Below, piece by piece: positions 1 to 64,000 of a DNA stretch of 64,000 nt. Below the pieces are notes generated by a model. That model was not told where the DNA came from and searched no databases. It worked only from the letters and a program-made list of their open reading frames with translations. The translations under genes and the position numbers were made by a program. Every line of letters starts with the position of its first letter. Position 1 is the first letter of the stretch. This DNA comes from Nitrospirota bacterium (GTDB lineage: Bacteria > Nitrospirota_A > Leptospirillia > Leptospirillales > Leptospirillaceae). The stretch covers positions 1 to 64,000 of the forward strand of contig JAKBPM010000004.1 of assembly GCA_021829515.1 (NCBI GenBank). The letters are read 5' to 3'.

Positions 1-1
1 A

Positions 2-79
2 TGGCGTCCCCAACCGGATTTGAACCGGTGTTACCGCCGTGAAAGGGCGATGTCCTAGGCCTAACTAGACGATGGGGAC
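2..79 (-). tRNA. tRNA-Glu (anticodon UUC)
   Basis: Read on the minus strand, the sequence folds as a cloverleaf: acceptor stem GTCCCCA paired with TGGGGAC, anticodon arm CGCCC-TTTCACG-GCG giving anticodon TTC, and a T-arm with the loop TTCAAAT. The 3' CCA is encoded (complement at 2-4). It closely matches bacterial tRNA-Glu, including the characteristic CCGCCCTTTCACGGCGG-like anticodon arm. It is about 78 nt long because of a slightly long D-loop. It is transcribed away from the carbon-fixation genes. Confidence 0.96.
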
Positions 80-170
80 GTGAAGTTTGATGAATTTGAA
101 AACCTAGTGATTCTAGGCAAGGGAAAGGCGTTTGTCAATCGGGTTGGCGCGGAGGGAGTTTGGGTAACGA

Positions 171-200
171 TTGACTGCATATAAAAGATTAATGTACGAT
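171..200 (+). promoter_or_regulatory. candidate promoter of the ccsAB genes
   Basis: TTGACT at 171-176 and TACGAT at 195-200 are separated by 18 bp, resembling sigma70 -35 and -10 boxes. It lies about 80 bp before the ccsA start in an A+T-rich stretch. The -10 box is only a 4/6 match, so this is a tentative call. Confidence 0.35.
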
Positions 201-278
201 GCCGTATTTTCCAATTCTGGAATAAATTTCATCCATTAAACAATCTGGGTCCCTATAGCCCCCAAGGAGCCGTTCTGC

Positions 279-1529
279 ATGAAACTTTATGAGCATGAGG
301 CACTCGAGTCAATCTATAAAAAATTTCAGATTCCTTCTCCTAAATTTGTTTTTGGTACCGAGCCCAACGAGAAAGTTCGTGAATTTATCGAGAAACAGCC
401 TGCGGTGGTGATCAAGTCCATGGTTCTTGTCGGGAAAAGGGGCAAGGCAGGTGCGGTCAAGGTGGTAACGGACAAGGCCAAGGCGGTCGAGGTGTTCAAA
501 GACCTTGCCACTCGCGATGTTTACGGTGAAAAGTCTGTCGGAGCCATTGTTTGCGAGAAGCTTGATATCCAGAAGGAATATTATCTGAGTGTTACCTACT
601 CGACTAAGGAGCGAGCTCCAGCCATTACCTTTAGTGAACATGGTGGAATGGAAGTCGAAGAAATTGACCATAAATTAATTCACACATACATTGTTGACGA
701 TGTTCGCTCTGTCTACCCATACCAGATCAGAAAGTTTTTGGTCGGCATCGGTTTTTCCGACCCTGAAATGCTTCGTCCTCTTTCTGAGGTTATCGTAAAT
801 GTTTACAAAGCGTTTTGGGAGACAGAGTGCCGTCTTCTGGAGATCAACCCTCTTGTTGTAGCCAAGGTCGGAGACAAGAAAAAGATTGTTGCGGCCGACG
901 CCGTTGTCCTTTTGGACGATGATGCTGCGGTTCCTCCTTCCATCCGTTTCTCCGCAAGGGGCGATATGGGGCGTCCTCTTTCCCAGCGGGAGCAGGATGC
1001 AATCTTGATCGACCAGGGAGACCACCGGGGGAAGGCAGGTTCTTATGTGGAGCTTGATGGGGATGTTGCCTTGATGACGTTTGGTGGTGGTGGTAGTACC
1101 GTGACGGCTGAAACCGCCATTGAAGCTGGTCTTCGTGTGGCGAACCTCACCGATATCGGTGGAAATCCTCCGGCAGAAAAAATGTACAAGATCGCTCGTA
1201 TTATTTTGTCAAAACCCGGGCTGAAGGCGGTTCTTGTTTGTGGTGGAACTGCCAGCAATACGAGAATTGACGTAACGCTTGGAGAAGGTTTGGCCAAGGC
1301 GCTGGATGACATGAATGCCGAGGGGGTCCTGAATAAGGATTTGATCTGGGTTGTTCGTCGAAGCGGTCCGGAGTATGTAAAGGGGCTAAAAATGTTGCAT
1401 GAATGCTTTGTTCGCAACGGGATCAAGGGAGATATTTATGATTCCCAGTTGCCCATTACGGAAGCTCCTCTTCGGCTCAAAGAGCTTTTGATCAAGCATG
1501 TCAATTATCAGCCAGAACAAATTGTCTAG
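279..1529 (+). CDS. ccsA: citryl-CoA synthetase large subunit (SCS-beta/ATP-grasp type)
   Basis: Predicted large subunit of citryl-CoA synthetase, which activates citrate with ATP and CoA in the first of two citrate-cleavage steps of the rTCA cycle. The 416-residue protein has a succinyl-CoA synthetase beta-like layout: an ATP-grasp region at the N-terminus (basic segment KRGKAGAVKVV near residue 50, ATP-grasp core EINPLVV near 190) and a C-terminal CoA-ligase-type domain (GGGGSTVTAETAIEAG, then DIGGNPP). The length matches CcsA of Hydrogenobacter (known family). It is distinguished from the ordinary sucC in this window by divergence and by its neighbours ccsB, acn and ccl. AAGGAG lies 9 bp before the ATG. 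An alternative name is AclB-like, because ATP-citrate lyase uses the same fold; the separate lyase gene downstream favours Ccs. Confidence 0.88.
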   Translation: MKLYEHEALESIYKKFQIPSPKFVFGTEPNEKVREFIEKQPAVVIKSMVLVGKRGKAGAVKVVTDKAKAVEVFKDLATRDVYGEKSVGAIVCEKLDIQKEYYLSVTYSTKERAPAITFSEHGGMEVEEIDHKLIHTYIVDDVRSVYPYQIRKFLVGIGFSDPEMLRPLSEVIVNVYKAFWETECRLLEINPLVVAKVGDKKKIVAADAVVLLDDDAAVPPSIRFSARGDMGRPLSQREQDAILIDQGDHRGKAGSYVELDGDVALMTFGGGGSTVTAETAIEAGLRVANLTDIGGNPPAEKMYKIARIILSKPGLKAVLVCGGTASNTRIDVTLGEGLAKALDDMNAEGVLNKDLIWVVRRSGPEYVKGLKMLHECFVRNGIKGDIYDSQLPITEAPLRLKELLIKHVNYQPEQIV

Positions 1530-1582
1530 ACACTATTAGGACTTATCCGGAGTTGGCGACAACCTTGTCTAAGGAGGAACGT

Positions 1583-2569
1583 TTGAAGGGCCCTGTCTAT
1601 CTTAATGAGAATACTGGCATTGTCGTAATCGGTGCGACCGGAAGGGAAGCATCTCAGGTTATCAAGGAGTCTGAAGCTCTTTATCCTGGAATCATCAAGG
1701 CTGGAGTTACTCCGGGAAAAGGTGGTTCAACGGAGCTTGCCGTTCCAGTTTTTGATACCTTGATTCAAGCGAAAAAGGATCCGTCTTTGGGGTCAAAAAT
1801 CAATACGGCCCTCATCTATGTGCCACCGGCTTCAGTTCTGGATGCCGTCATGGAATGTCTCGATGCAGAGATCAAGGTGATTTATATCATTACCGAACAT
1901 GTTCCTATTCGTGATTCCGAAATCATCTACCAGGAGAAGGTTCGCCGAAACGCCATTATCGTGGGTGGAACCAGTCTTGGCTGTTTTGTTCCTTCGGTTG
2001 GCAGAATCGGCGCTATTGGCGGCAAGGATCCAACGGTTGCTTTTCGCCAGGGCGGTTTGCTGATTATCTCCAAAAGTGGTGGCTTGACGGTTACAACGGC
2101 GGAGATGTTCAAGCGAAGGGGCTGGGGGACCTATTGTGCCCTGGCTATCGGAGGGGATATTATAAGCAACACCACCTATGCAGATGTCCTTATGCAAGTG
2201 AAGGATGATCCAAATGTGAAGGGTGTTGTGATGTTGGGGGAACCAGGCGGATCCTATGAAGAGCAGGCTGCCGAGTTGATTACCTCTGGTGTCTTCAAAA
2301 AGCCTGTCGCGGCCTTTATCTCTGGCCGTTTTCAGGAGAGAATGCCTGAAGGTGTGGCCTTTGGTCATGCAGGGGCCATTGTAGAAAGAGGAATGGGAAA
2401 AGCAACTGACAAGATAGAGCGTCTTGATGCGGCGGGAAAAAAGTATCCTGTCAAGGTTGCGTTCTACTATCATGAGCTTGTTTCTGCGATCGAAAGTCTG
2501 GGTGTGCCCAGGGATTTTGAGGACAGTACTTCAGCCCATGTTGCTCCCCTCTATTCCACAATCAGGTAA
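1583..2569 (+). CDS. ccsB: citryl-CoA synthetase small subunit (SCS-alpha type)
   Basis: Predicted small subunit partnering CcsA. It resembles succinyl-CoA synthetase alpha: an N-terminal Rossmann-like CoA-binding domain (TGIVVIGATGREAS) and a C-terminal ligase domain with the phosphohistidine loop GHAGAIV (His at about residue 262). The TTG at 1583 is chosen because AAGGAGG ends 5 bp upstream; a TTG at 1553 would add 10 residues with a poorer ribosome site. At 328 residues it is far shorter than ATP-citrate lyase AclA (about 600), which carries an additional citrate-synthase-like domain. That domain is instead encoded separately as ccl, supporting the two-enzyme route. It follows ccsA after about 50 bp, presumably in one transcript. 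Confidence 0.87.
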   Translation: MKGPVYLNENTGIVVIGATGREASQVIKESEALYPGIIKAGVTPGKGGSTELAVPVFDTLIQAKKDPSLGSKINTALIYVPPASVLDAVMECLDAEIKVIYIITEHVPIRDSEIIYQEKVRRNAIIVGGTSLGCFVPSVGRIGAIGGKDPTVAFRQGGLLIISKSGGLTVTTAEMFKRRGWGTYCALAIGGDIISNTTYADVLMQVKDDPNVKGVVMLGEPGGSYEEQAAELITSGVFKKPVAAFISGRFQERMPEGVAFGHAGAIVERGMGKATDKIERLDAAGKKYPVKVAFYYHELVSAIESLGVPRDFEDSTSAHVAPLYSTIR

Positions 2570-2600
2570 TTCAACATTAATCGGGAGGAGGTGATTCGAA

Positions 2601-2750
2601 ATGGCAGAACAGCAATCTCAGGGAATGGGAAAGAGTATTGTCCTGGCAGCAATCGTAGTTGGTGGAACGCTATTTTTTATCTTATTTTTAGGTAAGTCTG
2701 CTGAGACTAATGCCGTGGTGTCTCATCACATGATTTGGCCTTGGCCCTAG
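2601..2750 (+). CDS. 49-residue single-pass membrane microprotein
   Basis: A short reading frame of 49 codons with an excellent ribosome site (GGGAGGAGG, 9 bp before the ATG), placed 31 bp after ccsB. The product has a polar N-terminus, one hydrophobic segment (about residues 13-31, IVLAAIVVGGTLFFILFLG) and a short tail rich in His, Trp and Pro (ending MIWPWP). I do not recognise the family. The spacing and ribosome site argue that it is translated with ccsAB; it may be a small membrane partner or an unrelated short protein. An extended -10 promoter for the next gene begins directly after its stop codon. Confidence 0.6.
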   Translation: MAEQQSQGMGKSIVLAAIVVGGTLFFILFLGKSAETNAVVSHHMIWPWP

Positions 2751-2759
2751 TGTTATAAT
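2751..2759 (+). promoter_or_regulatory. extended -10 promoter for aconitase
   Basis: TGTTATAAT at 2751-2759 is a perfect extended -10 element (TGn followed by TATAAT at 2754-2759), directly after the stop of the microprotein. No good -35 is visible at 17 bp, which is acceptable for extended -10 promoters. Transcription would start near 2766 and give an untranslated leader of about 250 nt. Confidence 0.5.
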
Positions 2760-2765
2760 TTGAGC

Positions 2766-3017
2766 TGTTGGCCTGTCCGGGCGTTTCGGACAGGCTACCT
2801 TCTCATGGACTCGGAGTATGAGTCGTGTTGAGTACTTCGTCTGAATCCGGATAGATTCCTGCAAGTGGGCGATGGTGCCCTTTGCTGCAGGAATGTATCC
2901 CACCGCTTGCGAAGGATTACCTGTCGTTCCCCTTTGACCGAGCCGAATCAATCGGCCCCTTCCATGCCGGAAGGAATTCAAATCCAATCGTAACAATTCC
3001 CTTAAGGAGTTTAAGCA
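2766..3017 (+). ncRNA. hairpin-rich 5' leader of aconitase (candidate cis-regulatory RNA)
   Basis: About 250 nt without a convincing gene contain a run of inverted repeats. These are GCCTGTCCG 2771-2779 with CGGACAGGC 2787-2795; GACTC 2808-2812 with GAGTC 2820-2824; ATTCCTGCA 2855-2863 with TGCAGGAAT 2886-2894 enclosing GGGC 2867-2870 with GCCC 2877-2880; GCCGA 2942-2946 with TCGGC 2952-2956; and CCTTCC 2958-2963 with GGAAGG 2969-2974. The last hairpin lies 30-40 bp before the ribosome site. The first hairpin could instead be a weak terminator for ccsAB. No match to a riboswitch class I know was recognised; the regulatory role is inference. Confidence 0.4.
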
Positions 3018-4940
3018 ATGGCGCTTAATCTGACCCAGAAGATTTTCAAGGAACACCTTGTATCCGGAGAAATTGTTGCCGGAAAAGAAGTTGCCATACG
3101 TATCGATCAGACACTCACTCAAGATGCTACCGGTACAATGGCCTATCTTCAGTTTGAAGCACTCGGCCTTGATCGTGTCAAGACGGAGCTTTCTGTTTCC
3201 TATGTTGATCACAACATGTTGCAGACGGGCTTTGAAAACGCTGACGATCACCGATATCTTCAGACCGTCGCAGCGCGGTATGGGATTGTTTTTTCCCGTC
3301 CCGGAAACGGTATTTGTCATCAGGTTCATCTCGAGCGATTTGGCAAGCCAGGGAAAACGCTCCTTGGTTCTGACAGTCATACCCCGACAAACGGTGGCGT
3401 CGGTATGATTGCCATTGGGGCAGGAGGTCTTGATGTGGCTCTGGCGATGGGCGGTGAGGCATTTCATCTCACGATGCCAAAGGTTGTCCAGGTTAAGCTG
3501 ACGGGACGTCTCCAGCCTTTTGTATCGGCCAAGGATGTCATCCTTGAACTTCTGCGCCGCCTGACGGTCAAGGGAGGCGTCAACAGAATTTTTGAGTATA
3601 ACGGTGAAGGTGTTCGATCCCTTTCCGTTCCTGAACGTTCGACGATCACCAATATGGGTGCCGAGCTTGGTGCAACGACGTCCATTTTTCCGAGCGACGA
3701 GAGAACCAGGGAGTATCTTAAGGCACAGGGACGTGAAAAGGATTATCGGGAACTGGCTGCAGATCCTGGTGCGACATACGACGAAACGGTCGAGATTGAC
3801 CTCAATACGCTTGAGCCGCTGATTGCCCAGCCTCACTCTCCGGATAATGTTGTCAAGGTTCGTGATATTCAAGGGATTCCGGTTTCACAGGTTGCGATCG
3901 GATCCTGCACCAACTCTTCTTTCAAGGATTTGATGACTATCTCCCATCTTATGAAGGGGAAAATGGTTAGTCCCGGAGTGAGCCTTGGTTTTTCTCCAGG
4001 ATCGCGTCAGACACTTGAAATGATCTCCCAGAATGGTGTTCTTGGAAACATGATCACTGCAGGTGCAAGACTTCTCGAAAGTGCTTGTGGTCCATGCATC
4101 GGTATGGGTTTTGCTCCTCCCTCTGGTGGAGTTTCGGTGCGTACATTCAACCGCAACTTTGAAGGACGAAGTGGCACCAAGGATGCCAAGGTCTATCTGG
4201 CCAGCCCTGAAGTTGCCGCGGCCTGCGCGATTACCGGTGTGATCACAGACCCGAGAGATCTGGGTGTGGAGTTTGAACAGATTGAAATCCCATCCGAGTA
4301 CGTTCTTGATGACCGCATGTTTATCTTTCCCCAGGCTGATGGAAAAGACGTTGAGATCATGAGGGGGCCAAACATCAAGCCTCTTCCGACTCGTGACAGA
4401 ATTGCTCCAAAAATCAGTGGGAAAGCTCTTCTCAAGGTTGGAGACAATATCACCACGGATCATATTATGCCTGCTGGTGCGAAGGTTTTGCCTCTTAGAT
4501 CAAACGTGCCGGCCATCAGTCAGTATGTTTTTGAAGCAATTGATCCTACCTTCCCCAAAAGGGCAAAGGAAGAGGGCGGTGGCTTTATTATTGGAGGAAA
4601 TAACTACGGTCAGGGCTCAAGCCGGGAACATGCGGCTCTTGCACCGATGTATCTTGGTATCAAGGGAGTTATTACGAAGTCGTTTGCCAGAATTCATCTG
4701 GCTAACCTGATCAACTTCGGTATCCTGCCGCTCACTTTTGTCAATGAGGCTGATTATGACAAGATCGACGCTGGCGATGTCCTTGAGCTGGAAACAGCCC
4801 ATTTGGACAAAAAACCCCTTGCATTGAAAAATGTGACAAAGGGAATCTCCATTCCTGTGACCCACGTATTAAGCAGCCGCGACCTTGATATTGTTGCAGC
4901 CGGTGGGACACTGTCCTATGTAAAGTCTCGAAAATCCTGA
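3018..4940 (+). CDS. acn: aconitate hydratase (640-residue Aquifex-type)
   Basis: Interconverts citrate and isocitrate via cis-aconitate; in an rTCA organism it supplies citrate to the citryl-CoA synthetase. The [4Fe-4S] cluster ligands are visible: Cys297 in GSCTNSS, and Cys357 and Cys360 in ACGPCIG. The N-terminal catalytic motifs GSDSHTPTNGGVG and the C-terminal swivel domain (GGNNYGQGSSREHAAL, about residues 526-541) are intact. At 640 residues it is of the shorter kind, as found in Aquificales, rather than the roughly 890-residue AcnA. AAGGAG precedes the ATG by 8 bp. It lies between the two halves of the citrate-cleavage system and ends at a strong terminator. Confidence 0.96.
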   Translation: MALNLTQKIFKEHLVSGEIVAGKEVAIRIDQTLTQDATGTMAYLQFEALGLDRVKTELSVSYVDHNMLQTGFENADDHRYLQTVAARYGIVFSRPGNGICHQVHLERFGKPGKTLLGSDSHTPTNGGVGMIAIGAGGLDVALAMGGEAFHLTMPKVVQVKLTGRLQPFVSAKDVILELLRRLTVKGGVNRIFEYNGEGVRSLSVPERSTITNMGAELGATTSIFPSDERTREYLKAQGREKDYRELAADPGATYDETVEIDLNTLEPLIAQPHSPDNVVKVRDIQGIPVSQVAIGSCTNSSFKDLMTISHLMKGKMVSPGVSLGFSPGSRQTLEMISQNGVLGNMITAGARLLESACGPCIGMGFAPPSGGVSVRTFNRNFEGRSGTKDAKVYLASPEVAAACAITGVITDPRDLGVEFEQIEIPSEYVLDDRMFIFPQADGKDVEIMRGPNIKPLPTRDRIAPKISGKALLKVGDNITTDHIMPAGAKVLPLRSNVPAISQYVFEAIDPTFPKRAKEEGGGFIIGGNNYGQGSSREHAALAPMYLGIKGVITKSFARIHLANLINFGILPLTFVNEADYDKIDAGDVLELETAHLDKKPLALKNVTKGISIPVTHVLSSRDLDIVAAGGTLSYVKSRKS

Positions 4941-4952
4941 TATTCACGGATG

Positions 4953-4982
4953 AGGGCCTCCTTTTTGGAGGCCCTTCTTTAT
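4953..4982 (+). terminator. rho-independent terminator after acn
   Basis: A perfect 9-bp stem AGGGCCTCC (4953-4961) with GGAGGCCCT (4967-4975) and a 5-nt T loop, followed by a T-rich tail (TTCTTTAT). It begins 12 bp after the acn stop codon. Confidence 0.88.
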
Positions 4983-5042
4983 CCGTTCCCCCAAAAAATA
5001 TTTACCCTCGATTGAATTTTATAACTCAGGAGTTCTTTAAAG

Positions 5043-5843
5043 ATGAGTGAAAGAGTTGAAGGATCCTCAACAAAAAATTGGAGAACATCTGTCGCAGGAC
5101 AAGTCGACGGAAAAACCGTCGTTCGAGGATTTCCGCTGGATGATCTCATTGGAAATGTGTCTTTTGCAGAGGGTATTTACCTTGTTCTTAAAGGGGAACT
5201 TCCTTCGGAAAAAGAAAGAAAGATGATGGAAGCAATGCTGGTTGCCTGCATTGATCACGGGATTGGTCCTCCTTCGGTTGTCTCTGCCCGAACGGTCTAT
5301 TCTGGAGGAAATCCTTTAAACGCGGCTGTTGCAGCCGGAGTTCTGACCTTGGGAGATCATCATGGCGGCGCTATTGAGCAATGCGCAAAAATCTACCAGG
5401 AACAGCTGGGACCCGAGGTGACCGATGTGACTGCTCATGCCCGCCAGGTGGTAGAAGATTTTTCGAAAAAGAAAAAACGCTTTCCGGGTTATGGACACAA
5501 ACTTTATAAGAGGGATCCCAGAACGCTTCGAATTCTTGAGCTGGCAAAAGAGTACGGATTCTCGGGTCGTTATGTCGAGTTTGCCGTTGCCATCCAGGAT
5601 GCCTTGGAGGCCCAGTCTCAAAAACCTCTCCCGTTAAATGTGGATGGGATGATTGCAGCGGTTATCTCTGAAATGGGGCTTTCATGGAAAACAGGCAAGG
5701 GAATCTTTATTATTGGCAGAATTCCTGGACTTGTGGCCCACATCGTTGAAGAGTGGAACAGGGAAAAGCCATTTCGCCGACTAGAGGAAGGTTCGTATGA
5801 ATATGATGGACCTGGCCTAAGACCCGTTCCCAAAAAAGGCTGA
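5043..5843 (+). CDS. ccl: citryl-CoA lyase
   Basis: Predicted to split citryl-CoA into acetyl-CoA and oxaloacetate, the second step of citrate cleavage. The 266 residues correspond to the citrate synthase fold alone: GIGPPSVVSARTVYSGG (about residues 79-95), GDHHGGAIEQC (about 104-114) and the diagnostic GYGHKLYKRDPR (149-160, with active-site His152). Free-standing citrate synthase is normally 370-430 residues; about 260 residues is the length of Ccl from Hydrogenobacter (family knowledge). Proximity to ccsAB and acn supports the role. It is flanked by terminators on both sides, so it probably has its own promoter in 4983-5030. Confidence 0.88.
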   Translation: MSERVEGSSTKNWRTSVAGQVDGKTVVRGFPLDDLIGNVSFAEGIYLVLKGELPSEKERKMMEAMLVACIDHGIGPPSVVSARTVYSGGNPLNAAVAAGVLTLGDHHGGAIEQCAKIYQEQLGPEVTDVTAHARQVVEDFSKKKKRFPGYGHKLYKRDPRTLRILELAKEYGFSGRYVEFAVAIQDALEAQSQKPLPLNVDGMIAAVISEMGLSWKTGKGIFIIGRIPGLVAHIVEEWNREKPFRRLEEGSYEYDGPGLRPVPKKG

Positions 5844-5901
5844 TCTTTACCCGAGATCCTATTCTCTCTTGATGAGAACTTCATTCCAATGTTTTAAGAT
5901 A

Positions 5902-5931
5902 GGGTTGGCCAAAAGGCCAGCCCTTTTTTTT
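5902..5931 (+). terminator. rho-independent terminator after ccl
   Basis: Stem GGGTTGGCC (5902-5910) with GGCCAGCCC (5915-5923), one G-T wobble, AAAA loop, followed by eight T residues. It lies about 58 bp after the ccl stop. Confidence 0.88.
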
Positions 5932-5973
5932 GAGAGTTCCCGGATTGTCAGGCACCTTTTCTGAGGGATAAAA

Positions 5974-6570
5974 ATGACAGAAGAAAATCAGGAGATTCAA
6001 CCTGAGAAAAAGCCTTTTCAGTCTCAGGATGATGTTTCCGGCGTGACGGAAAACCAAGAAGATGGACAATCTCATAACCAAAATATAGTTCCCGGATGGT
6101 ATGTGAAGGGAGTCAAGTTTGTTCTCCTGAGTCTTCTGTTGATCCAGGTCATTGCAATGATATGGGGAACAATGGAAACAGCTCTTGCTGCCTTTCGACA
6201 AATCCCCAACGGTCTTCTGATGGTCCTCAAGAGTCTGGTTGTGAATTCTCTTCTGGTGCTGGCACTTCTTGAAGTGTCGAGAACGGTGATGGCCTACTTT
6301 ATGCTTGGGCGAGTAAAAGTGACCTTTATTGTTGATACCGTTTTGGCCCTTCTTTTGTCGGAAGCGGTTGTTACATGGTTCTCGGGAGAGGGCGTTGAAC
6401 GGATCATTGAGCTGATTATCCTGATTCTGTCTCTTGCCATCCTCAGGTTTGTTGCAATTCGTTACCAGCCTCCCCGTCAGGAGGCTCCGGATTTTTCGGC
6501 CCACTCCCTTGCTCTCCAGAAACTCATGGAAGTCGTTCGCCGGAAAGGAAACGGGAAAAAAGCTCCCTGA
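5974..6570 (+). CDS. PsiE-like integral membrane protein
   Basis: A 198-residue protein with a polar, Gln/Glu-rich N-terminus (about 45 residues), then four predicted membrane segments (about residues 48-65, 85-105, 115-132 and 145-162) and a basic tail. The segment GRVKVTFIVDTVLALLLSEAVV resembles the core of the PsiE (phosphate-starvation-inducible E) family. The biochemical role of PsiE proteins is unknown. A GAGGG ribosome site precedes the ATG. It sits alone between the ccl terminator and the frd-suc promoter, with no visible link to either. Confidence 0.6.
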   Translation: MTEENQEIQPEKKPFQSQDDVSGVTENQEDGQSHNQNIVPGWYVKGVKFVLLSLLLIQVIAMIWGTMETALAAFRQIPNGLLMVLKSLVVNSLLVLALLEVSRTVMAYFMLGRVKVTFIVDTVLALLLSEAVVTWFSGEGVERIIELIILILSLAILRFVAIRYQPPRQEAPDFSAHSLALQKLMEVVRRKGNGKKAP

Positions 6571-6599
6571 TCTTCCGTATGGAATAAATTGGCTGGACG

Positions 6600-6629
6600 T
6601 TGATGATTATAGGGATGATCTGCTAAAAT
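6600..6629 (+). promoter_or_regulatory. candidate promoter of the frdBA-sucCD operon
   Basis: TTGATG at 6600-6605 and TAAAAT at 6624-6629 with an 18-bp spacer, about 100 bp upstream of frdB. It is the best sigma70-like pair in the 156-bp intergenic region. Confidence 0.4.
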
Positions 6630-6726
6630 CCGCCCTACATATAAAAGTGGAGAATCGTCAGGCTGTTTTTTTAATCGGTCCGGGTGGTATGCCTTGAGCA
6701 AGTAACATCAAATAGGGGAGGTCCCC

Positions 6727-7413
6727 ATGTTCCAGTATGAGAAACCCGATAATGCAAAAATGATAAAAGTGGGTATTAATGGCAAGGACTGGAGTGTCCC
6801 GGAAGGGCTGACCATGATTCAGGCCATGTGGTACACAGGTCATGAAGTGATTCATGGTATTGGATGTCTGGGGGGTGTTTGCGGAGCATGTGCAGCGGTT
6901 TACAGAATGCCCGGGGACTTCCATCTTCACAACGCGTTGGCCTGTCAGACCCTTGTGAAGGAAAATATGGCCTTCAGCCTTATTCCCTCATTTCCTTCGC
7001 AGAGGGCAGACTACAAGATTGAAACCATTGCCGATACGAAGGAAGAACTTTTTAAGCTTTACCCCGAGTCGGCAACATGCAGAAACTGCAATGCCTGTAC
7101 AGAAGTTTGCCCGCAGGGAATTGATGTGAGAGATGCCGTTTGGAGATCTGTTTTTGGCGATTTCAAAGGAGTGACGGAAGGCACGATGAGCTGTGTCATG
7201 TGTGGATTATGTGTCTCCCGCTGCATTGCTGAAATGGCTCCGCATGAAATTGCCCTTTATGCCAGAAGGGCCTATGGAAGTCAGGAATTGAAATTCCCGG
7301 ATAATCTGCTTCACCGAATGGAGAAGATCCAGTCAGGTGATTTTGATGCAGAGCTGTCAAGGCTTTTGTCTTTGTCACCGGAAATGCTTAAGTCCGAATG
7401 TGAGGTGAAATGA
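6727..7413 (+). CDS. frdB: fumarate reductase iron-sulfur subunit
   Basis: Electron-transfer subunit that passes electrons to the flavoprotein encoded next, reducing fumarate to succinate in the rTCA direction. Residues 35-75 hold a [2Fe-2S] ferredoxin domain (CLGGVCGACAAVYR, then LACQ). Two further clusters are marked by CRNCNACTEVCPQG (about 118-131) and CVMCGLCVSRC (about 157-167). The 228 residues contain no membrane segment. GGGGAGGT precedes the ATG. The stop overlaps the frdA start by 4 bp, indicating translational coupling. The arrangement resembles soluble fumarate reductases of Aquificales or thiol-dependent archaeal forms more than membrane-bound SdhB; the electron donor cannot be read from sequence. 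Confidence 0.82.
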   Translation: MFQYEKPDNAKMIKVGINGKDWSVPEGLTMIQAMWYTGHEVIHGIGCLGGVCGACAAVYRMPGDFHLHNALACQTLVKENMAFSLIPSFPSQRADYKIETIADTKEELFKLYPESATCRNCNACTEVCPQGIDVRDAVWRSVFGDFKGVTEGTMSCVMCGLCVSRCIAEMAPHEIALYARRAYGSQELKFPDNLLHRMEKIQSGDFDAELSRLLSLSPEMLKSECEVK

Positions 7414-9032
7414 GTCCGGATCAGAAAGAATCCCTCCCTTTGTATGCCAATTTGCCAAACTTTATTACGGATGAACCTCCGGCACTCACTTCCGAACAAC
7501 GTATGGCGCTTCTGAACCGTTACTATCCTGATTATCGCCCTGAGGGGAAAACAACCCTCAGGGTCGGAGCCAACAGGGGGAATGTCGTTCCGGAGGAAAT
7601 TGCCAATATTCTTGAGACCAGAAGTCGTCTCCTTCACCCCGAGAAGGTTGAGCGGCCATCTGCGCCGGATGCTGATGTTGACCTTTTGATTATTGGAGGC
7701 GGTGGGGCAGGAATTACTGCTGCTCTTTTTGCAAAAGAAACAGGAGCTTCTGTTCTGGTTGCGACGAAGCTTCGTATCGGTGATTCCAATACAGTGATGG
7801 CTGAAGGCGGTATTCAGGTTGCACTGGGAGATGATGACAGTCCGGCACAGCATTTGAAAGATGCCTATAGAGGCGGACATTTTACTGGGGACACTGAGCT
7901 CCTTTCTGTTCTGGTCAGGGAGGGGCCCGAAGTGATTTCCTGGCTGGTCAAAAAGGGCGTCCTTTTCGATCGGGATGCGCACGGAAATCTTGCCTTAAGG
8001 AAAGGAGGCGGTACAACCCGTCCCCGCTTGATCTCGGCAAAAGACTATACGGGTCTTGAGCTGGTCAGGGTCCTGAAGGAAGATCTTCTGAATTCGGGGA
8101 TCCCTATCTGGGACTTCAGCCCCGCAGTTGAGTTGCTTGAGGGGCCGGATAGCTCCTGTGCCGGGGCTGTGCTTCTTGATGTCGACAGTGGAAAGTTTAA
8201 ATGGGTAAAAGCCCGGGCAGTCATGCTTGCAACCGGTGGGACCGGTCGTCTTCATATTGGTGGGTTTGCGACCTCAAATCATTTCGGGGCTACGGGAGAT
8301 GGTCTTGGAATGGCCTACAGGATGGGGGCGCCTCTCTTGCATATGGAAAGTTTCCAGTACCATCCGACCGGGGTTATCTACCCATCTGAAATGGCCGGGA
8401 TGCTCATCACCGAAGCCGTTCGTGGAGCGGGGGCCAGACTTTACAATAAAGATGGAAAAAGATTCGTCAACGAACTGGAAACAAGAGATGTGGTGGCCTC
8501 GGCAATCATCCGGGAATGTTCTGAAGGAAGAGGTGTCAGGACCGGAGCTGGCCATTTTGGGGTTTATCTTGACCTGTCGGCAATTGACAGGGAAATGGGA
8601 GAGGGAACTGTAGCCCGACGTTTCCCCAACATTCTGAAATTGATGTCAAAACATGATGTTGATTGTTCCACACATCCAATCCTCGTTTATCCGACACTTC
8701 ATTATCAAAATGGAGGTATCTCCGCTGACAAGGAAGGCCGCACTCCGATCGACCATCTCTATGTGGCCGGTGAAACGACTGGTGGTTTGCACGGGAAAAA
8801 TCGTCTGATGGGAAACTCCCTCCTTGAGGTTCTGGTTTTTGGCCACCGAGTCGGACTGTCGGCCGCGAAAGCTGGGATGAGCCGGAAGCCATTTTCGTGG
8901 CAGGAGGTTGGATTTGGCCATGTTGAACGATTTGAGCAGGCTCTTGACTCTGAATTCCATGGAGTTGTACGCCCTGAGGGGCCTTTGCTGTTTCCGGACT
9001 ATCGCCGGAATACATCAGGCGATAGTGCTTGA
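7410..9032 (+). CDS. frdA: fumarate reductase flavoprotein subunit (soluble type)
   Basis: FAD-containing catalytic subunit. The dinucleotide-binding glycine motif IIGGGGAG is at residues 94-101, about 90 residues in, behind an N-terminal extension. The substrate-site and FAD motifs QYHPTG, AVRGAGARL, HYQNGGI and the C-terminal AGETTGGLHGKNRLMGNSLL are intact. In the loop where SdhA/FrdA carry a His that binds FAD covalently (HTVAAQGG-type), this protein has SNTVMAEGG, with Asn127 at that position, so FAD is probably non-covalent as in NadB and some soluble fumarate reductases. No membrane-anchor genes follow. NadB (aspartate oxidase) is the main alternative, but pairing with frdB and sucCD favours fumarate reductase. 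Confidence 0.82.
   Translation: MSPDQKESLPLYANLPNFITDEPPALTSEQRMALLNRYYPDYRPEGKTTLRVGANRGNVVPEEIANILETRSRLLHPEKVERPSAPDADVDLLIIGGGGAGITAALFAKETGASVLVATKLRIGDSNTVMAEGGIQVALGDDDSPAQHLKDAYRGGHFTGDTELLSVLVREGPEVISWLVKKGVLFDRDAHGNLALRKGGGTTRPRLISAKDYTGLELVRVLKEDLLNSGIPIWDFSPAVELLEGPDSSCAGAVLLDVDSGKFKWVKARAVMLATGGTGRLHIGGFATSNHFGATGDGLGMAYRMGAPLLHMESFQYHPTGVIYPSEMAGMLITEAVRGAGARLYNKDGKRFVNELETRDVVASAIIRECSEGRGVRTGAGHFGVYLDLSAIDREMGEGTVARRFPNILKLMSKHDVDCSTHPILVYPTLHYQNGGISADKEGRTPIDHLYVAGETTGGLHGKNRLMGNSLLEVLVFGHRVGLSAAKAGMSRKPFSWQEVGFGHVERFEQALDSEFHGVVRPEGPLLFPDYRRNTSGDSA
8998..9026 (+). repeat. inverted repeat at the 3' end of frdA
   Basis: ACTATCGCC (8998-9006) and GGCGATAGT (9018-9026) form a perfect 9-bp stem with an 11-nt loop inside the last codons of frdA, followed by a moderately T-rich stretch. 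It may be an mRNA processing or attenuation element between frdBA and sucCD; it lacks a proper T tract. Confidence 0.45.
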
Positions 9033-9075
9033 TGTTTCTTATTATCATTGACAATGCATCCGGAAGGAGCGTCGT

Positions 9076-10266
9076 TTGAATATCCATGAATACCAAGCCA
9101 AGGAACTTTTTGGCCAGTACCAGATTCCCGTTCCCAAAGGTGTAATGGTCGAGTCTATTGCCGAAGCCGAGAATGCGGTGAAAACCAACCCTCTCTTTCA
9201 GGGATCAAATGGTCAGGTTTTTGCGGTCAAGGCACAAATCCATGCCGGAGGACGAGGTAAGGCCGGTGGCGTAAAAATTACCAAGGAAGTGCATAAAATC
9301 CCTGAAATTGTAGGCAGTCTTCTCGGCAAGATTCTGGTCACACACCAGACTGGCCCGGAAGGTCGCCAGGTTGGAAAGGTCTGGATTGAGGAAGGTTCCC
9401 GGATCGAGAAAGAGTTTTATCTTGGGATGGTCGTCGACCGGAACTCCAGGAGAGTGACTCTGATCGCAAGCACCGAAGGTGGAATGGAAATCGAGGAGGT
9501 TGCCCAGAAGCATCCCGAACGCATTTTTCATCTTTCCGTCGATCCATGCGAGGGTTATTCTGCTCATATTGGCCGGCGTCTGTTTTACTTTCTGGGCCTT
9601 CCTGCCGAAACGCAATCGGCTTTTGTAAAGATGGTGGGTGACCTTGTTCGATTCTTCCATGAGAAAGATGCCAGCATGGTCGAAATCAATCCTCTTGTTC
9701 TGACTGCAGAGAAGACTCTGATCGCGCTTGATGCCAAGGTCGGATTTGATGACAACGCGATCTATCGTCAGCCGATAACAAAGGTGTTGAGAGATCTTGC
9801 TGAAGAAAACCCTCTTGAGATCGAAGCTTCGAAATATAATCTCAATTATGTGAAGCTTGACGGGAATATTGCCTGCATGGTGAATGGCGCGGGGCTTGCC
9901 ATGGCAACAATGGACGTGATTGCCCTGGCCGGAGGATCCCCCGCAAACTTTCTGGATGTTGGTGGCGGAGCGAGCAAGGATACGGTTGAGCAGGCTTTTC
10001 GGCTGATTTTAAGTGATCCGCATGTAAAGGGCATTTTTGTCAATATCTTTGGCGGGATTGTCAGATGTGAGCGAATTGCCGGTGGAATCATTGCCGCAGC
10101 CCAGGACGTCAAGATCAGCGTTCCCCTGGTTGTCCGACTTCAAGGAACCAATGCGGCCGAAGGCCGGGAGATGTTGAGGACTTCAGGTCTGGATATTGAA
10201 GTTGCAGAGGAATTGTTTGAAGGAGCCGAAAAAGTTGTTCTCGCGGTGAAGAAGGGGGGGAAATGA
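9076..10266 (+). CDS. sucC: succinate-CoA ligase (ADP-forming) beta subunit
   Basis: ATP-grasp subunit that forms succinyl-CoA from succinate, CoA and ATP; in the rTCA cycle this prepares succinate for reductive carboxylation. The 396 residues show the standard N-terminal [11 protein letters not shown], the glycine-rich [16 protein letters not shown] (about residues 51-66) and the C-terminal [17 protein letters not shown]. The start is TTG, with AAGGAG 6 bp upstream and conserved family sequence beginning immediately. It overlaps sucD by 4 bp. This is the canonical enzyme, distinct from the divergent ccsA paralogue 8 kb upstream. Confidence 0.95.
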
Positions 10267-11153
10267 GTATTCTTGTCGACCGCTCCACAAAGGTTATTGT
10301 ACAGGGTATTACCGGCAAGGAAGGATCATATCATGCAGGGGCCTGCAGAGATTATGGAACACATGTCGTTGGAGGGGTGACCCCTGGAAAAGGCGGGACG
10401 ACCCATGAGGGCTTCCCTGTCTGGAATTCAGTACATGATGCGGTAGAAGCGGAGGATCCCGATGTCTCCCTGATCTTTGTTCCACCAGCATTTGCTGCTG
10501 ATGCTGTTCTGGAGTCGATCGCTGCGGAGATTCCCCTGATCGTTTGCATTACGGAAGGGATTCCGGTTCTTGATATGGTTCGGGTCCGCCGTCTCCTTGA
10601 TGCCAAAAATGATGAAGGTTCTGTTATCCGCCTGATTGGTCCCAACTGTCCGGGAATTATCACCCCGGATGGTGCCAAGATCGGAATTATGCCCGGCTAT
10701 ATTCACAAACGGGGGAAGGTTGGCGTTGTTTCAAGAAGCGGTACCCTCACCTATGAGGCGGTTTGGCAGTTGACTCAGCTTGGCCTGGGAGAATCCACTT
10801 GTGTTGGAATCGGTGGTGATCCTGTCAGGGGGTTGAATTTTATTGATGTCTTGGCGCTTTTTGAAAACGATCCTGAGACGGAAGCTGTTGTTATGATCGG
10901 AGAGATTGGCGGGGAAGATGAGGAAAAAGCTGCCGCTTTTGCAAAGTGTCACATGAAAAAGCCTGTCATCGGATTTATAGCCGGACAGACAGCTCCTCCC
11001 GGAAGACGGATGGGACATGCCGGTGCCATTGTTTCAGGTGGCCAGGGAACGGCGAAAGACAAAATGAAGACACTTGAGGGAATGGGTGTAACCGTTGTTG
11101 AAAACCCTTCGATGATTGGTCAGACAGTTCTTGATGTCCTGAAACGGTCCTGA
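10263..11153 (+). CDS. sucD: succinate-CoA ligase (ADP-forming) alpha subunit
   Basis: CoA-binding and phosphohistidine subunit partnering SucC. Conserved elements are all present: [16 protein letters not shown] (residues 10-25), [17 protein letters not shown] (about 123-130) and the catalytic loop [10 protein letters not shown] near residue 250. The length of 296 is standard. It starts within the 3' end of sucC (ATG overlapping TGA), so the pair is translationally coupled. A 6-bp hairpin (AGAGGG 11153-11158 with CCCTCT) follows the stop but without a T tract. Confidence 0.95.
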
Positions 11154-11261
11154 GAGGGGTCGGCCCTCTGATTCTGGGAGGGTGGCATAGAGGGCCAGGA
11201 GCTGTTCTCCCGGCCCGGATGTTAAGATGAATATCACTTTAAAATCTGGAGGAGTTTGCGC

Positions 11262-11720
11262 ATGGCAGCTGAAATAAAAGTAGGAGATATTGCACCTGAT
11301 TTTACTCTTGAGGATCAGGATAAAAACAAGGTTACACTCTCTTCGTTCAAGGGCAAGAAGAATGTTGTTCTGGCTTTCTACCCATTGGACTGGAGCCCGG
11401 TCTGCACTAATGAGAATGCCTGTTTCTCAAATGACCTTCCCCGTTTCTCTGATGCGAATGCAGAGATTTTTGGTATCAGCACCGACAGCACCTGGTGTCA
11501 CAAGGCATGGAAGGATGCCCTCAAGCTCAAGCATAACCTCCTGTCTGATATCAAAAGAGAAGTTTCCAGAAGTTATGGGCTTTTGATTGAAGAGGCCAAT
11601 ATCAACAAGCGTGCAACCGTGATTGTCGACAAGTCTGGTGTTGTGCGTTACGTTAAGGTTCAGGAGATTCTGACCGCTCGTGATGATCAGGATATTCTGA
11701 AAGCATTGGCAGCTCTGTAA
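11262..11720 (+). CDS. peroxiredoxin (AhpC/TSA family)
   Basis: Thiol peroxidase that reduces hydrogen peroxide and organic hydroperoxides in the cytoplasm. The 152-residue protein has the thioredoxin-like fold markers [10 protein letters not shown] near the N-terminus, the peroxidatic Cys48 in [10 protein letters not shown] and a second Cys at 54 (CTNENAC). The spacing of the second Cys differs from the CxxxxC of Bcp/PrxQ, so it could be a 1-Cys AhpE-like enzyme or an atypical 2-Cys type. The ATG at 11262 has GGAGGAG 7 bp upstream; an in-frame TTG at 11256 overlaps that site and is rejected. It has its own terminator. It fits an aerobic iron oxidiser protecting oxygen-sensitive rTCA enzymes (inference). 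Confidence 0.9.
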
Positions 11721-11739
11721 GTTTTCGTCTGCCGGACAG

Positions 11740-11773
11740 AAAGGGGATGGGCCATGGCTCATCCCCTTTTTTT
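11740..11773 (+). terminator. terminator after the peroxiredoxin gene
   Basis: AAAGGGGAT (11740-11748) pairs with ATCCCCTTT (11761-11769), with the palindrome GCCATGGC in the loop, followed by a run of T. The flanking A and T runs make it potentially bidirectional, serving the convergent lipoprotein gene as well. Confidence 0.85.
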
Positions 11774-11815
11774 GTTTTTGACGGATCTAAGGAAGGAAAA
11801 TGAGGAGATCTTCTC

Positions 11816-12361
11816 TTATTTGGGGGACGGTGTTTTCGGCAAATCGAGAATGATTTCATCATTGGAGGCTGTTTGTGGGTAAGAGTAGACGAGGTGAAGG
11901 GTCATATGGGCGAGTCCGGTGAGTGTTCCTCTATAGAGATAGAGCATCGGAAGAAACTTTTGGCTCTCGGCAGGTACAATCGCATCCTTATGGGCCATGA
12001 CCCTGTCGACCCATGACTCTTTCCAGTTGGGAGGATAAATATCAGCATATTTTTTGTCTGAATGATGCAAGACAAAATCTGAAGTATCCGATCCTCTCAA
12101 GCGATAATTTCTCTTATCGTCGGTGGTGAGATCCAGAATGCTGTGTCGAAGATGAACCCTGAGCGTTCTGGATCCTTTATCGAGGACCCCAAGTGGCACC
12201 AGAATAAAGGTGATGCCATTTTTAGAAATGATCTGAACGTTCTGGGGCTCTATCTGAACTGGTGATTCGGTGCTGAGATGGCAGCCTGACAACAGAAGTA
12301 AAGCCCCTGCCATGGAAAAGAATGTTTTCCTGATGGAAGAGGTCGAGAGGATTGTTCCCAT
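11816..12361 (-). CDS. lipoprotein of unknown function
   Basis: A 181-residue predicted lipoprotein. The N-terminus has a basic start, a hydrophobic stretch and a lipobox LLSGC ending at about residue 27, so the mature protein should be lipid-anchored in the envelope. The remainder is soluble, beta-rich by appearance, with LVPLGVLDKGSRTLRVHLRH in the first half; I recognise no family. The start at 12361 is chosen because it lies 8 bp after the FmdB-like gene; a longer frame from 12400 would overlap that gene. The two probably form one minus-strand transcript that ends near the shared terminator. Confidence 0.7.
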   Translation of the reverse strand: MGTILSTSSIRKTFFSMAGALLLLSGCHLSTESPVQIEPQNVQIISKNGITFILVPLGVLDKGSRTLRVHLRHSILDLTTDDKRNYRLRGSDTSDFVLHHSDKKYADIYPPNWKESWVDRVMAHKDAIVPAESQKFLPMLYLYRGTLTGLAHMTLHLVYSYPQTASNDEIILDLPKTPSPK

Positions 12362-12369
12362 TCCCTTTC

Positions 12370-12615
12370 TCACCCGCAGCAGGAACCACCGCCGCAGCAA
12401 GAACCTCCCCCCGATGGTGGAGGCGAACTCATGCTGCCTGAGTCCATGGCGCCCATTTGAGATCCTGCGACAGAACTGCTGAAGCTCGAGGGTATCTTTT
12501 TAAGGTGGTGGCTCTGGCAGTGGGTGCAGGCTGTTTCTCCTTCCTGGACCCTGATGGACTGGAGCAGAGAAAATGTGTGGTGGCATTCTTCACATCGGTA
12601 TTCGTAAATAGGCAT
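12370..12615 (-). CDS. FmdB-family zinc-ribbon protein
   Basis: An 81-residue protein beginning MPIYEYRCEECHHTFSLL, the hallmark of FmdB-type regulatory zinc ribbons, with the second cysteine pair at CTHCQS. Its C-terminus is a low-complexity Gly/Ser tail with two CCG clusters (GGGSCCGGGSCCG). The family is widespread, with a putative regulatory role not worked out. The start is fixed by a strong GGGGGGAG ribosome site; a longer frame exists but precedes this conserved beginning. It is the first gene of a two-gene minus-strand unit with the lipoprotein. Confidence 0.85.
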   Translation of the reverse strand: MPIYEYRCEECHHTFSLLQSIRVQEGETACTHCQSHHLKKIPSSFSSSVAGSQMGAMDSGSMSSPPPSGGGSCCGGGSCCG

Positions 12616-13053
12616 CTTTGAACTCCCCCCGAACGTTTTTAAACGGACAAAAAAACAATCCTTTTTCTTCATCCAATCTATCAGAAGAATGGAGAGATCA
12701 TCAAGGAGCGGGGAAAGTCTGAGGACAGGTCTTTGTGGAAATCTGCTCAAAATGCCTGCGAGTGGCGGGTCCTTGTCCGTTTGGGATGGGTTCGTGAGGT
12801 GATCTGGTGTCAGAGGAGGAGTTTTGAGGATAGTCAGGCGGGAGGATGTCGGACCCTTTTTCTCGCAATTGTTGTGGGATTATTCCCAACGCAATTCTGG
12901 AAGAATCATATGACAGAAAGATCAATATTCTGTGTACTCCCTGTCACACTTGATCCAAACGCTTTTGGCGTTCCCGGGAAGATCGTCTGAAAGACTCAAA
13001 ATTCAGTTTTGAAAGTATTTTTTATGGATTTTTTGTTTGTGGTGAGAAGATTG
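12616..13053. other. divergent intergenic region between the FmdB-like gene and mraZ
   Basis: About 440 bp with no convincing gene; short frames on both strands have no ribosome site and no recognisable product. On the minus strand TTGATG (12699-12704) and TAGATT (12675-12680) with an 18-bp spacer are a possible promoter for the FmdB-like gene. The right-hand 60 bp, just before the mraZ promoter, are strongly A+T-rich and may act as an UP element. Confidence 0.5.
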
Positions 13054-13081
13054 TTGACATCTTTTTTTTGAGACCTATAAT
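13054..13081 (+). promoter_or_regulatory. near-consensus sigma70 promoter of the dcw cluster
   Basis: TTGACA at 13054-13059 and TATAAT at 13076-13081 are both perfect consensus boxes, separated by 16 bp and preceded by an A+T-rich tract. Transcription would begin about 13088, a few bases into the MraZ operator array. Confidence 0.88.
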
Positions 13082-13115
13082 GGGGACAGGTGGTGGAAAG
13101 TGGGGGAATGTGGTG
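13081..13115 (+). promoter_or_regulatory. MraZ operator: four TGGKG repeats at 10-bp spacing
   Basis: TGGGG at 13081, TGGTG at 13091, TGGGG at 13101 and TGGTG at 13111 recur every 10 bp, each separated by exactly 5 bp. MraZ of other bacteria is known to bind TGGGN repeats separated by 5 bp upstream of its own gene. The array starts at the last base of the -10 box and reaches into the first codon of mraZ, consistent with autorepression. Confidence 0.75.
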
Positions 13116-13556
13116 AGCCTGTTTCGTGGTCGATATCAGCATGCATTGGATGAGAAAGGTCGCGTTGCAATCCCTGGCCGCTACCGGGAAATCCTGGATG
13201 GGGCAGCAGGGGATTCTACCCTGATTGTGACCGCAGAGCCTGACGAATGCCTGTCTGTCTACCCGCTTTCGGTATGGTCCGAGCTTGAGAAAAAGATCAT
13301 GGCTCTTCCTCAGATGAATCCGGATCTGAAAACATACCTCCGCTTTGTGGTCGGATTTGCGACTGAATGTGTTCCCGATCGCCAGGGGCGGATCCTTCTG
13401 CCTGCCCCGTTACGGGAGTTTGCTCATCTTGACCGCGATATATGGTTCGTGGGAGTGCTTGATAAATTTGAAATATGGGATGGAGCCCGTCTGATGGAAA
13501 TGACAGGGAAGGACAGAATTCAAAGTGTTTCCCTCTCCCTGTCCGGCCTTTTTTGA
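13113..13556 (+). CDS. mraZ: transcriptional regulator MraZ
   Basis: First gene of the dcw cluster; MraZ is an AbrB-like DNA-binding protein that represses its own operon. The 147-residue protein contains two tandem SpoVT/AbrB-type halves: FRGRYQHALDEKGRVAIPGRYRE at the N-terminus and GFATECVPDRQGRILLPAPLRE about 70 residues later, each with the DxxGR(I/V)xxP signature. The start is a GTG at 13113 (or 13110); longer frames would begin inside the promoter. The start codon itself lies in the last operator repeat, so repressor binding and translation initiation overlap. Confidence 0.93.
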   Translation: MSLFRGRYQHALDEKGRVAIPGRYREILDGAAGDSTLIVTAEPDECLSVYPLSVWSELEKKIMALPQMNPDLKTYLRFVVGFATECVPDRQGRILLPAPLREFAHLDRDIWFVGVLDKFEIWDGARLMEMTGKDRIQSVSLSLSGLF

Positions 13557-13586
13557 CAGACACATATCTTCGTGGAGGAAATCGAC

Positions 13587-14516
13587 ATGGACGAGATCCT
13601 TCCTGAAGATTGGGAGGAAGAAACTTCGTTTTCCACTTCCCATATACCGGTTTTGTTGGGCCCGGCGGTTGATGCACTGCAGGTTTCATCTGGCGATTGG
13701 TATGTCGATGGTACTTTTGGCCATGGGGGCCATTCGGGGGAGATCCTTTCAAGAGGAGGGAATGTTCTCGCGTTTGATGTCGATCCGGCCGCTGTCGAGA
13801 GAGGGTCAGGAACCTTCCGGAAAGATTTTCCTGGCAGATTCCTGATTGTTCCGGAAAACCACAGAAATATCGCCTCAGTTGCAACAAGGCTTGGTATCCA
13901 GCCAAGAGGGATCCTGATTGATTCCGGTTGGGCAAGCTCCCAGATGGCAGATGAGGCTCTCGGGATGTCTTTCTTAAGCGACAGTCCGCTTGATATGAGG
14001 ATGGACCCGACTCTTGAGCTTTCCGCGACAGATCTTCTTGAAACACTGGATCAGGAGGAGTTGCTCCGGATTTTCTCTGACCTTGGCGAAGAACCATTGG
14101 CATGGGTGGTTGCGAGGAATCTTGTCGAAGCCAGAAGTCGGGGCCATTTGCCTCGTACTGGAAAAGAGCTGGCGTCTTTTGTTTCCGGGGTTTATTACCG
14201 GAAGGGATTCCGAAGAAGTCGCAGGCATCCTGCAACAAGAGTGTTTATGGCTCTTCGCATCGCGGTAAATCGGGAGATTGAGTCTCTCTCCCTTGGCATA
14301 ACCGAAGGGCGCAAGATTCTGTCTTCCGGGGGAAGGATCGTCGTGATCTCATTCCATTCAAGGGAAGACAGAGTTGTCAAACATCTTTTTAGGGACTGGA
14401 AAAAGGCCGATTTGGGGCAGGTCCTGTTTCAAAAGGGGATTGTCCCTGATCCGTCAGAGGTTCTTTTAAATCCTAGAGCCAGGAGTGCCAGAATGAGGGC
14501 TTTTTCCGTTGACTGA
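13587..14516 (+). CDS. rsmH: 16S rRNA (cytosine-1402-N4)-methyltransferase
   Basis: Methylates C1402 of 16S rRNA; the standard second gene of dcw clusters. The 309-residue protein has the SAM-binding motif VDGTFGHGGHS (about residues 41-51) after HIPVLLGPAVDAL, and the C-terminal FHSREDRVVKHLFRD typical of the family. The GSGWASSQMAD-like segment replaces the usual LGVSS.Q. The ATG at 13587 has GGAGGAA 6 bp upstream; an in-frame GTG at 13572 overlaps that ribosome site. The stop overlaps the TTG start of ftsL. Confidence 0.93.
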   Translation: MDEILPEDWEEETSFSTSHIPVLLGPAVDALQVSSGDWYVDGTFGHGGHSGEILSRGGNVLAFDVDPAAVERGSGTFRKDFPGRFLIVPENHRNIASVATRLGIQPRGILIDSGWASSQMADEALGMSFLSDSPLDMRMDPTLELSATDLLETLDQEELLRIFSDLGEEPLAWVVARNLVEARSRGHLPRTGKELASFVSGVYYRKGFRRSRRHPATRVFMALRIAVNREIESLSLGITEGRKILSSGGRIVVISFHSREDRVVKHLFRDWKKADLGQVLFQKGIVPDPSEVLLNPRARSARMRAFSVD

Positions 14517-14790
14517 CCTCTCTCGCCCCATTGTTCCCTTCAAGTGGGCTCTCTGGTTCTTTCTGGGTGCCCTGGGGGTATTCCTTTTCAGCATGAGCAT
14601 CTCGATTCTCAGCGTACACACTGACCATGATGTGAGTCGTCTCAGAGCCGAGATAGGAGCTTCGATGAGGCAGGAGAAGCTCCTTGAAATCCGCAAGGCG
14701 GAGCTGATGACTGAAAGCAGGGTGATGACTTATGCGAGAAGTCATCACCTTGTTCTTGCGAACCCTGCTTCGGTGATTTACTTGCATTAA
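14509..14790 (+). CDS. ftsL: cell division protein FtsL (divergent)
   Basis: A 93-residue bitopic membrane protein: short cytoplasmic tail, one membrane segment (about residues 13-34), then a periplasmic leucine/charge-patterned helix (VSRLRAEIGASMRQEKLLEIRKAEL) likely to form a coiled coil with FtsB/FtsQ. Sequence identity across FtsL is low; the call rests on size, topology and position between rsmH and ftsI. It starts at a TTG overlapping the rsmH stop. Confidence 0.75.
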   Translation: MTDLSRPIVPFKWALWFFLGALGVFLFSMSISILSVHTDHDVSRLRAEIGASMRQEKLLEIRKAELMTESRVMTYARSHHLVLANPASVIYLH

Positions 14791-14856
14791 CGGACTTAAC
14801 ATTGAAAGACATTGGGAAAATCATCTTGTGAAGGGTGATTTTCTGAAGGGGGCACG

Positions 14857-16584
14857 ATGAAGAACAGGACAAGAGTAATCATGGCCCTTGTCCTGTTTGG
14901 ATTCCTTGGCGTTGCCCTGCGACTCGTCGTTGTTCAGGGAGTCGGTCGGGGAAATTACGCGCAGCTATCCCTGAAGGAACATCAGCGCATCCTTCTCGTC
15001 CATGGTGAAAGGGGTGTTGTCCTGGATCGGAATGGGGATGTTCTTGCCTCCAACCGTTCTCTTCCTGGCCTTGTTTGTGACCCGACTGTCCTTAAAAAGC
15101 ACTCCTCTGTATCGCGTGTTGCCCGGGAGCTATCCGGGCCGCTTGGAATTTCACCCGCACACCTGTCTTTGATCCTGAACAAAAAAAGTCGATTTGTCTG
15201 GATTCGTCATGACCTCTTCCCTCAGACTGTGTCGGAAATAAAGGAGCTTCGTATCCCGGGTCTCTACGTCATGAACGAAGAGAGACGATTCTATCCGGGG
15301 GGGGAAGCCTTCCATACCCTGATCGGGACGACCGGAAGAGATAATTCAGGGCTTTCAGGGATTGAAAGAAGATTTGACCGCGAGCTTTCAGGCCATACGG
15401 GAGGAAGGGTCATCGAGGTCTCGGCAAGGGGGAGATCCTATTTCTTCAGGGACCTGGTGGCGCCCGAAAAGCTGTCGGGAAATGTGATCCGTCTGACTGT
15501 GGACGGTGAACTTCAGAAGTATGCCCAGCTGGCACTTGATGAGGAGGTGGACAAGGTTCAGGCGGAAGGTGGCGTTGTTCTGGTCATGGATCCAAAAACG
15601 GGCGCCATCCTGGCAATGGCTTCGAACAACAAGGGGATGCAGGCACAGATCAACCCTGCTGTTTCAATGGTTTATGAGCCCGGGTCAATTTTTAAGCTGG
15701 TTACCGCATCGGCTGCACTGAATGAAAAGGCTGTAACTTTAGGTGAGCAGTTTGATGGACATGATGGAATCTTTTATATCCCGGGAGGGGTTCTTCATGA
15801 TGATGAGCCCCAGAAAAGTCTGAATCTTGCTGGTATACTGGCGAAGTCCAGCAATATTGGTATCTCCCAGGTGGGATTAAGATTGGGGCCATCCCGATTT
15901 TATCGGTATATTCGCCTGTTTGGATTCGGCGCCCGAACGGGAATTGCCTATCCGGGCGAGTCTTCAGGCATCCTCCATCCCCTTTCCCGCTGGTCGCACC
16001 GATCCATTTACAGTATCTCGATGGGGCAGGAAATTGGGGTAACCCCCATTCAGCTTGTGACTGCGGTCAGTGCTATCGCAAATGGCGGAAAATTAATGCA
16101 ACCCTATCTTGTGAGCTCGATTGCCTCTCCTGCCGGGGAGACCATATGGAAGGGAAAACCCCGTATGGTTCGTGAGGTTATTTCCCGCAAAACATCAAGA
16201 ACTCTTCTCGGTCTGATGGAGAATGTGGTTTCTCCTGGAGGGACCGGAGTGAATGCCGCCATAAGCGGGTACGATGTGGCCGGAAAAACAGGAACTGCCC
16301 AAGTCTACGACCCCCTGAAAAGGGCTTATACCAGGAAAAGAACAATTGACTCTTTTGTAGGTGTTCTCCCCGTCCAGGATCCTTCCCTGGTTATTCTTGT
16401 GATTGTTGCCAAACCAAAGTCCCTTTCGTGGGGGGGAACGGTCGCTGCTCCCCTGTTCAGAAAAATTGCCCAAATGGCGCTTGTTCACTTCCGTATTCCT
16501 TCACCCCCACCATCCGCTTCGCCTGTGGAGTCCTATCCAGTTCGCATTATAGCCGAGGCCAAAAAGATCAAGGAGGGAGATTGA
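14857..16584 (+). CDS. ftsI: septal peptidoglycan transpeptidase FtsI (PBP3-like)
   Basis: Class B penicillin-binding protein that cross-links septal peptidoglycan. The 575-residue sequence has an N-terminal membrane anchor (about residues 8-25), a dimerisation/pedestal domain and the transpeptidase domain with Ser277 in GSIFK, the SSN motif (about residue 332) and K477-T478-G479. There is no clear C-terminal PASTA domain. The end overlaps the start of murE in an ATTGA arrangement. Position within the dcw cluster supports FtsI over the elongation enzyme PBP2. Confidence 0.93.
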   Translation: MKNRTRVIMALVLFGFLGVALRLVVVQGVGRGNYAQLSLKEHQRILLVHGERGVVLDRNGDVLASNRSLPGLVCDPTVLKKHSSVSRVARELSGPLGISPAHLSLILNKKSRFVWIRHDLFPQTVSEIKELRIPGLYVMNEERRFYPGGEAFHTLIGTTGRDNSGLSGIERRFDRELSGHTGGRVIEVSARGRSYFFRDLVAPEKLSGNVIRLTVDGELQKYAQLALDEEVDKVQAEGGVVLVMDPKTGAILAMASNNKGMQAQINPAVSMVYEPGSIFKLVTASAALNEKAVTLGEQFDGHDGIFYIPGGVLHDDEPQKSLNLAGILAKSSNIGISQVGLRLGPSRFYRYIRLFGFGARTGIAYPGESSGILHPLSRWSHRSIYSISMGQEIGVTPIQLVTAVSAIANGGKLMQPYLVSSIASPAGETIWKGKPRMVREVISRKTSRTLLGLMENVVSPGGTGVNAAISGYDVAGKTGTAQVYDPLKRAYTRKRTIDSFVGVLPVQDPSLVILVIVAKPKSLSWGGTVAAPLFRKIAQMALVHFRIPSPPPSASPVESYPVRIIAEAKKIKEGD

Positions 16585-18098
16585 AAGAGACTCTCGTACG
16601 TAAAGACCGGAGATGGATGGAAAGTGTTCTCCCCTCTCCGGCATGGGGCGTATTCCCTGACGAAATTACGGGCTTGTCCGATAATTCAAAGTCTGCCGCA
16701 AAAGGAGACCTTTATTTCCTGAGGCCAGGGAAAGATGGCGTGAACTGGTCCTTTCTGGGAGAGGCCATAAGGGCTGGTGTGAGGCTTGTCGTAACGGATG
16801 CATCCGTTTCTGGAAGCTGGGCGGAGGAGACTCTTTTTCACTCTGTTCCGGTGGTTTTCGTAAAGGATCTGTTGGGTGTGATGGGTACTGTCGCTTCATC
16901 CTTCTGGGGAAATCCATCCGGGAAGATGAAAGTTGTCGCTGTTACCGGAACGAACGGAAAGACGACATCAAGTTTTCTGACCCAATCGGTGATGAATCAG
17001 GGAGGGATTAAAACCGGACTCATCGGAACGGTTGTTTTCGACCTCGGAGGTGAAACGGTAGAGGCAAGTCAGACGACTCCGGGGATCCTTGAGCTGCATC
17101 GACTCTTTGCTCAGGGATTTTCCAATGGACTGCAAGGAATCTCCATGGAAGTCTCATCCCATGCCCTTGATCAGGACCGGATTGCCGGCCTCTCCCTTTC
17201 CGTTGTCCACTTTACGAATCTGACGAGAGACCACCTTGATTATCATCTTGACATGGAATCTTACTATCAGGCTAAAAAACGGCTTTTTTTCAGAAAGAAT
17301 CCTGACGGAAGCTACCCGATATGTGTTGTCAACGGGGATGATCCATGGGGGAAAAGACTCGTTTCTGAGGTTGTTTCGGACTCACGGGTGCCTATTGTTG
17401 TCATTGGTGAAGGACAGGAGGCGGATATTGCCCCATTAACCTTCACCATGGGGATTGATGGGATCAGGGGCGCGATCCGGACACCAAAGGGCGTTATTGA
17501 TCTTGAATCACCCATGACGGGTCATTATAACCTGATGAATATCATGGGTGCCATTGGATGTGCTCTGGCACTCGAAATTCCTCTGGAGCTGATCGCCCGG
17601 GGGATCTTGGCGCAACAGGGGGTGCCCGGGCGATTTGAGGTTGTGAGATCCAATCGGAATATCTCGGTTATTGTCGATTATGCTCATACAGATGATGCAC
17701 TGGAAAATCTTCTCTCTGCGGTGCGTCCGCTGTGCAAGGGAAGGATCATTACCGTTTTCGGGTGTGGAGGTGACAGGGACAGGGGCAAGAGACCCAGGAT
17801 GGGTGAAAAGGCCGGACGATTGTCTGATCTTGTCGTTTTGACGTCTGATAACCCCAGAACTGAAGATCCTGAATCGATCCTCGACGAGATTGAGCCAGCC
17901 CTGAAGGAGACGGGTACCCCTTATGAACGAATCTCCGACAGGAAAGCTGCCATATTTCGGGCGATTTCCCTGGCCAGTCCGGGGGACAGTGTTGTTATTG
18001 CCGGGAAAGGCCATGAAAACTACCAGATATTGGGGAAGGTCAAACATCATTTTGATGACAGGGAGATTGCAAGAGAAGCCCTGGAGTCCGGACAATGA
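16581..18098 (+). CDS. murE: UDP-MurNAc-tripeptide synthetase MurE
   Basis: Adds the third amino acid to the UDP-MurNAc dipeptide. The P-loop TGTNGKTTSS (about residues 120-129) and the SMEVSSHALDQDR block are intact. The signature SDNPR (about residue 425) indicates meso-diaminopimelate as substrate, as expected for a Gram-negative wall. Translation probably starts at TTG 16581, which has AGGAGG 5 bp upstream and overlaps the ftsI stop; a longer frame from 16428 lies wholly within ftsI. Length 505 is normal. Confidence 0.93.
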   Translation: MKETLVRKDRRWMESVLPSPAWGVFPDEITGLSDNSKSAAKGDLYFLRPGKDGVNWSFLGEAIRAGVRLVVTDASVSGSWAEETLFHSVPVVFVKDLLGVMGTVASSFWGNPSGKMKVVAVTGTNGKTTSSFLTQSVMNQGGIKTGLIGTVVFDLGGETVEASQTTPGILELHRLFAQGFSNGLQGISMEVSSHALDQDRIAGLSLSVVHFTNLTRDHLDYHLDMESYYQAKKRLFFRKNPDGSYPICVVNGDDPWGKRLVSEVVSDSRVPIVVIGEGQEADIAPLTFTMGIDGIRGAIRTPKGVIDLESPMTGHYNLMNIMGAIGCALALEIPLELIARGILAQQGVPGRFEVVRSNRNISVIVDYAHTDDALENLLSAVRPLCKGRIITVFGCGGDRDRGKRPRMGEKAGRLSDLVVLTSDNPRTEDPESILDEIEPALKETGTPYERISDRKAAIFRAISLASPGDSVVIAGKGHENYQILGKVKHHFDDREIAREALESGQ

Positions 18099-19570
18099 GC
18101 AATATCTGGATGACGGTGCCAGAAGTTCTTGATGCGACCGGGGGATGCTGGTACAAGGATGGAGATCCTCTTCCGGATTATTTTGACGGAGTTTCTACGG
18201 ACAGCAGGAAGATCCGGCGCGGGGATCTTTTTGTGGCTCTTTGCGGAGAGCGATTTGACGGACACTCCCATCTGCAGGAAGCGAGAGACAGGGGGGCGGC
18301 TGCCGCCCTTGTCGAAAGGACTGGAAATGTTCCTATCCCCCAGATTCTGGTGGAAGATACCAGAAAGTCCATGCTTGCTCTGGCGTTGAAAATCATCAAA
18401 AAAAGACGGGAACGTGGCGGAAAAATGGTTGTTTTGACCGGAAGCGCAGGGAAAACAACCACCAGGGAATTGATCCGCCGTGGATTGTCTTCAAGCGGGG
18501 CATCTGTTCTGGCAAGTGCGGGAAACGAGAACAATGAGATCGGTGTTCCCCTGACGCTTTGGGGATGGAGGGACTCCGAGGCATATGCAGTGATTGAGGT
18601 TGGTGTTCGCAAAAAGGGAGATATCGGGTATTTCGGAGATGTTGTCCTCTCAGAATGTCTGGTCATCACTTCAATTGGTCCCTCACACCTTGAAACGCTC
18701 GGGACCCTCTCCGGCGTATGGGAAGAAAAAAGTCGGCTGATCGAGAAAATCCGTGAAGGTGGCTTCCTTGTTTTGCCTGAAGAGGTTTGGCAGTGTTTTT
18801 CCTCCCCATTTCAACGAAAGTGGATGGAGGACCGTAAAATCCACCTGATCCTGACCAGGCTGAATCGTCATGAGTCGCCCTTGTCACCGATTGTGTCCGA
18901 ACGTACTTTTTCCGATTCCAGGATAACTTCTCTCGAAGGGGCCTTTTCCCGGAGAGAATCGGGATACTTTCTGGAAGGAGAGTTGTTGGGGGAGTCTTTT
19001 TCCATCAGGATGGATATCCCCTCGCCGGAACTTGCGATGGATATGCTTCTTGCCATAGGGGCATGTCGGGCATTCGGGGTCGGTCTTGAGAAGGCATCCG
19101 AAGCGATTGGAGAGTACAGGGGGGGAGAGGGAAGGATGCAGCCCCTGACAGGAAAAAACGGAGTCCTGTACCTTCTGGATCATTATAACGCGAATCCACT
19201 GTCAATGGATGCGGCTTTTTCTCTTGTTGAAAATTATCACGGGGGTGAGTGGTCATCAGGAAAACTCTGGGGAATTCTTGGTGAGATGCTTGAATTGGGC
19301 GAGGATGCGGAAATGTGGCATCGTCATGTCGGGGAGAAGGCAGCAAGGATTCCCTGGTCCGCCCTCTGGTTCAAGGGCAATTTTTTTGAGTCTTTCCGTG
19401 AAGGGTTCTCTTCTTCTGGTGGGGATCCATCAATTCTGCACCATATAAATGGTGCAGGCTCTTCAGAGAATCGCTACCAATCGATTGGTCCGGGTGACAT
19501 CGTTCTTGTCAAGGCTTCGAGGGGGACAGCCCTGGAGTCAGAATTCCCTTACCTCGGACTGGAGCTGTAA
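18095..19570 (+). CDS. murF: UDP-MurNAc-tripeptide:D-alanyl-D-alanine ligase MurF
   Basis: Adds D-Ala-D-Ala to complete the cytoplasmic pentapeptide precursor. The 491-residue protein has the Mur ligase layout: N-terminal UDP-binding domain (FDGVSTDSRKIRRGDLFVAL), the P-loop GSAGKTTTRE (about residues 115-124), the NENNEIGVPLTL motif, and DHYNANPLSM (about residues 355-364) in the C-terminal domain. It overlaps murE by 4 bp and mraY by 1 bp. Confidence 0.93.
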   Translation: MSNIWMTVPEVLDATGGCWYKDGDPLPDYFDGVSTDSRKIRRGDLFVALCGERFDGHSHLQEARDRGAAAALVERTGNVPIPQILVEDTRKSMLALALKIIKKRRERGGKMVVLTGSAGKTTTRELIRRGLSSSGASVLASAGNENNEIGVPLTLWGWRDSEAYAVIEVGVRKKGDIGYFGDVVLSECLVITSIGPSHLETLGTLSGVWEEKSRLIEKIREGGFLVLPEEVWQCFSSPFQRKWMEDRKIHLILTRLNRHESPLSPIVSERTFSDSRITSLEGAFSRRESGYFLEGELLGESFSIRMDIPSPELAMDMLLAIGACRAFGVGLEKASEAIGEYRGGEGRMQPLTGKNGVLYLLDHYNANPLSMDAAFSLVENYHGGEWSSGKLWGILGEMLELGEDAEMWHRHVGEKAARIPWSALWFKGNFFESFREGFSSSGGDPSILHHINGAGSSENRYQSIGPGDIVLVKASRGTALESEFPYLGLEL

Positions 19571-20640
19571 TGCTTTATCTTCTTCACTATTTTCACCATG
19601 ATTTTTCTGCTTTCAATATTTTCCGCTATATCACTTTCAGGACGATATACGCATCCCTGTCGGCCCTTGTCCTTGTGCTTCTGTTGGGTCCATTCATGAT
19701 CCGTCTGCTTGTGCGCTTTCAGATTGGCCAGGAGGTCAGGGATGATGGTCCAAAATCCCATCTCTCCAAAAAAGGAACTCCCACGATGGGTGGGATCCTG
19801 ATCCTTCTTGGAATCCTGATCCCGGTTCTTCTCTGGGCGGATCTCTCGAACAGGTTCGTCTGGATGGTTCTTCTGGCTCTTATGGGAAACGGGGCTATAG
19901 GATTTCTGGATGATTACCTGAAGATCATCCGAAAACAGTCTAAAGGACTTCTGGCCTGGCAGAAATTTCTCCTTCAGACGGTGCTTGGCCTGATGTTGGC
20001 GATCTGGTTTGTGGAAACCTCTCCTGATACCCGGATCATTGTCCCTTTCTTCAAATCAATCAACCCTGATCTGGGGGTGTTCTTTGTTCCTTTTGCGATC
20101 GGGGTTATTTCAGGAACGTCCAATGCCGTCAATCTCACCGACGGGCTTGATGGTCTGGCCATTGGTCCGGTGATTGTCGTTTCCATGTCGTTTCTGATCA
20201 TTGACTATCTGACGGGTAATCAGGTTTTTGCGCATTATCTGGAGTTGCCGGGGATGCCGGGAGCGGGTGAGCTTTCCATTGTCGCAGGCGCGATGGCTGG
20301 TGCCTCCCTGGGATTTTTATGGTTTAACGCCTACCCTGCATCCGTTTTTATGGGAGACGTCGGCGCTCTGGCTTTGGGGGGGGCTCTTGGAATGATGGCG
20401 ATTATAACGCGTCAGGAGCTTCTCCTCCTGATTCTTGGTGGGATTTTTGTAGCAGAGGCCCTTTCGGTGATAGCACAGGTGACGTCTTACAAGATTCGGA
20501 AAAAGAGAGTTCTCAGAATGGCCCCTCTTCATCATCACTTTGAGCTGGGGGGAGTCAGTGAGCCAAAGCTGATTGTCCGATTCTGGATCGTCGCGCTGGT
20601 TCTGGCCTTGGTGAGCCTTAGTACATTGAAAATTCGCTGA
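19570..20640 (+). CDS. mraY: phospho-MurNAc-pentapeptide transferase MraY
   Basis: Integral membrane enzyme that transfers phospho-MurNAc-pentapeptide to undecaprenyl phosphate (lipid I). The 356 residues contain about ten hydrophobic segments and the family motifs KKGTPTMGG (about 64-72), GFLDDYLK, NAVNLTDGLDGLA (about 183-195) and APLHHHFE near the C-terminus. Start and stop junctions with murF and murD are tight, indicating one operon. Confidence 0.96.
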   Translation: MLYLLHYFHHDFSAFNIFRYITFRTIYASLSALVLVLLLGPFMIRLLVRFQIGQEVRDDGPKSHLSKKGTPTMGGILILLGILIPVLLWADLSNRFVWMVLLALMGNGAIGFLDDYLKIIRKQSKGLLAWQKFLLQTVLGLMLAIWFVETSPDTRIIVPFFKSINPDLGVFFVPFAIGVISGTSNAVNLTDGLDGLAIGPVIVVSMSFLIIDYLTGNQVFAHYLELPGMPGAGELSIVAGAMAGASLGFLWFNAYPASVFMGDVGALALGGALGMMAIITRQELLLLILGGIFVAEALSVIAQVTSYKIRKKRVLRMAPLHHHFELGGVSEPKLIVRFWIVALVLALVSLSTLKIR

Positions 20641-20653
20641 AAGGGATACTTCT

Positions 20654-22264
20654 ATGGCTGTTTCTGAGACACAAAACCTCTCATCTCTACCCGGCAAGCA
20701 GGAAGAGGCGACTCCAAGAGAAAAGGAAAAGGTTCTGGTTCTGGGCGCTGGCCGATCAGGAGTTGCTGCTGCAAGACTGGCTGTTTATCTTGGTGGTGAC
20801 GTTACGTTAAAGGATGAGAGCGGTGACTGTCTCTTACCTGTCCTGAAAGAGCAGCTGGTCGGTGAGGGGATCCAGCTTGACCTTGGAAACGTCATGAAAC
20901 CCCTTGATTTTGGAGCGGCCTCGAAGGTGATTGTCAGTCCGGGACTTCCTCCTGAAAAGTGGTCGGGGCATCCGATCCCGGAGCACGACAGCAGGGTTAT
21001 AGGAGAACTTGAATGGGCTTCAGCCCTCTCTCCTTTTCCTCTTTTTGCCGTTGGTGGGACTAATGGAAAATCGACGACCTCCGCTCTGGCGGCCCACTTC
21101 CTGAGAGCTTGCGGTCTGTCCGTTTTTCTGGGCGGGAACTTTGGTACTCCCCTTTCAGAGGCGGTTTTGTCCGAGCGCCAAAGGATCTCTCAGGGACTCT
21201 CTCCTGAATATGATGCCGGTGTTGTTGAGATATCAAGCTTTCAGGCTGAAACAATGAGTCCGATAAGATCCTGGTTCGATCCGGTTGTCCACCTTTTCCT
21301 GAATATAACCCCTGACCATCTCGATCGCCATCCATCGGAAGAGGCCTACAGAAGAGCCAAGTGGCAGTCCTTCAGGGGGATTTCTCCATCTCACTTCACC
21401 GTTTTTAATGCCGATCCGGATTCGGGGCTTTATCCTCTCAGAAAAACCCCCGGGCGTCCGGCCTTCTTTTTTGCGAGTCGGAAAGGAGTGTCTCCCGAGA
21501 TCCCTGTTGAGGAGGCTCCGGTTTTTATCCTCTCGGAAGACGGGATGACCGGGAGAATATCCGGATTCCCCGGTCAAAGCGGAAAAAGTGAAGTTTGGGA
21601 GTTTGGGGAATTTCCCTTGCCGGGCCTTGGAAATCGCCAGAATCTTGCGGCAAGTCTTCTGGGGACGCTCATCTTTTTGAAAGAGCAGAGAAAACTGCAT
21701 AATGTCCTGACCCCAACACAGGGTGACTCTCCCTTTCCGGAAAAACAGCTGCTCCTGAAGAGTCTTGCTTCCTTCAAGGGGCTTCCCCACAGGATGGAAA
21801 TCATCGCGGAAAAAGATGGAGTCTGTTTTATCAATGACTCAAAAGCAACAAATGTTGATGCTACCCTGATGGCACTCAAGGGATTCTCGTCCCCGATAGA
21901 CGGGAAAAAGTCCGATTCGTCCGACGCTCGCTCCCTGATACTGATTATGGGGGGACGTGACAAGGGGGCCTCATATCTGCCTTTGTCAGCTCCCGTGCAA
22001 GAGCTTGTCAGGGTTCTGATCGTTCTTGGCGAGGCCAAGGATCTGATTGCCCGCTCCCTTTCATCCTTCTGCGAAACGATCTCAGTCTCAAGCATGAAGA
22101 TGGCCGTTGAGATCGCAATCTCCAAAGGGAGAGAGGGTGATACGGTTCTGCTCTCTCCGGGATGCTCAAGTTACGATATGTTTCATGGCTATGAAGAGCG
22201 TGGAAATGCCTTTGCCATGCATGTGCGGGAGGCTCTGGGTGTTTATGGAGGAGTCGCCAAATGA
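20654..22264 (+). CDS. murD: UDP-MurNAc-L-alanine:D-glutamate ligase MurD
   Basis: Adds D-glutamate to UDP-MurNAc-L-alanine. Motifs include VLGAGRSGVAAARLA (about residues 28-42), the P-loop VGGTNGKSTTSALA, VEISSFQAE and INDSKATNVDA. At 536 residues it is longer than the usual roughly 450; the extra length lies in a 25-residue N-terminal extension, an insertion around residues 270-360 and an insertion after KGFSSPIDGKKSD. It overlaps ftsW by 4 bp. Confidence 0.93.
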   Translation: MAVSETQNLSSLPGKQEEATPREKEKVLVLGAGRSGVAAARLAVYLGGDVTLKDESGDCLLPVLKEQLVGEGIQLDLGNVMKPLDFGAASKVIVSPGLPPEKWSGHPIPEHDSRVIGELEWASALSPFPLFAVGGTNGKSTTSALAAHFLRACGLSVFLGGNFGTPLSEAVLSERQRISQGLSPEYDAGVVEISSFQAETMSPIRSWFDPVVHLFLNITPDHLDRHPSEEAYRRAKWQSFRGISPSHFTVFNADPDSGLYPLRKTPGRPAFFFASRKGVSPEIPVEEAPVFILSEDGMTGRISGFPGQSGKSEVWEFGEFPLPGLGNRQNLAASLLGTLIFLKEQRKLHNVLTPTQGDSPFPEKQLLLKSLASFKGLPHRMEIIAEKDGVCFINDSKATNVDATLMALKGFSSPIDGKKSDSSDARSLILIMGGRDKGASYLPLSAPVQELVRVLIVLGEAKDLIARSLSSFCETISVSSMKMAVEIAISKGREGDTVLLSPGCSSYDMFHGYEERGNAFAMHVREALGVYGGVAK

Positions 22265-23538
22265 CATCGAATGCTGTTTCCGGGGGGCATCCCCCGGAAA
22301 AAAAGGATTCGTCCGGACCCTCTGAAGCTTCGGCGGGACTGCCCGAACCCTTTCCCGAAAAAAGCCAGAAGACCGACATTGTCCTGATTTTCAGCGTCAT
22401 CCTGCTTATTTTTATCGGAGTCGGGATGGTGATGTCTGCAGCCATTGCCACGAACCAGCCATTTCGTCTGTTCAACCGTCAGATGATATCCGCGATCTTG
22501 GCTGTAACGGTGATGCTTGTGACCTCGATGATCGACTATCATTTCTGGTCCAGGCACCGGTTCTTCGTGTACATGTCCGGACTTTTTCTCCTGATTCTTT
22601 TATATGTGCCTCATGTCGGGATGGTCATGAATGGGGCAAGACGCTGGATCCATCTCCCGGGCCTCACGCTGCAGCCTTCAGAAATTGCCAGGGATGCCAT
22701 GATCTTTCTGGCTGCGGTTCTTCTCGACAAGGCTTACAGGAAAAAAAAAGAGTCGGGTACTGAATCGGGGCCGCTTGATCTGCCTGTGAAATCCCTTCTC
22801 ATCTTCAGTGTTCCCCTGTCTGTTTATTGCGCACTGATGCTCAAGGAGCCGGACTTTGGCTCTACGGCATTTATGGTCATGATTCTGGGAACGATGTTTT
22901 TTCTGGCAGGTCTTTCCTGGAGGCGACTCTTCCAGATCCTGGGCGTTACCGTCCCCTCCGCCTTGCTGTTCGTTTTTTTTCACAGATATGCACTTGAGCG
23001 ATTCCATAATTTTACACTGGCCCATCATAGCGCTTCATCGGCAACAACCCAGCTTGGCCAGTCTCTGGTGGCTCTTGGTGCCGGCGGTCTTGCCGGTCTG
23101 GGGCTTGGCCATGACTGGGTTGGCGGGGGGATCCTCCCGGAGCCGGGAACGGATTTTATTTTTGCACTGGTTGGAGAAGAGTTCGGGCTTATTGGGACAT
23201 TCCTGATCCTGTTCTTTTTTCTCCTGATTTTTTTCAGGGGAATGAGTATTGCCGGAAAAGCTCCGGACTTTCTGGGGAGAATCCTGGCGCAGGGATTTAC
23301 CCTGTCTATCGGTGTCGAAGCCATTTTCAACATGGGGGTTGTGACCGGTCTCTTTCCGACGAAGGGAATTCCGCTTCCATTTCTCTCTTTTGGAGGATCA
23401 TCCCTTCTTTCGAATGCGATAGGTGTCGGCATTATTCTTTCCGTTTCACGATTCTCAAGAAAGGAACCCTCCCGGATGACCTCCCTGTTCCCTGATGGAG
23501 CCGAGAGCACAGCCAAAGTTTTGGCGCGTGGACAATAA
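22261..23538 (+). CDS. ftsW: septal peptidoglycan glycosyltransferase FtsW
   Basis: SEDS-family polymerase working with FtsI at the septum. The 425 residues have a disordered charged N-terminus (about 35 residues) followed by about ten membrane segments. Family motifs include GARRWI in the first third, EPDFGSTAFM (about residues 196-205) and, near the end, FPTKGIPLPFLSFGGSSLLSN. RodA is the alternative, but cluster position favours FtsW. Confidence 0.94.
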   Translation: MTSNAVSGGHPPEKKDSSGPSEASAGLPEPFPEKSQKTDIVLIFSVILLIFIGVGMVMSAAIATNQPFRLFNRQMISAILAVTVMLVTSMIDYHFWSRHRFFVYMSGLFLLILLYVPHVGMVMNGARRWIHLPGLTLQPSEIARDAMIFLAAVLLDKAYRKKKESGTESGPLDLPVKSLLIFSVPLSVYCALMLKEPDFGSTAFMVMILGTMFFLAGLSWRRLFQILGVTVPSALLFVFFHRYALERFHNFTLAHHSASSATTQLGQSLVALGAGGLAGLGLGHDWVGGGILPEPGTDFIFALVGEEFGLIGTFLILFFFLLIFFRGMSIAGKAPDFLGRILAQGFTLSIGVEAIFNMGVVTGLFPTKGIPLPFLSFGGSSLLSNAIGVGIILSVSRFSRKEPSRMTSLFPDGAESTAKVLARGQ

Positions 23539-24619
23539 AACGTTCCCGCTTGAACGGGTAAGACGGATCCTTGTAACGGGTGGCGGGACAGGGGGGCATG
23601 TCATACCTGCGATCACCCTGCTTGAAGAGGCTCGGAGGAGGGGCGCCGAGATTCTCTATGCCGGTGCTCCGGAAAGCCTTGAGGAACGCCAGTCAAAACA
23701 ACGCTCTATTCCATTTTCCCCTCTTAAGGTAACAGGCTTCGCCGGGAAAGGGGTTCCGGAGAAGCTGAAGGCTTTGGGGGTGTTGCCTGGTGCGGTCTTG
23801 ATGGCAAAAGAGCGGATCAGGTCATTTTCTCCCGACCTTGTGATCGGTACAGGAGGTTATGTCCAGATTCCGTGGATTATTTCCGCGGGATTATCCGGTC
23901 TTCCGGTTGTTTTGCTGGAACCGAACGCGGTTTCAGGGTGGGCAAACAGGCTGCTTTCTCCTTTTGCCCGGATTGTTTCAACCATGAATCCCCAAACCCC
24001 GTTTGGAGGGGTTCCGGTCAGGGAGGTCCCGGAATGTGGTTCTGCTCAACGCTTTGTTCAGCCGCTTCGGATCGTTATTGCTGGTGGCAGTCAGGGCGCC
24101 AGGGTTTTTAATGAGGTTATGCCAGCACTCCTTTTGAAGATCAGGGAAACTCCGGGGGTTCCCATGTTCTCCGTTGTGCACCAAAGCGGAGAGAGATGGC
24201 TTGAAATGACTCGCTCTGCCTATCTCAATGCTCCTTTTGAGGTAACTGTCAGCGGTTTCATGGAGAATTTGCCGGAATACTACCGGACCGCATCTCTTGT
24301 TATATGCCGTTCCGGAGCGATGACCGTGACCGAAGTCACCGCGGCTGGCGCTCCGGCAGTTTATATTCCTTATCCGCATGCTATTGGTGATCACCAGACA
24401 CGAAATGCTGAAATCATTGCCAACTGTTCAGGAGGGTGGTTATGGAGGGAGTCGTCCATGTCGGATCCCGAATTCTCCCGTTTTTTGATCAGGGTTTTGT
24501 CTGATCCGTCCCTGCTCTCAAAATTCGGGGATAATGCCAGACGCAACTCGCCTGCGATCATGGTTGGCCAATGGTTGGACCGTCTGTCACCAATATGGGG
24601 AAATCTTTCCAATGCCTGA
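23528..24619 (+). CDS. murG: N-acetylglucosaminyl transferase MurG
   Basis: GT28-family enzyme at the inner membrane that makes lipid II from lipid I. Motifs: ILVTGGGTGGHVIPA at the N-terminus, GTGGYVQIPWI, LEPNAVSGWANR, GGSQGARVFNE and CRSGAMTVTEV. The GTG at 23528 is preferred because it leaves a short leader before the glycine-rich loop and overlaps the ftsW stop; an ATG at 23495 in the same frame is possible. An 85-bp gap with a 7-bp inverted repeat separates it from murC, the first break in the cluster. Confidence 0.92.
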   Translation: MDNKTFPLERVRRILVTGGGTGGHVIPAITLLEEARRRGAEILYAGAPESLEERQSKQRSIPFSPLKVTGFAGKGVPEKLKALGVLPGAVLMAKERIRSFSPDLVIGTGGYVQIPWIISAGLSGLPVVLLEPNAVSGWANRLLSPFARIVSTMNPQTPFGGVPVREVPECGSAQRFVQPLRIVIAGGSQGARVFNEVMPALLLKIRETPGVPMFSVVHQSGERWLEMTRSAYLNAPFEVTVSGFMENLPEYYRTASLVICRSGAMTVTEVTAAGAPAVYIPYPHAIGDHQTRNAEIIANCSGGWLWRESSMSDPEFSRFLIRVLSDPSLLSKFGDNARRNSPAIMVGQWLDRLSPIWGNLSNA

Positions 24620-24704
24620 AATTTAATCCATAATGGCAGTTGCTTGGGGTATGGCTGACTGCCAGGGTCGGGCTGTTGGCACATGAATGAGGGAGAATGG
24701 GTGT

Positions 24705-26111
24705 ATGCTTAGATACATGGTCAAGTCGCTACATTTAGTGGGGATCGGTGGAAACGGGATGGCACCCATTGCAGAGATACTTCTGGCGAGGGGGTTTCGC
24801 GTCACTGGCTCGGACAGCCATCAGACGGAATTGACAAGGCGGTTGTCGGAGCTGGGTGCGACGGTTTATCTTGGGCAAATGGCCGAACACGTGGGTGATG
24901 TCGATGCAGTTGTGGTATCAACGGCCATTTCGTCTGAAAATCCGGAGGTTCGGGAAGCCAGACGGAGAGGTATTCCTGTTGTTCACCGGGGCGAAATGCT
25001 AAGTGAGCTGATGCGGGGGACCGTTGGCGTCTGCGTTGCAGGTTCCCATGGAAAGACCACGACGACATCCATGATTTCAACCTTGCTCTACATGGGGAAC
25101 CTTGACCCGACATGTGTTGTCGGTGGTCGTGTCCACCATTTCGGAGCCCATGCGAGGGTTGGGAAATCCTCTTTTTTTGTTGCAGAGGCCGATGAAAGTG
25201 ATGGTTCTTTCCTGAAGCTTCCGCCTATTATTGCCGTTGTTACAAATATAGACCAGGAACATCTGGATTTTTATGGGTCTTATGAACGGGTCAAGGATGC
25301 CTTTGCTGAATTTATGAACAATGTTCCTTTCTACGGAAAGGTCTTTGCCTGTATAGACGATGCGGGCGTCAGAAGCGTGATCGGATCAGTCGATCGCAGG
25401 GTCATTACTTACGGCCTGAGTCCGGATGCCATGATAAGGGTGGTTGGTGGCGTGGACGGTATTGTCGTTAACGGTCTTTCTTCGACCTATTCGGTGGAAG
25501 GGGATGGTGAGCGGTGGGGCAGCTTTTCCCTTGAGGTTCCTGGACGCCACAACGTCATCAATTCCCTGGCTGCGATCGGGGTCGCACGGGAGCTGGGAAT
25601 GCCCCTGTCGGAGATCCGCGAAGGCTTGTCCCGCTTCAGGGGAGTGGGACGGAGATTTACGATTGTTGGCGAAGAGTCAGGTATCCTGATCGTTGATGAC
25701 TACGGACATCATCCGACAGAGATTGAGGCGACTCTTGCAGCCGCCAGGCAAAGTTTTCCCGACAGAAGGCTTGTCGTTGTTTTCCAGCCCCATCGCTACA
25801 CGCGTACGAGAGACCTCATGTCCCGATTTGCCCATTCTTTCCTGAAATCTGATCTTTTGGTCCTGACTGAAGTTTATGGTGCGGGAGAAAAGTCTCTTCC
25901 GGGTGTGACGGGGGAAGCACTTTGTGATGAAACCAGGAAGGTCATGGGGGTAGACCGGGTTCTTTTTGAGGGCGATCGTCAGAGGCTCCCGTCATTTCTT
26001 GCCGACATCATGCGACCGGGGGATGTTCTGCTGACCCTCGGGGCCGGGGACATTACAAGCCTTGGCCAGGAATATCTGGATCTTGTAAGGAGTGCCAGCC
26101 GAATTTCATGA
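24705..26111 (+). CDS. murC: UDP-MurNAc:L-alanine ligase MurC
   Basis: First Mur ligase, adding L-alanine to UDP-MurNAc. Motifs: LHLVGIGGNGMAPIAEIL at the N-terminus, the P-loop SHGKTTTTSM (about residues 110-119), EADESDGSFL and DDYGHHPTEIEATL (about residues 320-333). The ATG at 24705 has GGGAG 9 bp upstream; earlier and later in-frame ATGs (24687 and 24717) are alternatives. It overlaps murB by 4 bp. Confidence 0.93.
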   Translation: MLRYMVKSLHLVGIGGNGMAPIAEILLARGFRVTGSDSHQTELTRRLSELGATVYLGQMAEHVGDVDAVVVSTAISSENPEVREARRRGIPVVHRGEMLSELMRGTVGVCVAGSHGKTTTTSMISTLLYMGNLDPTCVVGGRVHHFGAHARVGKSSFFVAEADESDGSFLKLPPIIAVVTNIDQEHLDFYGSYERVKDAFAEFMNNVPFYGKVFACIDDAGVRSVIGSVDRRVITYGLSPDAMIRVVGGVDGIVVNGLSSTYSVEGDGERWGSFSLEVPGRHNVINSLAAIGVARELGMPLSEIREGLSRFRGVGRRFTIVGEESGILIVDDYGHHPTEIEATLAAARQSFPDRRLVVVFQPHRYTRTRDLMSRFAHSFLKSDLLVLTEVYGAGEKSLPGVTGEALCDETRKVMGVDRVLFEGDRQRLPSFLADIMRPGDVLLTLGAGDITSLGQEYLDLVRSASRIS

Positions 26112-27037
26112 CACATGCCGGGGAGATAAAAACGCTTAAGAACGAGCGTCTTTCAATGCATTCGACCATCCGGATCGGTGGCCCCGCGGAATATTTTTTT
26201 CTTCCGGAGACGGTTGAAGAGCTTATGGTGATCCTGGCGGACGTCTCGTCCGGGAGTTTGCCTTCTCCCCTTCGCATTTTTGGAAAAGGGTCCAATATCC
26301 TTTTTGCCGACAAGGGACTTTCGGGAACCGTCATCAGTACAAAGCGCCTGACAGCCATGACAGTCCTGCCGGATGGCAGTTTCCTGGCCCAGTCAGGTGT
26401 TTCGATGCCTTATCTTGCCCGTGTGGCTGCTACTGCCGGGGTGTCCGGATTTTCGTTTATGTCCGGTATCCCCGGAACAGTTGGCGGTGGGGTGGCCATG
26501 AATGCCGGGACTCCGGACGGAGATTTTTCCCGGATCGTCCGGGAAGTTCGTGTCCTTTCCCCATCAGGGACGATTACCCGGCTGACGGGGGAAGACCTGC
26601 AATTCTCCTACCGGCATTCCATCTTTTCTGGGGTGCATTCAAAAACGATGGACACTGGTTCAGATTCAAATCTTCAGGGGGGGGCGATGATCCTCGATGT
26701 TCTTCTGTCCGGTGTTCCAGCTGATCCTCTCCTGTTGCAGGAAGCAGGAAGAATGGCCTTGTTGCGCAGAAGTGAGAGCCAGCCGCTCGATCAGCCAAGT
26801 TTGGGGTCTGTTTTCAGAAATCCTCAACCGGACTTTGCCGGACGCCTTATTGAACAGTCAGGGTTGAAGGGTGCCAAAAAGGGCGGTATCAGGATCAGTC
26901 CCAAGCACTGTAATTTTTTTATTAATGAAGGGTCCGGGACGGCAGGTGAGTTTCTCGACCTGATGTCCGAGACGCGTCAACGTGTTCAGGATTTGACAGG
27001 CGTTGTCCTGTTTCCGGAGGTTCTCAATTTTTTCTAG
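26108..27037 (+). CDS. murB: UDP-N-acetylenolpyruvoylglucosamine reductase MurB
   Basis: FAD/NADPH-dependent reductase giving UDP-MurNAc. FAD-binding motifs GKGSNILFAD (about residues 58-67) and SGIPGTVGGGVAMNAG (about 119-134), the YRHSIF loop and a C-terminal GSVFRNP...AGRLIEQSGLKG block are all present; the catalytic Ser is in the GSVFRNP region as in type II (YRxxxF-lacking-loop) MurB families. Length 309 is normal. The stop codon lies in an 11-bp tandem duplication. Confidence 0.94.
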   Translation: MTHAGEIKTLKNERLSMHSTIRIGGPAEYFFLPETVEELMVILADVSSGSLPSPLRIFGKGSNILFADKGLSGTVISTKRLTAMTVLPDGSFLAQSGVSMPYLARVAATAGVSGFSFMSGIPGTVGGGVAMNAGTPDGDFSRIVREVRVLSPSGTITRLTGEDLQFSYRHSIFSGVHSKTMDTGSDSNLQGGAMILDVLLSGVPADPLLLQEAGRMALLRRSESQPLDQPSLGSVFRNPQPDFAGRLIEQSGLKGAKKGGIRISPKHCNFFINEGSGTAGEFLDLMSETRQRVQDLTGVVLFPEVLNFF

Positions 27038-27049
27038 ATTTTTTCTAGA
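27028..27049 (+). repeat. 11-bp tandem duplication across the murB stop
   Basis: TTTTTTCTAGA occurs twice in direct succession (27028-27038 and 27039-27049). The first copy contains the murB TAG stop. It is probably a slippage duplication. Confidence 0.8.
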
Positions 27050-27094
27050 TTGCCGTCAATCTTAACTCCCAACCGTTTTTTGAGAGGATAGCAC

Positions 27095-28042
27095 GTGGTT
27101 TCAAGGTTTGCTCGGGTAGCTGTTCTGTACGGTGGTGATTCTCCTGAGGCAGAAGTGTCAAGAATGACGGGGGAAGGCGTTTTGTCTGTCTTGTCCGAAC
27201 TCTCTGTCACTGCAACGGGAATGGAGGTTGGGCCAGGGCTTCCTGCGCTCCTGGCAGAGTTCAGGCCCGATGCCTGTTTTCTGGCGACTCACGGCGGAAA
27301 AGGGGAAAATGGCGCCTTGCAGGGGCTGCTTGAAGTCATGGAAATCCCTTATACCGGAACGGGCGTTCTTGGCTCCGCTCTCGGAATGAGCAAAAGTGTC
27401 TCGAGGAAGTTGTTTCGTTCTGCAGGCCTTGTTGTTCCGGAAACAATTGAGTTTTCCGATCCGGATCTGTCGGGAGATCTGCTCCTTCCATTCCCTTACC
27501 CCGTTATTGTAAAGCCGGAGTCCGCCGGCTCGTCGATCGGGATCCTGAAAGTTGATTCTCCAGAACATCTTCGAAATGCGATTTCTGATGCGATGGTGCA
27601 TTCCTCGAAAGTTCTGGTGGAGCCCTTTCTTTCGGGAAGAGAAATCCAGGTCGGCCTTTTGGCAGGGGAACCGATAGGGATCATTGAAGTCGTTCCAGAT
27701 CCGGGAGAGCCTTTTTATACCTTTTCCTCGAAATATCAGCCAGGTGGGTCCCGTCATATTTTTCCCGCAGTTGTCTCAAAGTCGGAAGAAAGGTCGTTAA
27801 ATCATGCGGCCAGGGTTGCATGGGAAGTTCTTGAGCTGAGAGGCGTTGCACGTCTTGATACCATTTTGATGGCTGATGGTCATGTTGTCGTTCTGGAGAT
27901 GAACACTCTTCCCGGAATGACGAAAACATCTCTTTTGCCCGAGATCGCCATGGGGATGGGGATTTCATTCCCTGACCTGGTGTGCCGCATATTAAATGGG
28001 GCCTGTCTGGACAGTCTCCCCGTTTCGCAAATCAAACAGTAA
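27095..28042 (+). CDS. ddl: D-alanine:D-alanine ligase
   Basis: ATP-grasp ligase making D-Ala-D-Ala for MurF. The 315-residue protein has VLYGGDSPEAEVSRMTG at the N-terminus (in place of the usual GG.S.E..VS), THGGKGENGALQGLLE, the ATP-grasp lysine region PVIVKPESAGSSIGI, and EMNTLPGMTKTSLLPE near the C-terminus. The start is GTG with GAGAGGA upstream. It is followed 3 bp later by ftsQ. Confidence 0.94.
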   Translation: MVSRFARVAVLYGGDSPEAEVSRMTGEGVLSVLSELSVTATGMEVGPGLPALLAEFRPDACFLATHGGKGENGALQGLLEVMEIPYTGTGVLGSALGMSKSVSRKLFRSAGLVVPETIEFSDPDLSGDLLLPFPYPVIVKPESAGSSIGILKVDSPEHLRNAISDAMVHSSKVLVEPFLSGREIQVGLLAGEPIGIIEVVPDPGEPFYTFSSKYQPGGSRHIFPAVVSKSEERSLNHAARVAWEVLELRGVARLDTILMADGHVVVLEMNTLPGMTKTSLLPEIAMGMGISFPDLVCRILNGACLDSLPVSQIKQ

Positions 28043-28045
28043 AAA

Positions 28046-28912
28046 ATGGGTGATCCTGCCCGTCAGACCGTCTCGTTGAGTCCAGGGAAATCATTGAAGG
28101 GAAAGGGACGCTGGCTTATTGTCCTGATCTTTTGTCTGTTTCTGGTTTTTCTGGTCTTTCTGCCCCAATCGAGCAACAAGTCCAAATCAAAGGTTTTTCA
28201 GCTTGTCCTCAAGGGAGATGGTGCCGTTTCAGCCCGTACTGTCAGTTACTGGATAGGGCCGGACACACTCTCTCAAATGGGCTCAAGGGATCTGATCAGC
28301 TTGTGGGTCTCCCGGCATCCATGGGTCTTGTCTGCGGCCCTTGTCCGGCAACCATGGGGTGGTGGTTCGGTCATTGTAAACCTTCAAAAACCAAAAGCGA
28401 TTTTGCGTCCTCCGACGATCTTTTCTCCCGGTCAACCATCCTTTCCATGGGGCAGTCCGCGTATTCTTCCCTATCTCCTGTCGTCGGGGAAAGTTGTGAC
28501 GGGACTGTCCGTTTCTGCATTCAGGGACCTTCCGGAGATCGTTCTCCAGACTCCGCTAAGATCAGGCGATGGAGAGCGCCTGTTAAACGCGATCAGAAGA
28601 GAGAGGCAATGTCGGGATCAGGGAGCACCGGAAGGGAGAATTTTTGTTTTCCTTGGAAAGCACGAAATCAGAATGCTTCCCGATCATGCTTCCTATTATC
28701 TGGTCCTTCCGGAAGAGCCAGGGTGCGATTCTTTTCTGATGCTCAGGCGTTTTCTCAAGTCCCGTCCCCTCGACAGCGGTGGAAACCTGTCTGTCGGGGC
28801 GGGAGGAGCTGTTCTTGGAATTGACCTCAGATTTTCGAAAATGATTCTTTTGCGCCAGCATCTTCCCGAGATGCCCATCTCAAGAAGATCTTCGTCAAGG
28901 CGAAAGTTGTGA
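28046..28912 (+). CDS. ftsQ: cell division protein FtsQ (divergent)
   Basis: A 288-residue bitopic protein: cytoplasmic basic tail of about 22 residues, a membrane segment (about 23-41) and a periplasmic region that begins with a POTRA-like stretch (VFQLVLKGDGAVSARTVSYWIG) and ISLWVSRHPWVLSAALVRQPWGGGSVIVNLQKPKA-type beta-strand pattern typical of FtsQ. It bridges the FtsBL complex and the later divisome. Overall similarity is low and the call relies on topology and on its place between ddl and ftsA. Confidence 0.78.
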   Translation: MGDPARQTVSLSPGKSLKGKGRWLIVLIFCLFLVFLVFLPQSSNKSKSKVFQLVLKGDGAVSARTVSYWIGPDTLSQMGSRDLISLWVSRHPWVLSAALVRQPWGGGSVIVNLQKPKAILRPPTIFSPGQPSFPWGSPRILPYLLSSGKVVTGLSVSAFRDLPEIVLQTPLRSGDGERLLNAIRRERQCRDQGAPEGRIFVFLGKHEIRMLPDHASYYLVLPEEPGCDSFLMLRRFLKSRPLDSGGNLSVGAGGAVLGIDLRFSKMILLRQHLPEMPISRRSSSRRKL

Positions 28913-29036
28913 TCATTTCGAAGGTGTGAGAAAATCATTCAGCCTTGATGGTGGCGGTATGGATCGTTTCTTTTTGTCTTGTCTTGAAAATGGGGAAGTC
29001 TCTGGGGAAAAGCGCAATGATGAGGGTGGTGTGTTT

Positions 29037-30305
29037 ATGGAACTGAAGGAATCTCAACGTTTTCCGGAAAGCCCGGTGTATGCGGCGCTTGATCTTGGTT
29101 CGACAAAGGTTGTGGCGATCGTTGGAAATGCCCTTGAAGACAATTTGTTCGAGATCGTTTCTGTGGGGGTAGCCCCAACGGGAAACTTTATCAGAAACGG
29201 TACGATCGTTGATGTCCAGCAGGCAGTTGCTGCGATCAACCGGGCTCTCGACCAGGTTGTCAGGGTTGTCGGCAAGCCGGTCAAGAAAGTTGTTGTCGGA
29301 TTTGCGGGGGGCGAAGTGGTCGGAACCGACCAGCGGGTGATCGTGGCGTTGAGAGACCGGGAGGTTCAGCTTCCCGATATCGAGAAGGTCATGCAGGAGG
29401 CCCGCTCCATGGTAAACCGTCCTGTATCGGAGATCCTTCACGTCATTCCAAAATCCTACACCATTGACGATCTCTCGGGGATTCCGAACCCCATCGGAAT
29501 GGTGGGGAACCGTCTGGAGGCATCTGTCCATGTGATCAAGGGGTCGGAAATGGTGATTGCCAATCTGAAGAGAACGGTTGAACGGGCAGGCCTCTCGGTG
29601 ATGGACGGCGACCTGATCCTTCATCCCCTGGCCAGCGCCCGGGTTGTTCTTTCCGAAGATGACAAGGAACTTGGCGTTGTTTTGGTCGATATCGGGGGAG
29701 GGACGACCAATGTTGCGGTGTATGTCAATGGGGCGATTGTCGGGGTAAAGGTTATTCCTTTGGGCGGGATCAATATGACCCGGGATCTTGCCATTGTCCG
29801 CCGGGTTTCTCAGGAGGAGGCCGAGAGGATCAAGATCCAGACTCTGTCACGACTCCCTTCCCCTGATCCGGAGAGCGAGGAACCGGCTGAAGAGCTTGAC
29901 GCCCCTTCGAGGGAAGTTGTTGAAATTGTCGAGGCGAGACTCGTCGAGATTCTGGAGCGGGTTGTCTCCTGTCTCAAGGAGATGAAGGTGGATATCCAGT
30001 ATCTCCAGAGAGGGGTCGTCCTGACGGGAGGGGTTGCCAATATGCCCCAAATGGTTGAAATCGCCAGAAAGGTCCTCTCCCCCCTTCATGTTACCCTTGG
30101 GTCGGTGGAGTCCCGTATCCAGGGTGTTGTGGATCGGGCATCCCTTCCTGAGTATTCATCGGCGGTAGGTCTTTTGTTCTGTGCACGTGATCATTGGGGA
30201 GAACTGTTTTCAGAGGTTGACCAGCCGGTGCAGGAATCTGTTTTGCCGTCTCTCGAGAAGAAGTCTTCCGGCTCAATCTGGGGCTGGCTCAAGGAAATTA
30301 TTTAA
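29037..30305 (+). CDS. ftsA: cell division protein FtsA
   Basis: Actin-like ATPase that tethers FtsZ to the membrane. Motifs: YAALDLGSTKVVAIVG at the N-terminus (phosphate 1), VDIGGGTTNVAVY (phosphate 2, about residues 220-232) and VLTGGVANMPQM (adenosine region). The last residues GSIWGWLKEII form the amphipathic membrane-targeting helix. ATG 29037 is chosen, giving the usual length of 422; upstream in-frame starts at 28926 and 28959 add an unusual Phe/Gly-rich leader. Confidence 0.94.
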   Translation: MELKESQRFPESPVYAALDLGSTKVVAIVGNALEDNLFEIVSVGVAPTGNFIRNGTIVDVQQAVAAINRALDQVVRVVGKPVKKVVVGFAGGEVVGTDQRVIVALRDREVQLPDIEKVMQEARSMVNRPVSEILHVIPKSYTIDDLSGIPNPIGMVGNRLEASVHVIKGSEMVIANLKRTVERAGLSVMDGDLILHPLASARVVLSEDDKELGVVLVDIGGGTTNVAVYVNGAIVGVKVIPLGGINMTRDLAIVRRVSQEEAERIKIQTLSRLPSPDPESEEPAEELDAPSREVVEIVEARLVEILERVVSCLKEMKVDIQYLQRGVVLTGGVANMPQMVEIARKVLSPLHVTLGSVESRIQGVVDRASLPEYSSAVGLLFCARDHWGELFSEVDQPVQESVLPSLEKKSSGSIWGWLKEII

Positions 30306-30380
30306 AAAATAACCAGCCGGGATTTTCTTGATCAGAACCGGGTGCCGGGATGTGAAGACATATTTGAAAGGATTTTTCCG

Positions 30381-31559
30381 ATGGAAGACCAGAAGCCGTT
30401 GATCGACTATAACCAGTCCGGTCTTTTAAATGCCCGCATTATCGTCGTCGGTGTCGGAGGGGGCGGGTGCAATGCCGTTTTGTCGATGATTCAGGCGGAG
30501 GTATCGGGTGTTGAGTTTGTTGCGGTCAATACAGACCTTCAGGCCTTGAACAGGGTTCCTGCACACAGGGTCCAGATTGGTGGCTCCACAAGCAGGGGGC
30601 TTGGTGCAGGAGCCAATCCCGACATTGGAAGAAAAGCGGCTCTTGAGGATATTGACAAGATCAGGAATGTGCTGAAAGGCGCGGATATGGTTTTTGTCAC
30701 TGCCGGAATGGGTGGTGGTACCGGAACGGGTGCGGCTCCGGTTGTATCCCAGGTTGCGATGGAGCTTGGGGCACTGACCGTTGCGGTGGTGACCCGCCCA
30801 TTCTCATTTGAGGGGCCAAAAAGGGAGGCCAATGCGCAGAAGGGGCTTGCTGACCTGAAGAAAAATTCAGACACACTGATTGTCATTCCAAATGACAAGC
30901 TGATGTCTGTGGTGGGAAAGGATGTGCCACTGACGAATGCTTTTAAAACGGCGGATGATATTCTCCGCCAGGGTGTGCAGGGGATCTCCGATATCATCAC
31001 CAAGCCTGGACTGATCAATCTTGACTTTGCGGATGTTCGCACGACAATGTCCAAAATGGGACGTGCCGTTATGGGAATCGGTTCGGGAACCGGGGAGAAA
31101 AGGGCTGTTGATGCTGCCAGAAATGCCATTAACAGTCCTCTTCTTGAAGAGGCCTCCATTCGTGGTGCAAGGGGTGTTCTGGTGAACTTCAGCGGAGGAT
31201 CCGACATGACTCTCCATGAGGTGATGGAGGCATCAAACATGATTCAGGATGAGGGACAGAAAGGGTTGAACATCATCTTTGGAACGGTGGTCGATGAGGT
31301 TCCCCAGGATGCTATCCACATTACTGTTATTGCGGCCGGTTTCGATCCTCCGGAGACAGAAGAGGTTTCCGCTCCGGAGTCGTTGGTTTCCTCCGGCGAG
31401 ATCGATCCTGAAGCCATCCAGTCGATACCTGCCTATCTCAGGAGACAGTCACCTGTGGGCAAGATTCCAATGGAGAGAGATTCGGGGGATGAACCATCCG
31501 AGCTTGATCCTGCACATATTGACACACCGGCAATCTGGAGAAAGAGGGGCGACTCCTAG
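30381..31559 (+). CDS. ftsZ: cell division protein FtsZ
   Basis: Tubulin-like GTPase forming the Z ring. The 392 residues contain [17 protein letters not shown] near the start, the tubulin signature [10 protein letters not shown] (about residues 113-122) and the T7 loop [11 protein letters not shown] (residue 213 onward). The C-terminal peptide that binds FtsA appears twice in variant form: IPAYLRRQ at 349-356 and DTPAIWRKR near the extreme C-terminus. GAAAGGA precedes the ATG by about 8 bp; a longer in-frame start at 30342 is less likely. It overlaps the GTG of pgeF by one base. Confidence 0.96.
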
Positions 31560-32206
31560 TGTTTCTCCGTCATCCGCTTTTTTCTTCTTACGGGATTGAG
31601 CACGGGTTTGGTCTTGTCTCCCCGCCAAACAACTCCGAGAGGCTGGTGACGGCCCGTCAGGTCCATGGGCTGGATGTTGTCAGGGTTGATCCGGAGGGTG
31701 GCGAGCGTCCAGAAGCGGATGGTTTGTGGACGGATTCTCCCCGTACGAGGGTCGGGGTCTGGACGGCAGACTGTCTTCCTGTTTTGTTTTCCGACAGGAG
31801 AGGCCGTGTTGCCTGTGCCGTTCATGCCGGATGGCGGGGGGCTGTGAGGGGAATTGTCCACGAGGCTCTCGCGCGCCTGAAAGATGAACAGGGACTTGTC
31901 TCATCCGACCTTCTTGTGGTTTTGGGGCCATCCGCGGGGCGTTGTTGCTACCAGGTCGGTCAGGAGGTTCTTTCTGAAGTCTCTTCCCGTTATCCGGGCT
32001 TTCGGGGGCGGGAGACCATTGACGGACATCTGGATCTTCCTGCCCTGGTCCTCCACCAGCTGGGCAATGAGGGGATCCCTGCCGGCCAAACCGGTTCGAT
32101 CGACTTGTGTACGATCTGTCATCCTGAACTTTTCTTCTCCCACCGGCGTCAGGGAATTTTGAGGGAAGGTCGCTCCATGATCAACTGGATTCAGACATCG
32201 TCGTGA
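31559..32206 (+). CDS. pgeF: peptidoglycan editing factor PgeF / YfiH (laccase-domain)
   Basis: Multicopper-oxidase-like DUF152 family protein. Family members have purine nucleoside phosphorylase/adenosine deaminase activity or prevent misincorporation of amino acids into peptidoglycan precursors by MurC. The 215 residues include ADCLPVLFSD, AVHAGWRGAV (residues 84-93) and GPSAGRCCYQVG, which contain the metal-binding Cys and His residues. It starts at a GTG overlapping the ftsZ stop and is followed by yggS with a 4-bp overlap. Confidence 0.9.
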   Translation: MFLRHPLFSSYGIEHGFGLVSPPNNSERLVTARQVHGLDVVRVDPEGGERPEADGLWTDSPRTRVGVWTADCLPVLFSDRRGRVACAVHAGWRGAVRGIVHEALARLKDEQGLVSSDLLVVLGPSAGRCCYQVGQEVLSEVSSRYPGFRGRETIDGHLDLPALVLHQLGNEGIPAGQTGSIDLCTICHPELFFSHRRQGILREGRSMINWIQTSS

Positions 32207-32940
32207 CTCGGCAGCAGTTCCTTGCCAAACGGATCGAGACGATCAGAAACCTGATATCGGGGGAATTTCCAGCTGTTTCTTCAGATCGTGCAAAGGCTGC
32301 CTCGATCGATATTGTTGCCGTCACAAAGGCTGCTTCCGATGAGGACTTCCTGGCGATGGCATCCTTGAATCTGCCTCTTGCAGAAAATCGATGGGACCAG
32401 CTCGTGTCAAGGATGCTGATGGCGAGAAATTCCTCTTTGGATCCTTCGTTTCACTTTATCGGGGCCCTTCAGCGGAGATCCACAAAAGAGAAGGGTATCC
32501 CGGTCAGTCTGATTTCAACCGTTGACCGGGAGGGAATACTGCCTGTGCTCGATCATATGGCGCTATCCCATGCTGTTCGTCAGGATATCCTTGTGGAGAT
32601 TGATCTTTCCGGAATACCGGGGAGAAGCGGCGTTTCCGGGGAATCCCTTCCGGCACTTCTCGATGCGATCTCAAAAATCGGATCTCTCCGTCTCCGGGGA
32701 ATCCTTGTCATGGGCGTGCCACCGTCGCCGTCGGGAGATTTGGCGGAAACGCGCCGGATCTTTGAGCGAGGAAAAAATATCTACGATTGGCTTGCCGGAC
32801 AATGGCCCGGAATCGACACTCTGTCCATGGGGATGAGCGGAGATTTTCTGGAGGCGGTTCGAGCAGGCTCCACACAGCTTCGACTCGGGGCAATCCTGTT
32901 CGGAAAGGAAGAAATCATTGGAAAAGACCACTCAGTCTAA
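32203..32940 (+). CDS. PLP-binding protein YggS/PROSC family
   Basis: Pyridoxal-phosphate homeostasis protein with an alanine racemase-like TIM barrel. Visible elements: IVAVTKAAS (PLP-binding Lys about residue 43), ENRWDQL replacing the usual GEN.VQE, FHFIGALQRRS (usual WHFIG.LQ.NK), and LSMGMSGDFLEAVRAGSTQLRLGAILFG at the C-terminus. At 245 residues it is of normal length. Its association with proC and yggT is a conserved genomic neighbourhood. Confidence 0.88.
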   Translation: MTRQQFLAKRIETIRNLISGEFPAVSSDRAKAASIDIVAVTKAASDEDFLAMASLNLPLAENRWDQLVSRMLMARNSSLDPSFHFIGALQRRSTKEKGIPVSLISTVDREGILPVLDHMALSHAVRQDILVEIDLSGIPGRSGVSGESLPALLDAISKIGSLRLRGILVMGVPPSPSGDLAETRRIFERGKNIYDWLAGQWPGIDTLSMGMSGDFLEAVRAGSTQLRLGAILFGKEEIIGKDHSV

Positions 32941-33778
32941 CACTTCCGTCTGGATCATCGGAGGCGGAAAAATGGGAGAAGCTTTTTTGGGCGGGGCGTT
33001 CCGCTATTTCTCGGAGATCGGACGTGAGAAGGACCTTCTTGTGATAGAGCCTGTCGACACCATTCGGGATCAGCTCTCCTGCAAATACCCGGTTTTGACC
33101 TTCCCGTCTGTTGGCAATGTCCTACAGGCCGGACTTTTTCCGGAAGTCATTTTTTTTGCTGTCAAGCCAGACCGATTCCCGGAGCTTTCAGAAGAGCTTC
33201 TCTCCCTTTCTTCCGCTTCTTCCGCGGCACTTGCCATTTCGGTTATGGCTGGGGTCACCCTCTCTCAACTTGAGCGCAGCTTGCCTGATCTCAGATGGGT
33301 CAGGACCATGTCAAATCTTGCCTTGACGACGGGGGAGGGGATGACTGTTATCGCCCCGGGATCCCTGGCAACAATTTCGGATGAACGTCTTGTCCTTGAG
33401 CTTTTTTCCCGAATGGGGAAAGCTATTTGTCTTCCTGAAAGGGATTTTGATATTGCGACAGCCATTGCCGGGTCCGGTCCTGGCTTTATGGCTCTGGTTG
33501 GAGATGCATTGGTTGATTCCGGGGTGCTTCATGGGTTGAAGAAAGAAACCGCATCCCTTCTGGTGGCACAGATGTTTGTGGGAACGGGAACGCTTCTTCT
33601 TTCCGGTTCGTTTCCTGCAGAATTGAAAGGTCAGGTTTCCTCTCCCGGAGGAACAACCATTGAAGGTCTTGCCAGCCTGGAGTCCAGGGCTGTTCGTGGG
33701 GCGTTTATTGAGGCAGTATCGGCTGCAGTGAAGAAATCCCGGTTGCTCGGAGAAGGGGGGGCAGCCCGGCGTCATTGA
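32918..33778 (+). CDS. proC: pyrroline-5-carboxylate reductase
   Basis: Last step of proline synthesis, NAD(P)H-dependent. The N-terminal Rossmann motif IIGGGKMGEAFLGG (about residues 13-26), the FAVKPDRFP and RTMSNLALTTGEGM segments, and the C-terminal SSPGGTTIEGLASLE signature are intact. The start is TTG with GGAAAGG 9 bp upstream, overlapping the 3' end of yggS by 23 bp. Length 286. Confidence 0.92.
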   Translation: MEKTTQSNTSVWIIGGGKMGEAFLGGAFRYFSEIGREKDLLVIEPVDTIRDQLSCKYPVLTFPSVGNVLQAGLFPEVIFFAVKPDRFPELSEELLSLSSASSAALAISVMAGVTLSQLERSLPDLRWVRTMSNLALTTGEGMTVIAPGSLATISDERLVLELFSRMGKAICLPERDFDIATAIAGSGPGFMALVGDALVDSGVLHGLKKETASLLVAQMFVGTGTLLLSGSFPAELKGQVSSPGGTTIEGLASLESRAVRGAFIEAVSAAVKKSRLLGEGGAARRH

Positions 33779-34038
33779 GTGACTGCTCCCCCCGGGGAGA
33801 GGTCAGGGAAGCGTCCTGCCCCTTCCCCTTGAAGCGAACCTCCACATTTTGGAGTGTTTTTGAACTTTTTTTACACAAAATATTAAAAGGTTTTCATCCC
33901 CTCTTGGCATGGAAAAGGGGGTATTCTGCCTTCATTATTGATCAATGAAACGCTTCTTATCAGTTCAGGAGAACGGCTAGCTTTTCAGTCGTCCACCCAA
34001 CGCTGATTTTTGACGGGAAAACGAAAAGAGGGTTGTCG

Positions 34039-34272
34039 ATGTTGCTCTACAGGCTTTTGTATTTGTATTCCTGGATTATCATTATTCGTGCGCTGATCTC
34101 ATGGATCCTTCCTGACCGATCCCACCCTGTCGTACGATTCCTGGAGATGTTGACCGAGCCGGTTCTGGCTCCAGTCCGAAAACTTGTTCCGCCGGAAAAA
34201 CTCGGGGGGATGGATATTTCACCACTGATCGTCATTTTCCTGATTCAGGTTCTTCAGCATTTTATCTATTGA
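34039..34272 (+). CDS. YggT-family membrane protein
   Basis: A 77-residue protein with two membrane segments (about residues 5-25 and 56-75) around the conserved loop NP-less ISWILPDRSHPVVRFLEMLTEPVLAPVRK, typical of YggT/Ycf19 proteins. These are linked to osmotic stress and to division-site functions. The ATG at 34039 has AGAGGG upstream. The 260 bp before it are without a gene and contain an ATTGATCAAT palindrome (33937-33946) and an imperfect hairpin around CCCCTCTT/AAAAGGGG at about 33898-33920. Confidence 0.88.
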   Translation: MLLYRLLYLYSWIIIIRALISWILPDRSHPVVRFLEMLTEPVLAPVRKLVPPEKLGGMDISPLIVIFLIQVLQHFIY

Positions 34273-34338
34273 TGTTCGGCCAAGATCTCCATTTGCCGGG
34301 ATGCAATCCATCTTCTTTTGCCGAGAGGAGGTTTTTTG

Positions 34339-34851
34339 ATGATCGACCATAACCGAATCAACGAACTAAGACACATGGAGTTTGGAAAAGCTTTCCGTGG
34401 ATATGAGCCGAAAGATGTTGATGCCGTTCTTGCCCAGGTCATTGCTGAAATGACGGAGCTTCTTGATGAGCGTCGGGGATTTGAGGAACGGCTTGCAGAA
34501 TATTCTGCCCGTTCAGGGGATATATCCGGAAAAGAAGCTCTGGTTGGCGCAACATTATTAAAAGCCGAGCAGATAGCGGAATCACTCAGGGAGTCAGCCA
34601 GAAGAGAGTCCGAGTCCATGATCGAAGAGGCCAGAAGGGAGGCTTCACGAGTTCTTGACGAGGCAAAAACCGTCTATTCCCGATCTGTTCAGGAAATGGA
34701 AAGAACAAGGGACGAGTGGCTTCTTGGTCTTTCGAGCGTGCGACAGGACGTCCAGAAGCTTTTGGCGGGACTTTCCCAGCTGGAAGAGAAGTGGTTGTTT
34801 CTGGATCCTGATCGGAACCGGAGTGATGAGGCGCAGGAGACAGGCTCTTGA
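34339..34851 (+). CDS. DivIVA-domain protein
   Basis: A 170-residue protein whose N-terminus (MEFGKAFRGYEPKDVDAVLAQV) matches the DivIVA/SepIVA signature, followed by a long Glu/Arg/Ala-rich coiled coil (about residues 45-145). DivIVA proteins bind curved membrane and organise division or polar growth. Position just after yggT in a dcw-linked cluster is typical. GAGAGGAGG precedes the ATG; an in-frame earlier start at 34318 overlaps that site. Confidence 0.87.
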   Translation: MIDHNRINELRHMEFGKAFRGYEPKDVDAVLAQVIAEMTELLDERRGFEERLAEYSARSGDISGKEALVGATLLKAEQIAESLRESARRESESMIEEARREASRVLDEAKTVYSRSVQEMERTRDEWLLGLSSVRQDVQKLLAGLSQLEEKWLFLDPDRNRSDEAQETGS

Positions 34852-35138
34852 CTCACAGTGCACAAAATGTTTCCCGACTTTGTGTCTGTGTCCATCCGGG
34901 AAAAAAGGTGAACCGGCTTTATGCGATTGACGGGGAGATTCATATTGACCTTGAGGCACGAGCTATCGAAGGTCAGGCGAACAAGTACCTTCTGAGATTC
35001 CTGGGAAAGATCCTCTCGGTCCCTCCATCTCTCCTGTCGATCCACCGGGGCATCTCCTCACGCTACAAAGAGATTGTTTTTCCCATTTCAGAAGACGAGC
35101 TGTCAGAGCGTGCGAAAAATCTTTTTTCGGACGGTTGA
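34848..35138 (+). CDS. DUF167 (YggU-family) protein
   Basis: A 96-residue protein of the YggU/DUF167 family: VHPGKKVNRLYAIDGEIHIDLEARAIEGQANKYLLRFLGKIL-type pattern, with the conserved AIEGQANK block and I.RG.SSR.K motif (IHRGISSRYKEI). Function unknown. TTG start overlaps the stop of the DivIVA gene. It ends immediately before the stop of the convergent membrane-protein gene with no intergenic space. Confidence 0.85.
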   Translation: MTHSAQNVSRLCVCVHPGKKVNRLYAIDGEIHIDLEARAIEGQANKYLLRFLGKILSVPPSLLSIHRGISSRYKEIVFPISEDELSERAKNLFSDG

Positions 35139-35789
35139 TCAGTCGAACGTCAGATTTGCGCTCTTGACCTCATGCCCGTCGTCCACCCTGATGTCAAGGG
35201 TGATGGAGTCAACGGGAGACCCCCCGAGCCACAGTGTTCGCTCTGATGTTTCTCCGGGAGAGATCGGCTCAAACAAAAGGTATGTCGGGGGGAGCTTAAG
35301 CGGGATGGTTGACCCATTTCCGATCTTGTAGTGGGCACCGAGAATCTGGTATTTGATAGGGGTTTTTCCTGTCAGGTGGATCTTGAAATAAGCAACTGAA
35401 GGGGAGAGCATCATCTGGATATTCATGTTCCAGTCGAGCCCCTGTATGTTCTGGAAGGTCGTTCTTGTGCTGATGCTTCTTTCCGAAACGACCTTGTGTT
35501 TTCCAAAAAGAGGCTTTCCGGAAAGTCCTACGATAGATCCGCCGATTCCGGCAACCAATAAAAGGCCGACAACAATATAGACTGCGACCGCTGTCGGTGA
35601 AAAGCCAGGTTCTTCCCTCGGTTTCGATGGTTGGAAAAAAGCCTCGTCCGGCAACTCCTGGTAGGGGTTTTGTCCATCCTTCGGTGCAGTCGCGGAGGTT
35701 GGTGGCGCAGGATTTTTCGAACCATGGCGATCGTGGTCACCCTGTTCTTTTTGCTCTTTTTTGGGGGGTGTCGCGGGTGAGGATGTCAT
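35139..35789 (-). CDS. single-pass membrane protein of unknown function
   Basis: A 216-residue protein, not recognised. It has a polar N-terminus of about 65 residues rich in Pro, Lys and Gln (disordered by appearance), a single membrane segment (about residues 68-90, VAVYIVVGLLLVAGIGGSIVGL) and a C-terminal soluble region that reads as beta strands, likely periplasmic. It is convergent with and directly abuts the DUF167 gene. A possible promoter on the minus strand lies about 70 bp upstream (TAGAAT-like -10). Confidence 0.65.
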   Translation of the reverse strand: MTSSPATPPKKEQKEQGDHDRHGSKNPAPPTSATAPKDGQNPYQELPDEAFFQPSKPREEPGFSPTAVAVYIVVGLLLVAGIGGSIVGLSGKPLFGKHKVVSERSISTRTTFQNIQGLDWNMNIQMMLSPSVAYFKIHLTGKTPIKYQILGAHYKIGNGSTIPLKLPPTYLLFEPISPGETSERTLWLGGSPVDSITLDIRVDDGHEVKSANLTFD

Positions 35790-36101
35790 CTGGGCTCTGT
35801 GGCTCCGAAAGAATTAGTCACTGTCTTTTCTCCTGATCAAGCATAATTTTCCCATTCTAACCCGACTTGCTTCGGAGGGCAAGGATAGAGCAGCTGTTGT
35901 CTCTTTCCTGCGGATTTCCTGTCGAGTGGTGTTATGTGCCGTTTCTTTTTCTGGCCAATGTTTTTATATGGTTTTATATGTACTTGAAGACATTAAAATT
36001 TCCGTGTTTTGTTTTCGATCTTTTTCCTCTATCCTGAAAATACTGCGTTGTCTCGTTTTGGCAACTGATTGCAGAATGTCATCCGCGGGAGATCGGTGAA
36101 T
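35790..36101. other. divergent intergenic region
   Basis: About 310 bp between divergently transcribed genes with no plausible coding frame. It carries a 9-bp direct repeat TTTTATATG at 35962-35970 and 35972-35980, spaced by one helical turn, which could be an operator for the flavoprotein gene. No strong consensus promoter is visible toward the right. Confidence 0.45.
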
Positions 36102-37481
36102 ATGGATTATGATGTCATTACTATCGGAGCGGGCGGAGGGGCTTACCCAGCCGCATTCAGACTGGCCCGAATGGGAATGGGCGTCTTGATGGTTGATCCG
36201 AAGGGAGTTATGAGCGGGAACTGTCTGGCAGAGGGATGCGTTCCCTCGAAAGCTGTTCGCGAGGTGGCGGAACAATGGGATCGTCAGCGGAGATTTTCTT
36301 CTTTCGGAATTAAGGGTGACCGGAGTCTCGACTTTGCCGCTCTGATGGGCCACAAGGATGCGGTGCAACGGTTTCGTTATGAACAGCACGCGAAAGAGTT
36401 GTCCAGAACTCCGGGAATGACCCTCCTTAAGGGTACAGCCAAAATGATCTCTGATCATGAGGTTTCTGTCCTGACGGATGCGGGTGAGAAAAGTTTTTCC
36501 GGAAAATATATTTTAATCGCAAGCGGATCCGACGTCTTTGTCCCTCCGCTTCCCGGAGCGGAGCTTTGCCTGACAAGCCATGACCTTTACAAGATGAATT
36601 CCACGCTGAAATCATGTCCTTCTTCAATGGTTGTGATCGGTGGAGGGTATGTCGGTCTTGAAACCGCCACTTTTTTTGCTTCGTTCGGCACAAACGTCAC
36701 ACTCCTTGAAATCGGGGAGACGTTGCTTCCCGGTGTCGACCCGGAAATCGTCTCGATGCTCGTTCCCCAAATCTCATCTCTTGTTACACCGGTTCTTTCC
36801 GCACAGCTTCTTTCTGTATCCTCCCGGACTGACGGAAAAAAGATTGTGCGTTATCGTCAGAACGAGATGGATTTGGAGATTGTCGCGGAGATGGTTTTTC
36901 TGGCGGCGGGAAGACGTCCGGTTATCCCTGGAGGGGTCAGGGAGCTTGGGGTTGTGGTGACCAAAAAAGGGATTGAGGTTGACGACCGGATGAAAACAAA
37001 TATCTCCCATGTTTTTGCATGTGGTGATGTGAACGGAAGAACGCCCCTTTTTCATGCGGCTGTCAGACAGTCCCTGGTGTGTGCACACCAGATCCTCGGG
37101 GGGGACCTTGCGTCTGACAGGATGAATTTTGAGTCGGTCCCGACAACGGTGTTTACCTTGCCGGCGGCTGCTTATGTTGGATTGACGCCATCGACCCTGA
37201 CAGAAAGGGGAATTCCTTTCAAGAGAGCCACGTATTTGTTCGAAGAAGATTCCCGTGCCCAGATTCTTGGAGAAACTGGTGGGGGGATCCATCTGTTTTT
37301 TCATCTTGAAACGCGTAAGCTTCTGGGGGGATATGTCGTCGGAATTGATGCTGGGAACTTGATCGGAGAGATCGGACTTGCTGTCTCGGCCGGATTGTCG
37401 GCCGGGGATCTCGCTTCTTTTGCCGACCAGCACCCGATGGCATCAGAAGGGATCTCTAAAGCGGCAAGGTCACTTTTCTGA
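36102..37481 (+). CDS. dihydrolipoamide dehydrogenase-like flavoprotein
   Basis: Class I pyridine nucleotide-disulfide oxidoreductase of 459 residues. FAD motif ITIGAGGGAYPAAFRLARMG near the start; redox-active disulfide CLAEGCVPSK (Cys about 45 and 50); NAD(P) motif VVIGGGYVGLETATFF (about 180-195); C-terminal FAD motif FACGDVNG; and a C-terminal DQHPMASEG retaining the His-Pro catalytic pair of dihydrolipoamide dehydrogenases. No 2-oxoacid dehydrogenase or glycine cleavage genes are adjacent, so the substrate is uncertain; mercuric reductase-like or soluble transhydrogenase functions are alternatives. GGGAG precedes the ATG. Confidence 0.78.
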   Translation: MDYDVITIGAGGGAYPAAFRLARMGMGVLMVDPKGVMSGNCLAEGCVPSKAVREVAEQWDRQRRFSSFGIKGDRSLDFAALMGHKDAVQRFRYEQHAKELSRTPGMTLLKGTAKMISDHEVSVLTDAGEKSFSGKYILIASGSDVFVPPLPGAELCLTSHDLYKMNSTLKSCPSSMVVIGGGYVGLETATFFASFGTNVTLLEIGETLLPGVDPEIVSMLVPQISSLVTPVLSAQLLSVSSRTDGKKIVRYRQNEMDLEIVAEMVFLAAGRRPVIPGGVRELGVVVTKKGIEVDDRMKTNISHVFACGDVNGRTPLFHAAVRQSLVCAHQILGGDLASDRMNFESVPTTVFTLPAAAYVGLTPSTLTERGIPFKRATYLFEEDSRAQILGETGGGIHLFFHLETRKLLGGYVVGIDAGNLIGEIGLAVSAGLSAGDLASFADQHPMASEGISKAARSLF

Positions 37482-37568
37482 GCACAGTCTAAAATCGACT
37501 GGCTGTTTCCGGGGGATCTTGTTTTTCAATGTCCACTGTCCTGGGATGCCCACACACAAGGGGGAAAC

Positions 37569-39935
37569 ATGGCAAAAGAGTTGACGGAATCGGATCTTGA
37601 AGCCATCGATGGCTATTGGCGTGCAGCCAATTATCTGGCACTGGGGATGCTGTACCTCAGGGAAAACCCCCTTCTTCGCGAACCGCTTGCTCCGGCCCAT
37701 ATCAAAAGACGTCTTCTGGGACATTGGGGATCTGACCCGGGACAAAGCTTTATCTGGGTTCACCTGAATCGGCTGATTCGGGAGCAGGATCTCAACACCC
37801 TTTATATCAGCGGTCCGGGGCATGGGGCTCCGGCAATCCTTGCCAATGCCTATCTTGAAGGGACCTATTCCGAAGTTTATCCGGACCGTGGTCAGGATAT
37901 CGAAGGCCTCCGCCAGTTTTTCAGAAAGTTCTCAAGTCCTGGAGGGGTTGGAAGCCACTGCACTCCTGAGCTTCCGGGATCGATCAATGAAGGTGGAGAA
38001 CTGGGCTACAGCCTGTCCCATGCATTTGGGGCGGCATTCGATCATCCGGACCTGATCGTTGCCGCCGTTGTTGGGGATGGAGAGGCGGAAACGGGTCCTC
38101 TGGCCACATCCTGGCACTCAAACAAGTTCTTGAATCCGGCACAGGACGGGGCCGTTCTCCCGATCCTTCATCTGAACGGTTATAAAATCGCAAATCCGAC
38201 CATCTTGTCGCGCATCTCTCCTTCGGAGATCAAGAGTCTCTTTGTCGGCTACGGATACACTCCTTATTTGGTGGAAGGAGATATTCCGATGGAGATGCAT
38301 CGAAATATGGCAAGAACGTTGGACCGCTGTCTCCGTGATATTCGTTCGATCCAGCGAAAGGCTCGCGAAGAGGGGGAGACGGGTAGACCCCGGTGGCCGA
38401 TGATCATTTTGAGAACACCCAAAGGATGGACTGCGCCAAAAACTCTTGATGGTCACAAGATTGAGGGATTCTGGCGGGCTCATCAGGTCCCGATCCTGGA
38501 TGTCGAGAGTAATGCGGCCCATTTGAAAATTCTGTCCGACTGGCTGATGAGTTATCGTCCTGAAGAGTTGTTTGATGATCATGGTCGGCTTCGGGAGCGA
38601 TTCAGGGCTCTTGCTCCACAAGGAGACAGACGGATGAGCGCCAATCCCCTGGCCAATGGCGGATTGTTGCGAAAGCCTCTCCGGCTTCCGGACTACCGGA
38701 CTTATGGGGCAGAGTTTTCAAAGCCCGGAACAAAATATCAGGGGAACACTCAAGTTCTTGGGGAGTTTCTCAGGGATGTATTTCGGGATAACCCGAACAA
38801 CTTCCGGTTGATGGGGCCCGATGAAACGGCATCCAACCGGCTCAGTGCCGTCTATGATGTTTCCAAAAAAGCCTGGATGGGTGATATCCTTCCGGAAGAT
38901 GCCGATGGGTCGGAGCTGTCAAAAACCGGCCATGTCATGGAGATGCTGAGCGAGCATACCCTTGAGGGTTGGCTTGAAGGGTATCTTCTGACGGGGAGAC
39001 ATGGTTTTTTTAATACATATGAAGCCTTTGCCCATATTATTGATTCCATGGTGAATCAGCATGCCAAATGGCTTGAAAAGTGCAAAACCGAGGTCTCCTG
39101 GCGCGCGCCGATTTCCTCTTTGAATATTTTGCTGAGCTCAACCGTATGGCGTCAGGATCATAACGGATTTACCCATGAAGATCCCGGATTTATTGATGTT
39201 ATTTCCAACAAAAGCGCTTCTGTCACAAGGGTTTATCTTCCTCCTGACGCGAACTGCCTTTTGTCGGTGGCAGACCATTGTCTTAGAAGCACCGATTACA
39301 TCAACGTGATTGTGGCGGACAAGCAGCCCCACCTTCAGTTTCTGGATATGGACAGTGCCGTTCGCCACTGTGCCAAGGGGATAGGTCTTTGGGAATGGGC
39401 TTCAAATGACGCGGGATCCGTTCCGGACGTTGTCATGGCAAGCGCAGGAGATGTCGTGACGATCGAGTCTGTTGCCGCAGTGGCTATCTTGCGGGAGCAT
39501 TTTCCGGATCTCAGAATTCGCGTTGTTAATGTTGTCGACCTTTTCAAGCTGCAGCCTGAATTGGAGCACCCGCATGGCCTTTCAGACCGTGACTTCGACA
39601 GCCTTTTTACGATCGACAGGCCCATTATTTTTAATTTTCATGGATACCCGTCACTGATCCATAAATTGGCCTACCGGAGAAAAAATCATGCGAACCTCCA
39701 TGTTCGCGGATACAAGGAGCAAGGAGGACTTAACACTCCATTGCAACTGGCTATTGCCAACCAGATAGACCGGTTCAACCTGGCGATCGATGTGATCGAT
39801 CGTGTTCCTCGTCTCCAGTGTACAGGGGCCCATGTAAAGGAGTGGTTAAAGGATCAGATTACAGACCACTTGAATTATGCGAAAAAAGAAGGTCTTGATC
39901 GCCAGGAAATCACCGAGTGGAAATGGCCATTCTGA
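37569..39935 (+). CDS. xfp: phosphoketolase (xylulose-5-P / fructose-6-P)
   Basis: Thiamine-diphosphate enzyme that cleaves xylulose-5-phosphate or fructose-6-phosphate with phosphate to give acetyl phosphate. The 788-residue length is standard. Motifs: [17 protein letters not shown] (about residues 79-95), [20 protein letters not shown] (about 135-154), the ThDP motif [11 protein letters not shown] (about 173-183) and, in the middle domain, [17 protein letters not shown] lies before the ATG. It is followed by transaldolase, giving a short pentose phosphate-to-acetyl-P unit in an apparent autotroph. Whether it prefers X5P or F6P cannot be read here. Confidence 0.96.
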
Positions 39936-40010
39936 TTTCGACATATGGATGCGCTGGTTGTCAAAAGCGTTGGATTGAAAAAATAAGTGGGAAACTTAAG
40001 GGAGGTGCAG

Positions 40011-41252
40011 ATGTCATCTGAAAAAACGGGTATGTCGGCAACGAAAGCGTCTTCACGACTTGATGGATTGACCAGGCTTGGACAGAGCCTCTGGCTTGAC
40101 AGTATCAGCAGGGAGCTGATGGACTCTGGAGAGTTGAAAAACCTGATTGAAGTGACAGGGATCAGGGGCATGACCTCGAATCCGACGATCTTTGAAAAGG
40201 CCATTAACGGGAGCCCTTCCTACGATGCCGAAATTGCGATTCTTTCCCGAAAAGGGTACTCAACAGAGCAAATTGTCCGTTTTCTGATGGTGAGGGACAT
40301 TCGAAGAGCCTGTGACTTTTTTCTTCCTCTCCACAAGGAGTCTGGAGGGAGTGACGGCTTTGTGTCGATCGAGGTGAGCCCGCTTTTATCCCGGGAGACG
40401 AAAGCGACTGTGGCCGAAGCAAAACTTTTGCATGCGCTTGTGGACCACCCCAACCTGATGGTGAAGGTGCCTGGAACTCCGGAGGGAATGCCTGCAATCG
40501 AGGAGTTGACCGCCATCGGCATATCGATCAATGTCACGCTTCTTTTTTCTCCCGAAGCTTATACAAATGCGGCAATGGCCTATATAAAAGGGCTTTCCCG
40601 ATTTTTTGAGAAAGGCGGTGACATCTCTCGGGTTCATAGTGTGGCGAGTGTTTTTGTCAGCAGGATTGATACGTTAGTTGACCGAAAACTGTCAGATCTT
40701 AAAAAAACACAGGCGGACAGCTTGAAAGGACGCCTCGGGATCGAGAACTGCCGCACGATTTATGCCATTTTTGAAGAGCTGTTCAGGGGAGAGCGAACCA
40801 GGACACTCATGGGTAACGGCGCACATGTTCAAAGGCCTCTTTGGGCGTCGACAGGAACAAAGAATCCTGAGTATTCGGATGTCCTGTATGTGGATTCGCT
40901 GATTGCACCGGATACGGTCAATACTGTTCCCATGGCGACTCTAAAGGCATTTGTCGATCACGGCAAGGTTTCTCCGGCACTCTTGGCAAAAAAAGGAAGA
41001 GACGAAGCTTTCTACAAGGATCTTGCCTCTTTGGGAATATCCTGCGATCAGGTCTTCGAAACGCTTCTTGAAGAAGGTCTGAAGTCATTCGAGCAGTCAT
41101 TTGAGACGCTGAATCTGGCAATTGCCGACAAGGTCAGGATCATGAATCCGGAGAGAGCTTCAGACAAGGGAGTTCCGGAGACGTCTGACTGGGCCAATGA
41201 AACGAAAACGTTGATCGAGACATGGGAAAAATCAGGTGTTCCCGGAAAATAG
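40011..41252 (+). CDS. tal: transaldolase
   Basis: Transfers dihydroxyacetone between sugar phosphates in the pentose phosphate pathway. The 413-residue protein is of the long (subfamily 2, TalB-type in actinobacteria and cyanobacteria) class: SLWLDSISRELMDSG at the N-terminus, GMTSNPTIFEKAI (about residues 53-65), LMVKVPGTPEG with the Schiff-base Lys (about residue 149), NVTLLFSPE and STGTKNPEYSDVLYVD. The ATG at 40011 has GGGAGGTG; an earlier TTG at 39987 has none. It lies 75 bp after the phosphoketolase gene. Confidence 0.95.
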   Translation: MSSEKTGMSATKASSRLDGLTRLGQSLWLDSISRELMDSGELKNLIEVTGIRGMTSNPTIFEKAINGSPSYDAEIAILSRKGYSTEQIVRFLMVRDIRRACDFFLPLHKESGGSDGFVSIEVSPLLSRETKATVAEAKLLHALVDHPNLMVKVPGTPEGMPAIEELTAIGISINVTLLFSPEAYTNAAMAYIKGLSRFFEKGGDISRVHSVASVFVSRIDTLVDRKLSDLKKTQADSLKGRLGIENCRTIYAIFEELFRGERTRTLMGNGAHVQRPLWASTGTKNPEYSDVLYVDSLIAPDTVNTVPMATLKAFVDHGKVSPALLAKKGRDEAFYKDLASLGISCDQVFETLLEEGLKSFEQSFETLNLAIADKVRIMNPERASDKGVPETSDWANETKTLIETWEKSGVPGK

Positions 41253-41272
41253 GATTGTACACAGTCAAGGTC

Positions 41273-41296
41273 AGGAGCCCCGGATAAGGGGCTCCT
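41273..41296. terminator. hairpin between convergent tal and cytochrome genes
   Basis: AGGAGCCCC (41273-41281) pairs perfectly with GGGGCTCCT (41288-41296). There is no T tract on either side, so it may be a bidirectional weak or Rho-assisted terminator. Confidence 0.55.
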
Positions 41297-41308
41297 AACC
41301 CAGCAGGT

Positions 41309-41638
41309 CTATTTTTGTGACAGGATCCATTTCACGATTTCCTCGGCTTGTGGAAGAGGAAGTCCCGGATGCGGTGGCATAGCCATCCCACCTGTGTCTG
41401 CAGTCCAGTTCCCGCCACCTCCGGTAATGATCTTTTGTGCCAGAACCTTGACGACCCCTTTTTTCCCCCGGTAGCGGTCAGCAATCATTTTAAATGAAGG
41501 GCCCACAAGCTTTTGGTCGACGCTGTGGCATGAAGCGCAGTCCTGGGACCCCATGATTTTCTGAACATTGCCCGCTTGAGCCGTTTGGGTGAAAAGAAGC
41601 CCGGCAAAGAGTGCGCCAGAAAGAACGATCTTGTTCAT
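41309..41638 (-). CDS. periplasmic class I cytochrome c
   Basis: A 109-residue protein with a cleavable signal peptide (about residues 1-22, ending AQA), one haem-binding motif CASCH (about residues 34-38) and a Met-Pro axial-ligand region MAMPPHP (about 86-92), as in cytochrome c551/c552. It would carry electrons in the periplasm; in an iron oxidiser this could lie between the Fe(II)-oxidising cytochromes and the terminal oxidase, but that is inference. AAGGAG precedes the ATG. It is transcribed as a single gene. Confidence 0.92.
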   Translation of the reverse strand: MNKIVLSGALFAGLLFTQTAQAGNVQKIMGSQDCASCHSVDQKLVGPSFKMIADRYRGKKGVVKVLAQKIITGGGGNWTADTGGMAMPPHPGLPLPQAEEIVKWILSQK

Positions 41639-41815
41639 TATGTTCTCCTTTGCATGAAATGCGATGAAGCAATGTTATGAGACAATCATTTCCAAAGTCG
41701 ACCTTAGTCTACCATTCTCTCTATAAATCTGTATGTGTGTTGTCGTACATATGCTTAATGGCCAAGATTATCCGGTTGAAGAAACTTGGGGGTCTAGCAA
41801 AAATAACGGGAACAC

Positions 41816-42604
41816 TTAGGTTGAACTTGTCTGGGGATTGATCCGGCAGTTCCATTCCCCATGAAATTCCGCTGGCTCAATGGATAGGGCGGCCATCTCG
41901 TCATCCGGCAACCTGATCCCGGCCTCATAGCGGTTCTCGTCAAGGCCCGCCTTGATTTTCAGGCCTTGCCGGGTCGTGGTGCCTGCGATCAGATTCACCA
42001 CGACTTCCCGACTGACCAGGGGACGTCCTCTCCCGTTGGCCGTGATGTGGCAGAACATTCGGTGCTCGATCTTGTTCCACTTGCTCGTTCCCGGAGGGAA
42101 ATGGCACACCTGGACCGGAATAGAGAGTTCATTGGCCAGCTTCTGGAACTCACGGCGCCACAGGCGAACCCGGTATCCGTTGCTCCCTCCCCCGTCAGCC
42201 GTAATGAGGAGCCGCCGGGCAACGGGGTAGATCGGCTGCCCCATTTCCCGCCACCAGCGCCGGATGCTCTCAACAGCAAACTCGGAGGTATCGTGGTCGA
42301 TGCCGACATTCACCCATCCGGTATTGGTTGTCAGGTCGTAGACTCCGTAAGGAGCGACCTTCCCCAAGTCCGGATCGATAAAGTCATGCACGCGGACCTC
42401 TTCGGGACGGCCCTGGGGTTGCCATTCCCGACCCGCGTTCCTGAAGTCTCCGACGAGTTCCTTCTTTTTGGTGTCGACGGAGATGACAGGAGCTCCGGTC
42501 CGCTGGAAGTCCGAGACCGTTTTTGCGATGAATTCGAACTGGGCATCCCGGTCTTCGTGCTTGCCCCCTTCGTGGGTCTTCCTCACCGACTGAAGGCTAT
42601 AAGC
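41816..42604 (-). mobile_element. ISAzo13-type transposase, 5'-truncated remnant
   Basis: C-terminal two thirds of a transposase: the readable frame extends from a YSLQSVRKTHEGGKHEDRD segment through VISVDTKKKELVGDF, FIDPDLGKVAPYGVYD and TADGGGSNGYRVRLWR to GTTTRQGLKIKA, a set characteristic of ISAzo13-family elements. Intact members are about 400 residues; here about 256 follow the first usable start (GTG, 42586). Upstream of 42605 the similarity stops at an in-frame TGA, so roughly the first third is missing. A candidate IS end may lie near 41780-41815 but no inverted-repeat partner is visible. The protein is probably non-functional. Confidence 0.75.
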
Positions 42605-42770
42605 CCATATTCAAGGCAGAATGCTCCCTGTGAAACAGAATACATCCAGGGGTACCGGAGGTAAGTCTGGGGAGATGCCCGTCAATAGGATCGATGAACC
42701 AGAAAACCCCAGGAGTGATCTTGGGAATCCCTCGCGACAACCGCTTCTCTGGTTTGGCGGCGGGAGGATG

Positions 42771-43886
42771 TCAACGCAACCCTCTTCTGAAGAAATGGCC
42801 GGCCAGGAGAAGTGTCGTTGTCCCAATGCCCAGAAGTGCTGCATATTCCGGTAGCAAAATGGAGACTCCCGCTCCCTGAAGAAAGACTTCGCGGAGGATC
42901 ACCATGAAATACCTGAGAGGGTTCAACAGGGTCAGGTCCTGGATGAAGGTTGGCATATTGGCAATCGGGCTTGCAAATCCCGAGAGAATGATCGAGGGCA
43001 CAAGAAACAGAAAAGCTCCTAGAAGCCCCTGCTGTTGAGTGGAGACAAGGGAACTGATCATCAGTCCCACTCCGAGTCCGGAAAGAATAAACAAAAAGAG
43101 GCCCAGATAAAGTGCCTCGAGCGATCCTCGCAGTGGAATATGGAATATCAACACGGCCAGAACAATAATTCCGGTCGCTTCGACCATTCCGATCACGAAC
43201 CCTGGAAGAACTTTTCCCAGAATGATATCCAAAGGGGTGAGCGGGGTGACGAGAAGCTGATCGAATGTGCCCTCTTCCCGCTCCCGGGCAACAGAAAGCG
43301 CGGTTACGAGAAGGGTTACCACAAGAGTCAGGAGCCCAACAATTCCAGGTACGATGAACCATCGGCTCTTGAGATTCGGGTTATACCATGCGCGTAGTGC
43401 GATCGGGGCGATCGGTGTGGGAATCCCCCTTGCCGTGGCAACGTCTGTGGTGTAGTTGTTGACAATCGTTTCGACGTAACCGAGAAGAATCATGGCGGTA
43501 TTGGACTGGCGACCGTCAAGGAGTGCTTCGATCGTCGCAGGGTTTGAGGAAAGCAGGTTTCGGCTGAAGTTACTGCGGATATGGAGGACGAGCAGGACCT
43601 TTCTGTTGTTGATCAGTGGTGCAACTTCCTGTTCGCGGGTGATTGTTCCCACAAGCTTGAAGTTTGGAGAGCCGGAGAACCTGGCAAGGAGCTGTCTTGA
43701 ATAAATGCCGGTGTCCTCATTCCAGACTGCGTAGGAAATGTTGTTCAGGTCAAATGTTGCCGCGTAACTGAAGACCAACAGCTGGACTGTCGGGGGAACG
43801 ATCAGGACCATCCTGCTTTTCTTGTCGCGGAGAAGTGCCAGAAACTCTTTCTGGACAAGTCTCATGATCCTGAGCAATCGTTGCAT
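42771..43886 (-). CDS. ABC-2 type transporter permease (YbhR-like)
   Basis: A 371-residue inner-membrane protein: N-terminal membrane segment (about residues 22-42), a large periplasmic loop of about 130 residues, then five membrane segments between about 175 and 365. Family features include KEFLALLRDKKSRMVLIVPP at the N-terminus and RRGLR at the end. It is the last gene of a four-gene export operon, overlapping the previous permease by one base. The exported substrate cannot be told from sequence. Confidence 0.85.
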   Translation of the reverse strand: MQRLLRIMRLVQKEFLALLRDKKSRMVLIVPPTVQLLVFSYAATFDLNNISYAVWNEDTGIYSRQLLARFSGSPNFKLVGTITREQEVAPLINNRKVLLVLHIRSNFSRNLLSSNPATIEALLDGRQSNTAMILLGYVETIVNNYTTDVATARGIPTPIAPIALRAWYNPNLKSRWFIVPGIVGLLTLVVTLLVTALSVAREREEGTFDQLLVTPLTPLDIILGKVLPGFVIGMVEATGIIVLAVLIFHIPLRGSLEALYLGLFLFILSGLGVGLMISSLVSTQQQGLLGAFLFLVPSIILSGFASPIANMPTFIQDLTLLNPLRYFMVILREVFLQGAGVSILLPEYAALLGIGTTTLLLAGHFFRRGLR

Positions 43887-45034
43887 TATTCAATCCTCTT
43901 TCTGCTGACGCGGAGAATCAGTGCAAACAGGAAAACAGCAAACAGCGCAAGTGCCACTGAATTGGGAATGATGACTTTCGGAATGTCTCCCGCTAGAAAG
44001 ACAGACTGGAGTATGGTGACGAAATAGCTTGCGGGGATAATGTGTGTAATGGCCTGGATGAAGGGCGGCATCGAATGGATATCAAAAATGAATCCGGAAA
44101 GGATAAAGGCGGGAAGAAAGGTAAAGACAATGGCAATCTGTCCCGCTACAAACTGGTTTTTTGCTGCAGTGGAAATCAGAAGTCCCATTCCGAGTGCCGT
44201 TGTCAGAAACAGTGAGGATGTCAGCGCGAGGGTGATAACCGAGCCCCGAAGGGGAACTTCGAAGAGAAACCGGCTCATGAGAACAGACAGCGCCATTCCG
44301 CTCATTCCCAAGATAAAATAAGGAATGAATTTTCCGACCAGAATTTCCCCGATCGAAACAGGTGTGACAAACAGTGCCTCCATGGTGCCTCTCTCCCACT
44401 CCCTGGCGATTACAAGGGCCGTCAGAAGTGCTCCGATCAGGGTCATGATGACGGCAATCAGTCCAGGGATGAGAAAATCCCGGCTCCTGTTATCAGGATT
44501 GAACCAGATCCTGACCTGAAGCTCTGCTGGCAAGGGGGATGATAGTCGCCCTCGTTGAGCCCGAAGGTGCAGCCATGTTTGCCATGTATTGTTGAGATAG
44601 CCCTCGACAAGTCTTGCCGTGTTGTCGTCGACACCATCGACAATGACATGAATCGGGGCATTATGAAATGATTCGATTCCCCTCCCAAAGTTTTCCCTGA
44701 GCCAGAGGATTCCTTCGACATCCTGACGTTTAAGGGCTCCGATGGCATCATGAATATTGGCATAGGGTTTTGGTGAAAACCATCGGGAATTTCTGAGGCT
44801 TGCGATAAATCCCTCCGATGCGGGGGTGCGGCTGTCCTGCACAACGGCAATCGGGACATGGCTCGCATCGAGGGAGACTCCATAGCCAAAAATCAGAAGA
44901 AGAACAAAAGGAAGGACAAGCGCAATGGCAAGACTCGATGGATCCCTGACAATCTGCAGTGACTCCTTGTAAACAAGAGCTCTGATTCTGTTGAGCCGGG
45001 CAGAGAAAAATGCACGGCTGGATGAACTATTCAT
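43886..45034 (-). CDS. ABC-2 type transporter permease (YbhS-like)
   Basis: A 382-residue inner-membrane protein built like its neighbour: YKESLQIVRDPSSLAIALVLPFVLLLIFGYGVSLD at the N-terminus, a periplasmic domain, then five membrane helices with REWERGTMEALFVTPV in the intracellular loop, the hallmark of ABC-2 permeases. Together the two permeases form the heterodimeric channel. It overlaps the ATPase gene by 4 bp. Confidence 0.87.
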   Translation of the reverse strand: MNSSSSRAFFSARLNRIRALVYKESLQIVRDPSSLAIALVLPFVLLLIFGYGVSLDASHVPIAVVQDSRTPASEGFIASLRNSRWFSPKPYANIHDAIGALKRQDVEGILWLRENFGRGIESFHNAPIHVIVDGVDDNTARLVEGYLNNTWQTWLHLRAQRGRLSSPLPAELQVRIWFNPDNRSRDFLIPGLIAVIMTLIGALLTALVIAREWERGTMEALFVTPVSIGEILVGKFIPYFILGMSGMALSVLMSRFLFEVPLRGSVITLALTSSLFLTTALGMGLLISTAAKNQFVAGQIAIVFTFLPAFILSGFIFDIHSMPPFIQAITHIIPASYFVTILQSVFLAGDIPKVIIPNSVALALFAVFLFALILRVSRKRIE

Positions 45035-46839
45035 TGGTGGTCACCCTGCGTTCTGCTGAAGTCCGAGAGAAGGGAGACAAATGCGTCCTCAAGGGATGGT
45101 TCCGGCATTTGGGGTGTACGGGTCTTTTCCTTGATTTCCTCAGGATTGCCCATCGCGAGAAGTGTTCCCTGTGCCATGATGACAAGTCGATCACAGTATT
45201 CGGCTTCTTCCATGAAGTGGGTTGTGACCAAAACGGAGACACCGACGATCGCCAGTGCATTGATGATATGCCAGAACTCCCGTCTGGCATTGGGATCAAC
45301 GCCTGATGTCGGTTCGTCGAGAAAAAGAATGGATGGCTCATGGATCAGGGCGCAGGAAAGGGCAAGTCTTTGTCTGAATCCCAGTGGGAGGATGCCGGAA
45401 GAGACATTCCTGTAGGGTTCAAGCTCAAAGAAGGTCAATGAGTTCTGGATTTTTTCCTTTTGCAGAGAGCCGGAAAGCCCATAGGCACTACTGAAGAAGA
45501 TCAGGTTCTGGAAAACAGTCAGCTGGGAGTAGAGGGAAAACTTCTGGGCCATGTATCCGATGTTCTGCCTCGCCTGTGCAGCGGCCTTCCGGACATCTTT
45601 TCCTGCTACGATGAGTTTCCCTCCGCTTGGCTCCAAAAGACCTGCAAGCATCCGGAACGTTGTTGTCTTTCCTGCACCATTGGCTCCAAGGAGTCCGAAA
45701 ACTTCCCCTTTCCTGACATGGAATGTCAGATTGTCCACCGCCCTGAAGGTTCCAAAATCCCGGACAAGGTTCTCGACATCAATGGCGTTTTCAGGCTTTT
45801 CCGGAATATTTTTCTGTTCCTGTGAATGTTTTGGGTAAAGTCGGTCAATGGAAATGGTTTTGGGGTTTTCCCTTGTCACTTTTTTAATTCTGGACATGAA
45901 TGCATCTTCAAATCGTGGCGGTGCTGGATGGAGAAGGATCTTCCCCAAACCTTGAGGAACAGATGGCGGCATATCGCTATCCATGACAACCCGCACGGTT
46001 GATCCTTCAAGAACGGTGTCCACAACTCCCGGAAGAACTGAAAGCTTGGGTTCGACAACCCTGAGCGACTGCCCAGGGGCCTCGGCCCGGTATCCTCGTC
46101 CTGCCACTTCCATCCTGAAGGCTTCCGGGGTACCGTTCCCAAGGATTTTTCCATTGTAGAGAATCAGGATTTCGTTGCATCGTTCCGCTTCGTCAAGGTA
46201 TGAGGTGCTGACAAAAAGGGTGGAACCAGATTCGCTGACAAGCTTCTTAAGGATTTCCCAGAGCTCCCGGCGTGAAACAGGATCAACTCCAACGGTTGGT
46301 TCATCCAGGAGAAGAATGGGTGGCTGATGGACCAGCGAGCAGGCAATCCCCAGTTTTTGTTTCATCCCTCCGGACAGTTGGCCCGCCAGCCTTTTTTGAA
46401 AGGGGGAAAGCCCGGTCATTGCAAGAAGAGGGACGTAGAGATCCTCTCTGCGATCTTGGGGAACACCCTGAAGGCTGGCATAGAGATCAAGATTTTCCTG
46501 GACGGACAGATCCTCGTAAAGTCCAAATTTCTGGGGCATGTATCCAATAGATCCCTGGACCGACAAGGGGTCTTTTGATGGGTTGATACCCATGATTTTG
46601 ATTTCCCCCGAGTCGGGTAAAAGGAGGCCCGCAAGAAGCCTCATCAGTGTCGTCTTTCCGGCTCCGTCAGGACCGATGAGGCCGGTGATCGACCCTTTTT
46701 TGAGGGAAAAGGTAATATCGTCGAGAGCGGTTACAAGGCCTCTTGGAGAAGGGAATGTTTTTGTCAGGCGATTGGCCGTGATCAGCCCTTCTGGCGAGTC
46801 TGGCTCAGCCACGGGGTGAGAATTCCGGTTTGCGGCCAT
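45031..46839 (-). CDS. double ABC transporter ATPase (YbhF-like)
   Basis: Two nucleotide-binding domains in one polypeptide of about 600 residues. Domain 1: Walker A GPDGAGKTT, signature LSGGMKQKL and Walker B LLLDEPTVGVDP. Domain 2: Walker A GANGAGKTT, a degenerate signature LPLGFRQRL in place of LSGG and Walker B LFLDEPTSGVDP. It powers the exporter formed by the two permeases. The start is uncertain: ATG at 46839, TTG at 46875 or a GTG at 46812 that overlaps the stop of the adaptor gene. Confidence 0.9.
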   Translation of the reverse strand: MAANRNSHPVAEPDSPEGLITANRLTKTFPSPRGLVTALDDITFSLKKGSITGLIGPDGAGKTTLMRLLAGLLLPDSGEIKIMGINPSKDPLSVQGSIGYMPQKFGLYEDLSVQENLDLYASLQGVPQDRREDLYVPLLAMTGLSPFQKRLAGQLSGGMKQKLGIACSLVHQPPILLLDEPTVGVDPVSRRELWEILKKLVSESGSTLFVSTSYLDEAERCNEILILYNGKILGNGTPEAFRMEVAGRGYRAEAPGQSLRVVEPKLSVLPGVVDTVLEGSTVRVVMDSDMPPSVPQGLGKILLHPAPPRFEDAFMSRIKKVTRENPKTISIDRLYPKHSQEQKNIPEKPENAIDVENLVRDFGTFRAVDNLTFHVRKGEVFGLLGANGAGKTTTFRMLAGLLEPSGGKLIVAGKDVRKAAAQARQNIGYMAQKFSLYSQLTVFQNLIFFSSAYGLSGSLQKEKIQNSLTFFELEPYRNVSSGILPLGFRQRLALSCALIHEPSILFLDEPTSGVDPNARREFWHIINALAIVGVSVLVTTHFMEEAEYCDRLVIMAQGTLLAMGNPEEIKEKTRTPQMPEPSLEDAFVSLLSDFSRTQGDHQ

Positions 46840-47707
46840 CCGGACAGGTTGATGGAGGTGGCTGGTCGGAGACAAGAGGGATTGTTACGGTGACAGGCAT
46901 CCCGAGCCGGAGCTCTGTTGTTGGACAGCTGAGGTAGACTCTCATTCTGTAAACAAGAATTGTTCTTTGATGGAGGGTCTGAACTTCTTTGGGAGTGAAT
47001 TCCGAAGTTGGTGAGATGTACCCGATATAGCCGTAATATTTCCTGCCGGGGTATGAATCCGATGTGACCGTTGCGATCATTCCCTCATGGACTTTTCCAA
47101 GCTCCGGCTCTTCCACATAGACGCGTGCCCATAGAGGGTGGGATCGGGCGATGGTATAGACCGGGGATGCGGGAAATGCCATGTCACCAGGCTCAAGAAT
47201 GCGATTCTGGACGATTCCATCGACGGGGGCATAGACCTTTGTGTCGACAAGCTGGCGCTGATCAAGGGCAAGTTGGGCTTCGGACTGTCTGATCGAGGCT
47301 TTTGCGGCATCCAGGGCCGCTGTGGCATCGTCGAGTTTTTGTTCGGAATTGAACTTGGCATGGGCAAGCCTTTTGACCCGGACATAGGTTCGTTGTGCAT
47401 CTGTCAGCTGAATTCTGGCTCGGTCGAGAGTGGCTTTGTCCGCATCAACCATGTCCTGGTAGCGTATGGGGTCAAGTGTTGCCATCAAATCGCCTTTCTT
47501 GACGGAAGAGCCTTCAAGATAAAGGAGTTTTTCGATCCTGCCCGTGTCGTGAAATGCGAGCTGGACCTCCCGTAGGTCAATGTTTCCATAAAGGGTCAGA
47601 CTGCTTTTCCCTTGATCGCCGGACGAAAAGAGCTTTTTGTGGAAGACGGTAACAAGGATGGCGGAAAGGATCAGAATCACCAGGAAAATTCGTTTTTTGG
47701 GTAGCAT
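46805..47707 (-). CDS. HlyD/EmrA-type membrane fusion protein (YbhG-like)
   Basis: Periplasmic adaptor linking the ABC permeases to an outer-membrane channel. The 300-residue protein has an N-terminal membrane anchor (about residues 6-24), a lipoyl/barrel-sandwich half (LREVQLAFHDTGRIEKLLYLEG), a long helical hairpin (about residues 75-145) and the second lipoyl half (VYAPVDGIVQNRILEPGD). The start is at ATG 47707 with GGAG 7 bp upstream; a longer frame runs into the divergent promoter region. It is the first gene of the operon. Confidence 0.9.
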   Translation of the reverse strand: MLPKKRIFLVILILSAILVTVFHKKLFSSGDQGKSSLTLYGNIDLREVQLAFHDTGRIEKLLYLEGSSVKKGDLMATLDPIRYQDMVDADKATLDRARIQLTDAQRTYVRVKRLAHAKFNSEQKLDDATAALDAAKASIRQSEAQLALDQRQLVDTKVYAPVDGIVQNRILEPGDMAFPASPVYTIARSHPLWARVYVEEPELGKVHEGMIATVTSDSYPGRKYYGYIGYISPTSEFTPKEVQTLHQRTILVYRMRVYLSCPTTELRLGMPVTVTIPLVSDQPPPSTCPDGRKPEFSPRG

Positions 47708-47827
47708 GCCTGCACTCCATGGCGAAAAGTTGTGATTTCGATCAACCAAATGGCATGATACCACAGCTTGGCAAAATGATGATTTTAAAAGACAGTGCCT
47801 CATGCATAAGACGTGGGAGAGGTGTTC

Positions 47828-49204
47828 GTGGCAGTGTGCTCCATTCGTACACGTTTTTTCCTGGTTATTCTTGTCCCATTGATTGCGCAGGCGTTCCTGT
47901 CTGGCGCCAATATCACTCCTGCGGTTGCTTCCGGTGAGGTTGTTTCTCTTTCAGAGGCGGTTTCGGAGTCATTGGCGAACCGTCCGGACCTCAAGGCCGA
48001 GATCTACCGGGTGAAGAGCGCAAAGGAGAGGGTAGGAGAGTCAAAGTCAAATTATTATCCTCAGCTTTCTTTAAGTTTTGAAACTATTTATGGGAACAGT
48101 TTCTTCGGGTTTTTTCTATTTCCGGGTTATAATTATGCCGATCTGAATTTGTTGACGGTCACTCTTTCCCAGACCATCTATGATTTTGGCAGGACTGGTT
48201 CGCAAGTTTCCCGGAGCCGATGGGCTCTTGAGCTTGAAAAGGGCCGGGAAGCAGAAATCTATCAGAATACGATTCGTGCGGCAGAGACTGATTATTTCAA
48301 CCTTCTTTCGAGTCAGCACCAGGTCCTGGCAGACAAGGAGAACCTTGCCGATGCCCAGGAACAGCTTGCCCGGGCGGAATACCGGTTCAAGGCCGGAGAT
48401 GGTGTTATTCTTGATGTCACGAGAGCCCAGGTCAATGTGGAGTCGGACAAGCTTCAGCTGATCAGGGACAAGGATGCGGCAAGGTCGATTGCGATCGATC
48501 TCGCCCAGGTTATGGGCCGCTCGAAAAGTGAGCGGATTGTTGCCGAAGATGTTTCCGTCGATCCAAACAAGGAGTCTTTGCCTGATTTTCAAGCCGATCT
48601 CGCCAGGGCCATGAAGCACAGGCCCGTGATGATCGAAGCGGTGGACCAGGTTCGGATGTCCCGGTCGGCCCTGGAAAATGCAAGATCCCAAAACTATCCT
48701 TCTGTGACGGGCCTTTTTCAGTCCTTTACCGCAACAATGCCACAGGGAAGCTTGCCCATTCCTTACGCACCCAACAACACACCTTACTCAACGATCAATC
48801 TTGGTGGCGTCATCAATATACCGATCTTTGAAGGAGGGCTGATCATGCACCAGATGTCCCAGGCGCATTACGACCTCTCTTCTTCCATTGAGTCCAGAAG
48901 GTCTGTGCGGCTGAGGGTCATCACGGACCTCAAAAAGGCCATTCTGGAGATCCGCGATGCCAGACAGAGACTTGTGGAGGCAAAAACGGAAAGGATGAAT
49001 GCCGAGAAGAACGAAGTTCTTGTTGAGGAGGCCTATCGTGTAGGGTCCGTTCACTCTGTCGATGTCATGGATGCGCAAGCCGCCTTGAGACAGGCCCGTG
49101 AGTCTGTCATCCAGGCCCGCTACCAGTTGATGGTCGGGTATGCTGATTTTCAGTATGCCCGAGGGACGTTATCCGTTGAAAGCCTTTCTCCTTCCGGAAG
49201 GTAG
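47828..49204 (+). CDS. TolC-family outer-membrane efflux protein
   Basis: Outer-membrane channel expected to complete the adjacent ABC exporter. About 458 residues with a signal peptide (first roughly 35 residues), then the duplicated TolC helical pattern: VVSLSEAVSESLANRPDLKAE, the beta-strand segment LSQTIYDFGRTGSQV, and NIPIFEGGLI in the second half. The start is taken as GTG 47828 with GGGAGAGG just upstream. It is transcribed divergently from the adaptor gene across a gap of about 120 bp. Confidence 0.9.
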   Translation: MAVCSIRTRFFLVILVPLIAQAFLSGANITPAVASGEVVSLSEAVSESLANRPDLKAEIYRVKSAKERVGESKSNYYPQLSLSFETIYGNSFFGFFLFPGYNYADLNLLTVTLSQTIYDFGRTGSQVSRSRWALELEKGREAEIYQNTIRAAETDYFNLLSSQHQVLADKENLADAQEQLARAEYRFKAGDGVILDVTRAQVNVESDKLQLIRDKDAARSIAIDLAQVMGRSKSERIVAEDVSVDPNKESLPDFQADLARAMKHRPVMIEAVDQVRMSRSALENARSQNYPSVTGLFQSFTATMPQGSLPIPYAPNNTPYSTINLGGVINIPIFEGGLIMHQMSQAHYDLSSSIESRRSVRLRVITDLKKAILEIRDARQRLVEAKTERMNAEKNEVLVEEAYRVGSVHSVDVMDAQAALRQARESVIQARYQLMVGYADFQYARGTLSVESLSPSGR

Positions 49205-49246
49205 CATCCGTTTGTCCAGTCAAAACTCTGTCATCTCCCGGTCATC

Positions 49247-49275
49247 TTGACAGTGTCAGGCATATTTCCTATTCT
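49247..49275 (+). promoter_or_regulatory. sigma70 promoter with palindromic -35
   Basis: TTGACA at 49247-49252 and TATTCT at 49270-49275 with a 17-bp spacer. The -35 box sits in the perfect palindrome TGACAGTGTCA (49248-49258), a possible repressor site. It faces the TPR lipoprotein gene. Confidence 0.6.
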
Positions 49276-49354
49276 GTGTTGAGACTAAGTTTCATGTTCT
49301 GTTGAGATCATCCTTCTTCCATCAAGGGGTCCTTTTCGTTCAGAACTGGGGTGG

Positions 49355-49918
49355 ATGCTGAAAAAGATCGTTCCCTTCATGTTGTTTGCTCTCTTGATCC
49401 TTTTGTTCCAGGGATGTGCAGCGGTACAGATGCAAAATCCCTCCAAGCGCTCTCTTATGGAAGCGTATTCAAGGGACATGCGCTCAAACCATTTCGATCT
49501 GGCCCGTTCGGCTCTTCTTGAAGGGACCCGGAGATATCCTTCCGAGACCGTTTTCTGGAATGATCTCGCATATCTTGATTTTCGTCAGGGTCACTATCCA
49601 TCGGCCGAGAAAATGCTGAATAGAGGACTCAGGATCGACCCCGGGAATCAGGGGCTTCTGCTGAACGAGGCGCGTCTTTATCTGGCGGAAGGCAGGCTTG
49701 CTGATGCAAGGCGGATCCTTTTCCAGATGTTGCCCCGGCACCCATGGCTCCATGGGTACAGACTCCTTCTTGCCATTGTTGAGGTCAAGGATGGAAACAG
49801 TGAGGCGGGACGAATCCTGTTTGAAGATCTTTACGATCATCATCCCGGAGACCTTCTTGTCAAAAGCTATATTGAAAAATTTTACCATTTGCCCGTGAAT
49901 CCGATCCAAGGCCGGTAG
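49355..49918 (+). CDS. TPR-repeat lipoprotein
   Basis: A 187-residue predicted outer- or inner-membrane lipoprotein. The signal peptide carries the lipobox LLFQGC ending at about residue 21. Residues 35-165 form about four tetratricopeptide-like units (for example VFWNDLAYLDFRQGHYPSAE, then GLLLNEARLYLAEGRLADAR). Such proteins serve as scaffolds in envelope assembly. The specific role is unknown. It precedes an unrecognised membrane gene and the hopanoid genes. Confidence 0.78.
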   Translation: MLKKIVPFMLFALLILLFQGCAAVQMQNPSKRSLMEAYSRDMRSNHFDLARSALLEGTRRYPSETVFWNDLAYLDFRQGHYPSAEKMLNRGLRIDPGNQGLLLNEARLYLAEGRLADARRILFQMLPRHPWLHGYRLLLAIVEVKDGNSEAGRILFEDLYDHHPGDLLVKSYIEKFYHLPVNPIQGR

Positions 49919-50081
49919 GAGAAGCCATCTTTATAATGGAAGGGCTTCCCATTCAGTCTGACGAGACATTTTCTTGCTCTCCCGCGCAGTGCGGACGGGT
50001 CGATCACGTCAAAAACATGGTCGATCCTTGCAATCCTCCGGTTATGGCCGGAGGCGAATATCAATTGTCAGGAGATATATT

Positions 50082-51191
50082 TTGTCTTTTCAGTTAACGG
50101 ATCATTCTCGCCGCTCATTGTGGGAACAATTCAAGCTCGTAGTCCTCCCGATGATCTTTTCTGTGCTGATCATTTCTGCACTTGTTCTCTCCGTCCATTT
50201 TTATCGCATGTCCTATGCTCCCGGAGTCAATTTTTCTCCATTGACACCAAAATCCCAGCGCTCTTTTTCTTTCAATGTGTCCAAAGATCATCTTCCGGAT
50301 CTGCCTGGCGGTACCCTTTTTCTGAAAATCCGCAAGGAGAAGGGTTCTTTCGGAAGTGCGAGTTACTGGCACTCGGGGAAAACGGTTTTTTCTGTTCCTC
50401 TCCGGATTTCATCCTGTGGCATTTGTATCCGTCTTGCGCTCTGGGATCCAGGGATTTACCGCATAACTCTTTCTGATCCATCCGGGCGTCAGGTTTTTTC
50501 TTCGCCGCTGCGAGTCATCGCTCCTTTGGCCCTCTATAGGGATGACCTTGTTCTGATATTTTTGACGGTTTTCTTGTCCTGGGGCTCAGGGAAACTTGCT
50601 GCTTCGGTATTGGGGGAGGTTAAGCCCTGTCTGACATCAAGTCTTCAGCAGAAAATCCGTCTGGTGATCCTTGCTGCAGGGTTAATGGCTTTGGGTCTGA
50701 TCTTTATCCCCTATCCGGAGATGAAGGAGCACCACTTCCCATTAATTTCCTCGATGCCCGCGGGCACCGTGCCGGACAAGGGTGTTGTGGCATCAGCGCC
50801 GGAGTCGGAGGGGCGCAGTGAAGCCAACCCTCTTCCCCTGTCTCCGCTGGAGGCAAATGGTTCTCCTGGCTATCTGACCATTCGTCATCACATGGACTCA
50901 TGGACAGAGTTTGGTCGTACATTGACCATTTTTGAAGGAGAAGTCGGTATTCTTGGATCAAAAAATTCCTTTTTCCTCCCTCCTGATGATGGACGCTATT
51001 TTCTGTCCCTTTGGTCAATTGCCTCTTCGGGAAGATCCCTTGTCGACACCCATTGGGCTCTCCGGTCGATTCCTGTTTCTCCGCCAATTCCCCTGGCTCT
51101 TCTTTCCGGCCTTGCTCTTTTTTCCCTGTCCGGTTTTTTGGGAGGGGTTTTGCTGGGCAGATCCGTTCGCGATAAACACAGAAGATTGTGA
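50082..51191 (+). CDS. multi-pass membrane protein of unknown function
   Basis: About 369 residues, not recognised. There is a membrane segment at about residues 17-42, a periplasmic beta-rich region of about 110 residues, two further segments (about 155-180 and 190-210), a Pro/Ser-rich stretch, a second soluble region and a C-terminal segment (about 340-362). The TTG at 50082 with AGGAG 7 bp upstream is the best start; the frame is open from 49974. It lies between the TPR lipoprotein and shc and is followed by the shc promoter, so it is probably not in the hopanoid transcript. Confidence 0.65.
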   Translation: MSFQLTDHSRRSLWEQFKLVVLPMIFSVLIISALVLSVHFYRMSYAPGVNFSPLTPKSQRSFSFNVSKDHLPDLPGGTLFLKIRKEKGSFGSASYWHSGKTVFSVPLRISSCGICIRLALWDPGIYRITLSDPSGRQVFSSPLRVIAPLALYRDDLVLIFLTVFLSWGSGKLAASVLGEVKPCLTSSLQQKIRLVILAAGLMALGLIFIPYPEMKEHHFPLISSMPAGTVPDKGVVASAPESEGRSEANPLPLSPLEANGSPGYLTIRHHMDSWTEFGRTLTIFEGEVGILGSKNSFFLPPDDGRYFLSLWSIASSGRSLVDTHWALRSIPVSPPIPLALLSGLALFSLSGFLGGVLLGRSVRDKHRRL

Positions 51192-51258
51192 CGGTGATCC
51201 TGCTCCGGATTTCCTGAAATTATCCCTTCCACAAAATCATCAAGTTTATGCCGATTTC

Positions 51259-51287
51259 TTGCAGACAGTCGGTTCTCCCTGTAGAAT
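51259..51287 (+). promoter_or_regulatory. promoter of the hopanoid genes
   Basis: TTGCAG at 51259-51264 and TAGAAT at 51282-51287 with a 17-bp spacer, about 80 bp before shc. Confidence 0.55.
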
Positions 51288-51365
51288 GAACACATTAGAA
51301 AAAATCCTTAATGCAAGAAGAGCGGGGTTCTTTTACGCGATCCGCTCCCTGGAGGTTTTGACACG

Positions 51366-53417
51366 ATGGAGAAAGTAGCTTCCCCCAATGCAGGGGACCG
51401 GTCCTTATCGGATGACGAGAAACCGTTTCTGGATTCGAAAGGGAGTTCTGGCTCCAGTTTTAGGGAAAGACTGGAAGAAGCCATCGCAAAGGCTGCCAGA
51501 TCTCTTCTGGATCGCCAGCATCCGGAGGGGTATTGGGTCGAACCTCTTGATGCAGATGTAACCATTCCTGCTGAGTATGTCATGTTTCAGTTTATCCTCG
51601 GGAGAAAGGATGAGGTTTTTTTCCGCGATGTAGCGGAGTACATCCTTTCGATTCAGGGTGAGGATGGGGGGTGGCCTTTATTTACAGGAGGGGCAGCTGA
51701 CATCAGTGCCAGCGTCAAGGCTTATTTTGCCTTGAAGCTTTTGGGGTATTCTCCCGATCATCCGGCTCTGGCAAAAGCGCGTGCGCTCATTCTTGAAAGG
51801 GGCGGAGCCACTACTGTCAATGTTTTTACCCGGATCACCCTGGCTCTTTTTGGGCAATACGACTGGAAGGGTATTCCGGCCTTGCCTTGTGAAATGATTC
51901 TGCTGCCAAAATGGTTCCCTCTTTCGATCTATACCGTTTCCTACTGGTCAAGAACGGTCATTGTTCCCTTGCTGATCATCTATCACTATAAGCCGGTTAC
52001 CCCGGTTCCTCCGGGACAGGGAATGGATGAGCTGTTTTTAAAACCGATGGAGGAGGTTCACTTTGGCTATTCCTGGGATAAAAAACTTTTTTCCTGGAAA
52101 AACCTGTTTTTTGTCCTGGATTATTTTATCCAGCACTGGAACCGCCACCCCCCTGGATTTTTAAGGAAAAGAGCTCTTGCAAGAGCTGTCGAATGGCTGA
52201 TTCCCAGAATGAAAGGAGAGGGGGGCCTCGGTGCGATTTATCCGGCAATGGCCAACAGTGTCATTGCAATGAGGCTTTCAGGGTACTCGGATGATCATCC
52301 GCTTGTGAAAAGGGCTATTGCATCGATTGATGACCTTGTCTTTGCCCGGGACAACATGCAGTCCGTTCAGCCTTGCCATTCTCCGATATGGGATACTGCG
52401 CTCAGCCTTGGGGCCCTTTTTGAGGCGGGTGTTTCTGCCGATCATCCGGCAATTACCCGCGCACTTGAATGGTTTCGCAGAAAAGAAGTCAGGACTGTTG
52501 GCGACTGGTCGGTTCATGTCAAGGGTGTCGAGCCTGGTGGTTGGGCCTTTGAATTTGAAAACGATTACTACCCTGACGTTGACGATACTGCTGTTATTCT
52601 GATGGACTTTGCCAAGTGGACCAATGGATTCAAGGGATATGAAGATGTTGTGAGGAGAGCTGCCAGATGGGTTCTGGCAATGCAGTGCACGGATGGGGGC
52701 TGGGCCTCCTTTGACAAGGACAATGATCTCCTGTTTTTAAACAACATACCTTTTGCCGATCACGGGGCGCTGCTCGATCCGTCAACGGCCGATCTGACGG
52801 GGCGTGTCCTGGAGTTTTTGGGGCTGTACGGTTATCGGCCCGATTTTCCACCGGTTGCGCGGGCTCTCGATTACTTGCGTCGTGAGCAGGAAGCTGACGG
52901 TTCATGGTATGGTCGATGGGGAGTCAACTATATTTATGGCACATGGTCTGTGATTTCGGCATTGAAGGCGTTGGGGATCGATATGAAGTCATCGATGGTT
53001 CAGCGTGCAATGGGCTTTTTACTTGATCACCAGAATCCAGATGGGGGATGGGGCGAAAGCTGCCTCTCCTATTACAAAAAAGAGTCTGCAGGTGTGGGGG
53101 ATTCAACTCCATCGCAAACAGCGTGGGCTCTTATTGCGCTGGTTCATGGGGAACATGCGGACAACCCAAAAGTCCGGAAGGGAGTTTCCTGGCTTCTTGA
53201 GAATATGCGACAAGATGGCCGCTGGGATGAATCACTCTATACCGGAACCGGTTTCCCCAGGGTTTTTTATCTTCGCTATAACATGTACAGAGACTATTTC
53301 CCGTTGTGGGCACTAGCCCTTTACCAGAATGTCCATTTCGAGGGGGCTTCCCGTGTTTCCGGGAAAGTAGCCGTATGGAGGAAGCAGCCCTTTGCCCCTC
53401 TCGCCTCATTTTTCTGA
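51366..53417 (+). CDS. shc: squalene-hopene cyclase
   Basis: Cyclises squalene to hopene/hopanol at the inner membrane. The 683-residue protein has the catalytic aspartate motif DVDD (404-407, in YYPDVDDTA), repeated QW-type motifs (EGYWVEPLDAD, EDGGWPLF, DGGWASFDKDND, DGSWYGRWGVNYIYGTW, PDGGWGESC) and the two alpha-barrel layout. GGAGG precedes the ATG. Its end overlaps the start of the HpnG-like gene by 26 bp. Confidence 0.97.
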   Translation: MEKVASPNAGDRSLSDDEKPFLDSKGSSGSSFRERLEEAIAKAARSLLDRQHPEGYWVEPLDADVTIPAEYVMFQFILGRKDEVFFRDVAEYILSIQGEDGGWPLFTGGAADISASVKAYFALKLLGYSPDHPALAKARALILERGGATTVNVFTRITLALFGQYDWKGIPALPCEMILLPKWFPLSIYTVSYWSRTVIVPLLIIYHYKPVTPVPPGQGMDELFLKPMEEVHFGYSWDKKLFSWKNLFFVLDYFIQHWNRHPPGFLRKRALARAVEWLIPRMKGEGGLGAIYPAMANSVIAMRLSGYSDDHPLVKRAIASIDDLVFARDNMQSVQPCHSPIWDTALSLGALFEAGVSADHPAITRALEWFRRKEVRTVGDWSVHVKGVEPGGWAFEFENDYYPDVDDTAVILMDFAKWTNGFKGYEDVVRRAARWVLAMQCTDGGWASFDKDNDLLFLNNIPFADHGALLDPSTADLTGRVLEFLGLYGYRPDFPPVARALDYLRREQEADGSWYGRWGVNYIYGTWSVISALKALGIDMKSSMVQRAMGFLLDHQNPDGGWGESCLSYYKKESAGVGDSTPSQTAWALIALVHGEHADNPKVRKGVSWLLENMRQDGRWDESLYTGTGFPRVFYLRYNMYRDYFPLWALALYQNVHFEGASRVSGKVAVWRKQPFAPLASFF

Positions 53418-55554
53418 TCACGATTCTCGTTTGTCTTCACGGCCCCTTTTGATTCTTACACCACTTGAGGAAGAGGCCCGATGTTTGATGTCAGGGCTTC
53501 TTCCTGTGCTTAAAAGGCATGGTTTATTGATTCAGCGGGAGAGGGTGGGGTCTGTTTTCTCCCCGGGGCTCTTCCGCTTGCAGGTTATCGGGATGGGGCC
53601 TCCCGATGAGGATGATGATGCGTTCTTGTCGCGCCTGAAACCAGATGATGTCGTTTTCCTGGTCGGTTTTGGGGGTGGAATTTCGAGCCGTGCCCAGAGG
53701 GGAGATGTTTTCTTTCTCTCTTCGGTCTCCACTTTTCAGGAAAAGGATGGCGAGGAATCCCGGCGTTTTTCGGAGGCATCACTGCCTGGCTCATCAATAA
53801 TGGGGAGAATCTTGGGATTCCCGCTTGGGACAGGGGTCTCCCTTTTGAAAATTGCAGGAAGTCCCGAAGAAAAAAAAGAGCTTTTCCGGTTGACAGGCTC
53901 TGATGTTTGCGACATGGAAACCGGAGCATGGGAAAGAGTCATTCAGTCGAAGGGGTGCCGGTTTATTGTGGCAAGAGTCATATCTGATTCAGTTGAAGAA
54001 ACATTGCCGGAGTTTTTAGGGGATCTCATCCAGAAAAACGGGAAGCTGTCCCTCAGAAAACTGTTGCTTGCGCTTCTTTCACCTCAAAAGCTTCTGGCAC
54101 TGGTCAAGATCGGTTACTCACAGAGAGTTGCGAGAAAAGGTCTTGCCGAGCTTGGAAGAAAAATTGGCGTCTTGTTGACGGAAGAATCAAAAGATAAAAC
54201 CATGGGGGAAGTTTTTCGGGGCTTTTTTCTTGGAGTCCTGGTGATGCTCTTCCTGGGGAGTTTTTCTGTCAGCGCTTATGCGATTCCTCTCCCGCCACCT
54301 GCATCTTCGTCGGGGCCACCGGGAACCGGGCCTTTTTTGAATCCGGGCAATGGCGAAAGCTTTCCACAGTTGCCGATTGGTGTCCCATCTCCGTTTTCTT
54401 TCAGTACTCCAACTCAGAATACGGTTGTCATTCCACTTCCTGCTATCGGTGTCAGCTACAATACGGGGGTAACGGTCGGGACGATTGTTCCCATCCTTTC
54501 TGCCTTGCCCAGCGGCCGTATTACTTCAATCCTTGCACCATCCATCACCTACAATCCTTACCTGGGTACCCAGGTGGGCGCGCGTTATTACCGTTATTAC
54601 AAAGGTAATCTCAAAAGATGGCATCTTATCGGGCTTCAGTCGAACTCTATCTGGAACTTTTATGAGTTTCATTACAGAGACCTTTCCATGGGAGATGGTC
54701 GATATATTCTTGATATCCGTCTGAAGGATTTCAAGAATCCCGCTGCCCGATTCTATGGCTTGGGGCCGGACTCCGCTTTTGGAAATCAGTCAAATTACAC
54801 ACTGTCTGAAGCCTCGGCCCATGTGACGGTGGGTGCGAATCTTGACCATCAGAAAATCCGGGCCTGGTTTATGGAGCGACTCAGGGAATATGGTGCCTCC
54901 CCCGGAGTGATTCCCGGCCTGCCCTACTCCGGGACGGTTTTCCCTAATGTCAATGGTCTTTCAAACAATCCTGTGATTATCTCCCATCGGGCGAATGTGA
55001 CTTATGATACCAGGGACAACCACCTGATTCCGTCGACAGGGACCTATGCACGGGCTTTTGCAGAACTTGACCAGAACGAAACGGCCGGTGAGGTAAGTGT
55101 ATTCGATCGCTTCAATGCCGAGTATAAAACATGGATACCCCAGGGGGAGAATGATCAGAATGTGCTTGCGATCAGGGGGATGGTGAACCTGATGAATGGT
55201 CCGAATATTCCCTTCTACGCACAAAGCATGCTGGGAGGCGCGTATACCCTTGAAGGGTTTGGTACTGGACGTTTCTATGATCTTGATGCGGCCCTTTTTA
55301 ATGTTGAAGAGCGGATACAGGCTTTTGACATGACACTTCTCGGTGTAACCAGTTCCTGGCAAATCGCTCCGTTTTTGGGGGTAGGAGAGGTTTTTCATGA
55401 TCAGAGGGAGCTTACAAATCCCTCGCTTTATGCAATCAATCCGGGCGTCGGCTTCCGGGCCCTTGTCGAGCCCAATGTGGTTGGGCGTCTTGACATGGGT
55501 TATTCCACCCAGGCGGGGGTCGTGGAGTATGTGGGAATCGGGTTCCCCTTCTGA
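53392..55554 (+). CDS. HpnG-like nucleosidase fused in frame to an outer-membrane barrel protein
   Basis: One uninterrupted frame of 720 codons. Residues about 15-240 resemble hopanoid-associated phosphorylase/nucleosidase HpnG (MTA/SAH nucleosidase fold: LTPLEEEARCL at the start, VGFGGGIS, and CDMETGAWE carrying the active-site Glu pair), which removes adenine from adenosylhopane. About residue 271 a new start-like Met (54202) is followed by a signal peptide (FFLGVLVMLFLGSFSVSAYA) and a BamA/surface-antigen-type beta-barrel with repeated aromatic strands and a C-terminal Phe (GIGFPF). A cytoplasmic enzyme joined to an exported barrel is unlikely to work as one chain, so two products, by internal start or processing, seem plausible. 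GGAGGAAG precedes the TTG start. Confidence 0.75.
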   Translation: MPLSPHFSDHDSRLSSRPLLILTPLEEEARCLMSGLLPVLKRHGLLIQRERVGSVFSPGLFRLQVIGMGPPDEDDDAFLSRLKPDDVVFLVGFGGGISSRAQRGDVFFLSSVSTFQEKDGEESRRFSEASLPGSSIMGRILGFPLGTGVSLLKIAGSPEEKKELFRLTGSDVCDMETGAWERVIQSKGCRFIVARVISDSVEETLPEFLGDLIQKNGKLSLRKLLLALLSPQKLLALVKIGYSQRVARKGLAELGRKIGVLLTEESKDKTMGEVFRGFFLGVLVMLFLGSFSVSAYAIPLPPPASSSGPPGTGPFLNPGNGESFPQLPIGVPSPFSFSTPTQNTVVIPLPAIGVSYNTGVTVGTIVPILSALPSGRITSILAPSITYNPYLGTQVGARYYRYYKGNLKRWHLIGLQSNSIWNFYEFHYRDLSMGDGRYILDIRLKDFKNPAARFYGLGPDSAFGNQSNYTLSEASAHVTVGANLDHQKIRAWFMERLREYGASPGVIPGLPYSGTVFPNVNGLSNNPVIISHRANVTYDTRDNHLIPSTGTYARAFAELDQNETAGEVSVFDRFNAEYKTWIPQGENDQNVLAIRGMVNLMNGPNIPFYAQSMLGGAYTLEGFGTGRFYDLDAALFNVEERIQAFDMTLLGVTSSWQIAPFLGVGEVFHDQRELTNPSLYAINPGVGFRALVEPNVVGRLDMGYSTQAGVVEYVGIGFPF

Positions 55555-56174
55555 ATTTCCCTTCTCAGACGGTCTTCGGCTGCCCGGTCATTTTTTTTGA
55601 TAACCTTTTGGACAGATCTTTTATTGCTGTCCAGAAGGCTGCAGGAGAGATAGGAGACGGGCGACAGAAACAGGTCAACTGTCCCCATCAGAAGTCCATC
55701 TGCGAGGAATGTTGGAAAAGAAACATCACCATAGTGCCTGAAGGTGAAAGCAGGCCGGGCAAAGATACATGTCGCGAGAGATGTTGTTGTTGTTCTCCCC
55801 AGCTTGTGCACGTCCCGTGCTGAGTTGACCATATAACGGTTAATGGAATATTTATTTGGCCGCAGCAGGGCAGAGTAACGGGTGATATGCCAGTTCTGGT
55901 TCTGGTCAAACCAGAAGAGCTCATTCCCTTTGACAAGGTGCTTTCCAAGAGAGTATCTGGGGTCTGTCCATGAAAATCCGTCTTTTTTGAGAATCGGCTC
56001 TATCTGGGCCTCTGCCTTTCGGGACGGGAAAACGGTATCGGGAAGATCAATTTGAGCTGTATCGAGGGCATTCTGTTTTTCCAGTGGAACCGGCGCCGTG
56101 TTGCATGAAGCAATAGACAGCAGAAGGGCGGAGAGGGCGAGGAACTTTTTTATGACTTTTATTGGGCCGATCAA
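55500..56174 (-). CDS. lipoprotein of unknown function
   Basis: A 224-residue predicted lipoprotein with signal peptide and lipobox LLSIASC ending at about residue 24. The mature part includes a segment with several aromatic residues (ELFWFDQNQNWHITRYSALLRPNKY) and a short hydrophobic helix around residue 165. No family recognised. TTG start with AGAGG just upstream. It runs against the hopanoid genes and its 3' end overlaps the end of the outer-membrane barrel by 55 bp on the opposite strand. Confidence 0.7.
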   Translation of the reverse strand: MIGPIKVIKKFLALSALLLSIASCNTAPVPLEKQNALDTAQIDLPDTVFPSRKAEAQIEPILKKDGFSWTDPRYSLGKHLVKGNELFWFDQNQNWHITRYSALLRPNKYSINRYMVNSARDVHKLGRTTTTSLATCIFARPAFTFRHYGDVSFPTFLADGLLMGTVDLFLSPVSYLSCSLLDSNKRSVQKVIKKNDRAAEDRLRREIQKGNPIPTYSTTPAWVE

Positions 56175-56300
56175 AAAAACCTCTTCAAAAAGGAACGATT
56201 GGAATTGTATTCAAACGGAGTTGATGATGAAACGCAACGCTTATTTACTTTATCACAGGAGTTCCATCCTGAAAAAATTTAAAAACAGGGAGGACTCCTG

Positions 56301-57341
56301 ATGGGAACAGGAAAGCGAACAGCTCTGGTGACCGGGGCGACTGGGTTTGTCGGCTCACATGTGGCGCAACTTCTGCTCGAAGAAGGATATTCGATCCGCT
56401 GTCTGGCAAGGGAAGGCAGCGATAAAAGAAATCTTCCCGGAGAGAGTGAGCATGTTTCCTGGGTTACAGGAGATCTCCTTGACCCATTGTCCCTTGTGCG
56501 GGCGCTCGACGGGATGCAGGAGCTGTACCATGTCGCGGCGGACTATAGGCTCTGGACCCCCCGCAAAGGTGAGATCATCCAAACCAATGTCGAGGGAACC
56601 AGAAATATCCTGGAAGCTTGCAGAATTTGCCGTCCGGAGAAGATTGTCTACTGTTCGAGCGTTGCGGCATTGGGGACTCGTTCAGATGGAATTCCCATTG
56701 ATGAGACGATGGAAGTTGACACAAAAACGCTGATCGGGGAATATAAGCTGTCAAAGTATCTTTCCGAGCAGTTGGTGTTGTCCTACGCCGGGGGATGCGA
56801 TGGGGGAGAGCCTCTTCCCGTCGTCATCGTTAACCCCAGTGCTCCAATCGGGGCCGGAGATATCAAGCCAACTCCCACTGGGCGGATTGTTCGTGACTAT
56901 ATGCGGAAAATGATGAAGGCGTACGTCAGGACAGGGCTGAATGTCATCCATGTCCGGGATGTGGCCAGGGGACATCTTCTTGCAGCGCAAAAAGGCGTTC
57001 CCGGGCAGAAGTACATTTTGGCGAATCAAAATATGCAACTGGTCGAGATATTCCGTCTTCTGGCAGGAATAACGGGGGTTCCGGCTCCAAAGGCCGAGAT
57101 GCCAAGATCTCTCCTTTACCCCGTTGCCATCGTTTCTGAGGGAATCTCCCTCTTGACAGGCCGTGAGCCGCTTGTTCCTTTCGATGCGGCGCGTATGGCC
57201 CATAAAATGATGTTTTTCTCAGGAAACAGGGCTGTAAGGGAATTGGGCCTTGTTTTGACGCCGGTGGAGAAAGCTTTTGATGATGCTGTCCGGTGGTTTT
57301 CAAAAGAGGAGTATATGGGGGCCGGGACCTTCCCCGGATAA
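56301..57341 (+). CDS. hpnA: hopanoid-associated NAD-dependent sugar epimerase HpnA
   Basis: Extended short-chain dehydrogenase of 346 residues, matching HpnA-type dihydroflavonol-reductase-like proteins. The NAD motif VTGATGFVGSHVAQLL (about residues 10-25), YHVAADYRLW (a HpnA-typical block), SSVAALG and the YKLSK catalytic Tyr-Lys segment are visible. Presumed to act on the hopanoid side chain or its sugar. GGGAGGA precedes the ATG. It follows the reverse-strand lipoprotein after about 125 bp. Confidence 0.87.
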   Translation: MGTGKRTALVTGATGFVGSHVAQLLLEEGYSIRCLAREGSDKRNLPGESEHVSWVTGDLLDPLSLVRALDGMQELYHVAADYRLWTPRKGEIIQTNVEGTRNILEACRICRPEKIVYCSSVAALGTRSDGIPIDETMEVDTKTLIGEYKLSKYLSEQLVLSYAGGCDGGEPLPVVIVNPSAPIGAGDIKPTPTGRIVRDYMRKMMKAYVRTGLNVIHVRDVARGHLLAAQKGVPGQKYILANQNMQLVEIFRLLAGITGVPAPKAEMPRSLLYPVAIVSEGISLLTGREPLVPFDAARMAHKMMFFSGNRAVRELGLVLTPVEKAFDDAVRWFSKEEYMGAGTFPG

Positions 57342-57437
57342 GTCGGGCTGATGTAACCAATAAATGCCTGTCCGGGAGCTCACGAGAGCACCGGTCTCAG
57401 TTTCGGATAGTTGTAACCCTAAAAGCAGGAGATTCTG

Positions 57438-58346
57438 ATGGATATATTTTTACCGGAATATGCGGGTGTCTGTGTCGGCGTGAAACTAGCAATCAAGCTT
57501 GCGAACAAGTCTGCGGAAGAGTCGGTCGGGCCTGTTTTCATTCTCCATGAAATTGTCCATAACACACATGTCGTGAAAGATTTGGCCAACCGTGGAGTGA
57601 AGTCGGTTGATGCCGTCTCGGAAGTTGATCGTGGTACCTTGATCATTAGTGCACACGGCGTTGCTCCGGATGTGATCAAGGAAGCCCGGGACAAGAATCT
57701 TGAAGTGGTTGATACAACATGTCCACTGGTTTCAAAGATCCATCGCATCGTTCGGAACCTCGCGGACAAAAATTATACGATCCTTCTTTTGGGCGAGGAG
57801 AGCCATGATGAGGTCATGGGTGTTCAGGGCTGGGCAAAGGAACATATCCACATCTTTCACAAGCCTGAGGAAATCGATCGCCTTCCTGTTGTCGACGGAC
57901 CTGTGGCACTTGTTTCGCAGACGACACAGAGCATCAAGTACTTTGACGAGATTCTGGCCCTGCTGACGGTCAAATATCCTCAGCTTGAGGTCCACAACAC
58001 CATCTGTGATGCTACCGAGAAGCGTCAGACATCGGCCCTCGAAATTGCGGGAGACATGGATGTGATGATTACCGTCGGCTCCATGACGAGTGCCAACTCG
58101 CGCCGGCTTCAGGAGGTTTCTGCCGGGCTTTGTCCAAAGTCCTATCTGGTTGATAGCGCGAAGGATATCAACCCAGACTGGTTTAACGGAAGCGAAAGAG
58201 TCGGCGTTACCGCAGGGGCTTCAACCCCGGACTGGCTGATTGAGGGTGTGATCGAGCGGTTGGGAGAAATATCAGCCCAGCGAGGATATGCTGTTACGGT
58301 CAACCGTAGCGAGTCCGCAGAAGAGGAGTTCATCTCCACCCACTAG
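57438..58346 (+). CDS. ispH: 4-hydroxy-3-methylbut-2-enyl diphosphate reductase
   Basis: Last step of the non-mevalonate isoprenoid pathway, giving IPP and DMAPP; a [4Fe-4S] enzyme. The three cluster cysteines are Cys12 (GVCVGV), Cys95 (DTTCPLV) and Cys190 (NTICDAT). Other motifs: HEIVHNTHVV, ISAHGVAP and SQTTQS, and the C-terminal TAGASTP. Length 302. AGGAG precedes the ATG. Placed among hopanoid genes, it supplies the precursor for squalene. Confidence 0.95.
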   Translation: MDIFLPEYAGVCVGVKLAIKLANKSAEESVGPVFILHEIVHNTHVVKDLANRGVKSVDAVSEVDRGTLIISAHGVAPDVIKEARDKNLEVVDTTCPLVSKIHRIVRNLADKNYTILLLGEESHDEVMGVQGWAKEHIHIFHKPEEIDRLPVVDGPVALVSQTTQSIKYFDEILALLTVKYPQLEVHNTICDATEKRQTSALEIAGDMDVMITVGSMTSANSRRLQEVSAGLCPKSYLVDSAKDINPDWFNGSERVGVTAGASTPDWLIEGVIERLGEISAQRGYAVTVNRSESAEEEFISTH

Positions 58347-58479
58347 TTCCGTCTGGCGATGAATTGGCGTTCTTTTATGAAACAGGAATTATCGGTGAAA
58401 GCAGGATATAGGGATCTTCCGGATTCTGGCATTTTTCTTCAGTGCTGTTTGGGAGGAGACCAAAAAAGAAAGGCTTCTG

Positions 58480-59922
58480 ATGCTTAGAACATTATTTTTA
58501 AACCCACCTTCCTTCTCGGACTTTGACGGGGGAGCCGGGGCCCGTTACCAGGCCACGCGAGAGGTTCGCTCATTCTGGTATCCTACATGGCTGACCTATC
58601 CGGCTGGAATGATGCCCAATTCTCTTGTGCTTGATGCTCCGCCAATGGGCTGGGGCGTCAAGGAAACGCTTCGCCTGGCCAAAGATTTTGATATGGTTAT
58701 CCTGTATACGAGCACTCCCTCCCTGAATAATGATATTGCGACCGCCAAGGGCTTCAAGGCGATCAACCCCTCCATGGTTGTCGGTTTTGTCGGCCCGCAT
58801 CCGAGCGTTTTGCCGGAAATTACGCTCAGGGCTGATGATGTCATTGATTTCGTTGTTCGGGAAGAGTTTGATTATGCGATTCCGGAGATTGCATCAGGGA
58901 AGCCCTGGGATGAGGTTCTTGGAATCAATTTCCGCAAAGAGGGCAAGATCTACGCGACTCCTGATCGTGCAGTACTGGAAAACCTCGATGTTCTGCCTTT
59001 TGCTTCCGAGGTTTACAAGCGGGATCTGGATATTTCCCTGTACGAAATACCCTGGATGAAGCACCCGTATGTTTCTATCTATACAGGCAGGGGTTGTGGC
59101 AGCAAGTGTACTTTCTGCCTGTGGCCCCAGACTTTTTCCGGAAATGTCTACCGGACACGTTCTGTGGAGAACGTCATCTCGGAAGTTGAGTATATCGTCA
59201 AGAATTTCCCCGGGATCCAGGAGCTTTTTTTTGATGACGATACACTCACCGAGTATCGCGACCGGACAAGGGAGCTCTCCCATGCGCTGAAGAGATTCAA
59301 CCTTTCCTGGGGATGCAACTCCAAGGCAAATGTTGATTTCGAGACACTTCGCATCATGAAGGACTCCGGATGCCGTGTAATGGTTGTCGGCTATGAATCG
59401 GGAGATCAGCAAATCCTCAATAACGTCAAAAAAGGAATTCGTGTTGAACAGGCGAGGGAGTTCACCAAAAATGCCCATCAGCTTGGAATGACGATTCACG
59501 GGACTTTTATTGTCGGGCTTCCCGGCGAAACACCTGAGACAATTGAGAAAACGATCGACTTTGCTTGTGAAATGGATATTGAGACACTTCAGGTTTCTCT
59601 TGCCTCTCCTTATCCCGGAACTCATTTTTTTGAGCTGGCCCGGGAAAAAGGTTACATGAGCGAGGTCGATATGGTTAATGGTGACGGCATTCAGAACTGC
59701 AATATCAGTTATCCGGAAATCAGTGCCAGAGAGATTTTCATGGCCGTTCCAAAATTTTACCAGCGATTTTACTATCGCCCAAGCTATATTTTTAAGGTCT
59801 TAAAAAGGGCAATGAGCAATGGGAAGGAAGCCCGGAAAATTTTCCGGGAAGCGGTGGCCTATTTTCGCTTTCTTTCGAAGAGAAAAGCGGCTCTCAAGAC
59901 TCCTCCTGCTTCGGTTGCCTGA
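58480..59922 (+). CDS. hpnJ: hopanoid radical SAM protein HpnJ
   Basis: B12-binding-domain radical SAM enzyme of 480 residues. The N-terminal cobalamin-like domain begins LRTLFLNPPSFSDFDGGAG; the radical SAM cluster is Cys206, Cys210 and Cys213 (CGSKCTFC). In characterised bacteria HpnJ forms the cyclitol ring of bacteriohopanetetrol cyclitol ether. The segment FWYPTWLTYPAGM is typical of this subfamily. GGGAGGAG lies about 30 bp upstream; the nearer AAAGAAAGG precedes the ATG. It is followed 42 bp later by hpnI. Confidence 0.9.
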   Translation: MLRTLFLNPPSFSDFDGGAGARYQATREVRSFWYPTWLTYPAGMMPNSLVLDAPPMGWGVKETLRLAKDFDMVILYTSTPSLNNDIATAKGFKAINPSMVVGFVGPHPSVLPEITLRADDVIDFVVREEFDYAIPEIASGKPWDEVLGINFRKEGKIYATPDRAVLENLDVLPFASEVYKRDLDISLYEIPWMKHPYVSIYTGRGCGSKCTFCLWPQTFSGNVYRTRSVENVISEVEYIVKNFPGIQELFFDDDTLTEYRDRTRELSHALKRFNLSWGCNSKANVDFETLRIMKDSGCRVMVVGYESGDQQILNNVKKGIRVEQAREFTKNAHQLGMTIHGTFIVGLPGETPETIEKTIDFACEMDIETLQVSLASPYPGTHFFELAREKGYMSEVDMVNGDGIQNCNISYPEISAREIFMAVPKFYQRFYYRPSYIFKVLKRAMSNGKEARKIFREAVAYFRFLSKRKAALKTPPASVA

Positions 59923-59963
59923 ACTCTCTGGGGTTAAGTTTGTCGTAGCAGCATCTGAAACGG

Positions 59964-61217
59964 TTGGGCCTTGGTGCTGTTTATGGCTCTGTGCTCAGCC
60001 CGGAGCCCAAATTGCCAGTATCTGTTCTTGATCTCTCTGTATTGCTCCTCGCTGTCGGGGGGCTTGGTTTGCTGTTCGATGGTCTGGCCTGGTGGTCAGG
60101 CCATCGTCATTTCAAGAAAAAAATTCTTCCTGATCCTCCCACATGGCCTCAGGTATTGATGGTCAAGCCGGTCGCCGGCCTGGATGTGGGCGCTCGTGAA
60201 AATTTTCTCTCGCTTATACATCAGGACTATCCCAGCTTTTCTATTGTCTTTGTTGTCAGTTCTTCAAACGATCCCGTTCTGCCACTCATTAAAGAAATGT
60301 GTTCTCTTGCTCCGGATCGTGTATCCCTCAAGGTCGTCGATGGTCCGAGAGGGGCCAACCGCAAGATCAGTAATGTGTTTTTGCTCATGGAGCAGAACGC
60401 ATTTTCCAATGAGCCCTACATTCTTTTAAATGACAGTGATATCAGGGTTGGGCGAGATTATCTGAAGTCGATCGTCCGGGAGGCCCATGAGGATCCATCG
60501 ATTGGTATGGTGACCTGCTTCCAGCGGGGGAATCCCTCGGGATCCGGAACGAGCCAGATCGCCTCTGTCATGTTGAATACAGAGGCGATCCCCCAGGGAC
60601 TCTTGGCAAAAGCGCTTGCTCCGGTTGATTTTGCCTATGGTCCTACAATGCTGATGCGCAGGGATGCCCTTGAAAAAATGGGAGGATTCGCACCGATCCG
60701 GGATCTCCTGGCGGATGATTTTCATCTGGCGCAGGGAATGATCAGGGAGGGGTATCGTATTGTCCTTTCAGAATATATCGTTGATGCCCAGATCCCTGAC
60801 CAGAGCCTTCTTTCCTTCTGGGAGCAGGAGAGAAGGTGGGTTATTACCTATCGAAGCTGTCGTCCTCTTGGATATGCCTTTTCCATCCTCTTGAGGCCCT
60901 TTCCCTTCCTTTTGGGTTCGGGGGTTCTGTTTGAGGCGAGCGGGTATGCTTTATCTGCGTTTTCCGCACTCCTTATCTGGTCGTTGCATTTGCTGATTCT
61001 TTCCGATATTGCCAAACGATTTGTATCGAGACCGATCCCATGGAGCCGGATGTATCTTCTGTTGTTCAGGGAAATCCTGTCTCTGGCCCTTTATTTTGCA
61101 AGCTATGGTCATCAGATTGTCTGGAGAGGAAGACGTTTTTCTGTTCAAAAGGGAGGCGGCCTGCTGGAGCTGGATCAATCCACAAAACCTCAAAAGCAGC
61201 AGCATCCTTTTTCGTGA
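59964..61217 (+). CDS. hpnI: hopanoid glycosyltransferase HpnI
   Basis: GT2-family, ceramide glucosyltransferase-like protein of up to 417 residues; HpnI transfers GlcNAc to bacteriohopanetetrol. It has an N-terminal membrane segment (about residues 20-42), a catalytic domain with KPVAGLD, the DxD-like LNDSDIRV (about 160) and QERRWVITYR (a (Q/R)xxRW motif), and three to four C-terminal membrane segments. The start is uncertain because no strong ribosome site is seen near 59964; GTG at 59991 is an alternative. No HpnK gene follows. Confidence 0.85.
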   Translation: MGLGAVYGSVLSPEPKLPVSVLDLSVLLLAVGGLGLLFDGLAWWSGHRHFKKKILPDPPTWPQVLMVKPVAGLDVGARENFLSLIHQDYPSFSIVFVVSSSNDPVLPLIKEMCSLAPDRVSLKVVDGPRGANRKISNVFLLMEQNAFSNEPYILLNDSDIRVGRDYLKSIVREAHEDPSIGMVTCFQRGNPSGSGTSQIASVMLNTEAIPQGLLAKALAPVDFAYGPTMLMRRDALEKMGGFAPIRDLLADDFHLAQGMIREGYRIVLSEYIVDAQIPDQSLLSFWEQERRWVITYRSCRPLGYAFSILLRPFPFLLGSGVLFEASGYALSAFSALLIWSLHLLILSDIAKRFVSRPIPWSRMYLLLFREILSLALYFASYGHQIVWRGRRFSVQKGGGLLELDQSTKPQKQQHPFS

Positions 61218-61224
61218 GGCAAAA

Positions 61225-61614
61225 TTGAACGGACCGATCACCTCTATCGGGGAATGGACTTTTTATTCAGGGTTTTTGGTGGCCCTGATCCTTGAACATC
61301 TGGGTTTCATTCTCCTGTCAAAGGGGATGAGACAGTCCAGAAAAGATTCGGGAGAAGCCCCAGGAGAACGTTTCAGGGGAACAGCTTTAAACCCATGGGT
61401 CTGGTCAGGCGTTGTCCTCCAGGCAATCTATTACATCATGCTTCTGGGATTTCTTCAGCGCCTTCCTGTGAGTCTGGTGATTCCAATGACAGGTTTCGGT
61501 TATGTGCTGACTGCGTTCATGGCCAGGATCTTCCTGAAGGAACATGTTTCCTTCAGGAGGTGGGTGGGAATTTTACTGATTACTTCGGGTGTCTTTCTGG
61601 TTTCCAGAAGTTGA
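61225..61614 (+). CDS. small DMT/EamA-type four-helix transporter
   Basis: A 129-residue protein with four membrane segments and the closing pattern AFMARIFLKEHVSFRRWVGILLITSGVFLVS, typical of single-domain drug/metabolite transporters (SMR/EmrE-like, half-size EamA). It starts at a TTG 7 bp after the hpnI stop with GAGG just upstream; a longer frame beginning at 61009 is the shadow of hpnI. The location suggests a role with hopanoid or undecaprenyl-linked sugar traffic, but the substrate is unknown. Confidence 0.75.
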   Translation: MNGPITSIGEWTFYSGFLVALILEHLGFILLSKGMRQSRKDSGEAPGERFRGTALNPWVWSGVVLQAIYYIMLLGFLQRLPVSLVIPMTGFGYVLTAFMARIFLKEHVSFRRWVGILLITSGVFLVSRS

Positions 61615-61624
61615 TGAGGTTTTC

Positions 61625-62413
61625 TTGATTCTTCTCTTTTTCAAGACACTTCTTTTCAGATGGTATGTCTTTTTTTTCCTTTTTTTGGGCTTTTGGCTCC
61701 TTTCCCGCCAAGTCGGAAAGAGGGGGGCAGGTCTTCGATTCCTCACCTCTTTTGCGGCCAGTTATTTTTGTGAATGGAGCTCTTCGCTTCCAAATGGCTG
61801 GTTCCCTTTTGGCCATTACACCTATTTGCCGACAACCCGTGCCAAAGAGCTATGGGTCGGGCACCTCCCTTTCATGGACTTTCTCTCTTTTTCCTTTTTG
61901 ATGGTTGGAAGTCTTGGCATTGTTTCCCGTGTTTGGGGAGTGTCTGTGGGCGAAGTCCTGCAACAGCCCCTAAAGATTACATGGCCTCTTTTTTTGTTGT
62001 CCGACCTTATGTTTTTTGGTGTTGACATGGTGATCGATCCCGTTTCTCTCAGGGGAAACAGATGGTTTTTGGGACAAATCTATTACTACCCACAAGGTGG
62101 AATTTATTTCGGTGTCCCGTTGGCAAATTTCGCCGGATGGGCGGTTCTGGGTGGAATAATCCTGTTTTTGTGGCGTGCTTTGGGACGCCTGACACCTCTT
62201 CTGGATGTCGACAAAAATTCTTCCCGGAGTTATTCACCCATCGACTGCTGGGGCCCATCGTTCCTTTGGCTCTCTGTTTACTTGTTCAATTTCGGGATCG
62301 CTTTGTACCTTGAGGAGTACTTCCTGTGCGCATCAGACTTGATTGTGCTCCTGATTTTGTTCTTGATGCTCTTTTTCGTGAAAAAAAAGTCCGGGAACCT
62401 GTTCAGTCACTAA
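61625..62413 (+). CDS. CruF-like carotenoid biosynthesis protein (DUF422/COG2324)
   Basis: A multi-pass membrane protein of about 262 residues (seven to eight hydrophobic segments). It shows the COG2324 pattern: WSSSLPNGWFPFGHYTY in the first third and DPVSLRGNRW...GIYFGVPLANFAGWA in the middle, corresponding to carotenoid 1',2'-hydratases (CruF, bisanhydrobacterioruberin hydratase). No other carotenoid gene lies in the window. It overlaps or abuts the transporter gene: TTG 61625 with ATGAGG is the chosen start; GTG 61589 is possible. The substrate could be a carotenoid or another polyprenoid. Confidence 0.75.
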   Translation: MILLFFKTLLFRWYVFFFLFLGFWLLSRQVGKRGAGLRFLTSFAASYFCEWSSSLPNGWFPFGHYTYLPTTRAKELWVGHLPFMDFLSFSFLMVGSLGIVSRVWGVSVGEVLQQPLKITWPLFLLSDLMFFGVDMVIDPVSLRGNRWFLGQIYYYPQGGIYFGVPLANFAGWAVLGGIILFLWRALGRLTPLLDVDKNSSRSYSPIDCWGPSFLWLSVYLFNFGIALYLEEYFLCASDLIVLLILFLMLFFVKKKSGNLFSH

Positions 62414-62486
62414 GCGGAAAGAGCGCTTCCATGCTTTTTGGTTCGGATTTATTGACCTTCTTTTAAGCCAACCCTATAATCTTTTC

Positions 62487-63371
62487 ATGACTGAACACCA
62501 TTCAAAAATGAGTTCTCCTTCAGAAGAGCAATCTCTGCCCGATCCTGTTTCTTCGGACCTCTCAAAAAGGGATTGGGTTGTCCTGATCGTTGCGCATGGA
62601 AGTCCCGAGGAGAAGGGTAATATCCATTTCCGGCAGACTTTTTCCATGTTGTCAAAGATGGTGCCTTCCGAGATTGACCTGAGGCAGGGGTTCATCGAAC
62701 ATGCCTCTCCTTCTGTTTTGGACTCAATCAGGGACTCCTCTCCCCGGACGGCCGGCATTGCCATGGTTCCCTATCTTCTTTTCGATGCGGGTCATTCCAA
62801 AAGTGATGTTCCTTCTTATATATCGGAAGCAAAAAAACTTTTTCCCGGTCTGACTGTGATTCGTGAGTGGGCTCTGGGAACGGATCAGGTCCTCGTTGAT
62901 GTTCTTCTCGAGATCATTCCTCCGCCTGAAAAAGACAAGAAGGATCACCTTGTTCTTGTTGGCAGGGGAAGTCTGGATGCCAATGCGAATGCTTCCCTGT
63001 ACTATCAAGCCCGGCGTTTGTGGGAACGAAGGGGAGGGGCTGACCCCCAAGTCACATTCATCGGGGTGACGGAGCCACGGTTGTCTTCCGTCATGTCGGA
63101 GATGAAGACCGACTTCGATCGGTTGATCATCGTTCCGGTGTTTTTGTTTGAAGGGGTCCTCATGGACAGGATTCGCCATCAGGCCAGTTTGTTTCAGGAG
63201 AAAACGGGATATCAAGGGGAAGTTCTCGTCACTCCTGCCTTCGGAGATCATCCAATCCTTCTGTCCCATATGGCAAAAAGGATAAAACGCCTGCTTCACC
63301 TGGGGCGCACCCCCATGCCAAGATGGCCGATTGTAACGGCAGTTTATGGCAGCGCTGGCGATAATCATTGA
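62487..63371 (+). CDS. CbiX-type sirohydrochlorin chelatase (two-domain)
   Basis: A 294-residue protein with two CbiX/SirB-type halves: VVLIVAHGSPEEKG (residues 31-44) and LVLVGRGSLDANANASL (about 154-170), each followed by a conserved P.FLF(E/D)(A/G) segment (VPYLLFDAGHSKSD and VPVFLFEGVLMD). The second half lacks the His of HGS (GRGS instead), so one active site per chain is likely. It inserts cobalt (cobalamin, needed by HpnJ) or iron (sirohaem) into sirohydrochlorin. An N-terminal extension of about 28 residues precedes the domain. hemE follows in the same orientation. Confidence 0.85.
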   Translation: MTEHHSKMSSPSEEQSLPDPVSSDLSKRDWVVLIVAHGSPEEKGNIHFRQTFSMLSKMVPSEIDLRQGFIEHASPSVLDSIRDSSPRTAGIAMVPYLLFDAGHSKSDVPSYISEAKKLFPGLTVIREWALGTDQVLVDVLLEIIPPPEKDKKDHLVLVGRGSLDANANASLYYQARRLWERRGGADPQVTFIGVTEPRLSSVMSEMKTDFDRLIIVPVFLFEGVLMDRIRHQASLFQEKTGYQGEVLVTPAFGDHPILLSHMAKRIKRLLHLGRTPMPRWPIVTAVYGSAGDNH

Positions 63372-63405
63372 CTGAGAAAGAAGCATCAAGCCCGAGAGGA
63401 AAAAA

Positions 63406-64000
63406 ATGCGCCCTTCAGTAAAGAACGACCTTTTCTTAAGAGCCTGCCGGGGTGAAGAGACTCCGCGTCCACCCATCTGGATCATGCGCCAGGCTGGGCG
63501 TTACATGCCAGAATATCAGGCTCTCAGAAAAAACACGACGTTCCTCAACCTCTGCAAAACTCCCGACCTTGCCGCTTCGGCAACACTTCTTCCCGTTGAT
63601 ATGTTGGGAATTGATGTAGCCATTATTTTTTCGGATATTTTGGTTCCGGTGGAGGCGATGGGACTTGAGTTGATCTTTTCCGAAAAAAAAGGTCCGTCTT
63701 TTCCTTTACCGGTTCGAACACGTAAAGACGTAGAGGCTCTTTGTTCTCCGGATCCTCTTGAGAAAACCGGATTTGTTGCGAAGGCGATCAATGAGTCGAA
63801 CCGGAGAATTGATGGCCGCATTCCGTTGATTGGTTTTTCTGGTTCACCTTTTACGTTGGCAACTTATATGGTTGAGGGTGAAATTTCAAAGGATTTCAGT
63901 CGGGTCAAGAAAATGATGTTTCAGGATCCGGAAACACTGCATCTTTTGCTTGAACGAGCAACAAAAACAGTCATTGATTATCTGGGGATGCAGATTGATG
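63406..64000 (+). CDS. hemE: uroporphyrinogen decarboxylase (partial, runs off the window)
   Basis: Decarboxylates uroporphyrinogen III to coproporphyrinogen III in haem synthesis. The first 198 residues are present: PIWIMRQAGRYMPEY (about residues 23-37), the decarboxylase Asp region IIFSDILVPVEAMG (about 73-86) and GFSGSPFTLATYMVEG (about 143-158). GAGAGGA lies 5-6 bp before the ATG. The C-terminal part lies beyond the end of the window. Confidence 0.95.
   Translation, partial: MRPSVKNDLFLRACRGEETPRPPIWIMRQAGRYMPEYQALRKNTTFLNLCKTPDLAASATLLPVDMLGIDVAIIFSDILVPVEAMGLELIFSEKKGPSFPLPVRTRKDVEALCSPDPLEKTGFVAKAINESNRRIDGRIPLIGFSGSPFTLATYMVEGEISKDFSRVKKMMFQDPETLHLLLERATKTVIDYLGMQID

Follow-up and report, generated by a model that had tools for sequence, protein, structure and literature searches.

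Cleavable signal peptides are usually N-terminal. FbcH, the cytochrome b/c1 precursor of Bradyrhizobium, is cleaved at a signal peptide inside its chain; it shares with the protein described here a single chain, an internal signal peptide and two products, the latter being proposed in our case. The two systems differ in the nature of their parts: in FbcH a membrane protein comes first and the second part remains at the inner membrane, whereas here a soluble-type enzyme precedes an outer-membrane barrel.

Both halves resemble known families. HpnG proteins are collected in TIGR03468, which we take to be the adenosylhopane nucleosidase family. In the Omp85 superfamily, the Arg of the L6 motif pairs with a strand Asp in its role. 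Omp85 proteins devoid of an N-terminal extension have been described as the "noNterm" class (PMC4104836); unlike these, the barrel analyzed here is preceded by a cytoplasmic-type enzyme and carries Glu in place of the L6 Arg. In Leptospirillum, an hpn cluster (hpnFGAHROP) and a "BamA hopanoid system" have been reported (PMC7231039). Within the available portion of that article, the word "fused" is absent and the single occurrence of "fusion" is in the Figure 9 legend, that figure being a reconstruction of how acid-related genes were gained, lost, fused, and duplicated. No report of an HpnG-barrel fusion was found among the titles and abstract openings listed in searches of the open-licence literature.

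A single open frame conserved across the genus

The window is a 64,000-nucleotide stretch of a Nitrospirota genome (contig JAKBPM010000004.1). The initial annotation described an HpnG-like domain, a signal peptide, and a barrel following one another in one continuous frame, and this was confirmed: a single frame of 720 aa runs from a TTG at 53392 to a TGA ending at 55554 (Table 1). The Shine-Dalgarno sequence of this gene, which also lies inside the 3' end of the cyclase gene, has an energy of -9.3 kcal/mol in all three species of the genus.

Table 1. Coordinates of the fused gene, its parts and its neighbours in the window
Feature	Position	Strand	Remarks
Squalene-hopene cyclase (hpnF)	51366..53417	+	above cut-off; overlaps start of fused gene by 26 nt
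Shine-Dalgarno GGAGG of fused gene	53377..53381	+	10 nt upstream of TTG; shared by the three species of the genus
Fused gene: HpnG-like nucleosidase, internal signal peptide, Omp85-type barrel	53392..55554	+	open in 3/3 genus genomes
HpnG-like PNP/UDP-type nucleosidase domain, residues ~14-255	53431..54156	+	Pfam, NCBIfam, alignment
E28	53473..53475	+	invariant in 17/17 aligned HpnG domains
D174-M175-E176 motif	53911..53919	+	invariant in 17/17 aligned HpnG domains
S198-D199	53983..53988	+	invariant in 17/17 aligned HpnG domains
TTGA at codon 262	54175..54178	+	possible relic of ancestral NTGA overlap
Internal signal peptide region, residues 263-297	54178..54282	+	cleavage AYA|IP predicted after 54282
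Internal ATG, residue 271	54202..54204	+	not conserved; no Shine-Dalgarno
Signal-peptide h-region, residues 278-291	54223-54264	+	core FFLGVLVMLFLGSF
Mature barrel protein, residues 298-720	54283..55551	+	low-confidence Pro-rich leader, then Omp85-type barrel
HpnA, hopanoid-associated sugar epimerase	56301..57341	+	above cut-off
IspH	57438..58346	+	above cut-off
HpnJ radical SAM protein	58480..59922	+	above cut-off

The sample of the genus comprised three genomes with a completeness of 80.5% (G000), 72% (G001), and 99% (G002), and dS between their loci is at least 0.98 in both domains, that is, synonymous sites are near saturation. G000, a second assembly of the species of the window, carries the same open frame, with 6 differences across 4910 compared bases. 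The genome of one further species of the genus is a single contig of 2.56 Mb, and the frame is open there as well. When the best 7996 candidates by shared words were scored, fused proteins formed four clusters with 44 member sequences, and three of the clusters represent the same species as the three genomes; among those candidates, barrels of at least 90% identity belonged to the four fused clusters only. The option that the fusion is real, one of those considered initially, is thus upheld by the missing stop in 3/3 genomes and in all four clusters, and the fusion is a genus-wide trait of one genus of acid-loving, iron-oxidising bacteria.

In composition shuffles, the 20-codon junction remained open by chance with p of 0.14, 0.26, and 0.24 in the three species, giving a joint chance of about 0.009 if the species are treated as independent. 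The dN/dS ratio is 0.15-0.23 for HpnG and 0.014-0.02 for the barrel, with no indel beyond alignment column 52; purifying selection acts on both domains. With no stop behind HpnG, any ribosome producing HpnG goes on to produce the barrel. An HpnG ending in another frame through frameshifting was considered and rejected because alternative-frame stops are not conserved in the junction: both alternative forward frames contain one stop in the window and in one other species (L003), and none in the third species (L002). A second, unfused HpnG was not found, with one HpnG-like match per genome in 12/12 family genomes. A search using only the HpnG part, which does not reach the HpnG proteins of sister genera, returned an unfused relative in 0 of 3382 candidates at E<=0.001.

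The HpnG-like part and its hopanoid context

The N-terminal part passes the gathering cut-off of Pfam PNP_UDP_1 (residues 67-216, 28.0 bits against 25.1). Its best NCBIfam match is HpnG (TIGR03468), at 74.6 bits and below the cut-off of 187.1. Scores for this family are sub-cut-off in 12/12 family genomes, and sub-cut-off matches also occur in 12/14 control genomes, so the match alone is no proof and we use the label "HpnG-like". The 17 aligned HpnG domains, 13 of them from sister genera with separate genes, share three invariant elements (Table 1). E28 may correspond to a catalytic Glu of MTA/SAH nucleosidase, and S198-D199 are presumably functional residues. The DME and ISD segments align with MTA/SAH nucleosidase 4pr3 in a weak match (E 0.055), and the predicted structure model is poor over this part, where the alignment is shallow.

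The surroundings are those of a hopanoid locus: the cyclase adjoins the gene, HpnA and HpnJ are near, and HpnH is encoded elsewhere in the genome, scoring over its cut-off in 12/12 family genomes and in 0/14 controls. The known hopanoid transporter HpnN (TIGR03480) was over cut-off in 0/20 genomes, with weak matches in 20/20 and in 10/14 controls. The N-terminal part has in common with the HpnG family its best match, the invariant DME and SD residues, the position behind squalene-hopene cyclase, and the presence of HpnH; unlike that family, it scores below the curated cut-off and is joined to an exported barrel.

The outer-membrane barrel part

The C-terminal part passes the cut-off of Pfam Omp85 (PF01103; residues 474-630, 40.5 bits against 24), and its best NCBIfam match is Omp85_fam (NF047779), with 107.8 bits against a cut-off of 200. 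In the structure model, for which 33 of 89 database proteins aligned with the window protein, a barrel fold of the BamA/TamA type is formed by about 16 long strands (counted by eye, residues ~377-717). No POTRA domain was matched in the protein by Pfam at E<=1. The L6 motif Arg (LRG[FY]) and the strand Asp are replaced by Glu621 and Gly663; in a 34-row alignment, the pair is E/G in 14/14 family rows and R/D in 20/20 other rows. Residues 285-341 have a pLDDT below 50 and no predicted fold, and a low-confidence stretch of about 45 residues, rich in Pro and Gly, separates the cleavage site from the barrel.

Two overlapping genes in sister genera

In sister genera, hpnG and the barrel gene are two genes with an NTGA stop/start overlap in 17/17 genomes in which both were found (G003-G010 and G012-G020); the overlap is ATGA in 3, GTGA in 9, and TTGA in 5. 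The initial annotation had considered that orthologues might be two separate genes, which holds outside the genus and fails inside it. The separate pairs share with the fused gene the adjacency of hpnG and barrel, identical HpnG motifs, and one barrel family. They differ from it in the overlap accompanied by a Shine-Dalgarno sequence and in the barrel having its own start. At two loci (L034 and L040) the cyclase gene lies directly upstream of hpnG, as judged by eye.

Since 17/17 sister genomes have two genes, the fusion appears derived, and two overlapping genes are likely the ancestral state. The fused rows group in the barrel tree with weak support (66/87), the tree being midpoint-rooted with long branches meeting, so that it is not proof of a derived fusion. 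Outside the family, a barrel match was obtained in 10 genomes, 7 of which also have an hpnG match; the two share a contig in 2 (G037 and G053) and lie on different contigs in 5, including G032 with its large contigs. The linkage of barrel and hpnG across the phylum is thus only partly conserved.

The fusion may have started from such neighbouring genes, coupled through the 4-base NTGA overlap. In the ancestor of the genus, hpnG would have undergone a small deletion close to its end that changed the frame, removing the stop from the hpnG frame together with the Shine-Dalgarno sequence of the barrel and placing both genes in one frame. At the aligned ancestral start site, the window and L003 have TTGA, possibly a relic of the stop/start overlap, and L002 has CTGC, with its CTG being none of ATG, GTG, or TTG.

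Proposed processing of the fused protein

The core of the internal signal peptide has a hydropathy of 2.41-2.87 (Kyte-Doolittle, 14 residues), compared with at most 2.08 elsewhere in the chain. This hydrophobic core is kept in 4/4 fused clusters while the sequence of the signal peptide diverges, and at the cleavage site all four have either A or S in position -3 and A in position -1. Lys and Arg are absent from the first 78 mature residues, and the net charge of the 12 residues upstream of the core is just 0 to +2. An internal signal peptide, a conserved (-3,-1) site, and one frame, the combination anticipated for a polyprotein cut by signal peptidase, occur together in 4/4 clusters. The conserved cleavage site suggests that the signal peptide still works, and the earlier statement that a mid-chain position keeps a signal peptide from acting normally was too strong.

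We propose that the fusion is probably a bacterial polyprotein, from which signal peptidase would free the barrel, with HpnG keeping the signal peptide at its C terminus as an anchor in the membrane. Translation would begin at TTG 53392 and yield HpnG and barrel as a single chain, the HpnG part folding in the cytoplasm. The internal signal peptide would then enter the Sec channel with its N side cytoplasmic, and signal peptidase I would cut after A297 at the inner membrane. The barrel (residues 298-720) would proceed to the outer membrane, leaving HpnG anchored in the inner membrane in a 1:1 ratio with the barrel. Adenosylhopane, the presumed lipid substrate of this putative enzyme, should be located in the inner membrane as well.

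A rather unlikely alternative is that the fusion yields HpnG, and that most of the exported barrel comes from species-specific internal TTG, GTG, or ATG starts and bears an ordinary N-terminal signal peptide. Such initiation would also fit the properties of the signal peptide being kept despite fast sequence change, and both the window and L003 retain TTGA where the ancestral start lay. In L003 the TTG at this site has a fair Shine-Dalgarno sequence (-6.4 kcal/mol, spacing 12). In L002, TTG278, downstream of the ancestral start, reaches -8.3 kcal/mol, a value equalled or exceeded by 43 of 711 background codons, and would yield a 19-residue signal peptide without basic residues. Given these two starts, internal initiation may add barrel. 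However, no internal start codon position is conserved across the three species, and the strong Shine-Dalgarno sequence of 17/17 sister loci (-8.0 kcal/mol in G003 and between -7.4 and -12.7 in the other 16) is not seen at the corresponding site in the window or L002. Internal starts that leave the whole signal peptide have -1.0 and -3.3 (window), -4.2 (L002), and -6.4 kcal/mol (L003), and for these four, 559, 338, 237, and 94, respectively, of the window's 711 internal start-like codons are as good or better. Initiation at the Met at 54202, which had been suggested from the window, is disfavoured: the codon is present, but this Met has no counterpart in the other two species or in clusters P0002-P0004, which have no Met at all from the HpnG tail to the cleavage site, and its -1.0 kcal/mol lies far from the range of the 16 separate barrel genes.

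It seems improbable that the fusion itself is put to use, staying uncleaved or being cut only late, with the cytoplasmic nucleosidase held at the inner membrane in register with the barrel, which would join hopanoid side-chain processing physically or stoichiometrically, across the envelope, to a step of outer-membrane hopanoid delivery. Still more doubtful is an uncleaved tether, in which the hydrophobic segment would stay in the inner membrane as an anchor, linking HpnG on the cytoplasmic side covalently, by way of the Pro-rich leader, to the outer-membrane barrel. The single chain in 4/4 clusters and the Pro/Gly-rich stretch would agree with it, but the (-3,-1) motif is kept in all of them, and a stretch of some 45 residues would barely reach across a periplasm. 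Separate sister barrels also open with a Pro-rich stretch behind their signal peptide, which argues against the leader being a tethering adaptation. Finally, loss of the stop between two ordinary genes by sequencing error or mutation in one strain would fit the two genes of sister genera, but can practically be dismissed, as the frame is open in the second assembly, in two further species at near-saturating synonymous divergence, and in four clusters.

Implications

If processed as proposed, this protein is a bacterial polyprotein that carries a cytoplasmic-type enzyme ahead of a cleavable export signal, and the locus shows a route to such a protein, namely, a translationally coupled NTGA pair losing its stop and its second start. 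If true, a hopanoid enzyme would be placed at the inner membrane by a signal peptide that, once spent, serves as its anchor. The fusion with hpnG in a hopanoid cluster makes the Omp85-type barrel a testable candidate for outer-membrane hopanoid work.

The fused gene and its neighbourhood

The fused gene is a single uninterrupted frame (720 codons and a stop), located in a hopanoid cluster whose named neighbours all score above cut-off (see the table). Its product matches PNP_UDP_1 (phosphorylase/nucleosidase superfamily) at residues 67-216 and Omp85 at residues 474-630, both above cut-off, while the best NCBIfam match of its N-terminal part is the hopanoid protein HpnG, under that model's cut-off. 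Between the nucleosidase and barrel parts lies a signal peptide (about residues 263-297), with a hydrophobic core at 278-291 followed by AYA↓IP. The hpn cluster of Leptospirillum has been described, with BamA mentioned in the hopanoid system; in the available text the word "fusion" occurs in one figure legend only, which may or may not record an hpnG-barrel fusion (PMC7231039). A search of titles and abstract beginnings in the open-licence literature found no mention of such a fusion.

Features of the fused gene and its surroundings
Feature	Position (strand)	Remark
Squalene-hopene cyclase	upstream of fused gene	26-nt overlap; above cut-off
Fused gene	53392-55554 (+)	
HpnG part	53431-54156	
Internal Met	54202	
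Barrel part	54283-55551	
Residue 621, loop-6 motif Arg position	55252-55254	Glu in family
Residue 663, strand Asp position	55378-55380	Gly in family
Convergent gene	55500-56174 (-)	lipoprotein-like product, no Pfam match; 55-nt overlap with fused gene's end
HpnA, IspH, HpnJ	downstream of fused gene	above cut-off

At loci L032 and L035 an open frame likewise overlaps the barrel gene's end by 55 nt and resembles the convergent gene's product in its last few residues; at L034 a frame of like orientation, a candidate relative only, lies 28 nt past the barrel.

Persistence of the fusion in the genus

The open frame of the fusion is no artefact. The frame is likewise open in the three genus genomes analysed: G000, of the same species as the window (4910 bases compared, 6 differences), G001, and G002, a single contig of 2,559,538 bases. 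A stop lost in this strain or a sequencing error, as raised in the initial annotation, is thereby dismissed, and its option of a real fusion is supported by these genomes, by four fused protein clusters and by synonymous divergence near or at saturation. The clusters have 13, 22, 7 and 2 members (among the best 7996 candidates by shared words); P0001, P0003 and P0002 match the three species, and P0004 represents a fourth lineage. Only these clusters reach at least 90% identity to the barrel, the next of the 89 relatives among those candidates standing at 72%. The HpnG part alone retrieved no protein of unfused length at E<=0.001 among 3382 candidates, a search that falls short of the HpnGs of sister genera (about 30% identity). 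Between the species, dS is 0.98-1.77 in HpnG and 1.24-2.24 in the barrel, and the alignment has no indel past column 52. In composition shuffles, the chance of the 20-codon junction staying open is 0.14, 0.26 and 0.24 for the three species.

Judged by sequence constraint, both parts look functional, dN/dS being 0.15-0.23 for the HpnG part and 0.014-0.02 for the barrel. Protein-level change is about nine times faster in the HpnG part (dN 0.22-0.27 vs 0.025-0.031). E28, D174-M-E176 and S198-D199, whose roles we assume by likeness to MTA/SAH nucleosidase, are kept in 17/17 aligned HpnG domains (4 fused, 13 separate); the direct match to the nucleosidase structure 4pr3 is weak. Since each of 12 genomes has a single HpnG-like match, with HpnH present above cut-off, the fused HpnG is the only candidate found for the HpnG step; HpnG matches under cut-off are unspecific, occurring also in 12/14 control genomes.

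Origin of the fusion

The family is represented by 21 genomes, 18 of them outside the genus; 17 of these carry hpnG and the barrel gene, unlike G011, which shows no match. The orthologue check proposed initially gave a divided answer: no stop occurs in the three genus genomes, and two separate genes exist in all 17 sister genomes that carry both. There the genes adjoin and TGA closes hpnG; the barrel is read in a shifted frame, whereby NTGA (ATGA 3, GTGA 9, TTGA 5) holds both the hpnG stop and a possible barrel start. This overlap, together with a strong Shine-Dalgarno sequence (-7.4 to -12.7 kcal/mol, n=16; -8.0 in G003), suggests probable translational coupling of the two genes in the ancestor. 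Counted by eye to the former overlap, the HpnG tail of the fused genus falls short by about 6 to 12 residues; TTGA still stands at codon 262 of the window's fused gene and at the corresponding site of L003, with CTGC in L002 (the fused loci of the other two species). The simplest history would be a small deletion which, by changing the frame, left the stop out of frame and also took away the HpnG tail and the Shine-Dalgarno sequence.

In another Nitrospirota family, L036 (G037:C196) and L037 (G053:C8) have a similar barrel near hpnG, with a dxs-like gene (by eye) beyond; in five other genomes of the phylum the two matches lie on separate contigs.

Possible internal initiation

The barrel may also be translated from species-specific internal starts. 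The internal Met proposed in the initial annotation fails as such a start, being missing in L002, L003 and P0002-P0004 and having at most a weak Shine-Dalgarno sequence (-1.0 kcal/mol). Among candidates that would keep the signal peptide whole, the window offers -1.0 and -3.3, L002 -4.2 and L003 -6.4; of the window's 711 start-like codons within long frames, 559, 338, 237 and 94 reach these values. A window candidate at -5.9 (reached by 128) would leave a shortened signal peptide of 13 or 14 residues, and one in L002 at -8.3 (43) a peptide of 19 residues without a basic residue; the strongest cases for internal starts come from L003 and L002. At the start of the fused gene itself the energy is -9.3 (27) in all three species. 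Energies and alignment yielded no conserved internal barrel start among the window, L002 and L003.

Inner lock of the barrel

The loop-6 Arg and strand Asp form the inner lock of the Omp85 barrel. They are altered together: R/D in 20/20 rows from outside the family and E/G in 14/14 family rows, fused and separate barrels alike. Over all 89 proteins, 65 have R/D, 15 E/G and one R/G, with eight not fully readable. From these residues, the lock seems to have been rewired in Leptospirillaceae.

Proposed fate of the fused chain

Without a stop after HpnG, the barrel is made by every ribosome that makes HpnG. Although the signal peptide diverges quickly (21-38% identity from one species to another), its core hydrophobicity is kept, at 2.41-2.87 vs 1.80-2.95 in 16 sister barrels, and position -3 is A or S and position -1 A in all four fused clusters. 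Because core and cleavage site are kept, we infer for the steps after translation that the internal signal peptide likely inserts into Sec and is cleaved after A297; the barrel would then be exported, and HpnG would stay membrane-anchored through the spent signal peptide.
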